From Opitutales bacterium (GTDB lineage Bacteria; Verrucomicrobiota; Verrucomicrobiia; Opitutales; Seribacteraceae), in contig JABBBW010000114.1 in the NCBI GenBank assembly GCA_018607205.1, positions 1-64,000 on the forward strand: 64,000 nucleotides of DNA. Reading direction: 5' to 3'. The notes under the pieces were generated by a model. The model saw only the letters and a list, made by a program, of their open reading frames with translations. It was not told where the DNA came from and searched no databases. The translations under genes and the position numbers were made by a program. Shown piece after piece: positions 1-64,000 of the stretch (within the stretch, counting starts at the first letter, position 1; each line of letters opens with the position of its first letter).

Positions 1-1
1 C

Positions 2-613
2 TGGGAGATTCATAAGCATTATTTAGAGCTTGCTGGGCAGAGCCAAAAGAAGGTGGTTTTTCTGGGTATGAACCCCGGACCTTTTGGGATGGCCCAGACT
101 GGAGTTCCTTTTGGAGAAATTCCGTCAGTAAAGGATTGGATGGGTTTGCGGGGTGAAGTTTCCAAGCCTGAACCCGAACATCCTAAACGCCCTGTGGATG
201 GATTGTCTTGTACTAAAAGCGAAGTCAGTGGTCGTAGGTTATGGGGTTTGTTTGCCGAGCGTTATCCAATGGCAAAAGACTTTTTTGAGGATCATTTTGT
301 GGCTAATTATTGTCCGCTTGTTTTTATGGAAGCAGGAGGACGCAATCGAACGCCTGACAAATTACCCGCCGATGAACGGGCAAGACTGGAAGCGATCTGC
401 GATCGTCATCTTCAAAAAGTGGCGGAAATTCTAAAGCCCGAATGGCTTGTGGGAGTGGGCGGTTTTGCCCGCAAACGGGCAGAATTAGCGTTGGATGGAA
501 TGGATGTTTCTATGGGGACGATCCTCCATCCCAGTCCTGCAAGTCCGTCAGCTAATCGCGGGTGGGCTGAAGCCGCCACTAAGCAATTATTGGAACAAAA
601 GATTTGGGTATAG
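2..613 (+). CDS. SMUG1-type uracil-DNA glycosylase (5' partial)
   Basis: Base-excision repair glycosylase that removes uracil and oxidised pyrimidines from DNA. The reading frame is open to the left edge, so the true start lies outside the window; 203 residues are visible. The family signature GMNPGPFGMAQTG followed by GVPFGE lies near residues 22-40 of the visible part, an EVSGRRLWG block follows, and the second active-site motif HPSPASPSANRGW lies near the C-terminus. These are the landmarks of the SMUG1 branch rather than of the Ung or family 4/5 enzymes. A weak hairpin (AGATT-CCCT-AATCT followed by T's, 629-646) after the stop could end transcription between this gene and the convergent ClC gene. 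Confidence 0.9.
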   Translation, partial: WEIHKHYLELAGQSQKKVVFLGMNPGPFGMAQTGVPFGEIPSVKDWMGLRGEVSKPEPEHPKRPVDGLSCTKSEVSGRRLWGLFAERYPMAKDFFEDHFVANYCPLVFMEAGGRNRTPDKLPADERARLEAICDRHLQKVAEILKPEWLVGVGGFARKRAELALDGMDVSMGTILHPSPASPSANRGWAEAATKQLLEQKIWV

Positions 614-644
614 CTCGTGCGATTAAGCAGATTCCCTAATCTTT

Positions 645-2453
645 TTAAGAATTGGCAAGTTCGTCTTCGTTCTTCTGGGATTGGGCAGCATCTGAATGGG
701 TAAATAAACCGAGGAAGCGTTGGTTTTGGGACACCAATACCAAGGAGCCCAGGGGGGCTTCTTTAAGTAATGGTTCGATGTCTTGCATAGTTTGATTCGG
801 GTAAACAAAAACAGGATTTTGGAGATGTGGAGTTTTTCCAGTTTCTAGAAAAGTTTTGAGTTGGGTACGTTCAAGTATACCCGTTGGGTGATCTTCTTTA
901 TTTAAAAGAGTGAAGATAGTGTCTGGAAATTTTTGCAGTATTTTTTCCACTTCTGCGTTTTCCCAACTTCGTAGGCAGGGTGCTTCAAAGTTTGCAAAGG
1001 AAGAAACCCGTCGATTGCGCCAACTTGCTTGAGCCCGCAAACTTCGATTCGTTTCCAATCGAATACCGGAGTCCTTGAGGAATTGGTTGTAAAAATTATC
1101 CGGACAAAGTGATCGACTAATTGCCTGGCTGACGAGTGCACCGAGCATCAATGGAGGAACGAGTGCGAAATCATGAGTCATCTCAAAAACAATGAGGATG
1201 GATGTGATGGGTGCCCGAACCACTGCCCCAAGGCAGGCACTCATGCCCACGATGGTGAGTAGACGCTGGGAATCCTGATCGAGCCCAATTCCGAGATCAA
1301 TGGACTGGGAACAGGCACCTCCAATCATCGCACCAAGAAAAAGAGTGGGAGTGAAGATACCTCCGCAGTTTCCCCAGGCATAGGCGGATGTGGTGGCCAT
1401 CCACTTCGCGACAAAAAGTACCAATAGGCTAACGAGGGCAAGATCGCCTGCAAGACTGGCCGTGAGATCCTGATGTCCCAACCCAAGTACGCCCGTCTTT
1501 CCAATCCAGTAAAAGACCAGGCAGGCGATTGCCCAATTTATCCAAGCACCAATAACTGGTCTGCTCCATGGTGGAAGGGTCGATTTTTGACGGATATGCC
1601 TAGTCCAAGACAGGGTCGATTTTTGAAAACCGACCCCTGCCAGAGAAGCGAGAGCGGCTACCACGGGGACGGCTAAATATACCCAGCCATGAAAGCTTTC
1701 CACTGGGGGAATAATAAAGGCGGGTTCAGTTCCTTGGAGCAGAAAGAGCGTAACTACAGAAATAAAAGAGGCCAGCAGGATGGGGCCAATGGTACGGCTG
1801 TTCAAATCCTCAATAATTTCCTCAAGCACAAATGCCACCGCAGCGATGGGGGCATTAAAGGCAGCGGCCAGTCCGGCGGCGGCTCCGCAGGCAGAGAGGG
1901 TGCGGATGCGGAAGTTGGAGAGCCTGAACTTTTGACCGATGACCGAGGCCAGTCCTCCGGCCAGTTGGACCGAGGGGCCTTCCCGCCCGAGGCTTAAGCC
2001 ACCTCCCACACTGAGAGTGGCAGCAATGAATTTCACCCAAACGATCCGAAAGGAGACGAGGCCATAGTTCTGCCGGTATGCGGTTTTTAACTGGGGAATG
2101 CCACTGCCCGCGGCCTCCGGGGCAAACTGGGTCAATAACCATCCATTGAGGAGCCCCACCAAGGTGAGCACAATAAATCCGATGGCGGCAAAGTTTTCCA
2201 AGGGTCCCGCCGCTAGCGGCGTCCAAATCTTGTGGTGAACGAAGTGAATGGAATGGTGAAACAACACCGCAACCGAACTGCTGGTAATTCCCACAAGAAT
2301 GATCGGAGGAACGGATCGGGGAATGAATTTTAACAAACTTCTGGGCAGCCTGGGCATTCCTGAAGATGTGACATTCCCTTTCGATGAACAAGACGATTTG
2401 TGTCTGTTGATCGATGCGTTTGAGTGATCAAAAAAATTTGACAATCGTAACAT
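645..2453 (-). CDS. ClC-family chloride/proton antiporter with C-terminal CBS region
   Basis: Membrane transporter of the ClC family, 602 residues. The three anion-pathway motifs are present in order: GSGIP, GREGP (with the gating glutamate) and GGIFTP. A LEEIIEDLN segment at the position of the internal proton glutamate suggests a Cl-/H+ exchanger rather than a channel. The last 120 or so residues look like a CBS-type regulatory region. The start is uncertain: ATG at 2453 leaves only 20 bases to the divergent sulfur operon and overlaps its promoter, whereas ATG at 2357 (MPRLPRSLL, 570 residues) begins just before the first membrane helix and would leave room for divergent promoters. Confidence 0.92.
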   Translation of the reverse strand: MLRLSNFFDHSNASINRHKSSCSSKGNVTSSGMPRLPRSLLKFIPRSVPPIILVGITSSSVAVLFHHSIHFVHHKIWTPLAAGPLENFAAIGFIVLTLVGLLNGWLLTQFAPEAAGSGIPQLKTAYRQNYGLVSFRIVWVKFIAATLSVGGGLSLGREGPSVQLAGGLASVIGQKFRLSNFRIRTLSACGAAAGLAAAFNAPIAAVAFVLEEIIEDLNSRTIGPILLASFISVVTLFLLQGTEPAFIIPPVESFHGWVYLAVPVVAALASLAGVGFQKSTLSWTRHIRQKSTLPPWSRPVIGAWINWAIACLVFYWIGKTGVLGLGHQDLTASLAGDLALVSLLVLFVAKWMATTSAYAWGNCGGIFTPTLFLGAMIGGACSQSIDLGIGLDQDSQRLLTIVGMSACLGAVVRAPITSILIVFEMTHDFALVPPLMLGALVSQAISRSLCPDNFYNQFLKDSGIRLETNRSLRAQASWRNRRVSSFANFEAPCLRSWENAEVEKILQKFPDTIFTLLNKEDHPTGILERTQLKTFLETGKTPHLQNPVFVYPNQTMQDIEPLLKEAPLGSLVLVSQNQRFLGLFTHSDAAQSQKNEDELANS

Positions 2454-2467
2454 CGTGAAATAACGAT
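2438..2467 (+). promoter_or_regulatory. Predicted promoter and inverted-repeat operator of the sulfur operon
   Basis: TTGACA (2438-2443) is followed after 17 bases by TAACGAT (2461-2467); the ATG of the MBL-rhodanese gene is at 2474, so a transcript from here would have almost no leader. An inverted repeat ATCGT-N6-ACGAT (2452-2467) overlaps the -10 region, and a further ATCGT lies at 2444-2448. Such a placement would suit the ArsR repressor encoded two genes downstream. The pairing with that regulator is inference. Confidence 0.45.
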
Positions 2468-2473
2468 ATATAA

Positions 2474-3904
2474 ATGTACCTAAAGCAAATAGCTAATCAT
2501 GATCTTGCTCAGTACGCCTACCTGGTCGGATGTCAGAAGACTGGCGAAGCCCTGCTGATCGATCCGTTGCGTGATATTGGGCCATACCTCGAAATTGCCC
2601 AATCCGAAGATCTTAGAATTACTGCCGTTGCGGAAACGCATATTCATGCGGATTTCGTCAGTGGTACCTTTGAGTTTTCGCGGTTAGACCCTTCGGCGTC
2701 TCTCTACCTTTCCGCGGAAGGTGGGGATTTCTGGCGGAGCGAATGGGCTCTGGGTTTGCCTAGTTATCGCCCACTTCGCCAAGGGAATTCATTTAAGGTG
2801 GGCAACCTGCTGGTCGAGGTGTTGCATACCCCCGGCCATACCCCCGAACATCTTTCCTTTCTGCTTACAGATCAGGGAGGGGGAGCAGATGAGCCGGTTG
2901 CTTTGTTCAGTGGAGATTTTCTTTTCGTGGGCGATGCCGGTCGGCCCGATCTTCTGGAGCAGGCGGCTGGTCTTTCCGGTACACAGGAGGATGGGGCTCG
3001 GGCTCTTTTTAAGAGCCTTAACCGGATCGCGGATTTACCTGACCACCTGCAGGTATTGCCCGGGCATGGAGCTGGCAGTTCCTGCGGTAAGGCACTGGGC
3101 GCGGTTCCCTCATCCACTCTAGGCTATGAACGCCGGTTTAATCATGCCTTTAAACTTGCCTTGAAGGGTAATGAGGATGGTTTCGTATCCTTTATTCTCG
3201 ATGGCCAGCCGGAACCACCTGCATACTTCGCCCGGATGAAATCTCTGAACCGTGCCGGCCCGGTTCCGCTCGGCCCTGAAGTGGCACTGAAAGAGTTTTC
3301 CGCCTCGGATTTACAGGCTGGTTTATCAGCAAGTTCCTGGGTCACCGTGGATACACGTGCGGTGGAGGATGCCTTGTCCTCCCACCTGATCGGCTCCCAG
3401 TTCATTGCCCGCAATTTCTTTTCTGATTTCGCGGGCAGCTTTTTTGAACCGGCTGAAGAGTTACTGCTTGTGGCCCAAAGTGCGGATGATGCGAAGCACA
3501 TGCAGCGTGCTTTACGATACATCGGTTTCGACCAGGTTGTTGGTTTTGTGGTTCCGGAAACCCTGAAGGAACTGCCAGGCACTATGCTCCGGTCCATTCC
3601 TTCCTACCCAGCGGACCGCCTGTCAGGAGATGCCCCGCTTGATGGGCGGGCGGTCATTGATGTGCGCAAGGCAACCGAGCGTTTGCAGGGGTTCCTTGAT
3701 GGCAGTTTGCACTTTCCTCATGCACGCATTCTTTCAGCCCATACGGAGATTCCCGAAAAACCACTGGTTGTGCATTGTCAGTCCGGATTACGAGCAGCAG
3801 GGATGGCTACCTTTCTTGCCCGCCAAGGACGAACGGATGTTCAGTGTGCTCTGGGAGCAATCCGCTCTTCCATACCCATTCATTCCCTTGCGGGTGCCAG
3901 ATGA
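2474..3904 (+). CDS. MBL-fold hydrolase fused to rhodanese domains (persulfide dioxygenase/CstB type)
   Basis: Probable sulfur-transfer or persulfide-oxidising enzyme, 476 residues. The N-terminal metallo-beta-lactamase domain has THIHADF (H56, H58, D60), then HTPGHTPEH, SGDFLFVGDAGRPDLL and LPGHG, the metal ligands of the ETHE1/persulfide dioxygenase branch. Two rhodanese-like domains follow. The first has AQS where the catalytic loop would be and so lacks the cysteine; the second carries a plausible active site in VHCQSGLRA (about C435). It is the first gene of a three-gene unit and its stop overlaps the ArsR start (ATGA). Exact substrate (glutathione persulfide, low-molecular-weight persulfide or protein persulfide) cannot be told from sequence alone. 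Confidence 0.85.
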   Translation: MYLKQIANHDLAQYAYLVGCQKTGEALLIDPLRDIGPYLEIAQSEDLRITAVAETHIHADFVSGTFEFSRLDPSASLYLSAEGGDFWRSEWALGLPSYRPLRQGNSFKVGNLLVEVLHTPGHTPEHLSFLLTDQGGGADEPVALFSGDFLFVGDAGRPDLLEQAAGLSGTQEDGARALFKSLNRIADLPDHLQVLPGHGAGSSCGKALGAVPSSTLGYERRFNHAFKLALKGNEDGFVSFILDGQPEPPAYFARMKSLNRAGPVPLGPEVALKEFSASDLQAGLSASSWVTVDTRAVEDALSSHLIGSQFIARNFFSDFAGSFFEPAEELLLVAQSADDAKHMQRALRYIGFDQVVGFVVPETLKELPGTMLRSIPSYPADRLSGDAPLDGRAVIDVRKATERLQGFLDGSLHFPHARILSAHTEIPEKPLVVHCQSGLRAAGMATFLARQGRTDVQCALGAIRSSIPIHSLAGAR

Positions 3905-4218
3905 CAATGGCCGCTAAGAAAACAGAGGTTGATCCCATTCCTGATCTCGATTCACTCGCCCAGGCGGCTGAGTGCCTGCGGGCCCTGGCTCATCCCATGC
4001 GCCTGAAAATTCTTTTCCTGCTCGAGTCAAATCGTTGGACGGTGGGGGAGTTGGCCAAGGAATGCTCCATTCGCAGTCATGTTGCCTCCGAGCACCTACG
4101 CTTGATGCAGCGGTGTGGGATGTTGTCGGTCGAGAAGGAAGGGCAAAAGACCTACTATCAGATCTGCGAGTCCCAGGTGCACGCCATCCTTGCCTGCATG
4201 CGGGAAAAATTTTCCTAA
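3901..4218 (+). CDS. ArsR-family winged-helix transcriptional regulator
   Basis: Small repressor-type regulator of 105 residues. The start is taken at the ATG overlapping the preceding stop (ATGA); the frame stays open further upstream but there it only shadows the MBL gene. The body matches the ArsR fold: ALAHPMRLKILFLL, then WTVGELAKECSIRSHVASEHLRL as the recognition region, then a GQKTYYQI wing. It has no CxC metal motif in the recognition helix, but it has five cysteines (C25, C55, C72, C89, C99). Since both neighbours are rhodanese proteins, a thiol- or persulfide-sensing role like that of BigR/SqrR is plausible, although the two cysteines those proteins use do not align obviously here. 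Confidence 0.85.
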   Translation: MTMAAKKTEVDPIPDLDSLAQAAECLRALAHPMRLKILFLLESNRWTVGELAKECSIRSHVASEHLRLMQRCGMLSVEKEGQKTYYQICESQVHAILACMREKFS

Positions 4219-4246
4219 TTATAACTCTTAAAAGAAAACAAAACTT

Positions 4247-4759
4247 ATGAAAAACCTCACTGTTGAACAATCCCACCATGAACGCCAGGCAAACTCATCG
4301 ATTCCGCTGATCGATGTGCGCACACCCGCGGAGTATGGCTCCCTCCACGCCGAATCCGCTCAGAGTCATCCGATGGAATCCCTGGATATCGGCAACTTTC
4401 CTTTTTCAAAGGATCAGGAAATTCATGTCATTTGCCAGTCAGGCGGGCGTTCGATGAAAGTATGTCAGAAACTGGAATCGGCTGGTTTTGAGAGGGTGGT
4501 CAATGTGGAGGGCGGAACCTCCGCCTGGGATGGTGCCGGACTTCCAGTCATTGCCGGGAAAAAGGCCATGTCTTTGGAGAGACAGGTACGAATTGCCGCG
4601 GGTGCTCTGGTGGTCATTGGAGCGGTGGTCGGACATTTCTACAATCCAGCTGGTTATGGATTGTCAGCCTTTGTCGGTGCAGGTTTAGTTTTTGCAGGGG
4701 TTACAGATACCTGTGGAATGGGAATGATTATAGCTAAAATGCCCTGGAACCGTGCCTAG
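4247..4759 (+). CDS. Rhodanese domain with C-terminal DUF2892 membrane anchor (YgaP-like)
   Basis: Membrane-bound sulfurtransferase, 170 residues. Residues 20-105 form a rhodanese domain with the catalytic loop CQSGGRS (C63). From about residue 110 there are two hydrophobic helices of the DUF2892 type, ending in a TCGMGMIIAKMPWN tail as in E. coli YgaP. It lies 28 bases after the ArsR gene and completes a sulfur-handling operon: MBL-rhodanese hydrolase, regulator and membrane rhodanese. Homologues transfer sulfane sulfur to thiol acceptors at the inner membrane. The partner here is unknown. Confidence 0.85.
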   Translation: MKNLTVEQSHHERQANSSIPLIDVRTPAEYGSLHAESAQSHPMESLDIGNFPFSKDQEIHVICQSGGRSMKVCQKLESAGFERVVNVEGGTSAWDGAGLPVIAGKKAMSLERQVRIAAGALVVIGAVVGHFYNPAGYGLSAFVGAGLVFAGVTDTCGMGMIIAKMPWNRA

Positions 4760-4769
4760 CGCATTCTTC

Positions 4770-5885
4770 TTACCAGACTTCTATGGGTCCTTTGGGTACA
4801 GCAATTTCTTTTCTCTGCTTTGCTTGGTGTGCGACTTCCTCTTCCATAAAAGAGGCAATCATCGGAGGCATTTGATAGCGATCAAGCAGTTCCCCTGAGT
4901 CATCGGTGAATTTCTTTCTCCATTCCAAGTAATCGGTTAAAACCCTCTCGAAGTCTGATCTTGAACTGATCCTGACCACGGCGTTATTGAATGGCTTGAC
5001 TGGGCCAAATCGCTTGGAATACCACGGAGCAACTTTACGAAACTGGAGAGATCCACGATCCTCGCCAAATACTTCTACCATCAGATCGTAATGCCTGCGC
5101 ATGACCCGTATTCTTTCATCAAAACTAGGCTCAGAGGGTAGGACTCCTGTTTCTAAATATTTCTGGGTGTGGAGAAAAATCCAGGGGTTGTAGAAGGCTC
5201 CCCGGCCAGCGGAAATTCCATGACACCCGGTTTGTTCAATCATGTGCTTGGCGGCATCAGGGGTGGTAATATCCCCATTCCCAATGACTGGGATCTTGTC
5301 GACTGCTTCTACCACTTTACGAATACCTTCCAGGTTAACCACACCGTCAAACCCTTGTGCTCTGGTTCTACCATGAACGAAAATGGCTGCCACCCCGGCA
5401 TCTTCCAAGGCACGGGCAAGGTTTGGAGCGGTGAGGTTTTGATCGTCCCAACCTAATCGCATCTTTGCGGTAATCGGTACGGGCACTGCTTCGACCATGG
5501 TACGGATCAATTCCTGAGTTTTGGGCAGCTCCGTCATCATACTGGCTCCGCCTCCGGTTTTGGTAACCTTTGGTACGGGGCAGCCCATGTTGACATCGAT
5601 GGAATCGATCCCTTTTTCAACAAGCATCACCGCGGCATCTCTCATTTCCTCTTTGACGCCACCAAATAATTGAACGGACAGGGGGTTATCCTGCTTATTC
5701 GTTTCAATTAATTTGAGTGCTTTGGGGTTCTGTTCAATGAGGGATCGGGCGTTTACAAGATCTGTGGTGCAAAGATCAACCCCGCCAATTTCGCGGATGA
5801 CCAAACGGAAGGGCAGGTTGGTGTATCCTGCAAGAGGTGACAGGAAAAGATTGGATTTGAGCGGTAGCTGACCCAAGGAGAACAT
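4770..5885 (-). CDS. dusB: tRNA-dihydrouridine synthase (DusB-like)
   Basis: FMN-dependent enzyme that reduces uridines in the tRNA D-loop, 371 residues. The N-terminal TIM-barrel opening FLSPLAGYTNLPFR, the catalytic loop MGCPVPKVTKTGGGASMM with its cysteine, KMRLGWDD, VHGRTRAQGFDG and IGNGDITTPDAA are characteristic of the Dus family. The tail beyond residue 310 is longer than in short Dus proteins. It is convergent with the rhodanese gene, with only 10 bases between the stops, and 71 bases separate its start from the next minus-strand gene. Confidence 0.9.
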   Translation of the reverse strand: MFSLGQLPLKSNLFLSPLAGYTNLPFRLVIREIGGVDLCTTDLVNARSLIEQNPKALKLIETNKQDNPLSVQLFGGVKEEMRDAAVMLVEKGIDSIDVNMGCPVPKVTKTGGGASMMTELPKTQELIRTMVEAVPVPITAKMRLGWDDQNLTAPNLARALEDAGVAAIFVHGRTRAQGFDGVVNLEGIRKVVEAVDKIPVIGNGDITTPDAAKHMIEQTGCHGISAGRGAFYNPWIFLHTQKYLETGVLPSEPSFDERIRVMRRHYDLMVEVFGEDRGSLQFRKVAPWYSKRFGPVKPFNNAVVRISSRSDFERVLTDYLEWRKKFTDDSGELLDRYQMPPMIASFMEEEVAHQAKQRKEIAVPKGPIEVW

Positions 5886-5956
5886 GAGCCATAGACTGAA
5901 GAATTACCTGATTTTTACAATCCAACAAAACAGACTTTTTTCTTCCGTTTGCTTGT

Positions 5957-6250
5957 CTAGTTTTTAGAGAATCCTTTAAGCTTTCGATCGGTTATAAAAG
6001 TGCCAAAGGGAATTAAAGTCGCAACGAAAAGGTAAAGGCCGAAGAGAAAAGACCAGGCATGTTTTTTCATGGATATGGCGAGCAAAAGGCAATAGGCGAC
6101 AAAGAGAATGCCGTGGGTCATCCCTACAACTTTCACGGCCAGAGGAATTCCCCACCAATATTTTAGGGGCATGGCAATACCAAGAAGAATTAAATAGGAT
6201 ACACCCTCAACATTTCCCAGGATGCGGAGGTTACGGATAGATGAGAACAT
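5957..6250 (-). CDS. DUF3817 small membrane protein
   Basis: 97-residue integral membrane protein with about three hydrophobic segments. It matches the DUF3817 pattern: an N-terminal LRILGNVEGVSYLILL stretch, a KVVGMTHGILF stretch, and a PFGTFITDRKL tail. Function is unknown. Its start codon overlaps the last base of the ABC permease gene upstream, so it is very probably translated from the same mRNA as the exporter. Confidence 0.75.
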   Translation of the reverse strand: MFSSIRNLRILGNVEGVSYLILLGIAMPLKYWWGIPLAVKVVGMTHGILFVAYCLLLAISMKKHAWSFLFGLYLFVATLIPFGTFITDRKLKGFSKN

Positions 6251-7917
6251 TATTTCTTTAATGTACGAAAGAGAGTGATGGAAAGAAAGATGGCAAGTAT
6301 TGCACTGATAATAACGCCGATCTTGATGGATGTGGAAAGATTAATCAATGGGTTTGGGTTGGGAAATATATCGGGAGCGAGAAAAACCATCAACTGGGGA
6401 AAAAATGTAAGGGGAGAAAGGGAGGCGATATTTAGCATGAGTTGAGAATTTCCGAGGAAATCATCCACTGCCAGAACGAGGCAGGCAAGCATGGGTGTCA
6501 GCCATAGTAAACCTACAAACCCCCAAAATCCTAAATTAAACCATTGTTCCCGTGCTGCCCGTAAAGCAAGTGCGGTAAAAAGTAAAACCAGTCCAGGCAG
6601 AAGGACTGATAGGGCAGAAGGTGCAACCGACTGCACGGTTTCTGAACTTACCGCCAGCAAGTGTAGCACTGAATAAACCACGGTGGAGATACAGACAAGC
6701 ACGCAGACAAACAAGCCTCCGGGTGCTTCGTCTGCAAGCGCAGGAATGCGGCTCATTCCCAATTTTCCCGAACGTTGTCTGCCCTTGAGTTGACGGTGCG
6801 GATCCGGGCAACATACATTGATTAATAATAAAAGAGATGCCAGGTTAAGGAGAAAGTAGGTTGATTGGACCACGATCATGGAGATGGCAGGCAGAGAGTC
6901 GTTTTTTAACTGATTGGGAAGTCCGGCCTTTGTGGGATCAAGCTGAAGGCTCTGACCGAGCAGTCCACTAGCTTCTCCCTGTGAGAAAAAAGGCCAAAGC
7001 GAACCGAGCAAAAGAATTTGTAAAATGCCAAACAGACCAATTGCCATGGGCTTGGAAAATGCGGGAAGCGAATCGAGCCGCCATTTCCGGTAGGCTGTGG
7101 CAAAGAGAGCAAGAAGGATCAACCCCTGCATTACAAAGGTAAAGGTGGTTGGAGAAACCTCGTAGGTGAAAAAGGGAATTTTCTCCCAAAAATCCACGAC
7201 TTGTCTTTCAAAGCGTCCAAGGGTTTGGTTGCCTTCGGCGAGAAGGTGGGGAACAATTTTACCGAAATAAGTGGGAAGTATCGTAAGAAAAGAAAGGAAG
7301 GAGATACCTGCCTGTCCGAGCACGGGAAGAAAAACATACAGTCCGAGCACGGCAAGGCGGGCTACCCATGAAGCTGCCCGCGGTTTCGGCACCACCAATC
7401 CGATAACATGGGCAGTAAGGTGGTAAAGAATAACTGAGCAGAAAAAAACTGCGTAGAGTTGAAAGAGGTTAAGCAATGGAATTTTACCGACCACCATGCA
7501 GTGCAGAAGAAAGGGCAGGGTGATCAGGAACATGAAATATTCCCGGGCAGGCAGACCGAATAAATATCCAAGAATTTTCGAAAACGGGTTCATCGGAGTC
7601 ATTCTTTGGTAGTCAAGCAAGCCCGCTTCTTTTTCCTCCGCTGTTACCGAGGCCACTCTTCCTGTACCCAGAAACATTAGAAAGAATCCCTGCAATACAA
7701 GTAACACAGTAAAGGCTTCCCGGGCACCGTTAACTGGCATGGATATAAGCTCGGGCAGGGCAGACTCCGATTCGTTCGCGGGAATGACTTGCTGCATGCC
7801 GTCGAAGAAGGAAGCCAGATAAAGAGTGGCACATGAGATGATGGAAAAGAGCCCGGAGGCAACCAGGTTCTTTGGGCGCAATCGTTCCCGGATTCCCCGC
7901 CGAATTAAAGGATTCAC
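6250..7917 (-). CDS. ABC transporter permease (ABC-2-like)
   Basis: Large integral membrane subunit, 555 residues, with roughly twelve hydrophobic helices. An N-terminal MNPLIRRGIRERLRPKN segment precedes the first helix, and the cytoplasmic stretch GLLDYQRMTPMNPFSKILGYLFG resembles that of ABC-2 and gliding-type exporters. It overlaps the ATPase gene by four bases, so the two are translationally coupled and form one exporter with the 315-residue ATPase. The cargo is not indicated by the sequence. Confidence 0.8.
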   Translation of the reverse strand: MNPLIRRGIRERLRPKNLVASGLFSIISCATLYLASFFDGMQQVIPANESESALPELISMPVNGAREAFTVLLVLQGFFLMFLGTGRVASVTAEEKEAGLLDYQRMTPMNPFSKILGYLFGLPAREYFMFLITLPFLLHCMVVGKIPLLNLFQLYAVFFCSVILYHLTAHVIGLVVPKPRAASWVARLAVLGLYVFLPVLGQAGISFLSFLTILPTYFGKIVPHLLAEGNQTLGRFERQVVDFWEKIPFFTYEVSPTTFTFVMQGLILLALFATAYRKWRLDSLPAFSKPMAIGLFGILQILLLGSLWPFFSQGEASGLLGQSLQLDPTKAGLPNQLKNDSLPAISMIVVQSTYFLLNLASLLLLINVCCPDPHRQLKGRQRSGKLGMSRIPALADEAPGGLFVCVLVCISTVVYSVLHLLAVSSETVQSVAPSALSVLLPGLVLLFTALALRAAREQWFNLGFWGFVGLLWLTPMLACLVLAVDDFLGNSQLMLNIASLSPLTFFPQLMVFLAPDIFPNPNPLINLSTSIKIGVIISAILAIFLSITLFRTLKK

Positions 7918-8861
7918 TTTTTTTCCCTCTCTTTGGTTGAAGATTCGAGTTCGAGAAATAATTCCTCAACCCTTGGCTTTTGAAAGATAAATTCTGAGAC
8001 GGGAACACCAGTTTCCACTAATTTAGCGAGTGCCTGGGTGGCTTCCTTTTCTCCACCATCCAGGGAAACACGAAACTTGGTCTTGCATGTTGCAGTTTCT
8101 TCGACTTGCGAAAGGCTGGGGATCTTGGAGATGACTTCTCGTAGAGCTGGGTAGGGTTCGAGTAGGTGAATTTTGAGATGAGTCGCTCTATCTTTCTGCC
8201 TCGAAATTTCATCCAAGGTTCCGGATAGGGCCATCCTTCCATCCCGCATGAAACCGAGGCTATCGCAAGTGTCCTCGATTTCAGACAGTATATGTGAGGA
8301 AATAAGAATGGTCTTCCCATCGCCTGCCAATTTTTTGAGGATATTTCGTAAATCGATGCGTGACTTCGGATCGAGGTTGGCCGCGGGTTCGTCCAATAAA
8401 AGAACGGAGGGTTCGTGCACCAAGGTCTTGGCAAGCAATGCCCGCTGGCGCATTCCCCGTGACAGGGTTTTACACAGGTCATGCATTTGTTCCTTCAAAC
8501 CTGTTGCATGGAGGCTTTGCAAAACCTTTGCCTCTTTTTCTTCCCCACTAAGGCCATAGGCCTGAGCAAAAAGGTCGCAAAATTCCCACACCTTTAAATC
8601 TTCATAGATTGGAGGAAAGTCAGGCATATAACCGAGGACGCCCCGTGCCTGTTCTGGTTGATGCAGGGCAGAAATTCCTTCGACCAAAATATCTCCAAAG
8701 GTCGGCTCAAGTAAAGTGGCAATTGCTTTGATCGCACTTGTTTTGCCTGCTCCATTCGGACCGATCAGACCGTAGATCGAACCAGGCTTTACCGAGAAGG
8801 TTAACTGATTAACCGCAACGAAGTCCCCGTAGTGTAATTTAAGGTCTTTAACCTCGATCAT
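7914..8861 (-). CDS. ABC transporter ATP-binding protein
   Basis: Nucleotide-binding subunit of the exporter encoded with the following permease, 315 residues. Walker A is GPNGAGKTS (about residues 35-43), the signature is LSRGMRQR, Walker B is VLLLDEPAANLDP, and the switch histidine is in ISSHILSEIED. A C-terminal extension of about 90 residues follows the catalytic core, as in the CcmA/NatA type. It starts an ABC-permease-DUF3817 operon and is divergent from the DUF1080 gene, with 102 bases between the starts. Confidence 0.93.
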   Translation of the reverse strand: MIEVKDLKLHYGDFVAVNQLTFSVKPGSIYGLIGPNGAGKTSAIKAIATLLEPTFGDILVEGISALHQPEQARGVLGYMPDFPPIYEDLKVWEFCDLFAQAYGLSGEEKEAKVLQSLHATGLKEQMHDLCKTLSRGMRQRALLAKTLVHEPSVLLLDEPAANLDPKSRIDLRNILKKLAGDGKTILISSHILSEIEDTCDSLGFMRDGRMALSGTLDEISRQKDRATHLKIHLLEPYPALREVISKIPSLSQVEETATCKTKFRVSLDGGEKEATQALAKLVETGVPVSEFIFQKPRVEELFLELESSTKEREKK

Positions 8862-8963
8862 CTTGCTGATCTATCATTGGTAGTATACCGAAGTAAAATT
8901 GCTCATCGGTCAACTTTTCCTTGAACCAATCCGTATTCATGGAATGATAAAAGTATTTTATTT

Positions 8964-9644
8964 ATGAAATCTACCTTCTCTTTTTTCGTATCTTTCCTCC
9001 TTCCTTTCACGCTGCTTGCAGAACAGTCACTTTTTGATGGCAAAACCTTGGAGGGTTGGGACGGTAATCCGCTTCATTGGAGCGTTGAAGAGGGGGCTAT
9101 CGTTGGAGTGAATACTGTTGAAAACCCAACTAAGGGGAATACTTTTCTGATTTGGAAAGGGGGAAGCCTTAAAGATTTTGATCTTACTTTGGAGTGTAAG
9201 ATTGATTCCGGGAACAGCGGAATTCAATACCGTAGTTTTATCAAACCCGGAAACCATGATGGCTGGAGAATTGGTGGATATCAGGCAGATTTTGAGTCTG
9301 GTGATAAATATTCAGGCATTTGCTACGGCGAGGCATTTCGGGGAATACTTTGCAAGCGGGGAGATCGGACCACCTTAAGTCGGGATAAATCTGGAAAGTT
9401 AGTCCAAAATACTGAGAAAATTGGAGATACTTCCAAGCTCGGTTTAGCGGTTAAGAAGAAAGATTGGAATAAGTACCGAATCGTCGCAGAAGGTTTTCGC
9501 TTTGAGCACTACATTAACGGTCAAAAAATGTGTGAATTAATCGATGAGGACAAAGAACAAAGGCGTGAGGATGGATTGCTTGCCTTTCAAGTTCACCAAG
9601 GTCCTTCCATGAAGGTATATTTCCGCAATATTGTATTAAAATAA
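8964..9644 (+). CDS. Secreted DUF1080 (3-keto-disaccharide hydrolase-like) protein
   Basis: Exported lectin-like or hydrolase protein of 226 residues. A signal peptide (KSTFSFFVSFLLPFTLLAEQ) is followed by SLFDGKTLEGWDG, the typical DUF1080 opening, then SGNSGIQYRS and a C-terminal GPSMKVYFRNIVLK, so the domain is complete. Some family members cleave 3-keto-glycosides. The neighbouring FAD oxidoreductase and Gfo/Idh genes would fit oxidation of sugars in the same process, but the substrate is unknown. Confidence 0.85.
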   Translation: MKSTFSFFVSFLLPFTLLAEQSLFDGKTLEGWDGNPLHWSVEEGAIVGVNTVENPTKGNTFLIWKGGSLKDFDLTLECKIDSGNSGIQYRSFIKPGNHDGWRIGGYQADFESGDKYSGICYGEAFRGILCKRGDRTTLSRDKSGKLVQNTEKIGDTSKLGLAVKKKDWNKYRIVAEGFRFEHYINGQKMCELIDEDKEQRREDGLLAFQVHQGPSMKVYFRNIVLK

Positions 9645-9688
9645 TTTTCCGAGTGCTTGGCTACTCCGATTGCGGGTTGCCAACTTTA

Positions 9689-9712
9689 GTCCTAGCATTA
9701 AGTAATTAGGAC
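9689..9712 (+). promoter_or_regulatory. Inverted repeat abutting the TIGR01777 start codon
   Basis: GTCCTA (9689-9694) and TAGGAC (9707-9712) form a perfect inverted repeat around an inner ATTA-AG-TAAT, with only a GC bulge on the left arm. It ends exactly where the ATG at 9713 begins. It could be an operator or, in RNA, a hairpin that covers the start region. No regulator is identified. Confidence 0.4.
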
Positions 9713-10651
9713 ATGAAAGATTTAGTGCCCCTGCCTAGAATAATTATTGCTGGTGGTACGGGGTTTCTTGGCCAATTACTTGCACAATCTTTTTTAAATG
9801 ATGGATATGATGTTGTCCTGCTTTCCCGAAATATTTCCCAAACAGGTGTTCTAGGACGCTTAGTCAAGTGGGATGGTGAATCTGCAGGCGATTGGATTGA
9901 AGAGCTTGAAGAGTCTCGGGCATTGATTAATTTAACTGGTCGATCTATCGATTGTCGTCATTCACCTTCGAATCGTCAGGAAATTCTAGATTCCCGTATC
10001 AAGTCGACCCGTGTCCTTGGTGAGGCTTTGAACCATTGTATAAAACCTCCAACTGTTTGGTTGAATGCTAGTTCGATGGCACTATATGGCCAATGTGTTG
10101 GAGATGAAGAAGCTCACGATGAAAGTTCTCCAATCACAAAATCCGGTTTTTTAGAAGAAGTAACAGTAGCCTGGGAAGATGAGCTTTTTAAGTTCAATAA
10201 TCCAAACGTCCGCAAAGTCGCGTTGCGCATAAGCTTTATTCTTGGCCGCTCTAGCGGTGCCTTTCCTTTACTCAAAAAGCTGACTTCATTTGGACTTGGA
10301 GGAAAACAGGGATCTGGCAAGCAATGGATGAGCTGGTTACACGAGGATGATTGGGTTGGCATCAGCCGATTTCTATTGCAAGAGAAAGATATAACCGGAC
10401 CCGTCAATCTGGCATCTCCAGTACCCCTCAAAAACAAAGATTTTATGAGAGTTTTGAGGAATCACTTTGCTCCTCTAGGACTAGGCTTACCTGCACCATC
10501 ATTTGGAGTAAGGATCGGCTGTTTTTTATTGGGGTCCGCTCCAGAGCTTGCTTTGCAAAGTCGTCGCGTCACTTCAACTATTTTAGAAGAAAAAAAATAT
10601 TCCTTTACCTATTCGAGTTTGAATAGCGCTATTTACAATCTTCTTGAGTAA
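9713..10651 (+). CDS. TIGR01777-family NAD(P)-dependent epimerase (YfcH/SulA-like)
   Basis: Extended short-chain dehydrogenase-fold protein, 312 residues. The nucleotide-binding motif is IIAGGTGFLGQLLA near the N-terminus. NLTGRSIDCR, DSRIKSTRVLGEAL, the WLNASSMALYG stretch and KQWMSWLHEDDWVG are diagnostic of the TIGR01777/DUF1731 family. The C-terminal PAPSFGVRIGCFLLG is the DUF1731 part. The cellular substrate of this family is not known. It follows the DUF1080 gene by 68 bases and has an inverted repeat directly before the start codon. Confidence 0.88.
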   Translation: MKDLVPLPRIIIAGGTGFLGQLLAQSFLNDGYDVVLLSRNISQTGVLGRLVKWDGESAGDWIEELEESRALINLTGRSIDCRHSPSNRQEILDSRIKSTRVLGEALNHCIKPPTVWLNASSMALYGQCVGDEEAHDESSPITKSGFLEEVTVAWEDELFKFNNPNVRKVALRISFILGRSSGAFPLLKKLTSFGLGGKQGSGKQWMSWLHEDDWVGISRFLLQEKDITGPVNLASPVPLKNKDFMRVLRNHFAPLGLGLPAPSFGVRIGCFLLGSAPELALQSRRVTSTILEEKKYSFTYSSLNSAIYNLLE

Positions 10652-10687
10652 TTTAAAAAAAAGAATTGAAGGACTACTAATTAGCTT

Positions 10688-12826
10688 GTGAGCATTTATC
10701 TTAAAGTTGGTTTTTTAAAATTAATTTTGACTGGGTTTTGTATGCTCAATCAAAGTTGCCTTTCTGCCGAAGTTTTTGAATCGGATATAGTCATTTATGG
10801 GGGTACTTCATCGGCAATTGTCTCTGCTGTTCAAGCAAAAAGAATGGGCAAGTCGGTGGTTATTGTTTCCCCCGCCCGAAGATTGGGCGGTTTGTCGAGC
10901 AATGGTCTTGGCTGGTCCGATACCGGTAAAAAAGAGGTCATTGGTGGAATAACTCGCGAGTTTTATCATCGTGTGTGGAGACATTATCAAAGCCCCGACG
11001 CTTGGAGGTGGCAAAAACTAGAGGATTATGGAAATCGCGGGCAGGGATCCCCGGCGATTGATGGAGACAGGCGTACAATGTGGGTTTTTGAACCCAAGGT
11101 TGCTGAGCAGATATTTGAATCTTGGATCACCGAAAATAAAATCAAAGTTTTCCGGGACGAATGGTTGGAAAGACCAAATGGTGTTGAGATGAAGAGCGGG
11201 AAAATAGTCTCTATCACTTCAGTGTCAGGTAATCGCTATGAAGCAAAAGTTTTTATCGATTGTACTTACGAAGGTGATTTGATGGCGGCTGCAGGAATCA
11301 GTTATATTGTAGGGCGTGAAGGGAACGATCGTTATGGAGAAACGCTTAACGGGGTACAAATCTCTGCAGCAAAGAAGAATCAATTTTTTTATCGTATCGA
11401 TCCTTTCAATGTTCCTGGTGACTCTGCGAGTGGTCTTCTTCAGGGTATTAGTAGTTGGAAGCCTGAAAGGGATGGCACCGGTGATGATAAAATTCAAGCT
11501 TACAACTTTCGGCTATGTTTAACACAGGTTGAAGAAAATCGTGTGCCCTTCGCTCGGCCAAGTTCCTATGATCCATCTAAGTACGAGTTGCTGTTAAGAA
11601 CTTTAATCCGCGGATCTAGGCATGTATTCTCTCATTTTGATCCAATACCCAATGCTAAAACGGACACCAATAACTATGGCTCTTTTAGTACGGATAATAT
11701 CGGCATGAACTACAGGTATCCTGAGGGAACTTACGAAGAGAGAAGTCAAATAATCAGTGAGCACGAAAATTACTTGAAGGGATATTTCTATTTTCTAAGC
11801 AATGATCCTAGAGTTCCTCAAGAAATTCGTGATGAGATGAATCAATGGGGTTTAGCAAGAGACGAGTTTGAAGACAATGGTCATTGGCCGGAGCAACTCT
11901 ACATTCGAGAAGCTAGGAGAATGATCGGTAATTTCATTATGACTGAGCATGAGGTTACGGGCAGGAAAAAAACACTAAGAGCTGTAGGTATGAGCTCTTA
12001 CACCATGGATTCTCATAATGTTCAACGCTATGTTGCTAAAGATGAGAATGGGAAATCATATGTGTTAAATGAAGGAGATTTTCAAGTTGAGGTCAAAAAG
12101 CCCTTTAAAATATCTTTCGACACTTTGTTGCCGCAAAAAAAAGAGTGCGAGAATTTATTGGTGACTAACTGTCTGTCTGCGTCACATGTTGCCTTTGGTT
12201 CAGTCCGTATGGAACCAGTGTTTATGATTCTTGGTCAATCTGCTGCTACGGCTGCTGCTTTGGCGATTGATGGGGGGATTTCTCTACATGATCTCCCCTA
12301 TGATCAATTGTGCAAACGCTTGTTGGCAGATGGGCAAGTTTTAAAATCTAAGATACAAAATAGAAAAAACAAGGGAGTCGGTATTCCGCCAAATACTTTA
12401 AGTGGAGTGGTGGTGGATGGAACTACGGTTGAATTTGAAGGTGAATGGACGGAAAGTAGTTCGCTTCGGCCCTTTGTGGGTGAATCTTACTATCATGATG
12501 GAAATGGTGGCAAGGGATTGCGCAAAGCAATGTTCCCATTTGTTGCACCAACAGATGGATTACACGAAATCAAAGTCTCGTATGCATCTTTTGGTAATCG
12601 GGCTGGTAATTTGAAGTATGAAGTTAAACACGATGACGGAATTGCCAAAATATTGGTTGATCAAAGAAAACCCCAAACGATTGGAGATCTTTGGTTCTCT
12701 TTGGGGTCCTTTAATTTTAAGAAAGGAGAGCAGTATTTTGTTTGCTTAAGTAATGAAAATACTGAGGGATATGTTATAGCAGATGCAATACAGGTGATTG
12801 GACTTACTTCTCCTATTGAAAATTAA
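10688..12826 (+). CDS. Secreted FAD-dependent oxidoreductase with golvesin/xanthan-lyase-like C-terminal domain
   Basis: 712 residues starting at GTG. The first 27 residues look like a signal peptide ending near CLSAEVF. The dinucleotide-binding motif DIVIYGGTSSAIVSAVQAKRMG follows at about residue 33, then GGLSSNGLGWSD, FIDCTYEGDLMAAAG and a late SASHVAFGSVRMEPVFMILGQSAATAAALA, all typical of the FAD_oxidored (PF12831) family common in PVC bacteria. The last 125 residues resemble the carbohydrate-associated domain of golvesin and xanthan lyase (IADAIQVIG near the end). A role in extracytoplasmic glycan oxidation is likely but unproven. The alternative ATG at 10742 would truncate the signal peptide. 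Confidence 0.85.
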   Translation: MSIYLKVGFLKLILTGFCMLNQSCLSAEVFESDIVIYGGTSSAIVSAVQAKRMGKSVVIVSPARRLGGLSSNGLGWSDTGKKEVIGGITREFYHRVWRHYQSPDAWRWQKLEDYGNRGQGSPAIDGDRRTMWVFEPKVAEQIFESWITENKIKVFRDEWLERPNGVEMKSGKIVSITSVSGNRYEAKVFIDCTYEGDLMAAAGISYIVGREGNDRYGETLNGVQISAAKKNQFFYRIDPFNVPGDSASGLLQGISSWKPERDGTGDDKIQAYNFRLCLTQVEENRVPFARPSSYDPSKYELLLRTLIRGSRHVFSHFDPIPNAKTDTNNYGSFSTDNIGMNYRYPEGTYEERSQIISEHENYLKGYFYFLSNDPRVPQEIRDEMNQWGLARDEFEDNGHWPEQLYIREARRMIGNFIMTEHEVTGRKKTLRAVGMSSYTMDSHNVQRYVAKDENGKSYVLNEGDFQVEVKKPFKISFDTLLPQKKECENLLVTNCLSASHVAFGSVRMEPVFMILGQSAATAAALAIDGGISLHDLPYDQLCKRLLADGQVLKSKIQNRKNKGVGIPPNTLSGVVVDGTTVEFEGEWTESSSLRPFVGESYYHDGNGGKGLRKAMFPFVAPTDGLHEIKVSYASFGNRAGNLKYEVKHDDGIAKILVDQRKPQTIGDLWFSLGSFNFKKGEQYFVCLSNENTEGYVIADAIQVIGLTSPIEN

Positions 12827-12886
12827 CTGGTCGCTAAAGAAGTATAACATTTCACCATTTACAATAATTAACCCAAATTTGATACG

Positions 12887-14254
12887 ATGAAAAGAAGACC
12901 TTTTCTGCGATCTATCGGTTCAATCTTACCATTTTCATATTTGCCTCAAAGGGCAAAGGGATCTAACGAACGGTTTCAAATCGCGGCCATCGGGGTGGGA
13001 GGGAAGGGCGGAAGTGATTTTCAACATTTGGCCAGACATGGCGATGTAATCGCAGTATGTGATATTTCAGAAAAAAAAATTAAATACGCACGGCGTGGTC
13101 GTTCCCAAATTGCAAAATTTGATGATTATAGAGAAATGTTTGCTCACTTGGGAGGCAAGATTGATTTACTAAGTATAAGTGCTCCTGATCATGTTCATGC
13201 ACATTCGGCTCAGTTAGCCTTAGACTTGGGAATACATCTTTTTCTACAAACACCCATGGCGCATACCGTTTGGGAAGCACGCCAGTTACAAATTGCTGCC
13301 CGCAAAAAGCAAATTTGCACGCAACTGGGTTTACAAGGCAGTACTTCTGATCTTTTTCGACAGGGAGTAGAGTTTTTGCAAGCTGAAGGCTTGGGCAAAA
13401 TTTTGGATGTCCATGTATGGACTAATCGTCCTATTTGGCCTCAATCTGCCCAACATACAAAACGACCTAGCGAAAAGTTTTCTATTCCAAATGGTTTGAA
13501 CTGGGATGCATTCTTGGGCCCCGCTGAAGATCGTTCATACCATCCACTTTATCAGCCTTATAATTGGAGAGGATGGCAATCTTTTGGCACTGGTGCTTTG
13601 GGTGACTCGGGGATTCACCTATTCAATTTGCCGGTTTTAGGCTGTGGACTCCAGAAACCTGAAAAAGTTGAATGTTTGCTTCGTGGCCCGGTAAACTCCG
13701 AGACCTATCCTTCTTGGGCAATTGTGAAGTACGAATTTTCTGGACAAGATAAAGGCCAAACAATTCCTATGCATTGGTATGAAGGCAAAATTGGCCATCT
13801 CAGTAAAACAGTTACTGGCGGAAAGAATTTTCCGAATCTCGAACTCTTTAAGGGACGAGAGCCATCAACGAGTGGATGTTTGATTCGAGGCTCGAAGGGG
13901 ACTTTATATTCGCCTTCAATTTACGGGTCCAAGTGGGAAGTTTATATAGAGAATAAGTGGATGAAACCACATCAAATCAAACCTTTCAGCGGTGTACTTG
14001 GGCGAAATGGTAGGGGTGATTCTGGATTAAAGGATGAACTCGTTCGAGCAATTCGTAGGGGAGAACCAAAATCAACACTGGCCGGTTTTGATTTCGGCTA
14101 TGAGATAACCGAACTAATTTTATTAGGAAATGTTGCCATCTTGGCGGGGGGAGAATTCTCTTGGGACCGAGAACTGGGGGCTTCTAATCGTAAGGATGTT
14201 AATAATTTGCTTACCAAATCTTATCGGAAGGGTTGGGAGGTACAGTCCGCTTAA
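12887..14254 (+). CDS. Gfo/Idh/MocA-family oxidoreductase, Tat-type N-terminus
   Basis: 455-residue Rossmann-fold oxidoreductase with a twin-arginine leader (KRRPFLRSIGS), so probably exported folded with its cofactor. The NAD(P) motif is AIGVGGKGGSDF. Two deviations matter. The usual catalytic EKPL motif reads QTPM (HLFLQTPMAHTVWEAR), so the conserved lysine is missing, and the usual GDxGCH block reads GDSGIHLFN. It may be a non-catalytic paralogue or use different chemistry. It lies 60 bases downstream of the FAD oxidoreductase and is probably co-transcribed with it. Confidence 0.85.
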   Translation: MKRRPFLRSIGSILPFSYLPQRAKGSNERFQIAAIGVGGKGGSDFQHLARHGDVIAVCDISEKKIKYARRGRSQIAKFDDYREMFAHLGGKIDLLSISAPDHVHAHSAQLALDLGIHLFLQTPMAHTVWEARQLQIAARKKQICTQLGLQGSTSDLFRQGVEFLQAEGLGKILDVHVWTNRPIWPQSAQHTKRPSEKFSIPNGLNWDAFLGPAEDRSYHPLYQPYNWRGWQSFGTGALGDSGIHLFNLPVLGCGLQKPEKVECLLRGPVNSETYPSWAIVKYEFSGQDKGQTIPMHWYEGKIGHLSKTVTGGKNFPNLELFKGREPSTSGCLIRGSKGTLYSPSIYGSKWEVYIENKWMKPHQIKPFSGVLGRNGRGDSGLKDELVRAIRRGEPKSTLAGFDFGYEITELILLGNVAILAGGEFSWDRELGASNRKDVNNLLTKSYRKGWEVQSA

Positions 14255-14282
14255 ATATTACCCCAAACTTACAAAGAAGTAA

Positions 14283-15698
14283 TTACAAGTACATGCTGTC
14301 GTAAATGTCGGCTATTTTTCGAATAGCCAAAGCAAAAGCTGCTGTTCTGCGGTCTTTGATTTTTGGGTTTGAGCTATGTATTTCCTTAATTTCTTGGTAG
14401 CCTTCGCACATCGTATCTTCTAAGCCTGAACGGACAAGAGTAAGTTCATCGGGACCCTTTAGCAAATCGGCCTTGGCCTTTGGATCAAGGGGTTTATCTA
14501 TGCCCGACTCGATTAATCTTACAATTTTAGCTCCTTGAGCCTCAACAAATCTTCGGTCCATTCTACCAAATCTGACATGGGATAAATTCTTTAGCCATTC
14601 AAAGTAGGAAACGGTAACCCCACCTGCATTCAAGTAGGTATCTGGAATGATAAAAATCCCTTTTTCCCGAAGAATTTTATCTCCGTCAAAAGTAACTGGC
14701 CCATTCGCAGCTTCAGCAATTACTCGAGCTTGGATTCGGGGAGCATTTTCTTTGGATATTACACCTTCAAGGGCGGCTGGGATTAATATGTCACATGGTA
14801 GCTCAAGAGCTTCCTTGCCTTTTTTCATATATCTCCCACTGGCAAACCCTTCAAGTTTCCCGTGTTCTAATTTATATTGATAAACAGCCTCAGTTGAAAG
14901 TCCTTCTTCGCAAACTAAGGCTCCGTCGCGTTCGATTATTCCAACAATAAGGGCTCCATCTTCCTCCTCTAGAAATTTGGCTGCATGATAACCAACATTG
15001 CCTAACCCTTGTACGATAATTTTTTTTCCCTCTAAATTGCCTTCCAAATTAGCACTTTTAAGGTCATCTGGGTGTCGGAAGAATTCCTGAATTCCGTATT
15101 GTACACCTCTGCCGGTTGCCTCTATTCGACCCTGAACACCGCCACAGTGCACTGGTTTTCCTGTTACACAAGCACGAGCATTGATTTCGTTGGGGTGAAG
15201 CTTTTGGTATTCATCCGCAATCCAGGACATCATGCGTTGGCCTGTGCCCATGTCGGGAGCTGGAACATTGATTCCGGGGCCAAGCAAGCCCCGTTTGTCT
15301 AATTCTTGAGCAAATCGGCGAGTAATGTGTTCCAATTCTTCTAACGAATATTTTTTAGGGTCGATGCTAAGTGCACCTTTTGATCCAGCAAAAGGAACAT
15401 TTACAATCGAACATTTGTAGGTCATCAACGCAGCCAATGCCTCGACTTCTTGTTGGTCAGCAAAGGGTGCGTACCGTATGCCCCCTTTAGCAGGAAGGGC
15501 ATGCTCACTGTGAGTGGCTCGCCAACCAGTAAAAATTTCGTATCCGCCGTTTAGTTCTACACCAAACTTCATCTCGCAAACTGCGTTGCAGGTGCGTATT
15601 TGTCTTGCTAGCCCTTTGGGCAAGTCCATGGCTTCTGCAGCCAGATTAAAACTTTTATTGACGCTTTCTAGAAATGAAAGATCTTTGATTTGTGACAT
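14283..15698 (-). CDS. Glu/Leu/Phe/Val dehydrogenase, probable glutamate dehydrogenase
   Basis: Oxidative deamination of glutamate to 2-oxoglutarate, or the reverse. The substrate-binding region has KGGIRYAP and the catalytic lysine in KCSIVNVPFAGSKG; VPAPDMGTGQRMMSWIAD and the nucleotide-binding VQGLGNVGYHAAKF follow; AEAANGPVT is the family hinge. ATG at 15698 (471 residues) was preferred to a TTG at 15734 because the upstream residues are not part of the family and the upstream DNA holds a perfect inverted repeat. Convergent with the Gfo/Idh gene. Confidence 0.92.
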   Translation of the reverse strand: MSQIKDLSFLESVNKSFNLAAEAMDLPKGLARQIRTCNAVCEMKFGVELNGGYEIFTGWRATHSEHALPAKGGIRYAPFADQQEVEALAALMTYKCSIVNVPFAGSKGALSIDPKKYSLEELEHITRRFAQELDKRGLLGPGINVPAPDMGTGQRMMSWIADEYQKLHPNEINARACVTGKPVHCGGVQGRIEATGRGVQYGIQEFFRHPDDLKSANLEGNLEGKKIIVQGLGNVGYHAAKFLEEEDGALIVGIIERDGALVCEEGLSTEAVYQYKLEHGKLEGFASGRYMKKGKEALELPCDILIPAALEGVISKENAPRIQARVIAEAANGPVTFDGDKILREKGIFIIPDTYLNAGGVTVSYFEWLKNLSHVRFGRMDRRFVEAQGAKIVRLIESGIDKPLDPKAKADLLKGPDELTLVRSGLEDTMCEGYQEIKEIHSSNPKIKDRRTAAFALAIRKIADIYDSMYL

Positions 15699-15701
15699 GA
15701 T

Positions 15702-15722
15702 CGGTTTTCTTAAGGAAAACCG
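15702..15722 (-). promoter_or_regulatory. Perfect hairpin directly before the gdh start codon
   Basis: CGGTTTTC (15702-15709) and GAAAACCG (15715-15722) form an 8-bp perfect inverted repeat with a 5-base spacer. On the gdh strand it ends three bases before the ATG at 15698. It may be a protein-binding operator or an mRNA hairpin controlling initiation. If translation began at the TTG at 15734, the repeat would lie inside the coding sequence. Confidence 0.45.
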
Positions 15723-15770
15723 TATGGCAAGCAATGTCTAAGTTTAAAAAATAATGCTAACCGTAATGGG

Positions 15771-15809
15771 AAAAAATTGCCTTGGGTAATCCTCCCAAGG
15801 CAAAAAAAC
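15771..15809 (-). terminator. Rho-independent terminator of the RRM gene
   Basis: A perfect 10-bp stem (15777-15786 with 15794-15803, TTGCCTTGGG/CCCAAGGCAA) has a 7-base loop and is followed on the minus strand by six T's (15776-15771). It lies directly after the stop of the RRM protein gene. Confidence 0.88.
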
Positions 15810-15810
15810 A

Positions 15811-16056
15811 CTATTCCTTAGGACGTGCTTCGTTAACCTTTAAGGGGCGTCCATTCATGTCGGTACCATTCAATGCCTCAATGGCTTGATTGGCTTCGTC
15901 ATCGTTATTCATGGTAACAAACCCAAAACCTTTGGATCGTCCGGAAGGACGTTCTACGATAACGGATGCGCGATCGACGGTTCCATGTTCATTAAAGATT
16001 TCTGATAATTCTTGATCGCTAACGGACCAAGGAAGGTTTCCCACATAGATTTCCAT
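15811..16056 (-). CDS. RRM-domain RNA-binding protein
   Basis: Single RNA-recognition-motif protein of 81 residues. RNP2 is IYVGNLPW at residues 3-10 and RNP1 is KGFGFVTM near residues 44-51, with RPLKVNEARP at the end. Such small glycine-poor RRM proteins bind single-stranded RNA and in cyanobacteria are often cold-induced. The gene is monocistronic, with a strong terminator directly downstream and a 233-base intergenic region upstream that must hold its promoter. I see no recognisable riboswitch there, only an 8-bp inverted repeat (ATCATTCA 16146-16153 and TGAATGAT 16191-16198). Confidence 0.93.
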   Translation of the reverse strand: MEIYVGNLPWSVSDQELSEIFNEHGTVDRASVIVERPSGRSKGFGFVTMNNDDEANQAIEALNGTDMNGRPLKVNEARPKE

Positions 16057-16289
16057 AATACTGATTGTCTTTATTTATTGATAACATTGAAGTGCACGAG
16101 ACTCATTTCGGTAGTTTGAAGTCACTTTTTACGAGTTAACGTTTGATCATTCAAAACCTCCAATTGTCCGGGCATAATTAGCCTTTACATTGAATGATTG
16201 TATGCATTTAAGCAATAGCAAAGAATTTAGCAGGATGAGCAGGGTTTTTTATTGGTAGGAAGTAACTCCTAAGCTACCTTACTAATCAA

Positions 16290-16724
16290 ATGATCAGGAT
16301 AAGAAAAGTTTCCGAACAAACCGAAAAAGACTTGCGAGAAATTAATAATCTGATTCCTCAGCTTTCTCAATCAGCTAAGCTTTTGACTAAGGCAGAATTC
16401 ACATCCCTTCTTAATGCTGAGTCCACTCACCTCTATTTTGCAGAAGACAAGGAGCAAGTCCTTGGCATGCTGAGTCTCGTAACCTTTCCTATACCCACAG
16501 GATTGCGCGGGTGGGTGGAGGATGTAGTTGTAGACACAACAGCGCGAGGAAAAGGAGTTGGTAAATTACTCACCATGCATGCATTAAAGGAAGCACAAAA
16601 AATGGGTGTGTTGACAATTGATCTAACTTCTCGTCCAAGTCGCGATGTTGCCAATCGACTCTACCAATCTGTGGGCTTTTCTGCTCGGGTAACAAATGTT
16701 TATCGGTTCAAGCATGTTTGTTAA
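16290..16724 (+). CDS. GNAT-family N-acetyltransferase
   Basis: 144-residue acetyltransferase. The acetyl-CoA loop is seen in VVVDTTARGKGVGKLLTMHALKEA (pattern R-x-x-G-x-G at residues 84-99), followed by LTSRPSRDVANRLYQSVGF, the usual C-terminal strand and helix. The substrate is unknown. The gene overlaps the thioredoxin-fold gene downstream by 11 bases, so the two are probably translated together. A weak hairpin (16253-16278) lies 12 bases before the start. Confidence 0.85.
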   Translation: MIRIRKVSEQTEKDLREINNLIPQLSQSAKLLTKAEFTSLLNAESTHLYFAEDKEQVLGMLSLVTFPIPTGLRGWVEDVVVDTTARGKGVGKLLTMHALKEAQKMGVLTIDLTSRPSRDVANRLYQSVGFSARVTNVYRFKHVC

Positions 16725-18279
16725 ATTCGCAAAGTGCCTTGGGTTGTTGAGCAACTTTCGGTTAATTTGGATACCCTTAGTTTGCATTACTTATTTTAAA
16801 AAGCCTGGATTTGCTAATTCTGATTTGGATTTTCTTTTATCCATTGATGCAAGATCAATTGAGAGCAGCGGGGTTTCAATGTGGCTAAAGAATAAGTATC
16901 CGCAGATGAGTCAATTGGCAGACAATTTTGTTCGTGATTTAGATCAAGGGGATGAAATTCTTAATGCCATGGGCTTGAGAGAAGATGATTTTACTCATTT
17001 TACTGCTATGATGAAAGGAATAGATGCGTTGGCTGATTCTAATAATTCTAATCAGTTATCTTTTTCTGATCTTTTTTTATCCATCAATATAATTGCTGAT
17101 AAACCGATGGACCTGCCTCGTTTTTTATCTTGGTTCAAAAATCAACTAAAGGACGAATTCACGACGGGCGTAGCTCAAAATTTAAACTTAGGGGAAGTTT
17201 TAACTAAAAAGTCTTTAAAATTCATTTTACCCATTAGTAAATTTTACAAATCAGTAGAGCAGAGCGAATCTCAACTGTTTTTGGATATGAATTTGTCTGT
17301 TGATATTAGTCTCGATGGAAACAGAACAATGATGGATGCCTTGGTTTCACGTTCTACTGATCATCTTGGCGGAAGTTTTGATATAAGAGAAAAGAAAATT
17401 CCTTTGCTCAATAATTTACCTGATGATCGCCAAATTTCTTTTTATTTCAAATTGCCAGATTCTCTTCGTGAAAAAATAGTTGGTAATGATAAGTTCTCGG
17501 ACCCCTTGTTTAATGCTTTTGCTGGGGTTCACGAAATTGCCTTGGGAGTATCTTTTCGGAAAGAATCGATATCTTTAGAATTTTTGATCGAGTGTTTAGA
17601 TGAAGCTTCAGCAAACGGATTAAACACATTGTATCAAGGTTCTTTAGGTATGGCTCAACTCGCTCTTGCTCAGGAACCCAAGGCTCGAGCTGCCCTTATT
17701 GCTTTGCGAAATATGAATTCCGAAATAAAAGAAAATTGTCTCCATCTAAACATGGAGTTAAATTCATCAGTTCTTGCTGAAATCATATCAGCATCTATAT
17801 CCGCACTTTCTCCTATGCCTCCAATAGAAATTACTAAAATTGGTGCGAGAAGATTAGAAGGTTCACCTGCGCCTAATTTGTTTCTTCCCATGCTTAGCGG
17901 TGAAGACTTTAACTTAGCTAAACAAAAAGGAAAAGTTGTTGTGCTTGGGTTTTGGGCTACTTGGTCTGGGCCTTCAATCCGTAATCTACCTCTTTTATTA
18001 GAGGCAACCAGAGAATTTAATTCCTCCGAATTAAAACTTGTCAGCGTTAATCAAGATGCTTCGGTGAAAGAGTTATTGGAATTTATTAATCAGTATAACC
18101 TGCATGAGTTATCAATTTTATTAGATGAAAATTCATCAGCCTATGATGCCTTTGATGTAAAAGGATTGCCCCACACAGTGGTTATTGATCAAGCTGGAAT
18201 TGTACATGATGTTGCAGTTGGCTTTTCCCCTTTTCAGGGACCTGACTTAAAAAGAATGCTTACCAAATTAATTAAATAA
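16714..18279 (+). CDS. Exported protein with C-terminal TlpA/thioredoxin-like domain lacking both redox cysteines
   Basis: 521 residues from the ATG at 16714; an in-frame ATG at 16696 would add six residues. A signal peptide precedes about 350 residues that I do not recognise, with low-complexity acidic and serine-rich stretches. Residues from about 385 form a TlpA/AhpC-TSA-like domain: GSPAPNLFLPML, KGKVVVLGFWATW, and GLPHTVVIDQAG with the cis-proline. The redox site, normally WCGPC, reads WSGPS, with serine codons TCT and TCA, so thiol-disulfide exchange by this site is not possible. It could be a scaffold, a chaperone or a sensor. Confidence 0.75.
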   Translation: MFVKFAKCLGLLSNFRLIWIPLVCITYFKKPGFANSDLDFLLSIDARSIESSGVSMWLKNKYPQMSQLADNFVRDLDQGDEILNAMGLREDDFTHFTAMMKGIDALADSNNSNQLSFSDLFLSINIIADKPMDLPRFLSWFKNQLKDEFTTGVAQNLNLGEVLTKKSLKFILPISKFYKSVEQSESQLFLDMNLSVDISLDGNRTMMDALVSRSTDHLGGSFDIREKKIPLLNNLPDDRQISFYFKLPDSLREKIVGNDKFSDPLFNAFAGVHEIALGVSFRKESISLEFLIECLDEASANGLNTLYQGSLGMAQLALAQEPKARAALIALRNMNSEIKENCLHLNMELNSSVLAEIISASISALSPMPPIEITKIGARRLEGSPAPNLFLPMLSGEDFNLAKQKGKVVVLGFWATWSGPSIRNLPLLLEATREFNSSELKLVSVNQDASVKELLEFINQYNLHELSILLDENSSAYDAFDVKGLPHTVVIDQAGIVHDVAVGFSPFQGPDLKRMLTKLIK

Positions 18280-18432
18280 TTCTACCGAGTATCAAGTCAC
18301 TTTCTGGAATATTGAGTTCTTGGTAAGGCTAAACTCGCGAGAATTTAAAATTTAATTTGTCCAAAGTTTTAAGTCGTGGGCTATGAGTTAGTTGTTCCAC
18401 AATTACACAGATAACGCCAAAAGGATATATAG

Positions 18433-19113
18433 ATGATGATGATGAAAATTAATGATTTCCAAAAGTACAAAGCCACTTTATTAATCCCTTACGATCAATA
18501 CTTTAGTCTAATTTATGACACTAAATATTTATTGGAAGCCCGACTTAGCTCGGGTCGAATTTTTGTGGCTCATAAATATTTTTACGGATGCAACCGCAGA
18601 AAGGCAGTAGAAAAGGCAACTGATTGGTACTCAAAAGATTTACGAGATGTATTGGGGCCGCCTAATCAAGTAATGATGATCGACGATCCAATGGAGGAAG
18701 TAATTTATGAAGAAGGTTTTATCTGTACCGATCTCCGAAATAAATACTTGGATGAACCGACCATTGATCGATTACTCAAAGACGCAGGCGGAGACCTAGG
18801 GCGAGATAATACAACTGGTTCGGGCAGTCATCCGACTTGCAGTGTAAAAAGGCTGCGCCGTCGTAGGAAACAAGACGTTCGACTGACCGACCGATTGACT
18901 CAATCTCCGAGTGGGGTAATTTATTACCGTATGACTGAGTTCCATAAAGGTAATGCTGGGAGAGCAAAATCTCGTAAGGTCAAACTTGCATCAAAATCTT
19001 TAGAGAAGGCTCGAAAAGAGATTATCCGTAGAGGATTGGATAGATTGGAGAAAGGTTCCCTCGACAATATGTCTGATTTCATGAATGTTTCACTCAGTTC
19101 TATAGCCGTATAG
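18433..19113 (+). CDS. Hypothetical protein with possible integrase-arm/AP2-like DNA-binding C-terminus
   Basis: 226 residues, not recognised as a named family. The start is clear: AAGGA lies 8 bases before a run of four in-frame ATG codons. Residues 1-115 look like a mixed alpha/beta domain. A basic linker (KRLRRRRKQD, about 135-145) follows. After it comes GVIYYRMTEFHKGNAGRAKSRKVKL-type beta strands and a KSLEKARKEIIRRG helix, the pattern of the three-stranded arm-binding domain of tyrosine integrases and AP2 domains. That reading is inference from pattern only. It lies 18 bases before the sigma factor gene, so it is probably part of the same regulatory unit. Confidence 0.6.
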   Translation: MMMMKINDFQKYKATLLIPYDQYFSLIYDTKYLLEARLSSGRIFVAHKYFYGCNRRKAVEKATDWYSKDLRDVLGPPNQVMMIDDPMEEVIYEEGFICTDLRNKYLDEPTIDRLLKDAGGDLGRDNTTGSGSHPTCSVKRLRRRRKQDVRLTDRLTQSPSGVIYYRMTEFHKGNAGRAKSRKVKLASKSLEKARKEIIRRGLDRLEKGSLDNMSDFMNVSLSSIAV

Positions 19114-19131
19114 CGTACATATATTTTCTTG

Positions 19132-19662
19132 ATGAGTTCTAACCTTCCAGACCGTTCAGCCGAATTGGTACAGTTGATGATGAAGCATCAAAGAAAGTTG
19201 TTAAGTTATATAATGACTTTAGTGCCTTCTCGTTCAGATGCGGAAGATATTCTTCAAGAAGCAAGCCTGACTATTTGTGAGAAGTTTTCAGATTACACTT
19301 CAGGAACAAACTTTTATTCATGGGCTTGTCAAATTGCTTATTGGAAAGTTCGTGCCGCCCGCAAAAAGTACGCAACCTCTAAAGTTATTTTCAACGAGGA
19401 AGTGTTTGAGGTCATCTCTCAAACTCGTGTAGAAATGGAGGAGGAGCTTGACCATCGACATCGGGCACTTTCTAAATGTTTACAAAAATTAAATGAAAGG
19501 GATCGCCGGATGGTATTAATCCGCTATGAGTCTGGACATAATGTAAAGGCTGCAGCTCAAGCCTGCGGTCGCACAATTCAAGGAGCATACAAGGCCCTGA
19601 CGCGAATAAGAAAAAATTTGCACGATTGTGTGAGCTTAGAGGTCAGCGTGGAAACCCCTTGA
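19132..19662 (+). CDS. ECF-type RNA polymerase sigma factor
   Basis: 176-residue sigma-70 family factor of the Planctomycetes/Verrucomicrobia ECF type. Region 2 has SRSDAEDILQEASLTICEKF and the -10 contacting stretch FYSWACQIAYWKVR; region 4 has LNERDRRMVLIRYESGHNVKAAAQACGRTIQGAYKALTRIR, an HTH. Start at ATG 19132 (a TTG precedes it in frame). Its stop overlaps the start of the FecR-LamG gene (TGATG), the usual arrangement of a sigma factor with a membrane partner. Confidence 0.93.
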   Translation: MSSNLPDRSAELVQLMMKHQRKLLSYIMTLVPSRSDAEDILQEASLTICEKFSDYTSGTNFYSWACQIAYWKVRAARKKYATSKVIFNEEVFEVISQTRVEMEEELDHRHRALSKCLQKLNERDRRMVLIRYESGHNVKAAAQACGRTIQGAYKALTRIRKNLHDCVSLEVSVETP

Positions 19663-21329
19663 TGAGCTTAAACGATTTAGAAATCATCGAGTTGTACGAA
19701 TTGCTCGATCGATTGGTTGAGAGGAACCTTTCTCACGAGCAGAGACGACGCCTGGAAGATTGGCTTAGTAAATCTGCCGAGGCTCGCCGCATCTATGTTT
19801 CTTTTGTCGATATGTCAGTGAGCTTGAGAAGCTATGCAGACGAAAGCTTATCTGTTAAAGAAGAGCCTGAGAATCGTAGCCAAATTGTGAAATTTATTAA
19901 TTTTATTCAGCCATGGCTACCAATGGCTGCGGTATTGGTTGTCGGAGTATATCTTTACTCGAATCTTTCCTTAAGTTCTTTTAGCGGGAATGATCCAAGT
20001 GGAGTTGTCGATCAAAAGAGTTCTTCCGTACCAGAATACCAAAATTTTCATAGACCAGATCGAGCTTCTCCTGTCGCCGTGCTTACTAAATCCGTGGGAT
20101 TGCAGTGGTCTTCGAATACGAATAATCGCCCAGAGCTTGGCTCTGCACTTGAGCCCGGTGTTTTCGAAATAGAAAGGGGGATGGCCCAATTGGAGTTTAT
20201 GCAAGGAGCTACTGCGATACTGGAAGGCCCGGCAGATGCTGAGCTCATTAATGACAATGCTGTATCTATAAAATTAGGTAAGCTACGGGCCCATGTTCCT
20301 AAAGTAGCAATTGGTTTTAGCGTTGATCTTCCAATGGGCCGGGTAGTCGATTTGGGTACAGATTTCGGGGTCGCCGTCCATCCAGAGGGTTCGGCTGAGG
20401 TTTTTGTTTACAGAGGTAAGGTTCAGTACAAGGGCGTCGATTTTGAGGGGAATGAAGTGTTTAATGAGCTATCAGCGGGCGAGGCGATTTATTTAGATTC
20501 CTTTGGGATTTCAACACCATTAGATATGCCTTCTGGGAATTTCCTTGGAACTGCTGACTTAGCTTTTCGCTCTTTGGAAAACGCGCACAGGCGAAGATCC
20601 GCTTGGATGAAAAAAAGTAAAGAATTAGCAGCGGACCCTAATACATTGCTTTACTATGGCTTTGATGGACATGATTCTTGGTCTCGGGTTGTAAGGGACG
20701 AAACAAATCGTGCCAGCGGAGCCGGAGACGGTGCGGTAATTGGATGTAATTGGACAGAGGGTCGCTGGCCTGGCAAAGGTGCCTTGGAATTTGCCCAAGA
20801 TAATGACCGGGTCTGCTTAAATCTTAATAAGCCCCTGAGACAGGCTACATTAGTAGCCTGGGTGCGGCTCAATGGATTGGGGGCCGATGGCGCACCTTTG
20901 GTTTTTTCAAAACCTCATTTAGACGGTGCGGTTGGATGGTCTGTGAACTCCTCCGGTAAGCTTGTGCTTGAAGTTAAAACATCCAATTTAATAGAAACCT
21001 ATGAATCTGCCGTGGCTTTCCCTCCGGATCGTCTTGGAAAGTGGGTTCATTTAGCTACGAGCTTTGATGCGGAGAAAAAATGGGTAAATCATTTTATCAA
21101 CGGGCGTTCATTTAGTCGTGAGAAAATAAACCAGGCTAATTCAATCTCTTTGAAAAAAGGTTTATTGGGACACTTCCAGGCATTCCCCGACCGTAACCCT
21201 AAACTTTCTCTTAGAGGATCTATCGACGAGTTTGCAATTTTTGCATCAGTTTGGGATGAAGGAACAATTCGAGAGCTTTTTGAAGTAGGCCGTCCACAAG
21301 GATTTAAGCCAGAACACCATTTGCCCTAA
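19662..21329 (+). CDS. FecR-domain membrane protein with LamG lectin domain (putative sigma-factor partner)
   Basis: 555 residues starting at the ATG that overlaps the sigma stop. Order: a cytoplasmic segment of about 90 residues (IIELYELLDRLVERNLSHEQRRRLEDWL), a membrane helix (WLPMAAVLVVGVYLYS), a FecR domain (GATAILEGPADAEL, LGKLRAHVP, MGRVVDLGTDFGVAV), and a C-terminal LamG/concanavalin-like fold (LLYYGFDGHDSW, ATLVAWVRLNG, GSIDEFAIFASVWDEGTIREL). FecR proteins act as anti-sigma or signal-transducing partners. The external LamG domain suggests that a carbohydrate or cell-surface ligand is sensed, but no target genes are visible. Confidence 0.88.
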   Translation: MSLNDLEIIELYELLDRLVERNLSHEQRRRLEDWLSKSAEARRIYVSFVDMSVSLRSYADESLSVKEEPENRSQIVKFINFIQPWLPMAAVLVVGVYLYSNLSLSSFSGNDPSGVVDQKSSSVPEYQNFHRPDRASPVAVLTKSVGLQWSSNTNNRPELGSALEPGVFEIERGMAQLEFMQGATAILEGPADAELINDNAVSIKLGKLRAHVPKVAIGFSVDLPMGRVVDLGTDFGVAVHPEGSAEVFVYRGKVQYKGVDFEGNEVFNELSAGEAIYLDSFGISTPLDMPSGNFLGTADLAFRSLENAHRRRSAWMKKSKELAADPNTLLYYGFDGHDSWSRVVRDETNRASGAGDGAVIGCNWTEGRWPGKGALEFAQDNDRVCLNLNKPLRQATLVAWVRLNGLGADGAPLVFSKPHLDGAVGWSVNSSGKLVLEVKTSNLIETYESAVAFPPDRLGKWVHLATSFDAEKKWVNHFINGRSFSREKINQANSISLKKGLLGHFQAFPDRNPKLSLRGSIDEFAIFASVWDEGTIRELFEVGRPQGFKPEHHLP

Positions 21330-21349
21330 TGCAAGAAAAGGGTTTGCCT

Positions 21350-22348
21350 TTAAAATCGGGTGCTTGCTAGTCCCTGTAATCCATGACCTAAATGGGCTGG
21401 ATGTATCAGCTCCCTTAATGCAAGCATGTTGGCGTCCATTGGTCCTTCGCTTTCCCTGAAAATACGCTGAATAGAAGAGGTTGAATATTTTAACAAAAAA
21501 GATTCTTGGCTCATACGAATTGCAGGATTAAATCCATTTTCTTTCAAGCAGTGTTCCAAAATATCCCAGCACAAATGACAAGTAAGGTCTTGTTCTCCAG
21601 GATGGTCGAGTAACTTGCTATTCATCTTTTGACGGTAGTATCCTCTTGCTGTACCATCTGGTCGATCTTGCATGAGAATGTTTAGATCCAGTCCGTAATC
21701 AAAGGTTAGAAAAACTCCTTTCCAGGATGGCGGATACAAAATTTTTTGCATCATGGATAATGATCCACATGGCCAATCAATAAGGTATCCCTCTGTCGGA
21801 TAGTGGGGGGGAGGGAAAGGAAGAGGTCCTTTTCTTTCCAGATCTATTTCCTTAAACTCGTCCCCTTTTAAAGCTACGAAAATCTCGAGCCAGTCGTCTG
21901 CTTCTTGATGGTAGCGAAATCGCTTAAATGGTTGAGCATCAAGCAACTCATTGCTGTAAATAATTGCACGTTTAGGGACATTAAATGTATCTCCTAAACG
22001 AATCACTCGTACCTGTTCAAAGGGATTCTCAATGCCATCTAAAGTAGAAGACCCAGGCTCTGCCCCGATTTCAACAAATGTAAATAAACTAGGGTCATTT
22101 TCGCCGAGTAAGTTTGTGCAAGCTTCAACAATCAAACTTCCCCATACGCCGCCGAGGTTGGAAGAAGTATAAAAATCATTGTGTTTAAATTTCCCTACCC
22201 GACATCTAGAATTTTGATAATATCCAATTTGTGGGTCGTATAATACCCACTCTAAAAATTCGTCATAAGGCATTTGTTTTCGCCCATTCAATCTATCAAT
22301 AAAGGAATTTGACGTTATTTTTGAAAGCTTTGGCGTTGTCGGGCACAT
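21350..22348 (-). CDS. MidA/NDUFAF7-type SAM-dependent methyltransferase
   Basis: 332 residues of the Methyltransf_28 (PF02636) family. Conserved points are MPYDEFLEWVLYDPQIGYY, FYTSSNLGGVWG, FVEIGAEPGSSTLDGI as SAM site, and YSNELLDAQPFKRFRY. Mitochondrial homologues methylate an arginine of a complex I subunit; bacterial targets are not settled. It is divergent from tsaD with 46 bases between the starts and convergent with the FecR-LamG gene. Confidence 0.85.
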   Translation of the reverse strand: MCPTTPKLSKITSNSFIDRLNGRKQMPYDEFLEWVLYDPQIGYYQNSRCRVGKFKHNDFYTSSNLGGVWGSLIVEACTNLLGENDPSLFTFVEIGAEPGSSTLDGIENPFEQVRVIRLGDTFNVPKRAIIYSNELLDAQPFKRFRYHQEADDWLEIFVALKGDEFKEIDLERKGPLPFPPPHYPTEGYLIDWPCGSLSMMQKILYPPSWKGVFLTFDYGLDLNILMQDRPDGTARGYYRQKMNSKLLDHPGEQDLTCHLCWDILEHCLKENGFNPAIRMSQESFLLKYSTSSIQRIFRESEGPMDANMLALRELIHPAHLGHGLQGLASTRF

Positions 22349-22394
22349 AGCTTTTGGGTACCTTGTTTGGCGTGAAACTCAAGCCAGCAATGTA

Positions 22395-23426
22395 ATGATT
22401 TTGGGAATTGAAAGTTCCTGTGATGAATCCGCTCTTTCTTTATTTTGTCCTCAGCACGGTGTTGTAAATGAATGGATACACTCACAAGTCATCAAGCATG
22501 CAGAGTACGGTGGAGTCGTGCCCGATTTAGCTGTTCGTCAACATTTGGATAACTTTTTCCCATTGCTTGATCAATTGGATCATGAATTTAAATTGCCTAC
22601 TAAAATTTCTAAAATTGCCGTTACTTGTGGTCCAGGGTTAATTGGTTGCCTCGGTGTTGGTCTGACTATTGCCAAGACTTTGGGGATGCTTTGGCACATA
22701 CCGGTGTACGGCGTTAATCATTTGAGGGGGCATGCTTATTCCCCATTTATGAGATCGAATGATCAAGCCAGTCGATGGACTGATCACCTTCCACATCTTG
22801 GATTATTAGTTTCTGGTGGGAATACTCTCTTGTTTGAAATTACCGAGGACCGATCGATTACTGTCATTGGAAGAACAAAAGACGATGCTGCCGGGGAAGC
22901 ATTAGATAAAGGTGCGAAACTTCTTGGCATTTCATATCCTGGTGGAGCGGAACTTGAGCAAATGGCAAAGAACGGAAATCCAACAGCTTATTCTTTCCCA
23001 CGAGCTTTTAAATCCAAAGAAGATCATGACTTTAGTTTTTCAGGACTTAAAACAAGCCTGCTTTACACCTTACAAAAAATGAGTGAGGTCGAGGTTGAGC
23101 GGAACCACTCCGACTTATGTGCTTCGTATCAAGAAGCTGCTATGGATCAATTGGGTCAAAAGTGCCTTAGGTTTTTAGAGAAGAAAAGATACCGTAGTTT
23201 TGGCTTATCAGGAGGGGTAGCTAATAACGAGAACTTGAGGGATCGACTTGGCAAAATCTGTCAGGAAAGAAATTTGATTTTTTTGGCTGCTGAAAAGAGG
23301 CATACTGGTGATAACGCTGCCATGATAGCTCATGCTGCACATCTTGACCCAAACGGATTGTGGTCTAATTTGCGAGGTGGACTAAACTTTAATCCAGGTT
23401 TAACTTTAGACGCTGCACCCATTTAA
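22395..23426 (+). CDS. tsaD: tRNA N6-adenosine threonylcarbamoyltransferase TsaD
   Basis: Transfers threonylcarbamoyl to A37 of ANN-decoding tRNAs, with TsaB and TsaE. 343 residues, usual length. Starts with ILGIESSCDESALS; metal-binding VNHLRGHAYS gives HxxxH; LLVSGGNTLLFEI, DDAAGEALDKGAKLLG, FSFSGLKTSLLYTL, LSGGVANNENLRDRL and TGDNAAMIAHAA are all present. No Shine-Dalgarno sequence is seen before the ATG. Confidence 0.97.
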   Translation: MILGIESSCDESALSLFCPQHGVVNEWIHSQVIKHAEYGGVVPDLAVRQHLDNFFPLLDQLDHEFKLPTKISKIAVTCGPGLIGCLGVGLTIAKTLGMLWHIPVYGVNHLRGHAYSPFMRSNDQASRWTDHLPHLGLLVSGGNTLLFEITEDRSITVIGRTKDDAAGEALDKGAKLLGISYPGGAELEQMAKNGNPTAYSFPRAFKSKEDHDFSFSGLKTSLLYTLQKMSEVEVERNHSDLCASYQEAAMDQLGQKCLRFLEKKRYRSFGLSGGVANNENLRDRLGKICQERNLIFLAAEKRHTGDNAAMIAHAAHLDPNGLWSNLRGGLNFNPGLTLDAAPI

Positions 23427-23487
23427 TTGATTTTAAAATGCATTACTTGCCACACTTTATAAAATCCTTAGAAATATATCATACACT

Positions 23488-25197
23488 ATGATCTCCGATC
23501 CAAACAAACCCAAGAAATTATCCGCCAACGAAGGCATCAAGGAACGAAGTAACTTTTTGAGAGGAACAATCTCGGAAAGCCTATCCGACGACTCCACCGG
23601 GTCCATTTCGGCAGAGGATGCTCAGTTGACTAAGTTTCATGGTACCTACATGCAGGACGACCGTGATGTAAGGGCTTCCTTGATTAAGGAAAAGAAGGAA
23701 AAAGCATTTTCATTTATGATTCGCGTACGTGTTCCAGGAGGGGTTTGTACTCCCAGTCAATGGATTGGTATTGATAAACTAGCCGATAAATTTGGTGAAA
23801 GTACTTTGAAGCTGACGACTCGTCAGGCTTTTCAACTCTACGGTGTGCTTAAGCGTAACCTCAAGCAAACGATGAAGGAAATCAATGATACCCTGCTTGA
23901 TACCTTGGCCGCTTGTGGTGATGTGAATCGTAATGTAATGTCTCCTGCCAACCCCTTTGAATCATCACTTCACCAGCAAGCACTCGATGTTGCTCAAAGT
24001 CTTCATGATCATTTGACTCCTCAAACTTCTTCCTATGCTGAGATTTGGCTGGATGGAGAAAAACAGGGAGGAATTGGCGAAGAAAGTGAAGAACCAATCT
24101 ATGGAAAGACATACTTGCCTAGGAAATTTAAAATTGCTGTGGCATTACCCCCCAGAAATGATGTGGATGTTTTTTCCAACTGCCTTGGTTTTGTTGGAAT
24201 ACCTGATGGCGAAAAGGTTGTAGGTTACAATGTTTTGGTAGGTGGTGGCTTGGGCATGACTCATGGCAAAACCACCACTTATCCAAGGCTCGCTGATGTG
24301 ATTGGTTTTTGCTCTCCAGATCAGGTGGTTCAAGTTGCAGAAGAGGTCGTTAAAATACAACGCGATTTTGGTGACCGTACAGACCGAAGACATGCACGGA
24401 TGAAGTATACGGTTGAGGATCGTGGTGCGGATTGGATGCTTGAAGAGTTGAACCGGCGTCTTGGTTGGGAGTTGCAAGAGTCTCGAGAATTTAATTTTGA
24501 TTCCACTACTGATAGGTATGGATGGACGGAGGATTCAGATGGGAAATGGGCATATGGCCTATTTGTTGAAGGGGGACGTCTAAAAAACGAAGAGGGCAGT
24601 CGTGGACGTGTAGCACTGCGGAAAATTGCTGAAGAAATCCCTTGTCAATTTCGCCTCACCGCCAATCAAAATGTAATCATTGCCCGCGTATCTGCAGAAG
24701 ATAAGGAAAAACTGGTTGGGATTCTCAGTGATCACGGAATGACACTACCTGAGCAGTTGTCTGGTATTCGGCTTAATTCAATTGCATGTACTGCTCTGCC
24801 CACATGTAGTTTAGCTCTTGCAGAGAGTGAACGCTACTTACCCCAATTGGTCGACGAACTTGAGTCGATTATTGATCGTCTAGGCCTACGTGGGGAATCA
24901 ATAGCTATACGATCAACGGGTTGTCCCAACGGATGTGGCCGTCCATATCTTGGCGAAATTGGTTTGGTTGGTAAAGCACCAGGGAAATACAATTTATACC
25001 TTGGCGCTGGTCTTGATGGTACCCGTTTGAATAAATTGTACCGTCCGGCGATTACTCATGAAGAAATTGTTGATGAGTTGCGACCCGTGCTTGAAGATTT
25101 TGCTGCTAATCGCGGCCCCGAAGAAAGATTTGGAGATTTTTGTATTCGAAAAAGCTATGTTAATGCTACGGTTAAAGGGACTGACTTTCACGAATAG
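23488..25197 (+). CDS. cysI: Assimilatory sulfite reductase hemoprotein
   Basis: Six-electron reduction of sulfite to sulfide, 569 residues. The siroheme/[4Fe-4S] ligands are seen as CTALPTC (C-x5-C) and GCPNGCGRP (C-x3-C) in the last third. N-terminal features are LTKFHGTYMQDDRD, FMIRVRVPGGVCTPSQW and LTTRQAFQLYGVLK, with CGDVNRNVMSPANP in the middle. It stands alone here with no flavoprotein CysJ beside it, so it may use ferredoxin or a distant flavoprotein. The sulfur operon at 2.5-4.8 kb is not adjacent. Confidence 0.93.
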   Translation: MISDPNKPKKLSANEGIKERSNFLRGTISESLSDDSTGSISAEDAQLTKFHGTYMQDDRDVRASLIKEKKEKAFSFMIRVRVPGGVCTPSQWIGIDKLADKFGESTLKLTTRQAFQLYGVLKRNLKQTMKEINDTLLDTLAACGDVNRNVMSPANPFESSLHQQALDVAQSLHDHLTPQTSSYAEIWLDGEKQGGIGEESEEPIYGKTYLPRKFKIAVALPPRNDVDVFSNCLGFVGIPDGEKVVGYNVLVGGGLGMTHGKTTTYPRLADVIGFCSPDQVVQVAEEVVKIQRDFGDRTDRRHARMKYTVEDRGADWMLEELNRRLGWELQESREFNFDSTTDRYGWTEDSDGKWAYGLFVEGGRLKNEEGSRGRVALRKIAEEIPCQFRLTANQNVIIARVSAEDKEKLVGILSDHGMTLPEQLSGIRLNSIACTALPTCSLALAESERYLPQLVDELESIIDRLGLRGESIAIRSTGCPNGCGRPYLGEIGLVGKAPGKYNLYLGAGLDGTRLNKLYRPAITHEEIVDELRPVLEDFAANRGPEERFGDFCIRKSYVNATVKGTDFHE

Positions 25198-25231
25198 CTC
25201 GATAGCTTTTTGTCTTCATCATTTTTTTTAG

Positions 25232-25801
25232 GTGAAGCGCAGGTATTCTAAATCCTTGGGCAGACGGACTCATGCAAATCCTGACGCACCAGTATCTACC
25301 TTAGGCGAAGAAGAGTCTTTGGAGAGGCTTGATGCCTTGAAGGAAGATCCTTTTATTCTTCTACTCGACCAAGTGCAGGACCCTAGGAATTTAGGGGCTT
25401 GTTTGCGTTCGGCAGATGGTGTGGGTGTTAACTTGGTTGTTTTGCCAAGCGACCGTTCGGCTGGTTTAACAGATGTAGTTAGACATGTTGCTTGCGGTGC
25501 GGTGGAAAGACTCCTTATTACCAGAGTTGGGAATTTGGCTCGGTATATGGAGAAGCTGACTGAGCGGGGTATTCGCCTGATAGGCACCAGTGATCAGGCG
25601 ACCACATCTCTTTATGATTCCACCATGAGTGGACCGTGTGGATTGATTGTGGGTGCAGAAGAAACTGGAATACGTCGATTGACAGCCAAACACTGCGACG
25701 AATTGATTTATATCCCAATGAGTGGGACGGTTGCATGTTTGAATGTATCTGTCGCCACTGGGGTTTGCCTCTTTGAAGCCCGTAGGCAACGATCCTCCTA
25801 G
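25232..25801 (+). CDS. SpoU/TrmH-family RNA 2'-O-methyltransferase (RlmB-like)
   Basis: SPOUT-fold enzyme of 189 residues starting at GTG. The three motifs are present: DQVQDPRNLGACLRSADG, GLIVGAEETGIRRL, and IPMSGTVACLNVSVATGVCLFEA. The N-terminal RNA-binding domain usual in RlmB is reduced to about 40 basic residues. Target rRNA or tRNA nucleotide is not decided by sequence. Convergent with the DUF6580 gene with no intergenic bases. Confidence 0.9.
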   Translation: MKRRYSKSLGRRTHANPDAPVSTLGEEESLERLDALKEDPFILLLDQVQDPRNLGACLRSADGVGVNLVVLPSDRSAGLTDVVRHVACGAVERLLITRVGNLARYMEKLTERGIRLIGTSDQATTSLYDSTMSGPCGLIVGAEETGIRRLTAKHCDELIYIPMSGTVACLNVSVATGVCLFEARRQRSS

Positions 25802-26416
25802 CTAGGTCTCTAAGCGCTGAGTGGCAGGTGTGGAAGCTTTGAGAGTGAGGCTTTCCGAAAAAACTGTGTTCTTAATCCACCGAAAACAAAGGCCAAAGAA
25901 TACCGTGCTAAGAATAGAATTCCGAAGGAATAAATAGGCTGGGGCGTATCCGGGTTCGCCAAGTACAGTCGCTTGGATAAGACCAGAAAAGTTCTTAATG
26001 TAGGCAGGGTTAATTATCCAAGCAAAAGCACAGGTGACCACATGAAAGATAATGGCAGACCCGACAGCCCCGGCAGTCCAGGAATAAGCACTTTTATTAT
26101 TTCCGAGTTTTCTACCCAATATCCATATGGCTATATAACTGGCAAGAGTAGCTAGCATGAAGGGTTCAAGGAAGTTTATCCCATAAGAGGAACTCAAGAA
26201 TAAATCACTAAGGAAAATCGCCACAATTGGAGCTACCCACGAGAAAAAACCTTTCATGTATGCTCCACAAAACATGAAAATTGCCAAGGTGGGAGAAAAG
26301 TTAAAGAGACTAGGGTAGTCAAGTGGAAGATGACGGCTAAACCCAACAAGAATAATTAATCCAACAATCCAAAGCTTAGGAGATAAACGATCAGCTGAGT
26401 GGTCTAAGGTAGGCAT
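25802..26416 (-). CDS. DUF6580 integral membrane protein
   Basis: 204 residues with about five hydrophobic helices. NFSPTLAIFMFCGAYM, FLSDLFLSSSYG and a late LFLRNSILSTVFFG segment are the pattern of the DUF6580 family, which resembles small ECF-type S components. The function is unknown. The gene is 39 bases from the NUDIX gene on the same strand and may be co-transcribed with it. Confidence 0.75.
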   Translation of the reverse strand: MPTLDHSADRLSPKLWIVGLIILVGFSRHLPLDYPSLFNFSPTLAIFMFCGAYMKGFFSWVAPIVAIFLSDLFLSSSYGINFLEPFMLATLASYIAIWILGRKLGNNKSAYSWTAGAVGSAIIFHVVTCAFAWIINPAYIKNFSGLIQATVLGEPGYAPAYLFLRNSILSTVFFGLCFRWIKNTVFSESLTLKASTPATQRLET

Positions 26417-26455
26417 AATATCTCTTTATAAAAATTTAATTGAGGGATTGCAATC

Positions 26456-26947
26456 TTAGCTTAGGTCTCCCCTATGGGGTTTATGAGCACGTTTTGCTAA
26501 TCGGTCGAGTAACTCAGCTTGCTGTTTACTAAGTTTTTTCTTGGCATCGCACAGTGGCAATAGTTCGACGCGGTCAATTTCTGGGAATGTCCAAGTTTTA
26601 CCAGACCCCTTTGGGTATTCCATAGTAATTTCATTACAGACGGGTAGGCGATCATCTGGCCAATCGCCTTCAAAAGCCCAGGCAAAAACTTCTTTTCCGT
26701 TATTTTGGATAATTGAGCCAAGATCTAAAAAAGGGCCACTGGGAGCCATTCCTGTTTCTTCCTCGAATTCGCGCCGGGCTGCCGAAAAAATATCTTCATC
26801 TGGCTCGGGTTCACCTTTGGGTATACTCCACCATCCTTCGTCTTTATCCTTAAAAAAAGGCCCACCAGGGTGAGCTACTAAACAATAAATTTTATCTTTG
26901 TTAGAATTTCTTCGGTACAATACTAATCCACCACTTACTTTTTTCAT
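26456..26947 (-). CDS. NUDIX hydrolase
   Basis: 163-residue pyrophosphohydrolase. The complete Nudix box, G-x5-E-x7-REFEEETGM, begins at about residue 45. SAGLVLYRR-like opening (KVSGGLVLYRR), KDEGWWSIPKGEPEPDE and EIDRVELLPLCDAKKKL fit the diadenosine-polyphosphate/YfcD-type branch. Its ATG overlaps the stop of the GNAT gene upstream (ATGA), so the two are translationally coupled. Confidence 0.93.
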   Translation of the reverse strand: MKKVSGGLVLYRRNSNKDKIYCLVAHPGGPFFKDKDEGWWSIPKGEPEPDEDIFSAARREFEEETGMAPSGPFLDLGSIIQNNGKEVFAWAFEGDWPDDRLPVCNEITMEYPKGSGKTWTFPEIDRVELLPLCDAKKKLSKQQAELLDRLAKRAHKPHRGDLS

Positions 26948-27471
26948 TCTTTAGGTAGGGGGAAATTTAAAGTCATAATCATTAAGTCGTGGCTTTTGTT
27001 ATCGATTCTACGAGCATTTGGTAATGTACCAATAATTTTAAATCCTAAACTAGAATAACAATAAATTGCAGGTTTATTGTTAGACAAAACATTGAGCCTT
27101 ATACTTCTATAATTTCCTGATTTTTGGCTTATTTCAATTAATGACTTACAGAATTTTTTCCCATAACCTTTATCCCTTTGATTAGGTCTGACAATGATGC
27201 GGCAAAAATTTAACCGATTACTGTTAGGCTTCTTTACAATTTCTCCATAAACTAAAAGTTTACCTTCTTGATCCAACCATCCCATAGGAGATATGTTTTT
27301 TTGTAAGCAATGCAGTTTTAACGACCTTGGATTAAACGGTTTACCAGAGAAGGTGTTGCCCGACCAGTAGACTAAGTCTTTTTGATTTTGGATCCAATTG
27401 CACAACTCAGTAGTCCAATCTGTTAGAAAGGAATTTGTTTTTAGTGACTGGGTGACAAGTTTTGAAATCAC
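26944..27471 (-). CDS. GNAT-family N-acetyltransferase
   Basis: 175 residues. The acetyl-CoA binding strand and loop is CRIIVRPNQRDKGYGKKFCKSLIE, and IRLNVLSNNKPAIYCYSSLGFKIIG gives the C-terminal half. The N-terminal 70 residues are diverged. The substrate is unknown. It is the first gene of a GNAT-NUDIX pair with a 4-base overlap. Confidence 0.8.
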   Translation of the reverse strand: MISKLVTQSLKTNSFLTDWTTELCNWIQNQKDLVYWSGNTFSGKPFNPRSLKLHCLQKNISPMGWLDQEGKLLVYGEIVKKPNSNRLNFCRIIVRPNQRDKGYGKKFCKSLIEISQKSGNYRSIRLNVLSNNKPAIYCYSSLGFKIIGTLPNARRIDNKSHDLMIMTLNFPLPKE

Positions 27472-27618
27472 TGGAGTGAATCAATCCATGCTAAAGAGTT
27501 TGTTCATTGCAAGATTAAGAAAACCTAAACTTTGAGGATATTCTTGAAAAACTCTTACTCTTATCCAATTGTTTGAATTTATGATAGATAAATATCAGCA
27601 AATCGAACTTATAAAATT

Positions 27619-27921
27619 ATGAAATTGAAAAATAATCTTTTGGCCGGTGCTTTGTTGGTTTTTTTAGCAGGCATTTTAATGGGGTCGTTTTTGGAAAAAC
27701 CAGAAACCAAGCTTAATGTTATTATGGCAGGAGTGGACGAAAAAGGGAATTCCGTTTGTGTGAATAAATCACAAGTTTTTCTTTTCAAAAAATTAAATGG
27801 CGAAAAAAAGATAATTTTCCATTACCACGATGCATTAAGTAAAGAAGCCATTGTATCTAAGTCCTTTCCAGACAGTGAAACGCTTGAAACCTATTGGGAT
27901 CAACTAATAAGGAACTGGTAA
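27619..27921 (+). CDS. Small hypothetical membrane-anchored protein
   Basis: 100 residues. An N-terminal hydrophobic segment (LLAGALLVFLAGILMGSFL, about 6-24) is a membrane anchor or uncleaved signal. The remaining 75 residues are soluble with no motif I recognise. The 147 bases before it hold no other gene. Convergent with the photolyase gene, three bases between the stops. Confidence 0.6.
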   Translation: MKLKNNLLAGALLVFLAGILMGSFLEKPETKLNVIMAGVDEKGNSVCVNKSQVFLFKKLNGEKKIIFHYHDALSKEAIVSKSFPDSETLETYWDQLIRNW

Positions 27922-27923
27922 AC

Positions 27924-29204
27924 CTAGCTCCACATATTTGTATACTTCCCTTGTGGGTCATAAGTAGCTGCTTGCTTTTTTACATTGAAGTATCGACCCG
28001 GTCGGGGATCATTCCCGTAGCCTGAGAGATAAAGCCAGTTTCCATAATTACTGCATGGGTCGTAATCAATAAGTTGCTCTTCAAACCATTGTGCTCCTTT
28101 ACGCCAGTCAAGTTCGAGGTTGTTAATTAAGTAAGAGGCCACATTTTGTCTACCTCGATTGCTCATCCATCCAGTTACTCGAAGTTCATTCATGTTCGCA
28201 TTTACAAACGGATTATTAGTTCTTCCATTTTTCCATTTATGGAATCGTTCTTCTGCATCGTCTGGTTCTGATCTCTTCTCTCTTTCAGGGTGAATTCCAC
28301 GACTTTGGAAAATCTTGGGTCCGTGTACCCGGGCGAGAAAATGGAAAAAATCACGCCATAATAATTCAAAAATTAACCAGTAGGTACTTTCATTTGCTCC
28401 ATGTTGAATTTCATATTTTTTTATTTCCTCGTAGATTTCCCGTGGAGACAAACAGCCCGTTGATAGCCAAGCTGAAAGACGCGAAGAGAAATCAGCCCCA
28501 GTCATTTCATTTCGAGTAAGCTTATAAGTGCTTAAACACTGTTTGTCCCATAGCCAATTCTTGATGCGATTTTGTCCAGATAATGATCCTCCCTTGAATG
28601 TGAAATAACTTCTTGCGTCCAAAGTATTATTGAAAAAGCCCAAATCTGATAGGGTAGGTAGGTTAGCATGAGTGCTGTCGCAACTATTCAGACTCTTTGG
28701 CGGTGCCATACACGGTCGCACGATCCACTTTTTTTCCACTTTTTTCCGGAACTGAGTAAAGGTTTCCGGTAAGTCACTAAGCACGAATGGCAGGTCATCA
28801 GGGTGGACTAGAGTCGCATTACTAGTCAGGGTTGTTGGTACGACTTTTGAAAGTGCTTCTTCAGTCTTAGTTTCCTCCCATGCACTTTCCTTAGAAAGGA
28901 AGCAGGTTTCAGCACCGTGTTTATCCATGAGATGTGGAATGGAAATCTCGATATTTCCATAAATAATGTTTAGTACGCCACCCAAGTTATTGATTTGTTC
29001 TATTAGGCATTGCAACGATTCTAGTATGAACCTTGCCCGATGTGTTGATATTCTATGGGGAGCAGATTCTCGCCACAGTCTGTCCTCAAATACATAAACT
29101 AAGTGAAGTCTGTCACAAGCATCTAGGGCTGTTAAGAGTGCTCGGTTATCGTGCAGTCGCAGATCGTTTCGAAAACAAAATATGCCGATTCGCATCCTGT
29201 TCAT
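27924..29204 (-). CDS. CRY-DASH-type cryptochrome/photolyase
   Basis: FAD-binding blue-light protein that repairs cyclobutane pyrimidine dimers, mostly in single-stranded DNA for this clade. The N-terminus is FCFRNDLRLHDNRALL; TYWLIFELLWRDFFHFLA, NANMNELRVTGWMSNRGRQNVAS, LDWRKGAQWFEEQLIDYDPCSNYGNW and the GNDPRPGRYFNV tail are diagnostic of CRY-DASH. ATG at 29204 (426 residues) fits the family N-terminus best; a frame-open ATG at 29273 would add 23 unrelated residues. Confidence 0.92.
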   Translation of the reverse strand: MNRMRIGIFCFRNDLRLHDNRALLTALDACDRLHLVYVFEDRLWRESAPHRISTHRARFILESLQCLIEQINNLGGVLNIIYGNIEISIPHLMDKHGAETCFLSKESAWEETKTEEALSKVVPTTLTSNATLVHPDDLPFVLSDLPETFTQFRKKVEKKWIVRPCMAPPKSLNSCDSTHANLPTLSDLGFFNNTLDARSYFTFKGGSLSGQNRIKNWLWDKQCLSTYKLTRNEMTGADFSSRLSAWLSTGCLSPREIYEEIKKYEIQHGANESTYWLIFELLWRDFFHFLARVHGPKIFQSRGIHPEREKRSEPDDAEERFHKWKNGRTNNPFVNANMNELRVTGWMSNRGRQNVASYLINNLELDWRKGAQWFEEQLIDYDPCSNYGNWLYLSGYGNDPRPGRYFNVKKQAATYDPQGKYTNMWS

Positions 29205-29340
29205 TCTGTGCCATATCCAAACAGAGGCAATGTTTACCCAACTATTTTTCGAGAGGATATATATAACCACCAATCGAAAAATTTTTTCGGTTAGGTAGAG
29301 TTTTAGTTTTAAAGATGAAGAAGGTTAAAAATTTAAAATT

Positions 29341-29898
29341 CTATTGATTTAAAAATAAGTAATAGTCCTTTATGCGAATTCCGCCATTTTGGTCCATCGG
29401 TAGAATTTCGCAAAGTTTGGCATGAGCAGGTCCGATTTCAAATTTCTTTACTTTGCCTTCAGCATCTCGTTTACGGGGTAAGCCAGACCTTCCGATAATT
29501 TCCACACATTCAATGATGTCTTTGCCGTTGTAACCCTTTTCCCACGAATCACTGTAGAGACCATCTGGGTGATGGAATCCAACAATAATTCCAAATCTAA
29601 AAGAACCATTTCTGCGATGCCTTATTACATCCCCTAACTGGAATATTTTTCGGTTTCGAATATTGATAACTTTTAATTTCCTGCACTTTTCATGTTGTGC
29701 GGAAAAGAGGCGCAACCTTGCAAAGTTACCGCTAAATTTTGGACTCAAACTTCTGGGAGTTAATTCTACGAGTTTTAGTTTTGGTCTTTTCCCTTCTGTT
29801 ATGAAAACAATCTCACCGACTCGTTTCCTTCCAGTTCCAGTATTTCTTTCGACCACTACATCACCGAGTTCAAAATCTTTTCGAATAATTTTTTTCAT
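29341..29898 (-). CDS. Hypothetical protein with internal SH3/KOW-like repeat
   Basis: 185 basic residues, not recognised. Two similar segments are visible: FELGDVVVERNTGTGRKRVG (about residues 9-28) and FQLGDVIRHRRNGSFRFG (about 86-103), each followed by a hydrophobic strand. This suggests two SH3- or KOW-like barrels. No signal peptide and no catalytic motif. The gene may lie in one unit with the CRY-DASH gene downstream, but the spacing gives no proof. Confidence 0.5.
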   Translation of the reverse strand: MKKIIRKDFELGDVVVERNTGTGRKRVGEIVFITEGKRPKLKLVELTPRSLSPKFSGNFARLRLFSAQHEKCRKLKVINIRNRKIFQLGDVIRHRRNGSFRFGIIVGFHHPDGLYSDSWEKGYNGKDIIECVEIIGRSGLPRKRDAEGKVKKFEIGPAHAKLCEILPMDQNGGIRIKDYYLFLNQ

Positions 29899-29956
29899 AA
29901 AGCTTTATATTAAACTAAAACAATAAATATACTAGATAGCAAGGTTAAAATGCAAT

Positions 29957-30052
29957 ATGGCTGATTTTCCTGACTACATAGGGATAATTGCTGAGGGGTA
30001 CGAAAAACTTGGGCTTCTAGGTGAAGTACTGCTCAGGACCCTTGGGACTTAA
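29957..30052 (+). CDS. Possible 31-residue small protein
   Basis: A short frame in the roughly 340-base interval between the repeat protein and the kinase gene. It begins MADFPDYIGI and ends LLGEVLLRTLGT. The stretch is less AT-rich than its flanks, which is why I list it; an AAGG lies 13 bases before the ATG. It has no family match I know and could equally be the end of a lost gene. The rest of the interval (30053-30239) is AT-rich and shows no other gene. Confidence 0.3.
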   Translation: MADFPDYIGIIAEGYEKLGLLGEVLLRTLGT

Positions 30053-30239
30053 AGTAAAAATCTTTTTTTGAATAATTTCCTCTCGAGTAAAGAGTTTTAA
30101 TTAGAGTAATGAAATTAAATTTTAATACCCTGCGAACGATCTTAATATTACATAATGAGATTTTTAATTTTCCTTGTAGTGATAAAATTAAAAACGAGTT
30201 GATGTTGCCAATTTGGTTTATTCTATAAAATTATTTGTT

Positions 30240-31637
30240 GTGGCTTATTTGGGAATTGATTTAGGGACGGGAGGAATTCGGTGTGTTTTGATTCGGGAAG
30301 ATGGGTCTGTAATAGTTGAAGTCTCCCGTTCGTTGCCCTGTTTGAACCGTTCATCAAAAGCTGGAGAATCAGAGCAGGATGCACTTGATTGGATCAGTTG
30401 CTTAGAAGATGCTTTCGATGAACTTTTTTCAGTTCCTCATCATCGGAGAGTCTTATCTGTGGCGATTGATTCCACATCGGGTACAGTCTTGCCAGTCAAT
30501 CAAGAAGGACATCCACTTGGGCATGCATTTTTACACAACGATGTTCGTGCAATAGATGAGGCTGAGGAATGTCGAAGTCTTTTCGGCGGAGAATGTTCGC
30601 CCACCTTCGCATTACCGAAGATCTTATGGATGCAACGACGACTCCGTTTACCAGATAATGTGCGCTTTCTTCATGCTACTGATTTTTTAAATGTTTGGGT
30701 ATCCGGATTGATCGAGATTCCTACAGATTTTACTAATGCGATGAAAACAGGAGTAGACTTGGAGACCAAAGACTGGTTGGAAGATCTACCATCCATTAAC
30801 TTGCCTTCTATTATAGCACCAGGACAATTAATCGGCGAGATCTCACTGGTTCACAAGCAGAGGTGGGGCTTGAGCGGTTCTTGTTTGTTGGTTAGTGGGG
30901 CTACAGACTCAAATGCTGCCTTTTATGCCTCCGGTGCGGGTCGGGTTGGTGAATGGTCGACCACGATAGGGACCACTCTTGCAGTCAAAGGCCTTTCAAA
31001 AAACCGATTATTCGATCGGTTGGGTCGAATCTATTGCCATCGTCATCCAGATGGATCTTGGCTACCAGGGGGTGCTTCTAATGCTGGCGGTGAAATTTTG
31101 AAGGATCGTTTTGGCAAACGATTACAAACTTTAGAAAATCAAATTACCACCTTTCCCACCAAGCCCCCTCTTTTTTATCCATCTATTCGTAAGGGAGAGC
31201 GTCTTCCTTTTACTGATCCTCACTTTAAGCCATTTGGTGTAAGCGGAGCTGTTGGAGAAAGTGAATTTTTTATCGGTTGCTTGGAAGGCTTGGCTTTTGT
31301 GGAACTAATGGTTTACCAACTTTTGGAGAAGCTTGGAGCTGAAGTCGGCCCGTTTATTTTTGCCACTGGAGGAGCAGCTAAAAGCAAAATGGGACTTCAA
31401 ATACGTGCAGAAATGTTACAAAGATCTATTCTTATTCCACAATACCCAAACTCTGCGATGGGTGCGGCTATACTTGCGATAGCTGGTCATACCTCAAGAA
31501 CTGTGGGAGAAATTTCTGGAGAAGTTGTAAACATAGTGACCCAAGTTGATCCTTCTGCGAAGCCTGACCCTGCTAGACAAAATCGCTTTGAACGATTTTG
31601 TCAGCTATGTCACCAGGGATCTAATCAATCTGAGTAA
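30240..31637 (+). CDS. FGGY-family carbohydrate kinase (D-ribulose/xylulose kinase-like)
   Basis: ATP-dependent sugar kinase, 465 residues from GTG 30240 (a TTG at 30213 is also in frame). The family opening YLGIDLGTGGIRCV is at the N-terminus; AIDSTSGTVLPV, ALPKILWMQRR, DFTNAMKTGVD, SGATDSNAAFYASG, GGASNAGGEIL and FATGGAAKSKMGLQIRAEML follow. The pattern is close to the plant/cyanobacterial D-ribulose kinase branch. The next gene, a CbbY-like phosphatase seven bases on, would fit pentulose metabolism. Substrate assignment is inference. Confidence 0.82.
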   Translation: MAYLGIDLGTGGIRCVLIREDGSVIVEVSRSLPCLNRSSKAGESEQDALDWISCLEDAFDELFSVPHHRRVLSVAIDSTSGTVLPVNQEGHPLGHAFLHNDVRAIDEAEECRSLFGGECSPTFALPKILWMQRRLRLPDNVRFLHATDFLNVWVSGLIEIPTDFTNAMKTGVDLETKDWLEDLPSINLPSIIAPGQLIGEISLVHKQRWGLSGSCLLVSGATDSNAAFYASGAGRVGEWSTTIGTTLAVKGLSKNRLFDRLGRIYCHRHPDGSWLPGGASNAGGEILKDRFGKRLQTLENQITTFPTKPPLFYPSIRKGERLPFTDPHFKPFGVSGAVGESEFFIGCLEGLAFVELMVYQLLEKLGAEVGPFIFATGGAAKSKMGLQIRAEMLQRSILIPQYPNSAMGAAILAIAGHTSRTVGEISGEVVNIVTQVDPSAKPDPARQNRFERFCQLCHQGSNQSE

Positions 31638-31644
31638 ACAAAAT

Positions 31645-32361
31645 ATGGAGTTGGAATTAGTCATATCTGATCTGGATGGTACCATTGTGGAAACGGAAAA
31701 CTACCACCGACTTGCCTACAATGAATTATTTAAGGAGTTGGGGCTAGATACCAGATGGAGCAAGCAAGACTATGCTCATCGGTTGCAAACTATGGGGGGA
31801 AATAAATTTCGTGAAATCTTTTCATGGCTAAATTTACCCGACAATAAATATGAGCAGAGTAAACAAAGGCTTTATGCCCGTAAAACTGAGCTTTATGTTG
31901 AATTAATTACTCACGATTTAACTGCGGGACAGCTTCGCCTAAGACCAGGAATTCAAAGGTTGTTCAAAGAAGTACAAGATTCTGGAATTCCGATTGCTAT
32001 AGGAACTGCCTGCGTTGGGTGGGCTGCCCAAAAAGTTGTGCAGGCAGCTTTGGGGGAAGCCTTTCTTCAATCACTTGCTTGTTTGTGTGGCGGGGAGTCG
32101 ACACCAAAGCATAAACCTGCTCCGGATATTTATTTACTGGTCGCTCAAAAAGTTGGCGTTCATCCAGAATCTTGTGTCGTTATTGAGGATACACACCACG
32201 GTCTGCAGTCTGCCAAAAGGGCTGGTATGACTTGTCTTGCAACCCCAAGTGAGTTCGCAGCCATGCACGATTTTTCTGAGGCCGACTTGGTCCTACCTGA
32301 TTTGAACTCTCCAAGCCCTTTTAATCTAAAGAGCTTGAAGGATCTTTTGCTTAAAAGATAA
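31645..32361 (+). CDS. CbbY-like HAD-superfamily phosphatase
   Basis: 238 residues. HAD motif I is ISDLDGTIVETEN (residues 7-19); the cap domain follows; motif II is AIGTACVG, and KHKPAPDIY and VIEDTHHGLQSAKRAGM are motifs III and IV. This is the CbbY/beta-phosphoglucomutase branch, in which CbbY removes the inhibitor xylulose-1,5-bisphosphate. Beside a pentulose kinase, a sugar-phosphate clean-up role is plausible. The frame is open further upstream within the kinase, but the ATG at 31645 gives the family N-terminus. Confidence 0.85.
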   Translation: MELELVISDLDGTIVETENYHRLAYNELFKELGLDTRWSKQDYAHRLQTMGGNKFREIFSWLNLPDNKYEQSKQRLYARKTELYVELITHDLTAGQLRLRPGIQRLFKEVQDSGIPIAIGTACVGWAAQKVVQAALGEAFLQSLACLCGGESTPKHKPAPDIYLLVAQKVGVHPESCVVIEDTHHGLQSAKRAGMTCLATPSEFAAMHDFSEADLVLPDLNSPSPFNLKSLKDLLLKR

Positions 32362-32369
32362 ACAAGTCT

Positions 32370-32870
32370 TTAATTTAAATTAGAAATCCTGGTCTTTAAT
32401 TTCCAAACTCTTGGATGTTCCGAGCCTAACCAAGACGAAAAGATGGATAGTGCCTGTTGAAATGCAACTTTTGCCTGTTTTGAATTTCCTTGAATTTGGT
32501 GCATCGACCCCAAGGTAAAGTATGTCTCTCCGATTTCCATATTATTTTTGCCTTGTTTTTTTTCTAATTCAGATATCGAGCTCTCGAGTCTTTTAATTGC
32601 ACGATTATAATCATTTCTGGACATTCGGTTGACTAATTTATCATCGGACCTTTTTTGAATAACTTGCCTACCTGACGGCTGAAAAGGCGATGGCGGGGGT
32701 GGTCCATCCTCTGAGATGGTTTCTCCATCCGTTGACCGAAACCATTTTTTAGACTTAGTAAAAGCTCGGGAAAGATATTCCACTGTTTCGCTCTTGGTCA
32801 CGGTTACTCCACTACCACTACAAGACACCAAAAAGGAAAATAGAATACTACTAGTCCAAAAACGAATCAT
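32370..32870 (-). CDS. TPR-containing lipoprotein (hypothetical)
   Basis: 166 residues. A lipobox (FLVSC at residues 13-17) follows a short hydrophobic signal, so it is probably lipid-anchored. Residues 105-165 look like one or two tetratricopeptide repeats (GETYFTLGSMHQIQGNSKQAKVAFQQAL). The region between is proline-rich and probably disordered. A protein-interaction role at the envelope is likely; partners unknown. Convergent with the CbbY-like gene. Confidence 0.65.
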   Translation of the reverse strand: MIRFWTSSILFSFLVSCSGSGVTVTKSETVEYLSRAFTKSKKWFRSTDGETISEDGPPPPSPFQPSGRQVIQKRSDDKLVNRMSRNDYNRAIKRLESSISELEKKQGKNNMEIGETYFTLGSMHQIQGNSKQAKVAFQQALSIFSSWLGSEHPRVWKLKTRISNLN

Positions 32871-32962
32871 TCCTAAATGAACTCGAATGTTTCCCTTGGG
32901 TCAATCCCTCATCAACTTCAAACCTTGGCACTGTATAGAACTTGATTTAGGAAAACACTTCT

Positions 32963-33721
32963 ATGCCAAGAAATTGCTCAGCTCATGACTATTCTGCCTT
33001 GATTCGTAAATGGCGAGCATTGTCCAAAAAAACACCTTTGCGGGTAGGGAAAGTGAGTACCCCAAAGTCCTTACCTTTTTTTGAGGTAACTAATGGTTTA
33101 CTATCTAGGGAGAAGCCATGTCTTTACATATCTGCTGGGATTCATGGTGATGAACCTGCACCTTGTTGGGCTCTACTTGAATGGGCAGAGAAAAACCATG
33201 GTCTTCTTCAAAATTTTCCGGTTTTGTTCTATCCATGCCTTAACCCGTGGGGCTTGGTACATAATTCTCGACTAGATGAAAATGGGGAGGATCTTAACCG
33301 AATCTGGGGGGATGTGTTTCATCCGCTGACCGAACAAATTTTGAAACGGATTGAAGGTTTATCCTTTTTTCTTTCATTGAATTTGCACGAAGATTTCGAT
33401 GCCAATGGTATTTACATCTACGAACCATACCGAGGAGGAAGAACTGACCGCTGGACAAATCAAATTCTTCAAGCCGGAAAAAAAATCCTCCCTTTGGATA
33501 CAAGAAAAAGAATCGATGGAAAAAACGCAAAAAATGGAATTATCAGGCCCCGGGTTAGCCATCCACCCAAAGAGGGTGTTCCGGAAGCCCTTTATCTTTT
33601 TCAAAATCACGGAATAAGAAATTTCACTATTGAAACTCCCTCGGAAGCATCTTTAGAGAAAAGAATTCTTACCCATCAAGCTATGATTCAGGAAAGTGTA
33701 CGCCTAGCAACTAGAACTTAG
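32963..33721 (+). CDS. M14/aspartoacylase-like zinc deacylase (succinylglutamate desuccinylase family)
   Basis: 252 residues. Zinc ligands are expected in SAGIHGDEPAP (H, E) and in LNLHEDFDANG (H); NPWGLVHNSR and DLNRIWGD contribute substrate arginine/asparagine. This is the carboxypeptidase-fold AstE/aspartoacylase family. The substrate is not clear, since there are no arginine-succinylation genes nearby. It may hydrolyse a peptide or an acyl-amino acid. Confidence 0.82.
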   Translation: MPRNCSAHDYSALIRKWRALSKKTPLRVGKVSTPKSLPFFEVTNGLLSREKPCLYISAGIHGDEPAPCWALLEWAEKNHGLLQNFPVLFYPCLNPWGLVHNSRLDENGEDLNRIWGDVFHPLTEQILKRIEGLSFFLSLNLHEDFDANGIYIYEPYRGGRTDRWTNQILQAGKKILPLDTRKRIDGKNAKNGIIRPRVSHPPKEGVPEALYLFQNHGIRNFTIETPSEASLEKRILTHQAMIQESVRLATRT

Positions 33722-33756
33722 TTTGATTGAAGGCTAGATTAACAAAGATGATAAAA

Positions 33757-33830
33757 TGGTGCGGGCAGAGGGAATCGAACCCTCGACACCAGCTTGGAAG
33801 GCTGGGGTTTTACCCCTAAACTATGCCCGC
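33757..33830 (-). tRNA. tRNA-Gly(TCC)
   Basis: Complete cloverleaf on the minus strand: acceptor GCGGGCA/TGCCCGC, anticodon stem CCAGC with loop CTTCCAA (anticodon TCC), T-arm GAGGG-TTCGATT-CCCTC, discriminator A and an encoded CCA. Length 74 with CCA. Confidence 0.96.
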
Positions 33831-33881
33831 TTGAGGAAAGGTTGAAATAAAACCGAAGGTAGGGCTCTCGGTCAAGGGGAA

Positions 33882-34733
33882 TCAAGCTTTGTTGTCAGCT
33901 AATTTAAGTGCTTGGCATACCTCTTGATGAAAAATTTGAGAACCAACTCGAAAAGGGCATGGTCTCATTGCCGGACTAAAACTTTTCATGGGAAAGGCAG
34001 GATCCCGAATAAAGTGGAAACGGGCACCGGCTCCTTCACAGATGGCATAACCCGCTGCACAGTCCCATGGCTTAGCCCGAAATTCCAAACAACCGTCTAG
34101 CCTACCTGTTGCCACATTAGCCAAGCCGACGGCGGCAGATCCCGGGCAGCGAATCCGCCATACCTGCAAGGCTTCGTTTAGGGCGTTTAATTCTTCAATG
34201 GGTATGGGGAAATGCATGCAAAAGGTAAGCTTTTCATTAACCAAGGACTGGGCAGCATGCACGGGGCGGTCTCCTTCGATAGCCCCAAACTGGGGGCCGC
34301 CCTGTAACAAGTTGTCTCTCCCATAATCGTAAATAAATCCATAAACGGGTAATCCGTTTCGGAGTAAGCCCAGCGAAATCCCACATTCGGGTACTCCGAC
34401 TGCGTAGTTGTTTGTTCCGTCAACGGGATCAAGAATCCAAGCGAATTCACCTTTCAGAGGTATGGGTTCCGGAGTTTCCACCGATTCCTCAGAACAATAG
34501 TCATCAGCAGGAAATTGTATTTCCAGTGCGGAAAATAGCTGAACAGATATGGTTTCATCAACCTCGGTAACACGAGTACCATCTCCTTTCCAACGGCTCT
34601 GAGTAAGCCCAAAATTTGCCCGAAAGTAGTCGACTTGGTCGAGTACGGCTTTGTGTCCGGCAAGTATGCGTAGGTGCAGTTCAGAATCTGCAGAGGACAG
34701 GTTGGGCGTTTGGTTGGTTAGGGTTCGATCCAT
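33882..34733 (-). CDS. Inositol monophosphatase-family protein
   Basis: 283 residues. Metal-binding motif WILDPVDGTNNYAVG is at about residue 96 and the second motif KPWDCAAGYAICEGAGA at about 225. This is the IMPase/CysQ/FBPase-IV fold; the true substrate (inositol phosphate, PAP or a bisphosphate) cannot be told. It overlaps the end of ispG by 16 bases and is the last gene of the envelope/isoprenoid operon. Confidence 0.9.
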   Translation of the reverse strand: MDRTLTNQTPNLSSADSELHLRILAGHKAVLDQVDYFRANFGLTQSRWKGDGTRVTEVDETISVQLFSALEIQFPADDYCSEESVETPEPIPLKGEFAWILDPVDGTNNYAVGVPECGISLGLLRNGLPVYGFIYDYGRDNLLQGGPQFGAIEGDRPVHAAQSLVNEKLTFCMHFPIPIEELNALNEALQVWRIRCPGSAAVGLANVATGRLDGCLEFRAKPWDCAAGYAICEGAGARFHFIRDPAFPMKSFSPAMRPCPFRVGSQIFHQEVCQALKLADNKA

Positions 34734-36748
34734 TTTCCTTCTTCTTGTATGAGATCGACCAATCGGTCAACCGCCTCCTTTTCCGGGATGGCGGATTTTA
34801 CCTTTTTCTTACCCACATATAGATCGATTTTCCCCGGTCCTGATCCAACATAGCCAAAGTCAGCATCAGCCATTTCGCCGGGCCCGTTTACGATGCAGCC
34901 CATCACCGCAATGGTAACTCCCTTAAGGTGACCGGTTGCTTGCTTGACTTGTTGAGTAGTGCTTTGTAGGTCGAATAAAGTACGTCCACAACTCGGACAA
35001 GCGATAAATTCAGTTTTGGATACCCGTGCTCTAGCTCCTTGTAATAAGTTGTAGGCAAGGGCCCGGTTACGATCGAGATCCCCCGTGTGTTCAATAGAGA
35101 GAATATCCCCAATTCCATCACAGAGCAGGGAGCCAGAAAGGATTGATGAATCGAGCAATCTAGCAGAAAAGAAATCGTCACCCTCTACTAACCTGAAAGA
35201 GTCGGAATTACGTATCCAAAGGGGAAGGGATAGATCTGCCGTCTCCAAGGCACAAGCTAAGGCTCGGTAAGCCGCCACTGGGTTATTCCACGGTGCAATT
35301 GTTTGCAGGGTGATAACGGGGGGGCTGGATGCAGCGTTTAGTAGAAGTTCAATTCCTGTGGAAAGAGTGGCTCCAGGTAGAGAAATGCAGGGGTGATGGC
35401 CAGCTGATTCACAATGAGCGAGGAACCTTGCGATCTCTGACTCGTCCGTTCCTATTGCTGTGGCATGCCAAAGCAGGGGAGGGGAGGAATGCTTTATTGG
35501 AGGAAGCTCAGTGCAGGGATCTTCTCTCAGGTCATCGATAACAATTACGGAAACCGCCCCAAAGAGAGAGTCGCGCAAAATTTCTAAATTAGGAAGAGAG
35601 GACGAATTCTCAAGTGAAACGATTAGTCCTTCGATCGGGGCGTCCTTGGCTGCGGATTGAGAACGGGCTGTTTCCCCAATGATTTCTTCCACTTTATCCA
35701 GTCGATGAGGGGTGGATACTAAAACACAGGGTGGAGATTTTTCTCCTACCTTCAAGGTTTTTGAATTAAGCGATATCGAGGGGCAGGGCCGACGCCGGTA
35801 GAGATAGGGGTCTATAAAATCAATAGGGTCGGGTAATTTTTGATCTTTTGATTCCCAACAAAGGTGTGCCCGCTGTGCAAGATCTTGAGCTACTGGGATT
35901 TCCGCAACCGGATCTTCAGTTAAAGAAACCCGAACTGTATCTCCCAATCCATCCAGTAGCAAAGAACCTATGCCAATGGCACTCTTAATACGTGCATCTT
36001 CTCCATCTCCGGCTTCGGTTACCCCGAGGTGAAGGGGATAATCCATACCTTCTTTATTCATTAAGGATACCACTAAGCGGTACGCCTCAATCATGATTTT
36101 TGGGTTACTCGATTTCATTGACAATACCATCTCATGGTATTGATGAGAGCGGGCGATGCGTAAAAATTCTAGGGCAGATTCGGCCATACCACGGGGAGAA
36201 TCCCCAAAACGATTCATAATACGGTCGGAAAGGGATCCATGATTTGTTCCAATGCGCATGGCTCGCCCTAGTTCTTTGCATCGTAACACCAGGGGAGTGA
36301 AGGTATCGTGCAGACGATCTAGCTCTTCTTGGTATTGGGATTCGGAATATTCTCGAATTTGAAACTTTTTACGGTCTGCGTAGTTGCCTGGGTTTACACG
36401 GACTTTCTCTACATATTTTGCTGCCTCCATTGCCGCTTGAGGCATGAAATGAATATCGGCAACCAGGGGAACCTCAATTTTTGCCGCCCTTACCTCCCTT
36501 GATATTTCTTTGAGTGCTTCGGCCGCCCTTAAATTAGGAGCGGTTATACGTACGATCTCACATCCGGCTTCCGCCAGCTCAATGGACTGACGGGCGGTAG
36601 CCCGGATATCCATGGTGTCGGTAGTGGTCATCGATTGTACCCGGACAGGTTGTTTCCCTCCGAGGGTTAATTCGCCTATTTTTACCTCCCTGGTGGTACG
36701 CCGGGTAGAATGAAACCTGGATACGCAATAGGGAGATATCGGACCCAT
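34718..36748 (-). CDS. ispG: 4-hydroxy-3-methylbut-2-enyl diphosphate synthase IspG (GcpE), large form
   Basis: Iron-sulfur enzyme of the MEP pathway that makes HMBPP. 676 residues, much longer than the usual 370 because it carries the insertion domain known from plants, Chlamydia and Bacteroidetes. N-terminal VQSMTTTDTMD, LVADIHFMPQAA, RVNPGNYADR; the cluster cysteines are in IACPSCGRTLFD and AVMGCIVNGPGEM. Start at ATG 36748 rather than a TTG two codons upstream. It follows rseP by 24 bases. Confidence 0.97.
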   Translation of the reverse strand: MGPISPYCVSRFHSTRRTTREVKIGELTLGGKQPVRVQSMTTTDTMDIRATARQSIELAEAGCEIVRITAPNLRAAEALKEISREVRAAKIEVPLVADIHFMPQAAMEAAKYVEKVRVNPGNYADRKKFQIREYSESQYQEELDRLHDTFTPLVLRCKELGRAMRIGTNHGSLSDRIMNRFGDSPRGMAESALEFLRIARSHQYHEMVLSMKSSNPKIMIEAYRLVVSLMNKEGMDYPLHLGVTEAGDGEDARIKSAIGIGSLLLDGLGDTVRVSLTEDPVAEIPVAQDLAQRAHLCWESKDQKLPDPIDFIDPYLYRRRPCPSISLNSKTLKVGEKSPPCVLVSTPHRLDKVEEIIGETARSQSAAKDAPIEGLIVSLENSSSLPNLEILRDSLFGAVSVIVIDDLREDPCTELPPIKHSSPPLLWHATAIGTDESEIARFLAHCESAGHHPCISLPGATLSTGIELLLNAASSPPVITLQTIAPWNNPVAAYRALACALETADLSLPLWIRNSDSFRLVEGDDFFSARLLDSSILSGSLLCDGIGDILSIEHTGDLDRNRALAYNLLQGARARVSKTEFIACPSCGRTLFDLQSTTQQVKQATGHLKGVTIAVMGCIVNGPGEMADADFGYVGSGPGKIDLYVGKKKVKSAIPEKEAVDRLVDLIQEEGKWIEP

Positions 36749-36772
36749 TACCAAAAGTGAAAAGGTTTTCCT

Positions 36773-38257
36773 TTAGAAGGGAAGAATGCGCTGCATGTCA
36801 AAAAAGGTGACATAGAGCATAAAGGAGAAGAGCAAAGCCACAAAGAGAACCTGGGCTCGTTCAAGGAATGCGAGGGGCAACGGTTTGCCCCGCAACTTTT
36901 CAATTGTGGCAAATAGCATGTGTCCACCATCTAAAACCGGAATGGGCAAAAGGTTGAGAATGGCTAGGTTCACATTAATAAAAACAACGAACCAAAGAAG
37001 TTTCTTAAAGCCGATCTTCGCAAACACACTCAGGTGATTCACAATACCCACTGGTCCACTCATGTTACGGAGTTTTACATCAGATGCGGGGCTGACCAGT
37101 CCGCTAAGGGTTAGGTACATGTCTTTTACTCTGCTATAAATTAAGCTAAGGGGATTTGGGTAGGTGGTAACAATTTTGAACTCTGGACGAAATCCGATTA
37201 ATCGACGAATGCTAGGAGCTCCGCCAACCATAATTTCTTTTTCAACCGGAAGTAATTCAACGGTTCGTTCTGGACCTCCTTCACCACCTTGGCAGACAAC
37301 TAAGGAAATGCTTTTGTTATTATCCGTTTTTTCCAACATGTAAACGAGCTGAGCAAAGGAATGAATCACTTCTCCATTCATGGATACCAGTTGGTCTCCA
37401 ACTTGAAGACCAGCTTCTACAGCAGGCATGCCTGGTGATAATTCCCCTATGAAAAAAGTTTCTTTTGGACCGATCCCAATTACCCTCATTTCTTCCGGAC
37501 CCCAGACTTCGGGGTAGATTTCAAATTTTTCTTCCTTGCCGTTTCTTGAAACCGATAAATTGAGAAGTCTTCTGCCTTGTGCCGTTTGTTGCTTGCCGGT
37601 AATGATCCGGTTTTGAATGTCCATGAAGTCATCAACGAGGGATCCATCAACGGTCAAAATTTCGTCACCAGGCAAAAGGCCAGCTTTCTTAGCAGGTGAG
37701 GTGACCTCTTCACCTTCTTCCACGAGAGGATTCCAGCGTTCCACAGTATCTGCAACATAACCAATCTTGTTGGTCAACTGTGCATCAGTGACATCGTACC
37801 CGAAAAACCACAAGACAGAGGATAGAGTGAATGCGAGCAAAACATTGAAAACTGCCCCCATTACCGAAACGATCATCTTGTCAGTGTATGTGATCTTGGG
37901 CATCGGTTCATCTTTAGGTGCCTCATCCTCATCCTCATCAAAATCATCCCAGGCAGATGGGCGTTCTACTGGATCTTGGGAGTCCTGCCTCCGTTGCTCT
38001 TCATTACCCTCTAATCTCCCCATATCCGACAACTGCGGGAGGGCGACATAGCCCCCGAAAGGAATGGCAGACAACCGATATTCTACACCATTACGGGTCC
38101 ATCCAAAGAGCTTGGGTCCAAAGCCAATGGAAAAGCGGGTGATGGTCAGCCCACGCTGGCGGGCAGCTAAAAAATGTCCGAGTTCGTGAATGAAAATAGT
38201 GAAACCCAGGGCAAATAGGGCAATAAACAAAAAAGCAATGTCGAAGAGCATGGTCAT
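36773..38257 (-). CDS. rseP: Site-2 membrane metalloprotease RseP
   Basis: 494 residues. The zinc-binding HELGH is at residues 24-28 and the second motif LNLLPIPVLDGGHMLF near the C-terminus; membrane helices at both ends; a GAVFNVLLAF helix; two PDZ-like domains between (PAKKAGLLPGDEILTVDG and SPGMPAVEAGLQVGDQLVSMNG). Cleaves membrane-bound anti-sigma factors and leader remnants. An acidic, probably disordered insert of about 45 residues (about 77-122, with DDFDEDEDEAP) lies before the second helix and accounts for the extra length. The start overlaps nothing; dxr lies 24 bases upstream. Confidence 0.96.
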   Translation of the reverse strand: MTMLFDIAFLFIALFALGFTIFIHELGHFLAARQRGLTITRFSIGFGPKLFGWTRNGVEYRLSAIPFGGYVALPQLSDMGRLEGNEEQRRQDSQDPVERPSAWDDFDEDEDEAPKDEPMPKITYTDKMIVSVMGAVFNVLLAFTLSSVLWFFGYDVTDAQLTNKIGYVADTVERWNPLVEEGEEVTSPAKKAGLLPGDEILTVDGSLVDDFMDIQNRIITGKQQTAQGRRLLNLSVSRNGKEEKFEIYPEVWGPEEMRVIGIGPKETFFIGELSPGMPAVEAGLQVGDQLVSMNGEVIHSFAQLVYMLEKTDNNKSISLVVCQGGEGGPERTVELLPVEKEIMVGGAPSIRRLIGFRPEFKIVTTYPNPLSLIYSRVKDMYLTLSGLVSPASDVKLRNMSGPVGIVNHLSVFAKIGFKKLLWFVVFINVNLAILNLLPIPVLDGGHMLFATIEKLRGKPLPLAFLERAQVLFVALLFSFMLYVTFFDMQRILPF

Positions 38258-38281
38258 GACTAAAAAGAAAGAGGGATGAGA

Positions 38282-39436
38282 CTAAGCGACCTGAGAAATC
38301 GCTTGCTCGGTAAGGGATCGGGCTTCTTGGTCGAGGGCAAGTAAGTCCTCAAGTGCGTGAACTGAACGGTAATCGAAGTGGTTCAAAGTAATTTCAATCA
38401 TGCGGGAAATCTTGCCAAAGCCAATTCGATTCGAGAGAAAGGCATCTACTGCCATTTCGTTGGCTGCATTGTACACTAAAGGAGCACATCCACCTTGTTC
38501 CAAAGAATGCCTCGCCAAACTGAGGCAGGGGTAACGGTCCAAGTCGGGTGGCGAAAAAGAAAGTTCCATAGCAGAGGAAAGGTCCAACCCCTGCTCGACC
38601 CCGGAAAAACGTTCTGGGAAGAGTAGTGCGTTTTGTAGGGCAAAGGTCATGCATGGGGGGGACATTTGGGCGAAGCTACAACCATCCGAAAAACGAACAA
38701 TTGCATGAACAATACTTGGCGGATGAATCAGAACATGGAGCTTCTCTGGAGGGAGATCAAAAAGCCATTTTGCTTCAATTAATTCAAGGCCCTTGTTGGC
38801 CATGGTTGCTGAATCTACCGTAATTTTTGGGCCCATGTCCCAATTGGGGTGACGCATGGCTTGTTCTGGAGTTGCCTTATTTAAGTCTTCGATTGGCCAG
38901 TCCCGGAAAGGTCCGCCAGATGCGGTCAGGGCCAGGGAATCCAAGGCTTGTTCAGGTTGTCCCTGCAAACATTGAAAAACCGCATTATGTTCACTGTCTG
39001 CAGGTAAAATACGGGCTCCGGTTCGACGGGCGGTCTCCATGACTAGTTCGCCTCCTACCACTAAAGATTCTTTGTTTGCCAAGACCACATCCTTGCCGGC
39101 TTCAAGTGCTGCAAGGGTGGGGGCAAGTCCGGCCGCACCAACTACGGCAACCAATACAACATCTGACTCGTCCCAGCCTGCAAGTTCAGTAAGAGCATGA
39201 GCCCCAGTGGACAATTTAGATCCAGATGGAAGTGCAGGCGGAGAAGCGGGTGGCTGATGTAAATGAACTTTCTGCACTCCAAATTCTCGGGCAATGGAAG
39301 CGAGTTCATCTGCTTTTTGGTATGCCGATATGCCGATCAGTTTTAGCTTATCCGGGTGTTTGCGGATTACCCGCAGTGAACTTTTACCGATCGAGCCAGT
39401 GGCTCCTAATAATATAAGCTTCCTTGGGAAGCTCAT
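38282..39436 (-). CDS. dxr: 1-deoxy-D-xylulose 5-phosphate reductoisomerase
   Basis: Second committed step of the MEP isoprenoid pathway, 384 residues. NADPH motif LLGATGSIGKSSLRVI at the N-terminus; ANKESLVVGGELVM, PADSEHNAVFQCL, ALTASGGPFRDW, HPNWDMGPKITVDSATMANKGLELIEA and the C-terminal YNAANEMAVDAFL are all diagnostic. Overlaps the cdsA stop by four bases (ATGA). Confidence 0.97.
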   Translation of the reverse strand: MSFPRKLILLGATGSIGKSSLRVIRKHPDKLKLIGISAYQKADELASIAREFGVQKVHLHQPPASPPALPSGSKLSTGAHALTELAGWDESDVVLVAVVGAAGLAPTLAALEAGKDVVLANKESLVVGGELVMETARRTGARILPADSEHNAVFQCLQGQPEQALDSLALTASGGPFRDWPIEDLNKATPEQAMRHPNWDMGPKITVDSATMANKGLELIEAKWLFDLPPEKLHVLIHPPSIVHAIVRFSDGCSFAQMSPPCMTFALQNALLFPERFSGVEQGLDLSSAMELSFSPPDLDRYPCLSLARHSLEQGGCAPLVYNAANEMAVDAFLSNRIGFGKISRMIEITLNHFDYRSVHALEDLLALDQEARSLTEQAISQVA

Positions 39437-40293
39437 GGATGGATCAATAATATGATAAAATATCCGGCTGGGGCGGACAGGATCAAGCTATCCGTAAGGT
39501 CGAGTAATCCACCAATCCCAGGAATGGACCCACCGGAATCTTTCATGCCTGCGAGTCGTTTCAATACAGATGCAATCAAATCTCCAATGACCGACACGAG
39601 TCCTATGACCAATCCCCAGCACGCTCCTTGTGAGGGATCGAGAGACCAGGTGCCAAAATCAAAAAGATGGGAAAGGTGATTCTCCGCCAGCCATGGAATC
39701 AAAGCTCCAATTCCTGCAGAGGCCCCCAATCCTCCAAGTAAGCCTTCCACCGTTTTACCCGGGCTGATCGATGGTGCCATTTTCGTACGGCCAATAGTTT
39801 TTCCAACTAGCAGGGCACCGATATCACTAAATTTCGCAACGAACACAATCCATAAACAGAAAAAGAGACCAAATCCGAGTGCTTGGGGATCAGCTGGAGA
39901 CTCGACGATCCGCAAAATTCTTACAAAATAGTGAAGTAGAAAAGTGACGAATAATAAACCGAAAAAGGTGGGCAATAAGCGCTTTACATAGAGTCCGCGT
40001 TGATCTTGCGGGAAAACTACACAGGCCGCGGAGGAGAATAATGCCCCAACCGCGAGTGCATCAATGCCCGCACCTGGGAAATAAAAAGCGATAGGAATCA
40101 TGCATGCCCCGGTAACTAGTCCGGTTATACGATTAGCGGCAAAACCAATTCTTCCAAGGATTGTGTAAACTTCGAATAAAGTGAGAGTTGCACAAAGGTT
40201 CAGGATCCACATTGCTCCGGGTTCTTTTAGTCCATAGACAATAATTCCGAGCAGTCCCCATAGGATTACGGTGGCAATAGTACGCAAGATCAT
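39433..40293 (-). CDS. cdsA: Phosphatidate cytidylyltransferase CdsA
   Basis: Makes CDP-diacylglycerol from phosphatidate and CTP, 286 residues with about eight membrane helices. The C-terminal signature SVLKRLAGMKDSGGSIPGIGGLLD matches the family except that PGHGG reads PGIGG and the following DR reads DL; both are common in Verrucomicrobia-like sequences. Overlaps uppS and dxr by four bases each, so the three are translationally coupled. Confidence 0.93.
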   Translation of the reverse strand: MILRTIATVILWGLLGIIVYGLKEPGAMWILNLCATLTLFEVYTILGRIGFAANRITGLVTGACMIPIAFYFPGAGIDALAVGALFSSAACVVFPQDQRGLYVKRLLPTFFGLLFVTFLLHYFVRILRIVESPADPQALGFGLFFCLWIVFVAKFSDIGALLVGKTIGRTKMAPSISPGKTVEGLLGGLGASAGIGALIPWLAENHLSHLFDFGTWSLDPSQGACWGLVIGLVSVIGDLIASVLKRLAGMKDSGGSIPGIGGLLDLTDSLILSAPAGYFIILLIHP

Positions 40294-41048
40294 GATGAGG
40301 CTAATGGTTGGGCAGGTTGTTGTATTTGCTCGCTGGTTTTTCCAAACCTGCGTTCTCGTTGGGCATAGTTTGATAGTGCTTGGATAAAAGCATCTCTACC
40401 AAAATCGGGCCAGTGTAAGGGGGATACGAAAATCTCCGCATAAGCTGCTTGCAGAAGGAGGAAATTACTCAGGCGAAATTCTCCTGACGTACGAATGATC
40501 AAGTCTGGGTCAGGAAGATCAGAGGTTTCTAGATAAGGGGAAAATTCTTCCCAAGTAGGAATATGGTCGGATGCAGGGTTATCTTGACCATACTTGGAAA
40601 TCGCCTGGAGAACCTCCTGGCGGCTACCATAGTTTAAAGCGAGAGTGAGGTTCCAACGGTCATTGTCGCGAGTTTCATCGATGGTGTCTTCCACTATTTT
40701 GCGGGCAAAACCTGGTAGGCCGGAAAGATCCCCAATTGCCCGCAGTCGGATACCATCTTCCATCATTGATCGAAATTCTTTTTTAAGAAATTCCTCAAGG
40801 AGTTTCATTAAGCCGGATTTTTCATCCTTGGGACGGTTTTGATTCTCGGTACTAAACGCATAAAGCGTAATGTAAGGAACGCCCACTTCTTTGGCGGCAT
40901 TAACAACGGCCCGAACATTTTCCACCCCGTTTCGATGACCGAATAATCTGGGCATCTTTCTAGAACGGGCCCAGCGACCATTGCCGTCCATAATCAGAGC
41001 GACATGTCGGGGAAGGTTGTTTTTTTCTTCGGGCGTGAGTTCAAGCAT
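40290..41048 (-). CDS. uppS: Undecaprenyl diphosphate synthase
   Basis: Cis-prenyltransferase that makes the C55 lipid carrier for peptidoglycan, 252 residues. HVALIMDGNGRWARSR with the catalytic aspartate, then YAFSTENQNRPKDE, LALNYGSRQEV, LIIRTSGEFRLSNFLLLQAAYAEIF and WPDFG. First gene of the minus-strand operon uppS-cdsA-dxr-rseP-ispG-IMPase. Confidence 0.97.
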   Translation of the reverse strand: MLELTPEEKNNLPRHVALIMDGNGRWARSRKMPRLFGHRNGVENVRAVVNAAKEVGVPYITLYAFSTENQNRPKDEKSGLMKLLEEFLKKEFRSMMEDGIRLRAIGDLSGLPGFARKIVEDTIDETRDNDRWNLTLALNYGSRQEVLQAISKYGQDNPASDHIPTWEEFSPYLETSDLPDPDLIIRTSGEFRLSNFLLLQAAYAEIFVSPLHWPDFGRDAFIQALSNYAQRERRFGKTSEQIQQPAQPLASS

Positions 41049-41087
41049 GGAAATTGGAAAATCCTATCTCAACGGGTTCAGGACCGA

Positions 41088-41117
41088 TTGACAACGAGGA
41101 AAGCTTGGACTAACGAT
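41088..41117 (+). promoter_or_regulatory. Predicted promoter of the pterin dehydratase gene
   Basis: TTGACA (41088-41093), 17-base spacer, TAACGAT (41111-41117). The spacer length and the seven-base -10 are identical to those before the sulfur operon. The ATG at 41126 follows within nine bases, so the transcript would be nearly leaderless; with the ATG at 41138 it would have a short leader. Confidence 0.5.
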
Positions 41118-41125
41118 TTCAACCG

Positions 41126-41410
41126 ATGATTAATCCCATGAACGAGGTACAAATTACCGAATCCTTAAAAGGTCTTCCGGGATGGACTTTTGAGGATAAT
41201 AAATTGCAGAAAAAATATAAGTTCAATGATTTTCCAGAGGCGATGGCCTTTTTGGTCCGTTTGTCTTATGAAGCCGAAAATCGAAACCATCATCCCGAAA
41301 TTTTTAATTGCTACAACCGAGTGGAACTTGCTTTAAATACCCATGATGCTGGGGGCAAGGTCACTGAATTGGATTTTGATCTAGCTCGTGCAGCTGAAAA
41401 TATTTTTTAA
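41126..41410 (+). CDS. phhB: Pterin-4a-carbinolamine dehydratase
   Basis: 94-residue dehydratase that regenerates tetrahydrobiopterin-type cofactors or acts in molybdopterin metabolism. NRNHHPEIFNCYNRVELALNTHDA-like core (ENRNHHPEI then ALNTHDAGGKVTELDFDLA) contains the active-site histidines. No aromatic hydroxylase is near. A second ATG at 41138 is also possible. Confidence 0.92.
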   Translation: MINPMNEVQITESLKGLPGWTFEDNKLQKKYKFNDFPEAMAFLVRLSYEAENRNHHPEIFNCYNRVELALNTHDAGGKVTELDFDLARAAENIF

Positions 41411-41420
41411 TTTTTTTTCC

Positions 41421-41455
41421 GACTCGTTTGAACCGTGCGTAGCGGTTTGATAGTC
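41421..41455. repeat. Imperfect hairpin after the pterin dehydratase gene
   Basis: GACT and TTGAACCG pair with CGGTTTGA and AGTC around TGCGTAG, with a small internal loop and one or two G-T pairs. It is flanked by a T-run upstream but no T-run follows on either strand, so it is not a classical terminator. The rest of 41411-41798 shows no convincing gene; a TATAAT lies at 41600-41605. Confidence 0.35.
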
Positions 41456-41798
41456 TCCCATTTAAAAAAAGTTTAGGGAAGGTTTGCTGAGTTCAGTCAA
41501 AGGTTTGGCCATTGGCTAACTGACCATTTAAATGATTGTGTTTGCCTGTAAGTACATCTGCTCGGATCGGGGTGCATATGGAATTGGTGACAAAGGTATT
41601 ATAATCCGAAAAAAATAGTGAGAATATTTGGCTGCTTGCCTGAAGGCCAAAAGGCAGAGCCCATTAAAAAAAAGGTATAAAATGTAAATGGATTTCATTT
41701 CTGAAGTTAGTTTTAAAGTAAAATTGCCTGGCAACCATCAAATGGTAGGGGGGCGAATGAAATCGCCATGGATTCGAAGCAGGTCAAAATATAACATT

Positions 41799-43589
41799 AT
41801 GCCTAACACCATGCCTGCTTTTCGCCGGACCATTCCCTTGCTGGTCTCCCAAACGATCGGGGCGTTCAATGATAACGCGGTGAAAGCATTTTTGCCTGTA
41901 CTCGCAGCCTATCATGTTGGCAAGGGAAGTATGGACTTGGTGAACCAACAAGTTTCTTTTCTCCTTATTCTTCCATTTATCATCTTTGCTCCTTTAGCCG
42001 GTTGGACTGCGGATCGATTTTCTAAAAAAAGGGTAATTGGAGTCAGCCTGTTGGCTCAATTGATCGGGTTAGGTATTTTGGCTGCGGGAACCAGTTTCCA
42101 AAGCCTTGCTATTTGTATGGTTGGCTTTTTTTTCCTCTCCACCCAGTCCAGCTTTTTGTCACCCGCTAAGAAAGGCATTCTTAAAGAAATGGTGGGCTAT
42201 GAACAACTTGGCAAAGCGGTTGGGTGGATGGAGATGCTTACCATTGTGGGTATACTAGTTGGTGCTTTCTCTGGTGCCGTTCTTTTTGATCGCTGGGTTG
42301 TTGGTCTTGGCGGTTGGGCAACCGCCCAGGCTATCACCTTGTTAATTGCCGGACTCGCCCTAGTTTCGTGGTTGGTTTATCTGCCAACTCCTGAAACCAA
42401 GGTTTTAAAGACCCGACCTTTCCACCCGCAAATTTTGTATTCTCATCTTGGTGATCTGGTCGATCTTTTAAAGCGTCCAGGCATAAAGTGGGCGGCCTTG
42501 GGGGATGCCTGTTTTTGGGCAGTGGGTGGCTTTTTTTACCTTTTGTTAGTCAAACTTTCTGGAGAGGTTACCGTGGGGAAGGTCGGAATGGGGAGTCTTT
42601 ACGGATATTGGTTTTTACTTATGGGAATGGGCATCATGGTTGGTTGTTTGTTTTGTGCTTATTTAAATCGTGGAAGAATTGAGCTCGGTTTATGTCCGAT
42701 CGGAGCGATTGGTATGACGCTAAGTTTAGTAGGGTTGTACCAAGCTACTGCACCTGGAGGTATTTTTGAGCTCCTTTGCATCTCCCTTGGTTTTTTTGGA
42801 GCATTATTTTTTGTCCCCTTGAACGGATATTTGCAGGATCGTGCAGGGGAGCAAGAACGCGGGAAAATCCTTGCCGCATCCAACCTGCTTACCCAATTGG
42901 GTGGAATCTCCCTAATCGGGACTCATGCCTTGTTTTCCAATGTTTTTGGAATGACTGCAAAAGAGGAAATGTTTGTTCTCATCGTTCCACTCGGCTTTGT
43001 CGCTTTAGTCTCTTTTATTTGTTTATTTGAAGATTTTCTTCGTGTCTGGTTCCATCTGTTTCTACGTATCTTCTATCGAATTAAAATCGAGGGTATGGAA
43101 AATTTCCCGGAACGGGGAGGCGTTTTATTGGTGAGTAATCATTTATCTTATGCCGACCCAGTCTTTATAGGAGCTGCGTTTCCTCGTAAAGTTCGCTACC
43201 TTGCACACGCTGATTTGGCCAATTCCCGTATTCTTGAATGGGTTTTTCGCCTAACCGAAACCCTAACTATCTCTTCGAGCAAATCGCTTGCCTCCTTTCG
43301 TCAATCAATTGAACGCTTGGGTAGGGGAGTTCCCTTGTGCTTATTTGCCGAAGGGGGAATTTCCCGAGTCGGAGTTACCCTAGGCTTCAAGCGAGGTTCA
43401 GTGCTCTTGGCAAAGTACGGAAAAGTTCCCATCCTACCTGTCTACCTTGATGGGGTTTGGGGATCGGTTTTTAGCCGGTCCGGAGGAAGTTTTTTCTGGA
43501 AGTTTCCCCGTTTCTTTCCTTACCGCATGTCGGTGCGGGTGGGGAGTCCAATAAGTTTTAGGCAGGCAAATTCAGAATCAGTCAGGTAA
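41799..43589 (+). CDS. MFS transporter fused to lysophospholipid acyltransferase (LplT-Aas type)
   Basis: 596 residues from ATG 41799; ATGs at 41757, 41742 and 41688 are in frame, but the family N-terminus (IPLLVSQTIGAFNDNAVKAF) starts just after 41799. Residues 1-400 form twelve helices of an LplT-like lysophospholipid flippase. Residues 415-590 form a PlsC domain: LVSNHLSYADPVF (HxxxxD), LFAEGGISRVG, GFKRGSVLLAKYG, LPVYLDGVWGSVF. In the full fusion this would be followed by an acyl-ACP synthetase. Here the frame ends at TAA, and the continuing frame encodes a shrunken relic of that domain. Confidence 0.88.
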   Translation: MPNTMPAFRRTIPLLVSQTIGAFNDNAVKAFLPVLAAYHVGKGSMDLVNQQVSFLLILPFIIFAPLAGWTADRFSKKRVIGVSLLAQLIGLGILAAGTSFQSLAICMVGFFFLSTQSSFLSPAKKGILKEMVGYEQLGKAVGWMEMLTIVGILVGAFSGAVLFDRWVVGLGGWATAQAITLLIAGLALVSWLVYLPTPETKVLKTRPFHPQILYSHLGDLVDLLKRPGIKWAALGDACFWAVGGFFYLLLVKLSGEVTVGKVGMGSLYGYWFLLMGMGIMVGCLFCAYLNRGRIELGLCPIGAIGMTLSLVGLYQATAPGGIFELLCISLGFFGALFFVPLNGYLQDRAGEQERGKILAASNLLTQLGGISLIGTHALFSNVFGMTAKEEMFVLIVPLGFVALVSFICLFEDFLRVWFHLFLRIFYRIKIEGMENFPERGGVLLVSNHLSYADPVFIGAAFPRKVRYLAHADLANSRILEWVFRLTETLTISSSKSLASFRQSIERLGRGVPLCLFAEGGISRVGVTLGFKRGSVLLAKYGKVPILPVYLDGVWGSVFSRSGGSFFWKFPRFFPYRMSVRVGSPISFRQANSESVR

Positions 43590-43595
43590 GAGGTT

Positions 43596-44279
43596 TTGGA
43601 GCTTGGGCGACTGTCCTTTAATCAAAGAATGCCTTCACATGAAGAAATGAAGTACCAATTATGTAGGCAAATTTTCCGAAAAAGATCCGGTATATTTTTG
43701 ATTAACCAAAACGGTTTGGAAATTAAATGGGATTCTTTTATTGAAGCAATTCGGGATCCAATCATCGAATTACCAAATCCTGCGAATGAGTGGGCGAAAA
43801 GGGTACGGGCAGTCACTAAGCATTTTGCTGAAGGCCATCGCGTTATCTACACAAACTGGATAAGATTAAAAGAGACCAACCTTTTAAATTGTGAAGGATT
43901 ACTAATAGAAAAAAGTTCATTTGTGTGGTATGAGCAGTGGTTCCCTTGGTTTCCTCTTTTAAACAACCGAACGGTACTTGAATCTAAAACCGGTGAATGG
44001 GAGGTACTGAAAAAGGAAACCATTAAGGAGGGCAAATCATCTTATCGGGTAACAGGATTGGCCAGTCCTCTTAATGGATTGATTGCCTTGAATTTGCCAA
44101 ATGAAAACGAGGGAGACACCATACAACCTGGACACAGGCATGGAACATTGGGTCGTTTGCTGCCTGGTTTTTCCTACCAATCAGTTTCTGGAGAATTGAT
44201 TTTAAAAGGGCTAGGAATTGATGAGGAACTTATAAAAGCCAGAAATGTGGACCCGGAAGGTTTTTTACTTCCTGAGTGA
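43596..44279 (+). CDS. Degenerate acyl-ACP synthetase (AMP-binding) domain, in frame with the preceding gene
   Basis: 227 residues if read from TTG 43596, or from ATG 43629. It is in the same frame as the MFS-acyltransferase, only one TAA (43587-43589) away. Reading through would give SESVR-stop-EVLELGRLSFNQR, which fits the linker of Aas-type fusions. The C-terminal part VTGLASPLNGLIALNLP, then QPGHRHGTLGRLLPG and SGELILKGLG, matches the TECSP...GTVGRLLPG...GELLLKG block of the AMP-binding domain. The ATP loop and the distal lysine domain are absent, and the TE of the adenylation motif is lost. It is a relic or a repurposed domain, not an active ligase. An independent translation start cannot be excluded. 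Confidence 0.6.
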   Translation: MELGRLSFNQRMPSHEEMKYQLCRQIFRKRSGIFLINQNGLEIKWDSFIEAIRDPIIELPNPANEWAKRVRAVTKHFAEGHRVIYTNWIRLKETNLLNCEGLLIEKSSFVWYEQWFPWFPLLNNRTVLESKTGEWEVLKKETIKEGKSSYRVTGLASPLNGLIALNLPNENEGDTIQPGHRHGTLGRLLPGFSYQSVSGELILKGLGIDEELIKARNVDPEGFLLPE

Positions 44280-44340
44280 TTAAGTTCCATGCTTTTCCTC
44301 TTCATGCCTTTCTGTTAGGGTTTTAATTTTTGCTAAATTC

Positions 44341-45342
44341 ATGAGTCTATTCCTCGATCAATCCGCCTCCTTTGCCCAAGCAATTTGCCAATTAAGAGAT
44401 CTACCTATTTTGGTGCTTGGTCATCGCCGTCCCGATGGTGACTGCATTGGTTCTCAAATTGCGATGACCCGGGTCCTGCTTTCTCTTGGTAAAAATGTTT
44501 GTGCGGTTAATCATGATCCCATTCCCCGTACGCTTTTGAAATTTGTAGGTGATACCCCTTTTTGCTCACCTGAACAAGTTCCCGATGGGGATTATCAAAT
44601 TATCACCGTGGATTGTGCTGATCATGCCCGGGTCGGAGAAATTTTGCTGAAACGATTTCCCCAAGTTGATTTAAATATTGATCATCATGTTTCCAATACC
44701 CTGTACGGGAAAGAGAATTTTATACTCAGTGATGCTTCAGCAACGGGAGAAATTCTTTCAAAATTCTTTTTCGATTCCGGATATGAGGTCGACAAGGTAA
44801 CTGCGGAGGCTCTGTACCTTGGGATTTGTACTGATACCGGACAGTTTTGTTATGCAGGAACCAATGCGTCGGTTTTCGAAGTTTGTCGCATGCTGTGCGA
44901 GAGAGGGGCAAGTCCTTCTGGAATTGCTCATGAACTTTATGAGAAAGAAAAACCCGGGCGCATCCAATTGCTCCAACGATTTCTAGCAAGTTTTCGTATG
45001 GAATTTGGAGATCGGGTGTGTGTTGGCAGTATTAAGGATAATTTCTACCAGGAGACTGGGACTAAGCCGGAAGATGCCGAAAACTTTGTGGATTATGCAC
45101 GCTCTCTAGAAGGGGTTGATATCGGAGTTCTTGTTGAAGAGAGAGCGGGCAATATTAAGGGAAGTTTCCGGGCTAAAGATTCTAAGTTTCGAGTAGATTT
45201 ACTTGCCAAGAAATTTGATGGCGGAGGTCATGCTTGTGCTGCTGGGTTTAATCTTTCCGGAACTTTGGATCAATTGTACGACCGATTAGTTGAAGAGATC
45301 GGTAAGCATTTACAATCGGTAGAGCAGGGGGATGTTTTATGA
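44341..45342 (+). CDS. nrnA: DHH/DHHA1 phosphoesterase (NrnA-type oligoribonuclease/PAP phosphatase)
   Basis: 333 residues. Metal motifs are [28 protein letters not shown] and NIDHHVSN (DHH); the DHHA1 part ends [14 protein letters not shown]. NrnA degrades nanoRNA and pAp. It overlaps truB by four bases; nrnA-truB-ribF is the usual order downstream of infB-rbfA in many bacteria, though infB is not here. Confidence 0.92.
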
Positions 45343-46070
45343 ATAATCGTCAAGATATGGAGTTTGAGGGAATTCTTTTGGTTGATAAACCTCAGGGGAT
45401 CACCTCCCATGATGTGGTCGATCGATTGCGCCGAAAATTAAGGATGAAAAAGATCGGACATGCTGGGACCCTTGATCCTTTGGCCACGGGTTTATTGATT
45501 ATGCTCATCGGTAAAGCCACTAAGGTTTCCCAGTTCTTAATTAGCTTGGACAAGGCATACGAAGGCACTTTCCACTTGGGCGTGGAGACCGACAGCCAGG
45601 ATGCTGATGGAGAAGTAATTGCGGAAAAACCAGTTAATGAAGATATAACTCAGGAAAGATTGATCAAAGAGATGGAGAGCTTTTTGGGTGATCAGTACCA
45701 AACTCCCCCCATGTTTTCCGCAAAAAAAATTGGCGGTGTCCCACTCTACAAGATGGCTCGTAAAGGAAAAATAGTAGAGCGTGAACCCCGGTTTATACGC
45801 ATCAATGAATTAACTCTCAAAAGTTGGACTTCCCCGACCGGAGATTTTTTTATGGATTGTAGCAAGGGGACATATGTTCGCACTATCGTTCATGATTTGG
45901 GACAGCGATTGGATTGCGGTGCACACCTGAAAGCTTTGCGCAGAACTAAAATCGATCAGTTTGATATAGCCAATTCCCTGACTCTTGAGGAAATTAATGA
46001 AGTACCCTTGGGGGAATTTCATAACCACCTGATCCCCGTTCGCGAAGCTGTTCCTTCTCACGTTTTTTAA
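45339..46070 (+). CDS. truB: tRNA pseudouridine-55 synthase TruB
   Basis: 243 residues. [19 protein letters not shown], then [13 protein letters not shown] with the catalytic aspartate, [38 protein letters not shown] and [15 protein letters not shown]. The C-terminal PUA domain is short. ATGA overlap with nrnA; ribF starts three bases after the stop. Confidence 0.96.
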
Positions 46071-46072
46071 GC

Positions 46073-47035
46073 ATGAAAAAAGTGTATGAATCGATTGCTC
46101 GATTCGGCCAGGAATGGGAAGGCGATGTATGCTTGGCTCTTGGGATGTTTGATGGGGTTCATCGTGGGCATCAAGCCGTTTTAGACTTAGTTGTTCAGAC
46201 TGCAGATCAATGTCAGGGCGCTGCAGCTGTTGCCCTGACTTTTCCTGCACATCCCGCTGCTTTTTTAAGGCCAGGCAAAGAACCTTCTTTGTTGATGAGT
46301 CCGAGTGGTAAGGCTGAACAATTGATCCAATCCGGTATGTCAGCGGTTATTTTACAACCTTTTGATCAGGAATTAGCAGGGGTGGAAGCAGTGGATTTCT
46401 TACCTTTTTTAAAAGCTCGAATTCCTAATCTTCGGGCAGTTTGCGTGGGGAAAAACTTTCGTTTTGGAAAGAATCGATCGGGCGATTCAGAATCTTTAGC
46501 AAGCTATGGAGAAGAGGACGGGCTTAGGGTGAGCGTGGCTGATTCTTTAATTTTTGAGGATATTACAATTAGCAGCTCTCGTATTCGCGAAGCTTTGGCA
46601 TCTGCTAAGATGCAGAAAGTAAAAAAAATGTTGGGTCGAAACTATTCGGTTTTAGGAACAGTCCAGCAAGGAAAGGCATTAGGTGGAAAGATTGGCTTTC
46701 CCACGCTTAACTTACCGTGGAGTCCGGAGGCTCAACCTCCTTTAGGGGTTTATGCTGGCCGGGTGCAGGAATTAAACTCAGGGCAAGTGTTGCCAGCAGT
46801 GGCAAATTACGGATTGCGCCCAACGGTCGAAGTAGATGTTGGTGAACCTATCCTCGAGGTGCATTGCTTGGAATCTCCAAATTCTTCAATTTGGAAAGCA
46901 GGGACTACTTTATCCATGTCCTTGAACCTTTTTATCCGATCGGAAAAAAAGTTTTCGGGAGTGAACGAATTAAAGGCTCAAATTCGTAAAGATTGCCAAC
47001 AGGCAAAAACTTATTTGGCTAGCTCCATGGACTGA
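46073..47035 (+). CDS. ribF: Bifunctional riboflavin kinase/FAD synthetase RibF
   Basis: 320 residues. N-terminal nucleotidyltransferase part with ALGMFDGVHRGHQAVL and CVGKNFRFGKNRSGD, then ITISSSRIREAL; C-terminal riboflavin kinase part with GTVQQGKALGGKIGFPTLNLP and VANYGLRPTVE, LEVHCLE. Makes FMN and FAD. The 3' end overlaps the 3' end of the Fpg-like gene on the other strand by 25 bases. Confidence 0.95.
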   Translation: MKKVYESIARFGQEWEGDVCLALGMFDGVHRGHQAVLDLVVQTADQCQGAAAVALTFPAHPAAFLRPGKEPSLLMSPSGKAEQLIQSGMSAVILQPFDQELAGVEAVDFLPFLKARIPNLRAVCVGKNFRFGKNRSGDSESLASYGEEDGLRVSVADSLIFEDITISSSRIREALASAKMQKVKKMLGRNYSVLGTVQQGKALGGKIGFPTLNLPWSPEAQPPLGVYAGRVQELNSGQVLPAVANYGLRPTVEVDVGEPILEVHCLESPNSSIWKAGTTLSMSLNLFIRSEKKFSGVNELKAQIRKDCQQAKTYLASSMD

Positions 47036-47820
47036 CGGGCGGGAGACCAGCAACTCGTCCGGCCGCCAATCTGTTCCCTGACCAAAAGGTTTTTAGATTT
47101 CGGACAAATCCCTCCATCTTTCCATCGATGATGAAATAGCCAGCCTTTTGGTGGGTCTCCTCCGTGTATACCAACTGACTTCATCGCTCCGCGGGCGACA
47201 AATAGAATCTTCTGGAAAAGAATATCACATAAAGGCTTTTTAATTTCTCCACTTCTGCAAGCTGGATGAATACAGGCACGCCAAAGAACTTCATCTGCCA
47301 TCCAATTTCCCATACCAGGGAAGTAGCGTTGGTCAAGAAGGAGGGCTTTAATTGGTCTTTTCTTATGCCTGACAAGGGCATCCTTTATAATCTTTTTATC
47401 GAAGGATGGCTTGAGCATAGATATGGGTTGTTCGGTCCACCAGGCAGGTAGTTCTTTTCCGATGTGAAGGCGTAATCGACCAAATTGCCGAGGATCTCGA
47501 AAGACGAGCTTTTGCTTGGATTGAGTTAAGACTAATGCATCGTGTTTCGTTGGAGAATAGCTTTTGGATTCTGAATGAAGCCATCCAGTCATGCCAAGGT
47601 GCAACCCTAGCCAACGATTACCAGAAAAACTAAACAGCATTTGTTTGCCGTGAGTTTGGGAGGTTCGGAGGATGGTTCCAAAAAGTTCTTCGATAAAGGA
47701 CGAACGATCATGTTCCCGGTAGACCCTGGATTTTGGATGAACGATAACATCCTGGATTCGCTGGTTTATTCCTGTCTTCCAGCGGGTAGATGCATAGGCA
47801 ACCTCGGCAAGTTCAGGCAT
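47011..47820 (-). CDS. Fpg/Nei-family DNA glycosylase with a zincless finger
   Basis: 269 residues. Start is the family PELAEV (usual PELPEV), with the catalytic proline and glutamate after removal of Met. GKQMLFSFSG gives the conserved lysine, and LGLHLGMTGWL follows; the H2TH part is LLDQRYFPGMGNWMADEVLWRACIHPA. The terminal finger reads GICPKSKN ... GRTSCWSPARQ: of the four zinc cysteines only the first is in place (one further cysteine is displaced), like the zincless finger of NEIL1 and plant Fpg. DNA repair of oxidised bases; the specificity is open. Confidence 0.85.
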   Translation of the reverse strand: MPELAEVAYASTRWKTGINQRIQDVIVHPKSRVYREHDRSSFIEELFGTILRTSQTHGKQMLFSFSGNRWLGLHLGMTGWLHSESKSYSPTKHDALVLTQSKQKLVFRDPRQFGRLRLHIGKELPAWWTEQPISMLKPSFDKKIIKDALVRHKKRPIKALLLDQRYFPGMGNWMADEVLWRACIHPACRSGEIKKPLCDILFQKILFVARGAMKSVGIHGGDPPKGWLFHHRWKDGGICPKSKNLLVREQIGGRTSCWSPARQSMELAK

Positions 47821-47830
47821 TTGAAATGAG

Positions 47831-49519
47831 TTAAGAACTTGGCCCGATGGAGAGCAACCGTGCCCGAATGTCTCGGTCCTGTTTCCGATCGGTTTGTATC
47901 TCTATTACTCGTATACCAAGTTTGTGCGGGTGTGCCATCCATGAGACCAATTCTTCTTCGCTTTTGCATAAATGATACTCCACTCCATGGGCCTGACAAA
48001 GTCTGAAAAAATCACAATTCTGGGGAGCGGCAAAACATTTTTCAAATTCTGACAGTGAGGAGACGGCTAAGTTCTCAAAGATTCCACCTCCTTGGTTGTT
48101 TATAACAAACACAGTTAATGAGCCTTGTATATCGGAAGCACAGAGCAAAGCGTTAGAGTCGTGTAAAAAAGCAAGTTCTCCGCTGAGCAAATAAACAGGT
48201 TTTTTGCTGAGGTGAGCAATGCCCATGGCGGTGCCCAAAGTTCCATCTATTCCATTTACACCTCGTGCACCGTGCAGTTTTCTTCCTCGGTTTCCAGGTT
48301 TCCAAAACCATTCAAGGTCGCGAATTGGCATACTGTTGGCCACATAAAGATGAGAGTTTTGGGGTAAATTTTCTGAAAGTAGGCGAGTAACTTTTGGTTC
48401 TTCAAAAAAGGAAAGATCTAAAAATTCCTTAGTGATATTTTTTTCCACTGTTGCATCCCCGGTTATCCATTTATCCAGCCAGTCCTTTTCGGCTGTGGGA
48501 AATTCAATGTCAGCTAGATCTTCAAATCTCATCGTGTGTTGCTCACCTCTACTACTGAGTGGGTCCACCTTTTGACCGCTTGGTTCGATGACCACTCGCT
48601 TTGCTCCGCTTTGATCCATCCATGCCCTAAGGGTTTTAGAGGTTGGTAAAGGACCAAGGACGAGAAACAGATCCGGGGTTGAGGAACCTGAGAATTCTGG
48701 GCAACGTAATAAATTTTCGTAGCGTAAGATGCGGGCGGGATGTTCGTTTTCCCTTAGAGGGCTCAAGGAATCGCAAAGAATTGGAAGAGTGGTAAAGCTC
48801 TGAAGTGCATTCAGCGGGCAATTCATACCTGCTATGATAATTGGACGAACACTGTTTCGAATTGCGGCTGAAACATTACCGGCAAAGTTTTTGGGATGAT
48901 CAGCCGTTCGGGGTGAAGCCTCTGTTTTGACCAAATGTGCAAATTTACTTGTAACCTCCAGGGTGGGCCAAAGAGGTTCGCAAAAAGGAAAGTTAAGATG
49001 CACCGGTCCGGGTGATTGACCGGTGGCCTCGGAGTATGCCTTAGCTAAGATTGCTTGGAGATTTTTAATGTCATCTTGCTCGGATCTAGGAACAGGGAGG
49101 GAATGAAAGAAACGAACGAAAGACCCAAAAAGGTTGATTTGATTAATGGTCTGACCAGCCCCACATTCCTGGAGTTCAGGCGGTCGGTCTGCTGAGAGCA
49201 GTAGCAAGGGAATCCCGGAATAACTGGCCTCGGTTACGGCTGGATACCAGTTGGCTGGAGCCGATCCAGATGTGCAGACCAAAGCTACTGGCACCTGAGT
49301 TCTTCGGGCATGGCCAAGTGCAAGAAAGGCAGCGGTTCGTTCGTCAAGTACAGGAAGGCAGGAAAGCCTGGCTTCTCTTTCACAACTTACCACAAGGGGA
49401 GTGGACCTGGATCCGGGAGAAAAAAATACTTGTTCCACGCCCAAGTCAGCCAGCCCTTGGGCTGTTGCTCGTCCCCAAAGAAAGTTGGCCCGGGCAGTTT
49501 GCTCGGATGTATCGATCAT
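47831..49519 (-). CDS. menD: 2-succinyl-5-enolpyruvyl-6-hydroxy-3-cyclohexene-1-carboxylate synthase MenD
   Basis: Thiamine-diphosphate enzyme of menaquinone synthesis, 562 residues. FFSPGSRSTPLVV, DERTAAFLALGHARRTQVPVALVCTSGSAPANWYPAV and the ThDP-binding GELAFLHDSNALL ... VFVINNQGGGIFENL are the family marks. It starts directly after the menF stop with no intergenic base. Only menF and menD of the pathway are in this window. Confidence 0.96.
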   Translation of the reverse strand: MIDTSEQTARANFLWGRATAQGLADLGVEQVFFSPGSRSTPLVVSCEREARLSCLPVLDERTAAFLALGHARRTQVPVALVCTSGSAPANWYPAVTEASYSGIPLLLLSADRPPELQECGAGQTINQINLFGSFVRFFHSLPVPRSEQDDIKNLQAILAKAYSEATGQSPGPVHLNFPFCEPLWPTLEVTSKFAHLVKTEASPRTADHPKNFAGNVSAAIRNSVRPIIIAGMNCPLNALQSFTTLPILCDSLSPLRENEHPARILRYENLLRCPEFSGSSTPDLFLVLGPLPTSKTLRAWMDQSGAKRVVIEPSGQKVDPLSSRGEQHTMRFEDLADIEFPTAEKDWLDKWITGDATVEKNITKEFLDLSFFEEPKVTRLLSENLPQNSHLYVANSMPIRDLEWFWKPGNRGRKLHGARGVNGIDGTLGTAMGIAHLSKKPVYLLSGELAFLHDSNALLCASDIQGSLTVFVINNQGGGIFENLAVSSLSEFEKCFAAPQNCDFFRLCQAHGVEYHLCKSEEELVSWMAHPHKLGIRVIEIQTDRKQDRDIRARLLSIGPSS

Positions 49520-50953
49520 CTATACCGGAAGGTTAGGGCTTCCAGTGATGACTTCAAGCATGGCTTGTAATTTCCAATCTGTTTCATTCTTTTCCTGCTC
49601 CGGAATTGATCCTTCAACAATTCCCGCTCCAGCATAAAGGGTGAGAGAATCTTGGAGTATGCGTCCACACCGAATGGGCACAATGAATTCAGACCTACCA
49701 CGAGCATCCATCCAGCCTGCAACTCCGGAATACCATCCCCGGGGGCTTCCTTCAATCTCAGCCAACTTGGCAAGAGCGGATGGACGGGGCGAGCCCCCCA
49801 TAGCAGGAGTAGGGTGTAGGGCTTCAAGAACTTCAAAAGGATGGAGTCCATCGGGAATGATGCCTTCTACTGGTGTGCGGACATGTTGGAGGTTCGTCAG
49901 TCGTAAGAGGCGGGGGAGTCCTTGTTTTAAATGGGTTGTCCCAACAGAAGAAAGACGGCGACGGATGCTGTCTATGACAAGTTGGTGTTCAAGGACCTCC
50001 TTTTCCCGGGCAAGTAGGGTTTCTCCCCAGTGAGCATCTTTCCCTGCTGATGGACCGCGTGGAGCCGATCCAGCCAAAGCTTCGGTTTTGAGTAAATTTC
50101 CTCGAAGGCGGACTAAGGTTTCGGGGCTAGCTCCGACCCAAACTCCTTGATCGGGTGCGGAAAGAGAAAAGGTGTGGCAGTCCGGGAAGCGGTCACGTAA
50201 GGCATGGACGATCGAGAAGGGAGAAAGTTTGGAAGTAAGTTCAAAAGTTAATTGTCGAGCGAGAACGATTTTGGAAACCTTGCCTGATTTAATTTCCTTA
50301 AGTGCTTGGCTTACACCTTCCAGGTAATTGAAATTTTCTTTGGAAGCTCCAAGACTAGTGCGAGTTGCAACTGGTTGCTGGAATTGATCGAATTTTAATC
50401 CGACCATTGCATCTAATCGTTGGCTTAATTGTTTTTGTAATAGTTGAGGGTCCGAATGGGGGTGGATTTCTGTGTTTAGGACCACAAAGTGTTTACCTCC
50501 TTGATTCACGACCTGCCAGCCAGGTAGAAAGACTTGGAGAGAGGGAAGTCCAGAAGGATTTTGGCCAGCCTCAAAAGAAGCGTTTAAAAAAAGTGTGGGA
50601 CCCGTGCCTGCAATAGGTGCATCTCCCGCCCGTTCCACGGTTGATAAAAGTGAATCTGCCCACTTTTTGGCATATTGGAAACGGTTTTCCCCATGAAACT
50701 GCTCACAGGCAATATAATCTCCACAGGCGATTGAAAATTCATCTGTTGATTTCTCGAAATAAGCGTGGGGAGAGTTTGGTTGGTTTAGAGATTCGAGAAG
50801 AGCTAAGGGGTCGGAAAACGAAGTCTTGTATGAAATCGATGAAAATACAGACCGATTGATGCTGCGTGCTTTGAGAACCAAGCTGTGTAAATAAGGACTT
50901 AGATCGTCCGTCTGAGTGCAATGTGCTGGTCCCGTCTGTTGCAGTGCGATCAT
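49520..50953 (-). CDS. menF: Isochorismate synthase MenF
   Basis: 477 residues. Chorismate-binding C-terminal half with SKIVLARQLTFEL, VGASPETLVRLRG, TEALAGSAPRG, HQLVIDSIRRRL, EVLEALHPTPAMGGSPR and RGWYSGVAGWMD. First step from chorismate to menaquinone. Overlaps the yidD stop by four bases; immediately followed by menD. Confidence 0.94.
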   Translation of the reverse strand: MIALQQTGPAHCTQTDDLSPYLHSLVLKARSINRSVFSSISYKTSFSDPLALLESLNQPNSPHAYFEKSTDEFSIACGDYIACEQFHGENRFQYAKKWADSLLSTVERAGDAPIAGTGPTLFLNASFEAGQNPSGLPSLQVFLPGWQVVNQGGKHFVVLNTEIHPHSDPQLLQKQLSQRLDAMVGLKFDQFQQPVATRTSLGASKENFNYLEGVSQALKEIKSGKVSKIVLARQLTFELTSKLSPFSIVHALRDRFPDCHTFSLSAPDQGVWVGASPETLVRLRGNLLKTEALAGSAPRGPSAGKDAHWGETLLAREKEVLEHQLVIDSIRRRLSSVGTTHLKQGLPRLLRLTNLQHVRTPVEGIIPDGLHPFEVLEALHPTPAMGGSPRPSALAKLAEIEGSPRGWYSGVAGWMDARGRSEFIVPIRCGRILQDSLTLYAGAGIVEGSIPEQEKNETDWKLQAMLEVITGSPNLPV

Positions 50954-51297
50954 GAAGGTGGTAGGCTCTCTTCCGTAGATTCTGGAAATACAGGATCGTA
51001 TCCTCCTGGATGCAAAGGGTTACAACGGAAAATTCTTGAAAGAGAACGAAAAACTGCAAGATGCAAAGGCAGGGAACGAAAGCACTCGAGCGCGTATTCA
51101 GAACAAGTCGGATGAAAACGGCAGCACGCGTATGGACCTAGAATAAGCTGTTTAACAGGAGAAAATAAACGATAGGCATGTATCACGATCAAAAAGGGCA
51201 GGGTGATAAATCGATTGATGATTGATGATTGGAACAAGGAGCCCATCTTTATTTTTCTATCGATTGTTTGCCGGTCGGACAAATTTCTCATGCCCAT
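50950..51297 (-). CDS. yidD: Membrane protein insertion efficiency factor YidD
   Basis: 115 residues. CCRFHPTCSEYALECFR and RCNPLHPGGYDPV are diagnostic. Assists YidC-dependent insertion. The N-terminal 17 residues before MGSLFQ may not be translated (ATG at 51246). Usually next to rnpA and yidC, but here it lies between thrS and menF. Confidence 0.93.
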   Translation of the reverse strand: MGMRNLSDRQTIDRKIKMGSLFQSSIINRFITLPFLIVIHAYRLFSPVKQLILGPYACCRFHPTCSEYALECFRSLPLHLAVFRSLSRIFRCNPLHPGGYDPVFPESTEESLPPS

Positions 51298-51309
51298 AAT
51301 AATCAGTGT

Positions 51310-53154
51310 TTAGTTGGTGGAAGTGCGCGTTTTTGGAAGAGACTTAGAGCTAATCTCTGAGGTGATTAAGGTTACGATTTCATCCATCATGAGCGGGCCA
51401 TCAAAATCAGGATTGCTTCGTGAGCGCAACGATACCTTGCCTTCTTCAGCCTCCCTCTTCCCCAAAATTAACATGTGTGGAATCTTGTCAGTTTCCGCTT
51501 TTCGGATTTTTGCACCCAATTTTGCAGACTGGCCATCTATGCTTGCTCTGACTCCCTTTGCTTTAAGTTTTTCAAGACAGGATTCGGCATAAGGGATTAG
51601 GTCGTCATTCATTGGAAGAAGACGTACTTGTTCTGGTGCGAGCCAAGTTGGGAAATTTCCACCAAAATGTTCGATTAATACACCGCAAAATCGTTCCATT
51701 GATCCAAACGGAGCTCGATGGATCATAACTGGGCGATGATTTTGATTGTCTTTACCCACATAGGAAAGATCGAATCGGTCGGGTAAATTGTAGTCCACCT
51801 GAACGGTGCCAAGTTGCCATTCTCGCCCAATGACATCTTTGACTACGAAATCGATCTTGGGTCCGTAAAAAGCTGCCTCTCCGAGCTCTTCCTCATAATC
51901 CACACCCAAAGTCTTGACTGCTTGTCGAAGTGCGGTTTCCGCCTTATCCCATGCTTCGGGGGCACCGACATACTTGTCAGATTCGGGATCCCGCAGGCTT
52001 ACCCGCACCCGGTAGTCATTCATGCCGAGGGTAGAAAATACCAATTTGACCAAGCTTAAACAGCCTTGGATTTCATCCTGTAATTGATCTTCTCGAATAA
52101 ATAAATGAGCGTCATCCTGAGTGAATCCACGCACACGAGTCATACCGTTTAATTCTCCAGATTGTTCCCAACGGTATACCGTTCCAAATTCTGCAAGGCG
52201 TACGGGTAAATCGCGATAGGAATGCTGTTCCGATTTGAAGATACGAATGTGCATCGGACAATTCATCGGCTTGAGCAGGTACCCGTCAATTTCTCCTTTT
52301 TCCAACTTATTGGAGAGCTCTGAACAGGTACATCCCTCCTCAGCTAATTCTTCGAGGCATTCTCGATGTATAATTGGAGGATATTGAGAATCCTGATAGT
52401 AGGGAAAGTGACCAGATGTTCGGTAGAGGTCAAGTTTTCCAATATGTGGAGTGTAGACTTGGGAGTAGCCTTGAAGATTAAGTTGCTCGGTTATGAAGCC
52501 CTCTAATTCCTGACGAATAATCGCACCGTTTGGTTTCCAAAGTACTAATCCTTGCCCGACTTGTTCGTCGATATGAAAAAGTCCAAGGTCTTTACCCACT
52601 ACCCGGTGATCCCGGAGTTTGGCTTCTTCGATGCGTTGAAGGTACTGGGAAAGTTCATCTTTGCTTGCAAAGGCAGTACCGTAAATTCTTTGAAGTTGTT
52701 TTTGAGAAGAGTCTCCACGGTGGTAAGAACCGGCAATGTTTAGCAATTTGAAAGCCTTGATTTTTTTGGTGTAAGAAACATGGCTACCCGCACAAAGATC
52801 TAGAAATTCACCGTTGCGGTAAAATGAAATAGTTTCGCCGGCGGGTATGTCATCCAATCGCCCTAACTTATACGTGGGTTGTCCCATTTCTTTAATCATA
52901 GAAACCGCTTCCTCGCGGCTCACTTCCAACCGTTCAAAGCGTTGGTTTTCTTTGATTACCTTTTTCATCTCATCCTCGATCTCCAGAAGGATTTCGGGAG
53001 TAAACGGGACCTCGGAGTCAAAGTCGTAATAAAAGCCTGAATCAGTGGGCGGTCCGATATCCAACTGGGTATCGGGGTACAACCGAAGTACCGCAGTGGC
53101 AAGTACGTGAGCGGCGGAATGGCGGATTTCCTCGACGGGAGACATTTCCTTCAT
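51310..53154 (-). CDS. thrS: Threonyl-tRNA synthetase without TGS domain
   Basis: 614 residues from ATG 53154; the frame remains open to 53220 but those residues are not conserved. The editing domain begins almost at the N-terminus (IRHSAAHVLATAVLRLYP, then DLCAGSHVSY), so the usual TGS domain of about 60 residues is absent. The class II core has KPMNCPMHIRIFKSEQHSYRDLPVR with a zinc cysteine, YRWEQSGELNGMTRVRGFTQDDAHLF, and HRAPFGSMERF, followed by the anticodon-binding domain. Stop is 12 bases before yidD. Confidence 0.95.
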   Translation of the reverse strand: MKEMSPVEEIRHSAAHVLATAVLRLYPDTQLDIGPPTDSGFYYDFDSEVPFTPEILLEIEDEMKKVIKENQRFERLEVSREEAVSMIKEMGQPTYKLGRLDDIPAGETISFYRNGEFLDLCAGSHVSYTKKIKAFKLLNIAGSYHRGDSSQKQLQRIYGTAFASKDELSQYLQRIEEAKLRDHRVVGKDLGLFHIDEQVGQGLVLWKPNGAIIRQELEGFITEQLNLQGYSQVYTPHIGKLDLYRTSGHFPYYQDSQYPPIIHRECLEELAEEGCTCSELSNKLEKGEIDGYLLKPMNCPMHIRIFKSEQHSYRDLPVRLAEFGTVYRWEQSGELNGMTRVRGFTQDDAHLFIREDQLQDEIQGCLSLVKLVFSTLGMNDYRVRVSLRDPESDKYVGAPEAWDKAETALRQAVKTLGVDYEEELGEAAFYGPKIDFVVKDVIGREWQLGTVQVDYNLPDRFDLSYVGKDNQNHRPVMIHRAPFGSMERFCGVLIEHFGGNFPTWLAPEQVRLLPMNDDLIPYAESCLEKLKAKGVRASIDGQSAKLGAKIRKAETDKIPHMLILGKREAEEGKVSLRSRSNPDFDGPLMMDEIVTLITSEISSKSLPKTRTSTN

Positions 53155-53235
53155 AGCGCAGAATTTATACTTTTTCCTAGGCAGCCCTGCAATGCCAAAG
53201 GGCGAACCTTTGTGGATCAATTGAGAGTTTATGGT

Positions 53236-56200
53236 TTAGGCGTCGAATCCGAGATTGGGGCGTAACCATTTTACCGCTTGTTCAAAGGTCCAACCTTTGC
53301 GTTCCGCGTAGTCCTCCACTTGGTCTCTTCCTAAGCTTCCAACATTAAAATATTTAGCCTCTGGGTGAGAAAAATAGAGGCCAGATACAGAGCAGCCAGG
53401 ATACATGGCCCGAGATTCGGTAAGTTCAAGACCGATGTGCTTTTCTACATCTAAGAGATCCCAAATTAAATCCTTTTCCGTGTGATCAGGTTGGCAGGGA
53501 TAACCAGCGGCCGGACGGATTCCACGGTACTTTTCCGCAATTAATTCCTTGTTAGAAAGGCCTTCGGTTTTCCCAAAACCCCAAAGGTCCCGAACTGTTT
53601 TGTGTGCATATTCAGCCGTGGCCTCAGCGAAACGATCTCCAAGTGATTTAATGAGAATAGATGTGTAATCGTCATTATCCTCTTTGTATTTTTCGGCCAT
53701 TTGATCAACCTCGTCTCCAGCACTTACTGCAAAAGCTCCGAGGTAATCCATGCGCTTCGAATCCTTGGGGGCTACAAAGTCCGAAAGGCAGAATTGTGAT
53801 TGATTGGGCAAGACTTGTTGTCGACGAACAAACCTGAAAGCTCCTAAGGATTTTTTCTTGGACAAATCCGTGAATAATTCCACATCATCTTTCAATGAAT
53901 GAGCAGGCCATATTCCCACCATTGCCTGGCAGGTAAATCTTTTATTCCCGATGATATCCTCCAGTAGTTCCTGGGCATGGTCATATAATTTCCGTGCTTC
54001 TTCACCGGTATTTTTTTTGTCGAAGATTTGAGGATAAGTACCTTTCAATTCCCAAGCCCAGAAAAACGGAGACCAGTCAAAAAACTCTAAAACCTCCTCT
54101 AAGTTAGGAGTTAGGTGGTGAGTGCCTAGATTATCTGCCAAAGGTTCGGAGATTTCCTGTTTTTCCCAGTCAAAAGACAATCCTTTGGAACGAGCTTCAT
54201 CCAGTTTGAGAAGCGGACGTTCGCCCTGGGCTTCATGCTGTTCGCGCATTCGGGTCTGTTCGGTCTCTAATGCTTCGATGTAAGCCTTTGACTTTTTAGG
54301 GTGCAAAACATCGTTGCATACATTCACCACCAGGGATGCGTCGGGAACTTGTATAACCGGTGCTGAATAATGCTGAGTGATCTTGATCGCAGTGTGAGCA
54401 CGGCTGGTTGTTGCACCACCAATTAGCAAGGGGATTTTTAATCCAAGCCTTTCCATTTCTTTAGCATTGTGGATCATTTCATCGAGTGATGGAGTAATTA
54501 GACCACTCAATCCAAGAACATCAGCACCATGTTCAGCAACTGAATCGAGTATCTTGTCGCAGGAAACCATCACTCCTAAATCAATCACATCCCAATTGTT
54601 GCAGGCGAGAACCACCCCAACGATATTTTTGCCAATGTCGTGAACATCTCCTTTAACCGTAGCAATAACCATAGTTCCACGCTTTTTGGATTCGGAACCG
54701 TCCTTTTCATCTTCCATGAAGGGCTCGAGGTAAGCTACCGCTTTTTTCATGACCCTCGCACTTTTAACAACTTGAGGAAGGAACATCTTTCCATCTCCAA
54801 AGAGGTCGCCCACTACTTTCATCCCATCCATTAAAGGGCCTTCGATCACATCTAAAGGGCGCCCCAATTCTTGACGGGCTTCTTCAGCATCCACTTCGGC
54901 ATAATCGCCAATGCCTTTGACTAAAGAATAAGTTAATCGTTCTGAAACTGATTTTTTACGCCAAGATAGGTCGGGACCTTCGGATTTTCGGTTTTCATTT
55001 AAATCCTTGATGCGCTCTGCATGTTCTAATAATTCCTCTCCTGCTCCGGCTGATTTGTTTAAAACCACCGCTTCGACACGATCGCGCAATTCCGGTTCAA
55101 TTTCATCGTAGACTGCAAGCATGCCCGCATTGACTATCCCCATATCTAAGCCAGCTTGGCAGCTGTGGTAGAGAAAGCAGGCATGCATGGCTTCGCGAAC
55201 ATGATTGTTTCCACGAAAGGAAAAAGAAACATTACTAATTCCCCCGCTGGTACGGGCATGTGGGCAACGTTTCTTAATTTCTCGCAATGCTTCTATGAAA
55301 TCGATCCCATAGGTATTGTGTTCATCCATGCCTGTTGCCAATGTGAGAACATTGGGATCAAATATAATATCCCATGCGGGAAACCCAACCCCATTAACTA
55401 AGATTTTGTAAGCCCTTTCGCAAATGCGTACCTTTTCATCAAGGGTTGCAGCCTGTCCTTTTTCATCGAAGGCCATAACCACGACCGCAGCACCATAGCG
55501 CATGGCCAGACGGGCGTGTTTCTTGAAGGTGTCTTCACCTTCTTTAAGGCTAATTGAGTTGATGATGCACTTTCCTTGGATGACTTTAAGTCCAGCCTCA
55601 ATTACCGACCATTTCGAACTGTCAATCATGATGGGAACCCGGGAAATATCGGGCTCAGAAACAACGAGATTCAAAAATTTTGTCATGCATTTCTCCCCAT
55701 CAAGCAAAGCAGCGTCAAAATTTACATCTATAATATTTGCTCCATTCTCCACCTGTTGCTTAGCAACTTTAAGGGCGGAATCATAATCTCCAGCTTCGAT
55801 TAATTTTCGAAACTTTGGTGAACCGGTAACATTCGTTCGTTCGCCAACCATGATCAGCGATTTAGATTGTCCCTTTATCTGAAAAGGCTCCAAGCCGCTT
55901 AGTCGCATTGCGGGCTCAACTTGGGCAAGGTTTCTGGGAGCGGCTTCAGCCATTTTTTCGGCGATTGCATGAATGTGGTCGGGAGTAGTACCACAGCATC
56001 CCCCCGCCATATTTAACAACCCTTCATCTGCAAAGGTAAAGAGGGAGCCAGCAGTGTCAGCCGGTTTTTCGTCATAACCAGTTGGGGCCAATGGATTAGG
56101 TAGTCCCGCATTGGGGTAACAATGTACAAAACAATCTGCGTTTTGTGAAAGTGCTTGCAGGTAGGGTCGCATTGCGTCGGCGCCCAATGCACAATTTAAT

Positions 56201-56949
56201 CCTACTCCCAAAGGCCTGGCATGAGCGATGGAGTTCCAACATGCTTCTGTGGTTTGACCAGATAGAGTACGCCCAGATGCGTCGGTTATAGTAATAGAAA
56301 GAATGACCGGTAGCCTTTTGCCACTTGAATCGAAGAAATGTTCCAAAGCGAAAATGGCTGCTTTTAGGTTGAGAGTGTCAAAGGTAGTTTCAGGCATTAG
56401 CACATCGACCCCGCCTTCAACAAGGGCGACGATCTGAGCGTGGTATGCTTCTACAAGTTGATCAAAAGTCACATTGCGAAGGGCTGGATCATTCACATCT
56501 GGTGAAAGTGAACCTGTCCGATTGGTTGGTCCGATAGCACCTGCAACAAAACGTGGACGGGAGGGGTCTAAAAGCATCGCTTCATCTGCAGCCTCTCGGG
56601 CAAGGCGGGCAGATGCTACATTTAAATCATGCACCACATCTTCTAAGTGGTAGTCTGCCATAGCAATGCTTGTGGCACTAAAAGTATTGGTCTCCACAAG
56701 ATCGCTCCCCGCCGCGAAATAAGACTGGTGGATGTTTCGAATGACATCGGGACGAGTTAGGCTAAGCAAATCGTTATTACCCTTCAATTCACTTTCGTGT
56801 TCCTTAAATAATTCTCCTCGGAAATCGACTTCTTCCAGTTTTTCCTGCTGAATCATGGTACCCATTGCTCCATCGAGAATAAGAATGCGTTTGCTGAGCA
56901 AGTCCCTGAGGTCTTGTTCTTGGGGTCGGGTGCTGGAGAAGTCTTTCAT
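53236..56949 (-). CDS. metH: Cobalamin-dependent methionine synthase MetH
   Basis: 1237 residues, the full four-module enzyme. Homocysteine domain (residues 15-340) with zinc cysteines in GLNCALGAD and [10 protein letters not shown]; pterin domain (about 360-630) with [14 protein letters not shown]; cap and B12 domain (about 660-890) with the lower-ligand histidine in [13 protein letters not shown]; activation domain with [45 protein letters not shown]. Methylates homocysteine with methyltetrahydrofolate. Its upstream region carries a repeat-rich operator-like element and no recognised cobalamin or SAM riboswitch. Confidence 0.97.
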
Positions 56950-56950
56950 A

Positions 56951-56984
56951 AACGTATCATCATATCATGATGCGTTGATGCGTT
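56951..56984 (-). promoter_or_regulatory. Operator-like repeats directly upstream of metH
   Basis: AACGTATC (56951-56958) and GATGCGTT (56969-56976) form an inverted repeat with one mismatch. Inside, CATCAT-ATC-ATGATG (56958-56972) is a perfect palindrome. GATGCGTT is repeated in tandem (56969-56984). The element begins one base from the metH ATG. It looks like a binding site for a methionine-pathway repressor or an RNA hairpin over the start codon; no regulator is known. Confidence 0.5.
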
Positions 56985-57080
56985 TTGCCAACATTATTTC
57001 TACTCCAAACAATTTGAATGAATAGAAGGATTGGTTTTGCCAAGTGAGAAAAAATAGTTCATTTTAAATTTTTTTTGATA

Positions 57081-57158
57081 CGGGACGTAGCGTAGTCTGG
57101 TTAGCGCGCCTGCTTTGGGAGCAGGAGGCCGAGAGTTCGAATCTCTCCGTCCCGACCA
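57081..57158 (+). tRNA. tRNA-Pro(TGG)
   Basis: Cloverleaf: acceptor CGGGACG/CGTCCCG, anticodon stem CCTGC with loop TTTGGGA (anticodon TGG), T-arm GAGAG-TTCGAAT-CTCTC, discriminator A and encoded CCA. Length 78. Upstream DNA has TTGCCA (57037-57042) but the spacing to an AT-rich -10 is not ideal. Confidence 0.96.
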
Positions 57159-57200
57159 TTTTTCCTTTTCTGAACCAACAAGGCTTATGGCACTTTTTTA

Positions 57201-59087
57201 ATGGAAAACGACGCATATGGAATTTCCCGTTGGGGAGATGGATTAATTGGTGTACTAACAAATGGGAATGTTTGCCTGCACGATCCTTTAAGTACAGATG
57301 CAAGCCCGGTTGACTTAGCAGAAGTGATCCAAAAACTTGAACGCCGAGGCATTCAAACTCCCGTTCTTCTTCGTGTTTCCAATTTTTTGGAACATCGTAT
57401 TCGGGCCATTAATGAGGGGTTTAGGAAAGCAATCGAACAAGTGAGTTATCAAGGTGATTACCGTGGGGTATTTCCTATCAAGGTTAATCAGCAGGCTCAT
57501 GTTGTGGAAAGAGTCTCAGAATATGGAGAAGAGTTTTATTTTGGTTTAGAAGTAGGTTCAAAGGCAGAATTGCTGATTGCACTATCTCAAAACATTCATC
57601 CTCAAGGCTTGATTATTTGTAACGGATATAAGGACTCGGAATTTATCCGCTTAGCCCTTTTATCAACCAAGTTGGGAATGCGTACCGTGATTGTCATGGA
57701 AAGTGTGCGCGAATTGAGGCTGATTATTGAAGTTTCTAAAAAGCTAGGTATTCCACCAACTTTGGGTGTCCGGGTTAAACTGGCAAATGTCGTAAGTGGC
57801 AATTGGGCGGCAACTAGCGGAGACCGTTCGTCCTTTGGACTTTCCATTGCCCAAGTTATGGAAGTCGTAGAAACTCTGCGAAAAGAAGATCTTCTTGATT
57901 GTTTGGTTTTGCAACATTCTCACCTAGGGAGTCAGGTTCCTAACATGGTTGAAATCCGCAAGTTCGCACAGGAAGCCAGCCGGCTATTTATCGAGATTGC
58001 TAAGCTTGGAGCTAATCTTAAATTTCTAGATTTGGGAGGGGGATTGGGCGTTGATTACACAGGGGAGAATTCCTCTAGTGCCAACTCCATTAATTACTCT
58101 TTGGAAGAGTATTGTTACAGTTTAGTAGAGACAGTTTGTTTTGAAATGAATGATGCGGGAGTTTCCCATCCTTGTATTGTGACCGAAAGCGGTCGAGCAT
58201 GTGTTGCCCAATCTTCCATGCTAATTTTTAGCGTCCTAGAGAGCACCAGTTATGAAAGAGACGAAATTATTTTAGCGGAAAAAGACGATCACCCTCTTTT
58301 GAGATCGTTGATTGAAATTTCCGATTCACTAGAACGTGAAAGCCTCTTGGAATCATTAAACGAAGCGACTTATTACCGAGATGAATTGCGTGCCTTGTTC
58401 CGCAGGGGGCGTTTGTCCTTGCCCGTATTGGCACGAGCAGAAAGAGCTCACCAAAAAACTCTGGGCCAAATTCGTAAGATGATGGATGACTTGGATGAAA
58501 TGGAGTGGAGTGATGAATTAAATCTTCGGGTACAAGGAATGGCAGACATTTATCATTGCAACTTTTCCCTTTTCCAAAGCTTGCCCGATGTTTGGGCAAT
58601 TGACCAATTGCATCCAATTATACCTATTACTCGATTGCATGAAAAACCCGACCGTAATGCTGTTCTTTGTGATGTGACTTGTGATAGCGATGGTCGGATA
58701 GATCGTTTTGTGGTGGCAGACGGCGTGGCGGACTGCCTTCCTCTTCACAGCCTCAACGAGGATGAGGAGTATTACTTAGGTGCATTTTTTGTCGGTGCCT
58801 ATCAGGAGACCCTGGGGGACTTGCATAATCTTTTTGGGGATACCAATGTAGTCACGATTCGACTTAAGAATTCCGGAGACTTTGAAATTTTAGATGAAGT
58901 CGAGGGCGACACGGTCGCCCAAGTGCTAAGCTATGTTGAGTATGAGCCCAAGCGGTTGCTCGAACGTTTTAAGGCTAGGGCCGAGGACGCGGTAAAAGAA
59001 CACGGTGCAACTTTGGACGAATTGAAGGAGTTGGTATCCACCTATCGTGAAAGTTTACAAGGGTATACATATTACGAATCAGATTGA
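57201..59087 (+). CDS. speA: Biosynthetic arginine decarboxylase SpeA
   Basis: PLP-dependent fold-III decarboxylase making agmatine, 628 residues. YRGVFPIKVNQQAHVV holds the PLP lysine; LEVGSKAELL, LVLQHSHLGSQVP, FLDLGGGLGVDY, TESGRACVAQSS and QSLPDVWAIDQLHPIIP follow. The C-terminal CDSDGRIDRFVVAD is the second PLP/dimer motif. First gene of a four-gene polyamine operon. Confidence 0.95.
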   Translation: MENDAYGISRWGDGLIGVLTNGNVCLHDPLSTDASPVDLAEVIQKLERRGIQTPVLLRVSNFLEHRIRAINEGFRKAIEQVSYQGDYRGVFPIKVNQQAHVVERVSEYGEEFYFGLEVGSKAELLIALSQNIHPQGLIICNGYKDSEFIRLALLSTKLGMRTVIVMESVRELRLIIEVSKKLGIPPTLGVRVKLANVVSGNWAATSGDRSSFGLSIAQVMEVVETLRKEDLLDCLVLQHSHLGSQVPNMVEIRKFAQEASRLFIEIAKLGANLKFLDLGGGLGVDYTGENSSSANSINYSLEEYCYSLVETVCFEMNDAGVSHPCIVTESGRACVAQSSMLIFSVLESTSYERDEIILAEKDDHPLLRSLIEISDSLERESLLESLNEATYYRDELRALFRRGRLSLPVLARAERAHQKTLGQIRKMMDDLDEMEWSDELNLRVQGMADIYHCNFSLFQSLPDVWAIDQLHPIIPITRLHEKPDRNAVLCDVTCDSDGRIDRFVVADGVADCLPLHSLNEDEEYYLGAFFVGAYQETLGDLHNLFGDTNVVTIRLKNSGDFEILDEVEGDTVAQVLSYVEYEPKRLLERFKARAEDAVKEHGATLDELKELVSTYRESLQGYTYYESD

Positions 59088-59100
59088 GAAAGAAAAAAGA

Positions 59101-60306
59101 ATGTCAAAAGTATTAGTTATAGGAGCGGGAGGAGTCGGTTCTGTAGCCGTTCATAAGATGGCTCAATTACCTGAGGTTTTTTCTTCGATTACATTGGCGA
59201 GTCGGCGAGAATCTTCATGCTTGAAAATTGCCAAATCTGTAAAGGAAAGATTGGGGGTACAGATTAAGACCGCCGAGGTAGATGCCGATGAAGTGGATCA
59301 GACAGTTAGGCTGTTAGATAAGGTGAAACCCGACCTTTTGGTTAACCTCGCCCTGCCTTACCAGGATCTTGCCCTAATGGACGCATGCTTAAAGGCAGGT
59401 GTTTCTTACCTTGATACGGCAAATTATGAACCTCGGGATGAAGCAAAATTTGAATACCGTTGGCAATGGGAATACCAAAACCGTTTCGTGGAGGCAGGAT
59501 TAATGGCATTGCTTGGATCCGGTTTTGATCCTGGAGTCACCAATGTGTTTACCGCTTGGTTGATCAAGCATCACTTTGATCGGGTGGATACACTCGACAT
59601 TCTTGATTGCAATGGTGGAGATCATGGTCATCCATTTGCGACCAATTTTAATCCTGAAATCAATATTCGTGAAGTCACTGCTCCAGCCCGTCATTGGGAA
59701 AACGGAAACTGGTCGGAAACACCTGCCCTTTTTCAGAAGCAATCATTTTCCTTTCCAGAAGTGGGTGATCGAAACATGTATTTAATGTATCATGAAGAAC
59801 TCGAGTCTTTGGTTAAACATTTCCCACAGATTAAAAGAGCGAGGTTTTGGATGACCTTTGGGGATGCTTATTTACAGCACCTCGAGGTTTTGCAGAATGT
59901 CGGACTTACCTCAATTGAACCGATTTATTATGAGGGGAAGGAAATTATACCTCTGCAATTTCTCAAGGCTGTGCTTCCTGATCCTGGCGGTTTGGGCGAG
60001 CACACTAAGGGCAAGACATGCATTGGCAATATCGTGACGGGAGAAAAAAATGGAAATTTTTCAACCAAGTATTTATTCAATGTTTGCGATCATGAAGAAT
60101 GCTACAAAGAGGTGGGCAGTCAGGCTGTGAGTTACACAACTGGCGTACCCGCAATGATTGGAGCGGCTCTTATGGTCCAGGGCATTTGGAAGGGCAGGGG
60201 AGTTTTTAATATGGAACAACTCGACCCCGATCCATTTATGGATATGTTGAACACCCACGGATTGCCCTGGAAGCTACGCAACCTAGAAACTCCGCTTGCT
60301 TTCTAA
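59101..60306 (+). CDS. Carboxynorspermidine/carboxyspermidine synthase (saccharopine dehydrogenase family)
   Basis: 401 residues from ATG 59101 (the frame runs 18 codons further up inside speA). VLVIGAGGVGSVAVHKMAQ binds NADPH; ARRESS-like ASRRESS, LVNLALPYQDLALMDACLKAGVSYLDTANYEPRDEA, GSGFDPGVTNVFTAW, LDCNGGDHGHPFATNFNPEINIREVT match the CANSDH branch. Condenses putrescine (or diaminopropane) with aspartate semialdehyde. The next gene, its decarboxylase partner, overlaps by one base (TAATG). Confidence 0.92.
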   Translation: MSKVLVIGAGGVGSVAVHKMAQLPEVFSSITLASRRESSCLKIAKSVKERLGVQIKTAEVDADEVDQTVRLLDKVKPDLLVNLALPYQDLALMDACLKAGVSYLDTANYEPRDEAKFEYRWQWEYQNRFVEAGLMALLGSGFDPGVTNVFTAWLIKHHFDRVDTLDILDCNGGDHGHPFATNFNPEINIREVTAPARHWENGNWSETPALFQKQSFSFPEVGDRNMYLMYHEELESLVKHFPQIKRARFWMTFGDAYLQHLEVLQNVGLTSIEPIYYEGKEIIPLQFLKAVLPDPGGLGEHTKGKTCIGNIVTGEKNGNFSTKYLFNVCDHEECYKEVGSQAVSYTTGVPAMIGAALMVQGIWKGRGVFNMEQLDPDPFMDMLNTHGLPWKLRNLETPLAF

Positions 60307-61481
60307 TGTTGCCCACCCAAAGCTCGGGTCCGGGAGCTTTCGCTCGTTTTGATCTATCGCGGGTGCCTTCGCCCTCTTTTGTGGTAGATGAGGAAAAAAT
60401 TCGGTCAAACCTTAAAATACTGACTGAGATTGGAAAGCTTTCAGGTGCAAAAGTTCTTCTTGCCCTTAAATCTTTCTCGATGTGGTCGCTTGCCAGTCTA
60501 ATTGAAGAATACTTGGATGGATGTTGTGCTTCCGGTTTGTGGGAGGCAAGGTTAGCCAGGGAAAAAGCATTTACAGGCATAAAAAAACAGAAAATTCTAT
60601 CCACCTTTTGCCCAGCCTTTCGATCAACTGAATTAGAAGAAATTTGCGAGCTTTCCGATCACCTAGTTTTTAATCACCCTAAGGCTTCGGGAGTTGAGTA
60701 TGCTGCATCTCATCAAGTGTCCTTGGGTTTGCGGATTAATCCTGAAATATCACTGGGACTTGATCCCAAATACGATCCTTGTTCCAAGCAATCAAGGCTT
60801 GGCTGGCCAATTAGCAAACTTAGCGAGTCAGATCTTAGCCCCTTTGAAGGCTTGCATTTTCATACTCTTTGCGAGCAGAACTTTGCACCTCTTCTTCAAA
60901 CTTGGAAAAAAATCGAGAATGCATTGGGCAGTACTTTGAAAAAATTCTCATGGATCAATCTTGGGGGTGGTCACCATTGCACTCGTTCGGATTATGACCA
61001 GGATGGATTGATCGAATTGATCGATGAAATTTCTCAAAAGTATGATTGTCAGGTCTACCTGGAGCCTGGGGAAGCCGTTACCTTGGATGCGGGTATTCTT
61101 GTCGGGGAGGTAATTGACTTGATGAATTCCAATGCCATGCACGCTTTGCTTGATCTTAGTGCAACCTGTCATGCACCGGATGTCATTGAGGCTCCATATC
61201 GTCCTGCACTATTAGGGGATATTGAGGATGGACAGCACCCATACTTATTGGGCGGAGCGAGTTGTTTGACTGCCGATAGTTTTGGTGAGTACAGGATGAA
61301 TAATCCATTACGGATTGGGGATCGTGTGGCTTTCTTGGATCAAGCTCATTATACCATGGTAAAAACCAACACTTTTAACGGAGTGAAACTACCTGCCATT
61401 GCAATTTGGAACTCCCAAACTGATAATCTATCGATGGTTCGAGAGTTTGAATATGAAGAATTTGTGAATCGTCTATCATGA
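60306..61481 (+). CDS. nspC: Carboxynorspermidine decarboxylase NspC
   Basis: PLP decarboxylase that converts carboxy(nor)spermidine to (nor)spermidine, 391 residues. SPSFVVDEEKIRSNLKIL, ALKSFSMWSL with the PLP lysine, LHFHTLCEQN, WINLGGGHHCT, YLEPGEAVTLDAG and the C-terminal LGGASCLTADSFGEY are the family marks. Starts in the CASDH stop and ends in the agmatinase start (ATGA). Confidence 0.94.
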   Translation: MLPTQSSGPGAFARFDLSRVPSPSFVVDEEKIRSNLKILTEIGKLSGAKVLLALKSFSMWSLASLIEEYLDGCCASGLWEARLAREKAFTGIKKQKILSTFCPAFRSTELEEICELSDHLVFNHPKASGVEYAASHQVSLGLRINPEISLGLDPKYDPCSKQSRLGWPISKLSESDLSPFEGLHFHTLCEQNFAPLLQTWKKIENALGSTLKKFSWINLGGGHHCTRSDYDQDGLIELIDEISQKYDCQVYLEPGEAVTLDAGILVGEVIDLMNSNAMHALLDLSATCHAPDVIEAPYRPALLGDIEDGQHPYLLGGASCLTADSFGEYRMNNPLRIGDRVAFLDQAHYTMVKTNTFNGVKLPAIAIWNSQTDNLSMVREFEYEEFVNRLS

Positions 61482-62329
61482 AGGAAATTAAAAGTTTGCA
61501 GTTTTTAGGCTCCGAGTTGCAAGAGCACGAGAACTTGCAGGCTTCTGCAAAGTTTCAAATCGTACCCTGTCCAATGGAAAAAACCGTTTCCTATGGATCG
61601 GGTACTTGCCTCGGTCCCAATGCAATCCTTCATGCCAGTCAGGAACTTGAGAGATCTTCTCCTTGTGAGTCTGGTTTTTTTACCCAACCGCCGATTGATT
61701 GTTCTGTTGATCATGAAACTTGCTTGCTTGAACTTAAGGAGCGAAGTGCACGGATTGTTATTGAAAATCATTTCCCGGTTATTCTGGGAGGAGAGCATTC
61801 TCTTACATGGGCAGCAGTTAAGGGAGTTTCCGAAGCAATTGGCCAAAAAATTGGTGTCGTTCAGATTGATGCACATGCCGACCTTCGGGACAGCTACCAA
61901 GGTATGGTACATTCACACGCTAGTGTCATGAACCTCCTTGTTCAAGATGGGCATCGCCTCGCCTCAATTGGAGTTCGGGCTATTTGCGAGGAGGAAAAAA
62001 AGATTCGTGAAAAATATTCTGTATTTTTTCAAGATGCCGGGGAATTGGTGCGAGGCAATGTATCTTCCATGGAGTTACCGTCTGATTTTCCTGAACTTGT
62101 TTACCTAAGTTTTGATTTAGATGGATTAGATCCCTCAGTTATGCTGGCGGTGGGTACTCCCGTGCCAGGTGGACTAAGTTACTACCAATCGATCGATTTA
62201 GTGAAGTCTGCACTCAAGGGCAGAACCTGTGTGGGGATGGACTTGGTTGAACTTTCTCCAAAGCCGACAGATATAGTATCCCCTTTTACTGCAGCATCCC
62301 TCCTGCAAGAATTACTCGCATTGGTTTAG
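61478..62329 (+). CDS. speB: Agmatinase (ureohydrolase, SpeB)
   Basis: Hydrolyses agmatine to putrescine and urea, 283 residues. Manganese motifs GGEHSLTW, QIDAHADLRDSYQG with HSHASVM, and SFDLDGLDPSVM are intact; GTPVPGGLSYYQ and MDLVELSP follow. Last gene of the operon speA-CASDH-nspC-speB; together they take arginine to spermidine without SAM decarboxylase. Overlaps nspC by four bases. Confidence 0.93.
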   Translation: MKEIKSLQFLGSELQEHENLQASAKFQIVPCPMEKTVSYGSGTCLGPNAILHASQELERSSPCESGFFTQPPIDCSVDHETCLLELKERSARIVIENHFPVILGGEHSLTWAAVKGVSEAIGQKIGVVQIDAHADLRDSYQGMVHSHASVMNLLVQDGHRLASIGVRAICEEEKKIREKYSVFFQDAGELVRGNVSSMELPSDFPELVYLSFDLDGLDPSVMLAVGTPVPGGLSYYQSIDLVKSALKGRTCVGMDLVELSPKPTDIVSPFTAASLLQELLALV

Positions 62330-62333
62330 TTTT

Positions 62334-62800
62334 TTGATCCATTCAGTAGAATATATAATCAAAGCTTTATCCCTTTCTCCTCATCCAGAAGGTGGTTACT
62401 TTCGCCGTACATTTGAGTCTAGTCATTCTACCCATTCCTCCGAGTTTTCCAGGCCCTTGGGCACATCTATTTATTACTCGTTGAAAAAGGAGAGGTTCCT
62501 CGCTTGCACTCCCTCGATGCCGATGAAACTTGGTACTTTCATCAAGGTGCTACACTCGATTTGCATATTTTTGATCGAAATCAATACCATAATGTTAAAC
62601 TTGTCATGTTTGCGTCTGGTGCAGAATGCTCGCTCCAATTTACGGTTCCTGTTGGAACCATTTTGGGGGCAATTCTCAATAGACAGTCAAAGGATACCTA
62701 TTCCTTCGTTAGTTGTTCGGTCTGTCCTGGTTTCAAGGAGGAGGGTTTTTTCTGGCTGGACATAGCAGAACTTCGAAGGAAATTTAAAGCACATCAATAG
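62334..62800 (+). pseudogene. DUF985 (cupin_5) protein, frameshifted at an A-run
   Basis: A DUF985 cupin in two frames. The first (from TTG 62334) gives LSLSPHPEGGYFRRTFES and GTSIYYSLKKE; the second gives EVPRLHSLDADETWYFHQG, TVPVGTILGA and SVCPGFKEEGFFW to the stop at 62800. Joined, they make one normal domain of about 155 residues. The switch falls at the five A's of TTGAAAAAGG (62484-62488): a sixth A, or a -1 slip, restores the frame. It could be a sequencing/assembly error, a real mutation or programmed slippage. It begins 4 bases after speB. Confidence 0.8.
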
Positions 62801-62842
62801 TTGCTTGGAAATTTGTCTAAACCTGTGGAATATTAGTCGAGT

Positions 62843-63415
62843 ATGCAAAAAATATTTTCTTGGGGCGGTGGAAAAATAATCGAGATCGAACTCCCTGGAT
62901 TTGAGGATTGGGTGCCGGAATTGTTCGAACAGTTCGAAAAATCCCGTTCTACGGCAAAAAAATCTCACAAGATTGGTGGAAGGTGGGAAAATTTATACAT
63001 CGACATTGATGAAGTACCCGCTGCCCGAAACCCTATTCGTATGGGCAGAGATTTCGGGTTGGAAATATTAGAAATTTCAAGTGTGGTTCTTTTCGAACCT
63101 TTACGGGGGTGTGATCATGCTTATCCCCCTTTCTGGTTTAACTTGGCAGAACCTGGAGAATCCACAGGTTTGCATGACCATGCCCTCAATTCTAAGTTGT
63201 GTGGAGTATTTTATCTCGCTGCTGAAAATGATTCAGGGAATTTATTTTTTCATAAGGAAGGAGAAGTTGATTTGGAAATCATGCCAAAGGTTGGAAAACT
63301 CGTTCTTTTCGAACCCTGGATGCGTCATGGGGTCCGCGAAAATCGTTCGAACATTACTCGCCTTTCGATGGCCTTCAACTTATTTCCCTTTCCTTTACCT
63401 ATTGAGAATTTGTAA
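62843..63415 (+). CDS. Putative 2OG-Fe(II) oxygenase (PF13759-like)
   Basis: 190 residues. The second half has ESTGLHDHALNSKLCGVFYLAAE, GNLFFHKEGE, KLVLFEPWMRHGVREN and ITRLSMAFNLFP, the H-x-H...H...R pattern of the short 2-oxoglutarate-dependent oxygenase family. The first 90 residues are not recognised. Substrate unknown. It stands alone between the DUF985 gene and the oxidoreductase. Confidence 0.7.
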   Translation: MQKIFSWGGGKIIEIELPGFEDWVPELFEQFEKSRSTAKKSHKIGGRWENLYIDIDEVPAARNPIRMGRDFGLEILEISSVVLFEPLRGCDHAYPPFWFNLAEPGESTGLHDHALNSKLCGVFYLAAENDSGNLFFHKEGEVDLEIMPKVGKLVLFEPWMRHGVRENRSNITRLSMAFNLFPFPLPIENL

Positions 63416-63473
63416 TTTTTACATCAAATTATATGAAAGTTACCAATTGTATCCTTTTTTTTCTCGAATTTCG

Positions 63474-63502
63474 TTGTACACATTACTTTACAACCTCATA
63501 AA
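63474..63502 (+). promoter_or_regulatory. Predicted promoter of the 2-oxoacid oxidoreductase gene
   Basis: TTGTAC (63474-63479), 17 bases, CATAAA (63497-63502, within TCATAAAAT). A start of transcription near 63509 would give a leader of about 38 bases before the ATG at 63547. Matches to the consensus are 3/6 and 4/6. Confidence 0.35.
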
Positions 63503-63546
63503 ATGAGTCGTTTTTTACACAAGTTTCACCTCACCTACAGCAATTA

Positions 63547-64000
63547 ATGACACAAGCAACCGATTCTTTTGAAGAAATCGAATCCGCAGTCGTGCGTTTC
63601 GCCGGAGATTCCGGCGATGGAATGCAGACTATCGGGGAACGCTTTACCGACTCGAGCGCCTTTGCTGGCAATGACATTGCCACACTGCCTGACTTCCCTG
63701 CGGAAATTCGAGCTCCTGCAGGCACCATTGCAGGTGTATCTGGCTATCAATTACAATTTGGTAGTCATTCTATACTCACACCTGGTGATGAGCCTGATGC
63801 GTTGGTGGCCATGAACCCAGCTGCACTCAAGTCAAATATAAGCGATTTGCCCGAGGGGGGAATGTTAGTGGTAAATGTGGACTCATTCAAAAAAATGAAC
63901 CTCAAAAAGGCAGGTTATGAGTCCAACCCATTAGAGGACGAAGAGTTTCGCAAAAAGTACCAATTAATAGAATTGGACCTGACCACTTTGACAAAGGAGG
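63547..64000 (+). CDS. korA: 2-oxoacid:ferredoxin oxidoreductase alpha subunit (KorA-type, 3' partial)
   Basis: 151 residues visible, running off the right edge. VVRFAGDSGDGMQTIG near residue 16, TLPDFPAEIRAPAGTIAGVSGYQLQFG, and LVAMNPAALKSNISDLPEGG are the gamma-domain marks of the fused alpha subunit of 2-oxoglutarate or pyruvate:ferredoxin oxidoreductases. It decarboxylates a 2-oxoacid with ferredoxin as acceptor; the beta subunit should follow outside the window. Confidence 0.92.
   Translation, partial: MTQATDSFEEIESAVVRFAGDSGDGMQTIGERFTDSSAFAGNDIATLPDFPAEIRAPAGTIAGVSGYQLQFGSHSILTPGDEPDALVAMNPAALKSNISDLPEGGMLVVNVDSFKKMNLKKAGYESNPLEDEEFRKKYQLIELDLTTLTKE

Follow-up and report, generated by a model that had tools for sequence, protein, structure and literature searches.

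What becomes of a fused enzyme when a stop codon falls between its domains? In the 64,000-nucleotide window analysed here, taken from the draft metagenome assembly of a marine Opitutales bacterium (G000; 2.0 Mb, 208 contigs, 92% complete), an MFS–PlsC gene and the next ORF lie in the same frame and are split by a TAA alone. The sequence-only reading took the pair for an Aas-type MFS–PlsC–ligase fusion whose linker runs across the stop. Its coordinates were confirmed (Table 1), and the fusion type and the linker running across the stop are supported. The arrangement is no accident, since relatives do carry both ORFs as one frame.

Table 1 Features of the interrupted fusion in the window.
Feature	Positions	Strand	Basis
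MFS (LplT-like) and PlsC ORF, 596 aa	41799–43586	+	ATG at 41799; start agrees with starts in relatives
PlsC acyltransferase domain, PF01553, with NHLSYADP and FAEG motifs	43077–43448	+	Domain and motif search
Linker helix (fusion residues 592–610) from PlsC to the C-terminal domain, spanning the stop site	43572–43628	+	AlphaFold2 model of intact relative L090
In-frame TAA; CAA (Gln) in G003 and G007	43587–43589	+	
Open frame of 229 codons plus TGA (44277–44279); compact ANL/AMP-binding-derived domain without catalytic motifs	43590–44279	+	
TTG, candidate re-initiation codon; AAGAGG only 2 nt before it, poor spacing	43596–43598	+	Direct reading
First in-frame ATG past the TAA, no clear ribosome-binding site	43629–43631	+	Direct reading
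Block most readily recognised as ligase-derived, GLASPLNGLIALNLP...GTLGRLLPG; counterpart of the post-A5 stretch in full ligases	44052–44171	+	
C-terminal D-x-x-G-F-L end, the strand between A7 and A8, where full ligases go on	44250–44276	+	

Domains and descent of the fusion

The 596-aa part matches MFS_1 (PF07690, E = 6.2e-28) and Acyltransferase/PlsC (PF01553, E = 1.1e-21) in Pfam. Its MFS region partly reaches the LplT equivalog NF008397 (98 of 297 bits), and the 596 residues match the N-terminal half of NF006386, the model for Aas fusions (E = 2.1e-117, aligned from model position 10); the full model scores 393.4 bits on the window, below its curated cut-off of 1221. The PlsC motifs NHxSxxD and FxEG are present in 29/29 rows of the Opitutales family, f1, to which G000 belongs. 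The continuous reading frame of an LplT–Aas fusion is broken by the TAA in the window and preserved in 27 relatives. Set against NF006386/PRK08633 (acyl-[ACP]-phospholipid O-acyltransferase), the window shares the MFS–PlsC order, the linker and a recognisable ligase remnant, but its ligase is ~230 aa rather than ~550, has no catalytic motif and is also cut off by the stop.

Alone, the second ORF has zero matches in Pfam and a weak one to NF006386, at ligase profile positions 935–974 (E = 0.0031). Profile–profile comparison is far more telling: hhalign aligned the remnant family profile (all f1 rows) to the ligase half of full-length fusions with a probability of 96.0, and the ~265-aa forms with 97.6, at E-values of 4.9e-9 to 3.3e-12. 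One longer relative matches PF00501 at E = 1.3e-4, below the PF00501 cut-off. Despite the missing Pfam match, the AMP-binding remnant proposed from the window's letters is borne out, and the C-terminal domain is assigned by descent to the ANL (AMP-binding) superfamily.

The catalytic motifs have been stripped from this domain. A pattern search found motifs A3, A5, A7, A8 and A10 in 0/29 f1 rows, in agreement with the losses originally named; the same patterns occur in 19, 24, 24, 13 and 19, respectively, of the 24 long forms used as reference. Aligned with its nearest full-length proteins (family f18), the f1 remnant retains the linker and the first ~50–80 residues, loses the ATP-loop segment, retains the A4 region (where FHSFGFLVTLWYPLIKG becomes AWDQTWCLWAPLLG) and loses most of A4–A5; the post-A5 stretch and the D-x-x-G-F strand are kept, and the end precedes A8. 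With no ATP loop, no A5 or A7 motif and nothing of the C-terminal lysine subdomain left, the remnant is predicted to be incapable of activating fatty acids.

An AlphaFold2 model of the window's own 229 residues is compact and confident (pLDDT 89.6, pTM 0.86). Its top Foldseek matches in the PDB are the ANL enzymes MenE, MatB and oxalyl-CoA synthetase; since these are weak (best E = 0.065, none below 0.001), the model suggests a remodelled ANL piece, not a standard ANL domain. Searching solved structures with the remnant sequence returned only noise. The remnant may act as a scaffold or an acyl-ACP dock.

Short and long forms across the phylum

We sorted N-part matches from 289 genomes of the phylum by length. 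A long class of ~1110–1280 aa occurs in 29 genomes and a short class of ~820–1024-aa open frames in 32, all from families f23 and f27; one N-part match has no C domain. The nearest sister families of f1 carry full Aas fusions (~1130–1200 aa), and within the order f18, f79, f13, f10 and f21 are long. Inside f1 the remnant measures ~265 aa in genera g2 and g3 and ~230 aa in g1 and g4, indicating a further shrinkage from the larger size to the smaller. Family f7, of the same order, holds long forms together with natural two-domain MFS–PlsC proteins of ~606–616 aa that end in the linker (G386, G042, G357, G348 and G378), which would represent another loss of the ligase. Their architecture and end point match the predicted 596-aa product, but their state is fixed across several genomes and leaves no downstream remnant frame, unlike that of G000. 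On the tree, the f7 two-domain proteins (L218–L222) interleave with full three-domain proteins. At three f1-like loci beside nrnA (L120, L121 and L122), the MFS part alone is left, PlsC and the C-terminal domain having gone.

The short fusions of f23 and f27, two other families of this class, carry a remnant comparable to that of f1, likewise with none of A3, A5, A7, A8 and A10 and with the D-x-x-G-F-L end; they form a separate lineage on the tree, and their remnant differs from that of f1 in its N-terminal extent. The MFS–PlsC tree places f18 as sister to f1 and groups the long forms of f18, f79 and f13 with f1, and an AU test on it rejects a single clade of short forms (p = 1.9e-7; p = 0.02 with fewer rows). 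With the short forms split on this tree, shortening probably happened at least twice, with overlapping pieces kept. The competing account has the short form arising once in the class, with the full ligases of f13, f18 and f79 regained by recombination. It finds some backing in the likeness of the f1 and f23/f27 short domains to each other (hhalign probability 98.3, E = 1.5e-14), which exceeds their matches to full ligases (96.0 and 96.5). The tree and the AU test speak against it, however, and it needs a regain at least once in a common stem or several times over; we think it rather unlikely. Far less credible is that the ligase core was deleted in G000's own recent history, in one decay process. 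This was the first alternative of the sequence-only reading, and close relatives refute it, the core being absent from all 29 family sequences, 27 intact fusions among them; decay of the ligase in a single step in G000 is ruled out by the same absence. "Recent decay" would account for the stop, which is private to G000 and lies in a genus losing the gene, but not for the short ligase, which is family-wide.

A wider proposal, which we put forward tentatively as a serious possibility, is that at least two Verrucomicrobiota lineages independently shrank the acyl-ACP synthetase to a compact, folded, non-catalytic domain with the same retained pieces, and that selection maintains this domain for a new function in the fused flippase–acyltransferase, be it as scaffold, allosteric partner or acyl-ACP dock. 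Our search of open-licence papers turned up no account of the short form. One phylum offers a graded series (full ligase, ~265-aa remnant, ~230-aa remnant, none, flippase alone) that shows how a fused enzyme may shed catalysis yet keep a folded piece, and that provides ready comparisons for what the Aas synthetase half adds besides chemistry. The conserved dead ligase remnant, more than the stop, is the part worth following.

The stop codon and selection on the remnant

Among 57 genomes searched around G000, the second part is present in 30, all from f1. In 27 of these 30, MFS, PlsC and remnant (~230–265 aa) form one unbroken frame of about 815–860 aa; an intact relative has 826 aa. Where records that carry the fusion are named, they are metagenome and single-cell genomes of marine Opitutales/Verrucomicrobia. 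The exceptions are G000, G005 and G006. G005 (L036, G005:C28) has an in-frame TAA of independent origin, which lies ~29 codons further 5', inside the final part of PlsC, in a T8A4 tract where G002 and G001 read AAA; its downstream frame is still open. G006 keeps a 108-aa 3' scrap with three stops, the rest of the fusion being deleted. Because G006 is about as near to G000 as G003 and G007 are (94.6–95.7% in flanking genes), loss of the gene is plausible in G000's group, and the genus shows repeated losses of the gene.

At the stop site, both closest intact relatives, G003 and G007, read CAA. Sister genomes share the missing core (all 29 f1 sequences) but not the stop, and the TAA is best explained as a private, recent C-to-T nonsense mutation (CAA to TAA). 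The window is collinear with G007 over 58 kb (91.9% identity). Of the roughly 50 genes compared, the fusion alone has an internal stop, and neither a frameshift nor any other internal stop was found. The remaining stop-bearing ORFs in this 58-kb comparison either overlap real genes in antisense or represent an upstream extension. The same gene set rules out generally poor assembly as the cause of the TAA, and recoding of TAA is ruled out by its internal occurrence in no other gene compared. Transcriptional slippage was also rejected, as a one-base shift would leave the in-frame stop in place. Taken alone, the nonsense mutation is ordinary gene erosion.

The remnant is under purifying selection, with omega of 0.11–0.32 in comparisons with usable counts; the G003/G007 pair gives 0.92, from only 20 differences. 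Omega of the N-part is 0.05–0.16 in most comparisons, the remnant being two to three times looser in most. The dN/dS analysis proposed for the second ORF, together with the 27 intact fusions, accords with the suggestion of a non-catalytic domain kept for another job, a state that is old, shared by the whole family and maintained by selection. Changes private to G000 in the remnant comprise 18 nonsynonymous and 18 synonymous, with no further stop. Neutrality predicts a nonsynonymous fraction of 0.69–0.77 and the G000 branch falls below it (p = 0.0004–0.014), so constraint on the remnant lasted for most of the branch. Such constraint fits a very recent stop, and also a product still being made.

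Two alternatives would keep the remnant in use in G000. In one, the halves are now separate subunits, made by re-initiation after the TAA, or read-through yields some full-length protein. An open frame of 229 codons, changes on the G000 branch that still look selected and the open downstream frame of G005 are all compatible with this, although a frame persisting after a recent stop is expected in any case (36 changes would leave it free of another stop with a probability of 0.13–0.20). Direct reading found no well-spaced ribosome-binding site before the second ORF, the signals at the candidate TTG and ATG being those of Table 1. Promoter-like matches are not above shuffles (3 found versus 4.1 expected), which also removes a second promoter for the C ORF, and G006 has lost the gene entirely. 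TAA is the least leaky stop; the codon 3' of it here is GAG, which is not known to make a leaky context. Read-through, as raised by the sequence-only reading, finds no sequence support, with no known leaky context and no other internal stop in ~50 genes, and we regard either route to continued production as very improbable. The other alternative, unlikely but less so, is that the TAA stems from faulty consensus or assembly and that the population itself, like its sisters, encodes the 826-aa fusion intact. Only a single base is at issue, in a draft of the contiguity and completeness given above, and selection on the remnant is not relaxed along the G000 branch. Against an error stand the ~50 clean genes of the G007 comparison and the independently damaged copies in two other members of the genus (G005 and G006), which make loss plausible.

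Proposed history and product

We consider it probable that the locus descends from a three-domain LplT–PlsC–acyl-ACP-synthetase (Aas) fusion, a reading that draws on the architecture, the motif loss, the stop, the sister codon, selection and the repeated losses in the genus. In the ancestor of f1, the ligase would have been cut to ~265 aa and then to ~230 aa, the catalytically dead remnant staying in the protein as a folded piece under selection. One C-to-T change in G000 would recently have removed this remnant from the product, leaving a 596-aa MFS–PlsC protein that is presumably still active. This protein would most likely flip lysophospholipids inward and re-acylate them with acyl-ACP from fatty acid synthesis. 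The downstream frame would be an untranslated, fresh pseudogene fragment that is set to decay.

The E. coli system pairs inward flipping of lysophospholipid, by LplT, with its re-acylation by Aas; LplT binds the transferase domain of Aas alone, leaving out the synthetase domain (PMC11416262). The window type resembles this system in the putative coupling of flipping to re-acylation, for which an LplT–transferase contact independent of the synthetase domain is a precedent. LplT and Aas are separate proteins in E. coli, whereas the window type is fused and is expected to have no acyl-ACP synthetase activity; its acyl donor must consequently come from elsewhere. A fusion that lacks an active ligase should manage both steps, provided that it draws acyl-ACP from fatty acid synthesis.

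Stand-alone PlsC is encoded in G001 and G003–G007, in an aroA-cmk-plsC cluster. As relatives own this gene, the fusion is taken to be an accessory remodelling enzyme and not the essential acyltransferase. The sole PF01553 protein found in G000 is the fusion, and the aroA-cmk-plsC region of this genome falls in an assembly gap; the absence of plsC is ascribed to the gap because the whole cluster, aroA and cmk included, is absent. The idea that the fusion is the cell's only PlsC was dropped, given the stand-alone gene in relatives and the region missing from this assembly. At the end of G000 contig C24, near 6226, the aroA-cmk-plsC-purC-lpdA stretch of G007 (L207) is absent, which looks like an assembly gap hiding a stand-alone plsC.

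Two further observations from the comparison with G007 concern other parts of the window. Just upstream of the fusion, on the minus strand, 41466–41673 holds a sulfatase gene remnant (NSICTPIRADVLTGKHNHLNG...); G007 has an intact 502-aa sulfatase at that site (L174:1951–3459), and the window has lost about 1.2 kb of the gene. Positions 3961–5948 are 99.2% identical to G007, against 91.9% over the rest of the 58 kb, and are likely, from this identity, a recent recombination patch. The segment adjoins rhodanese/MBL-fold sulfur genes.
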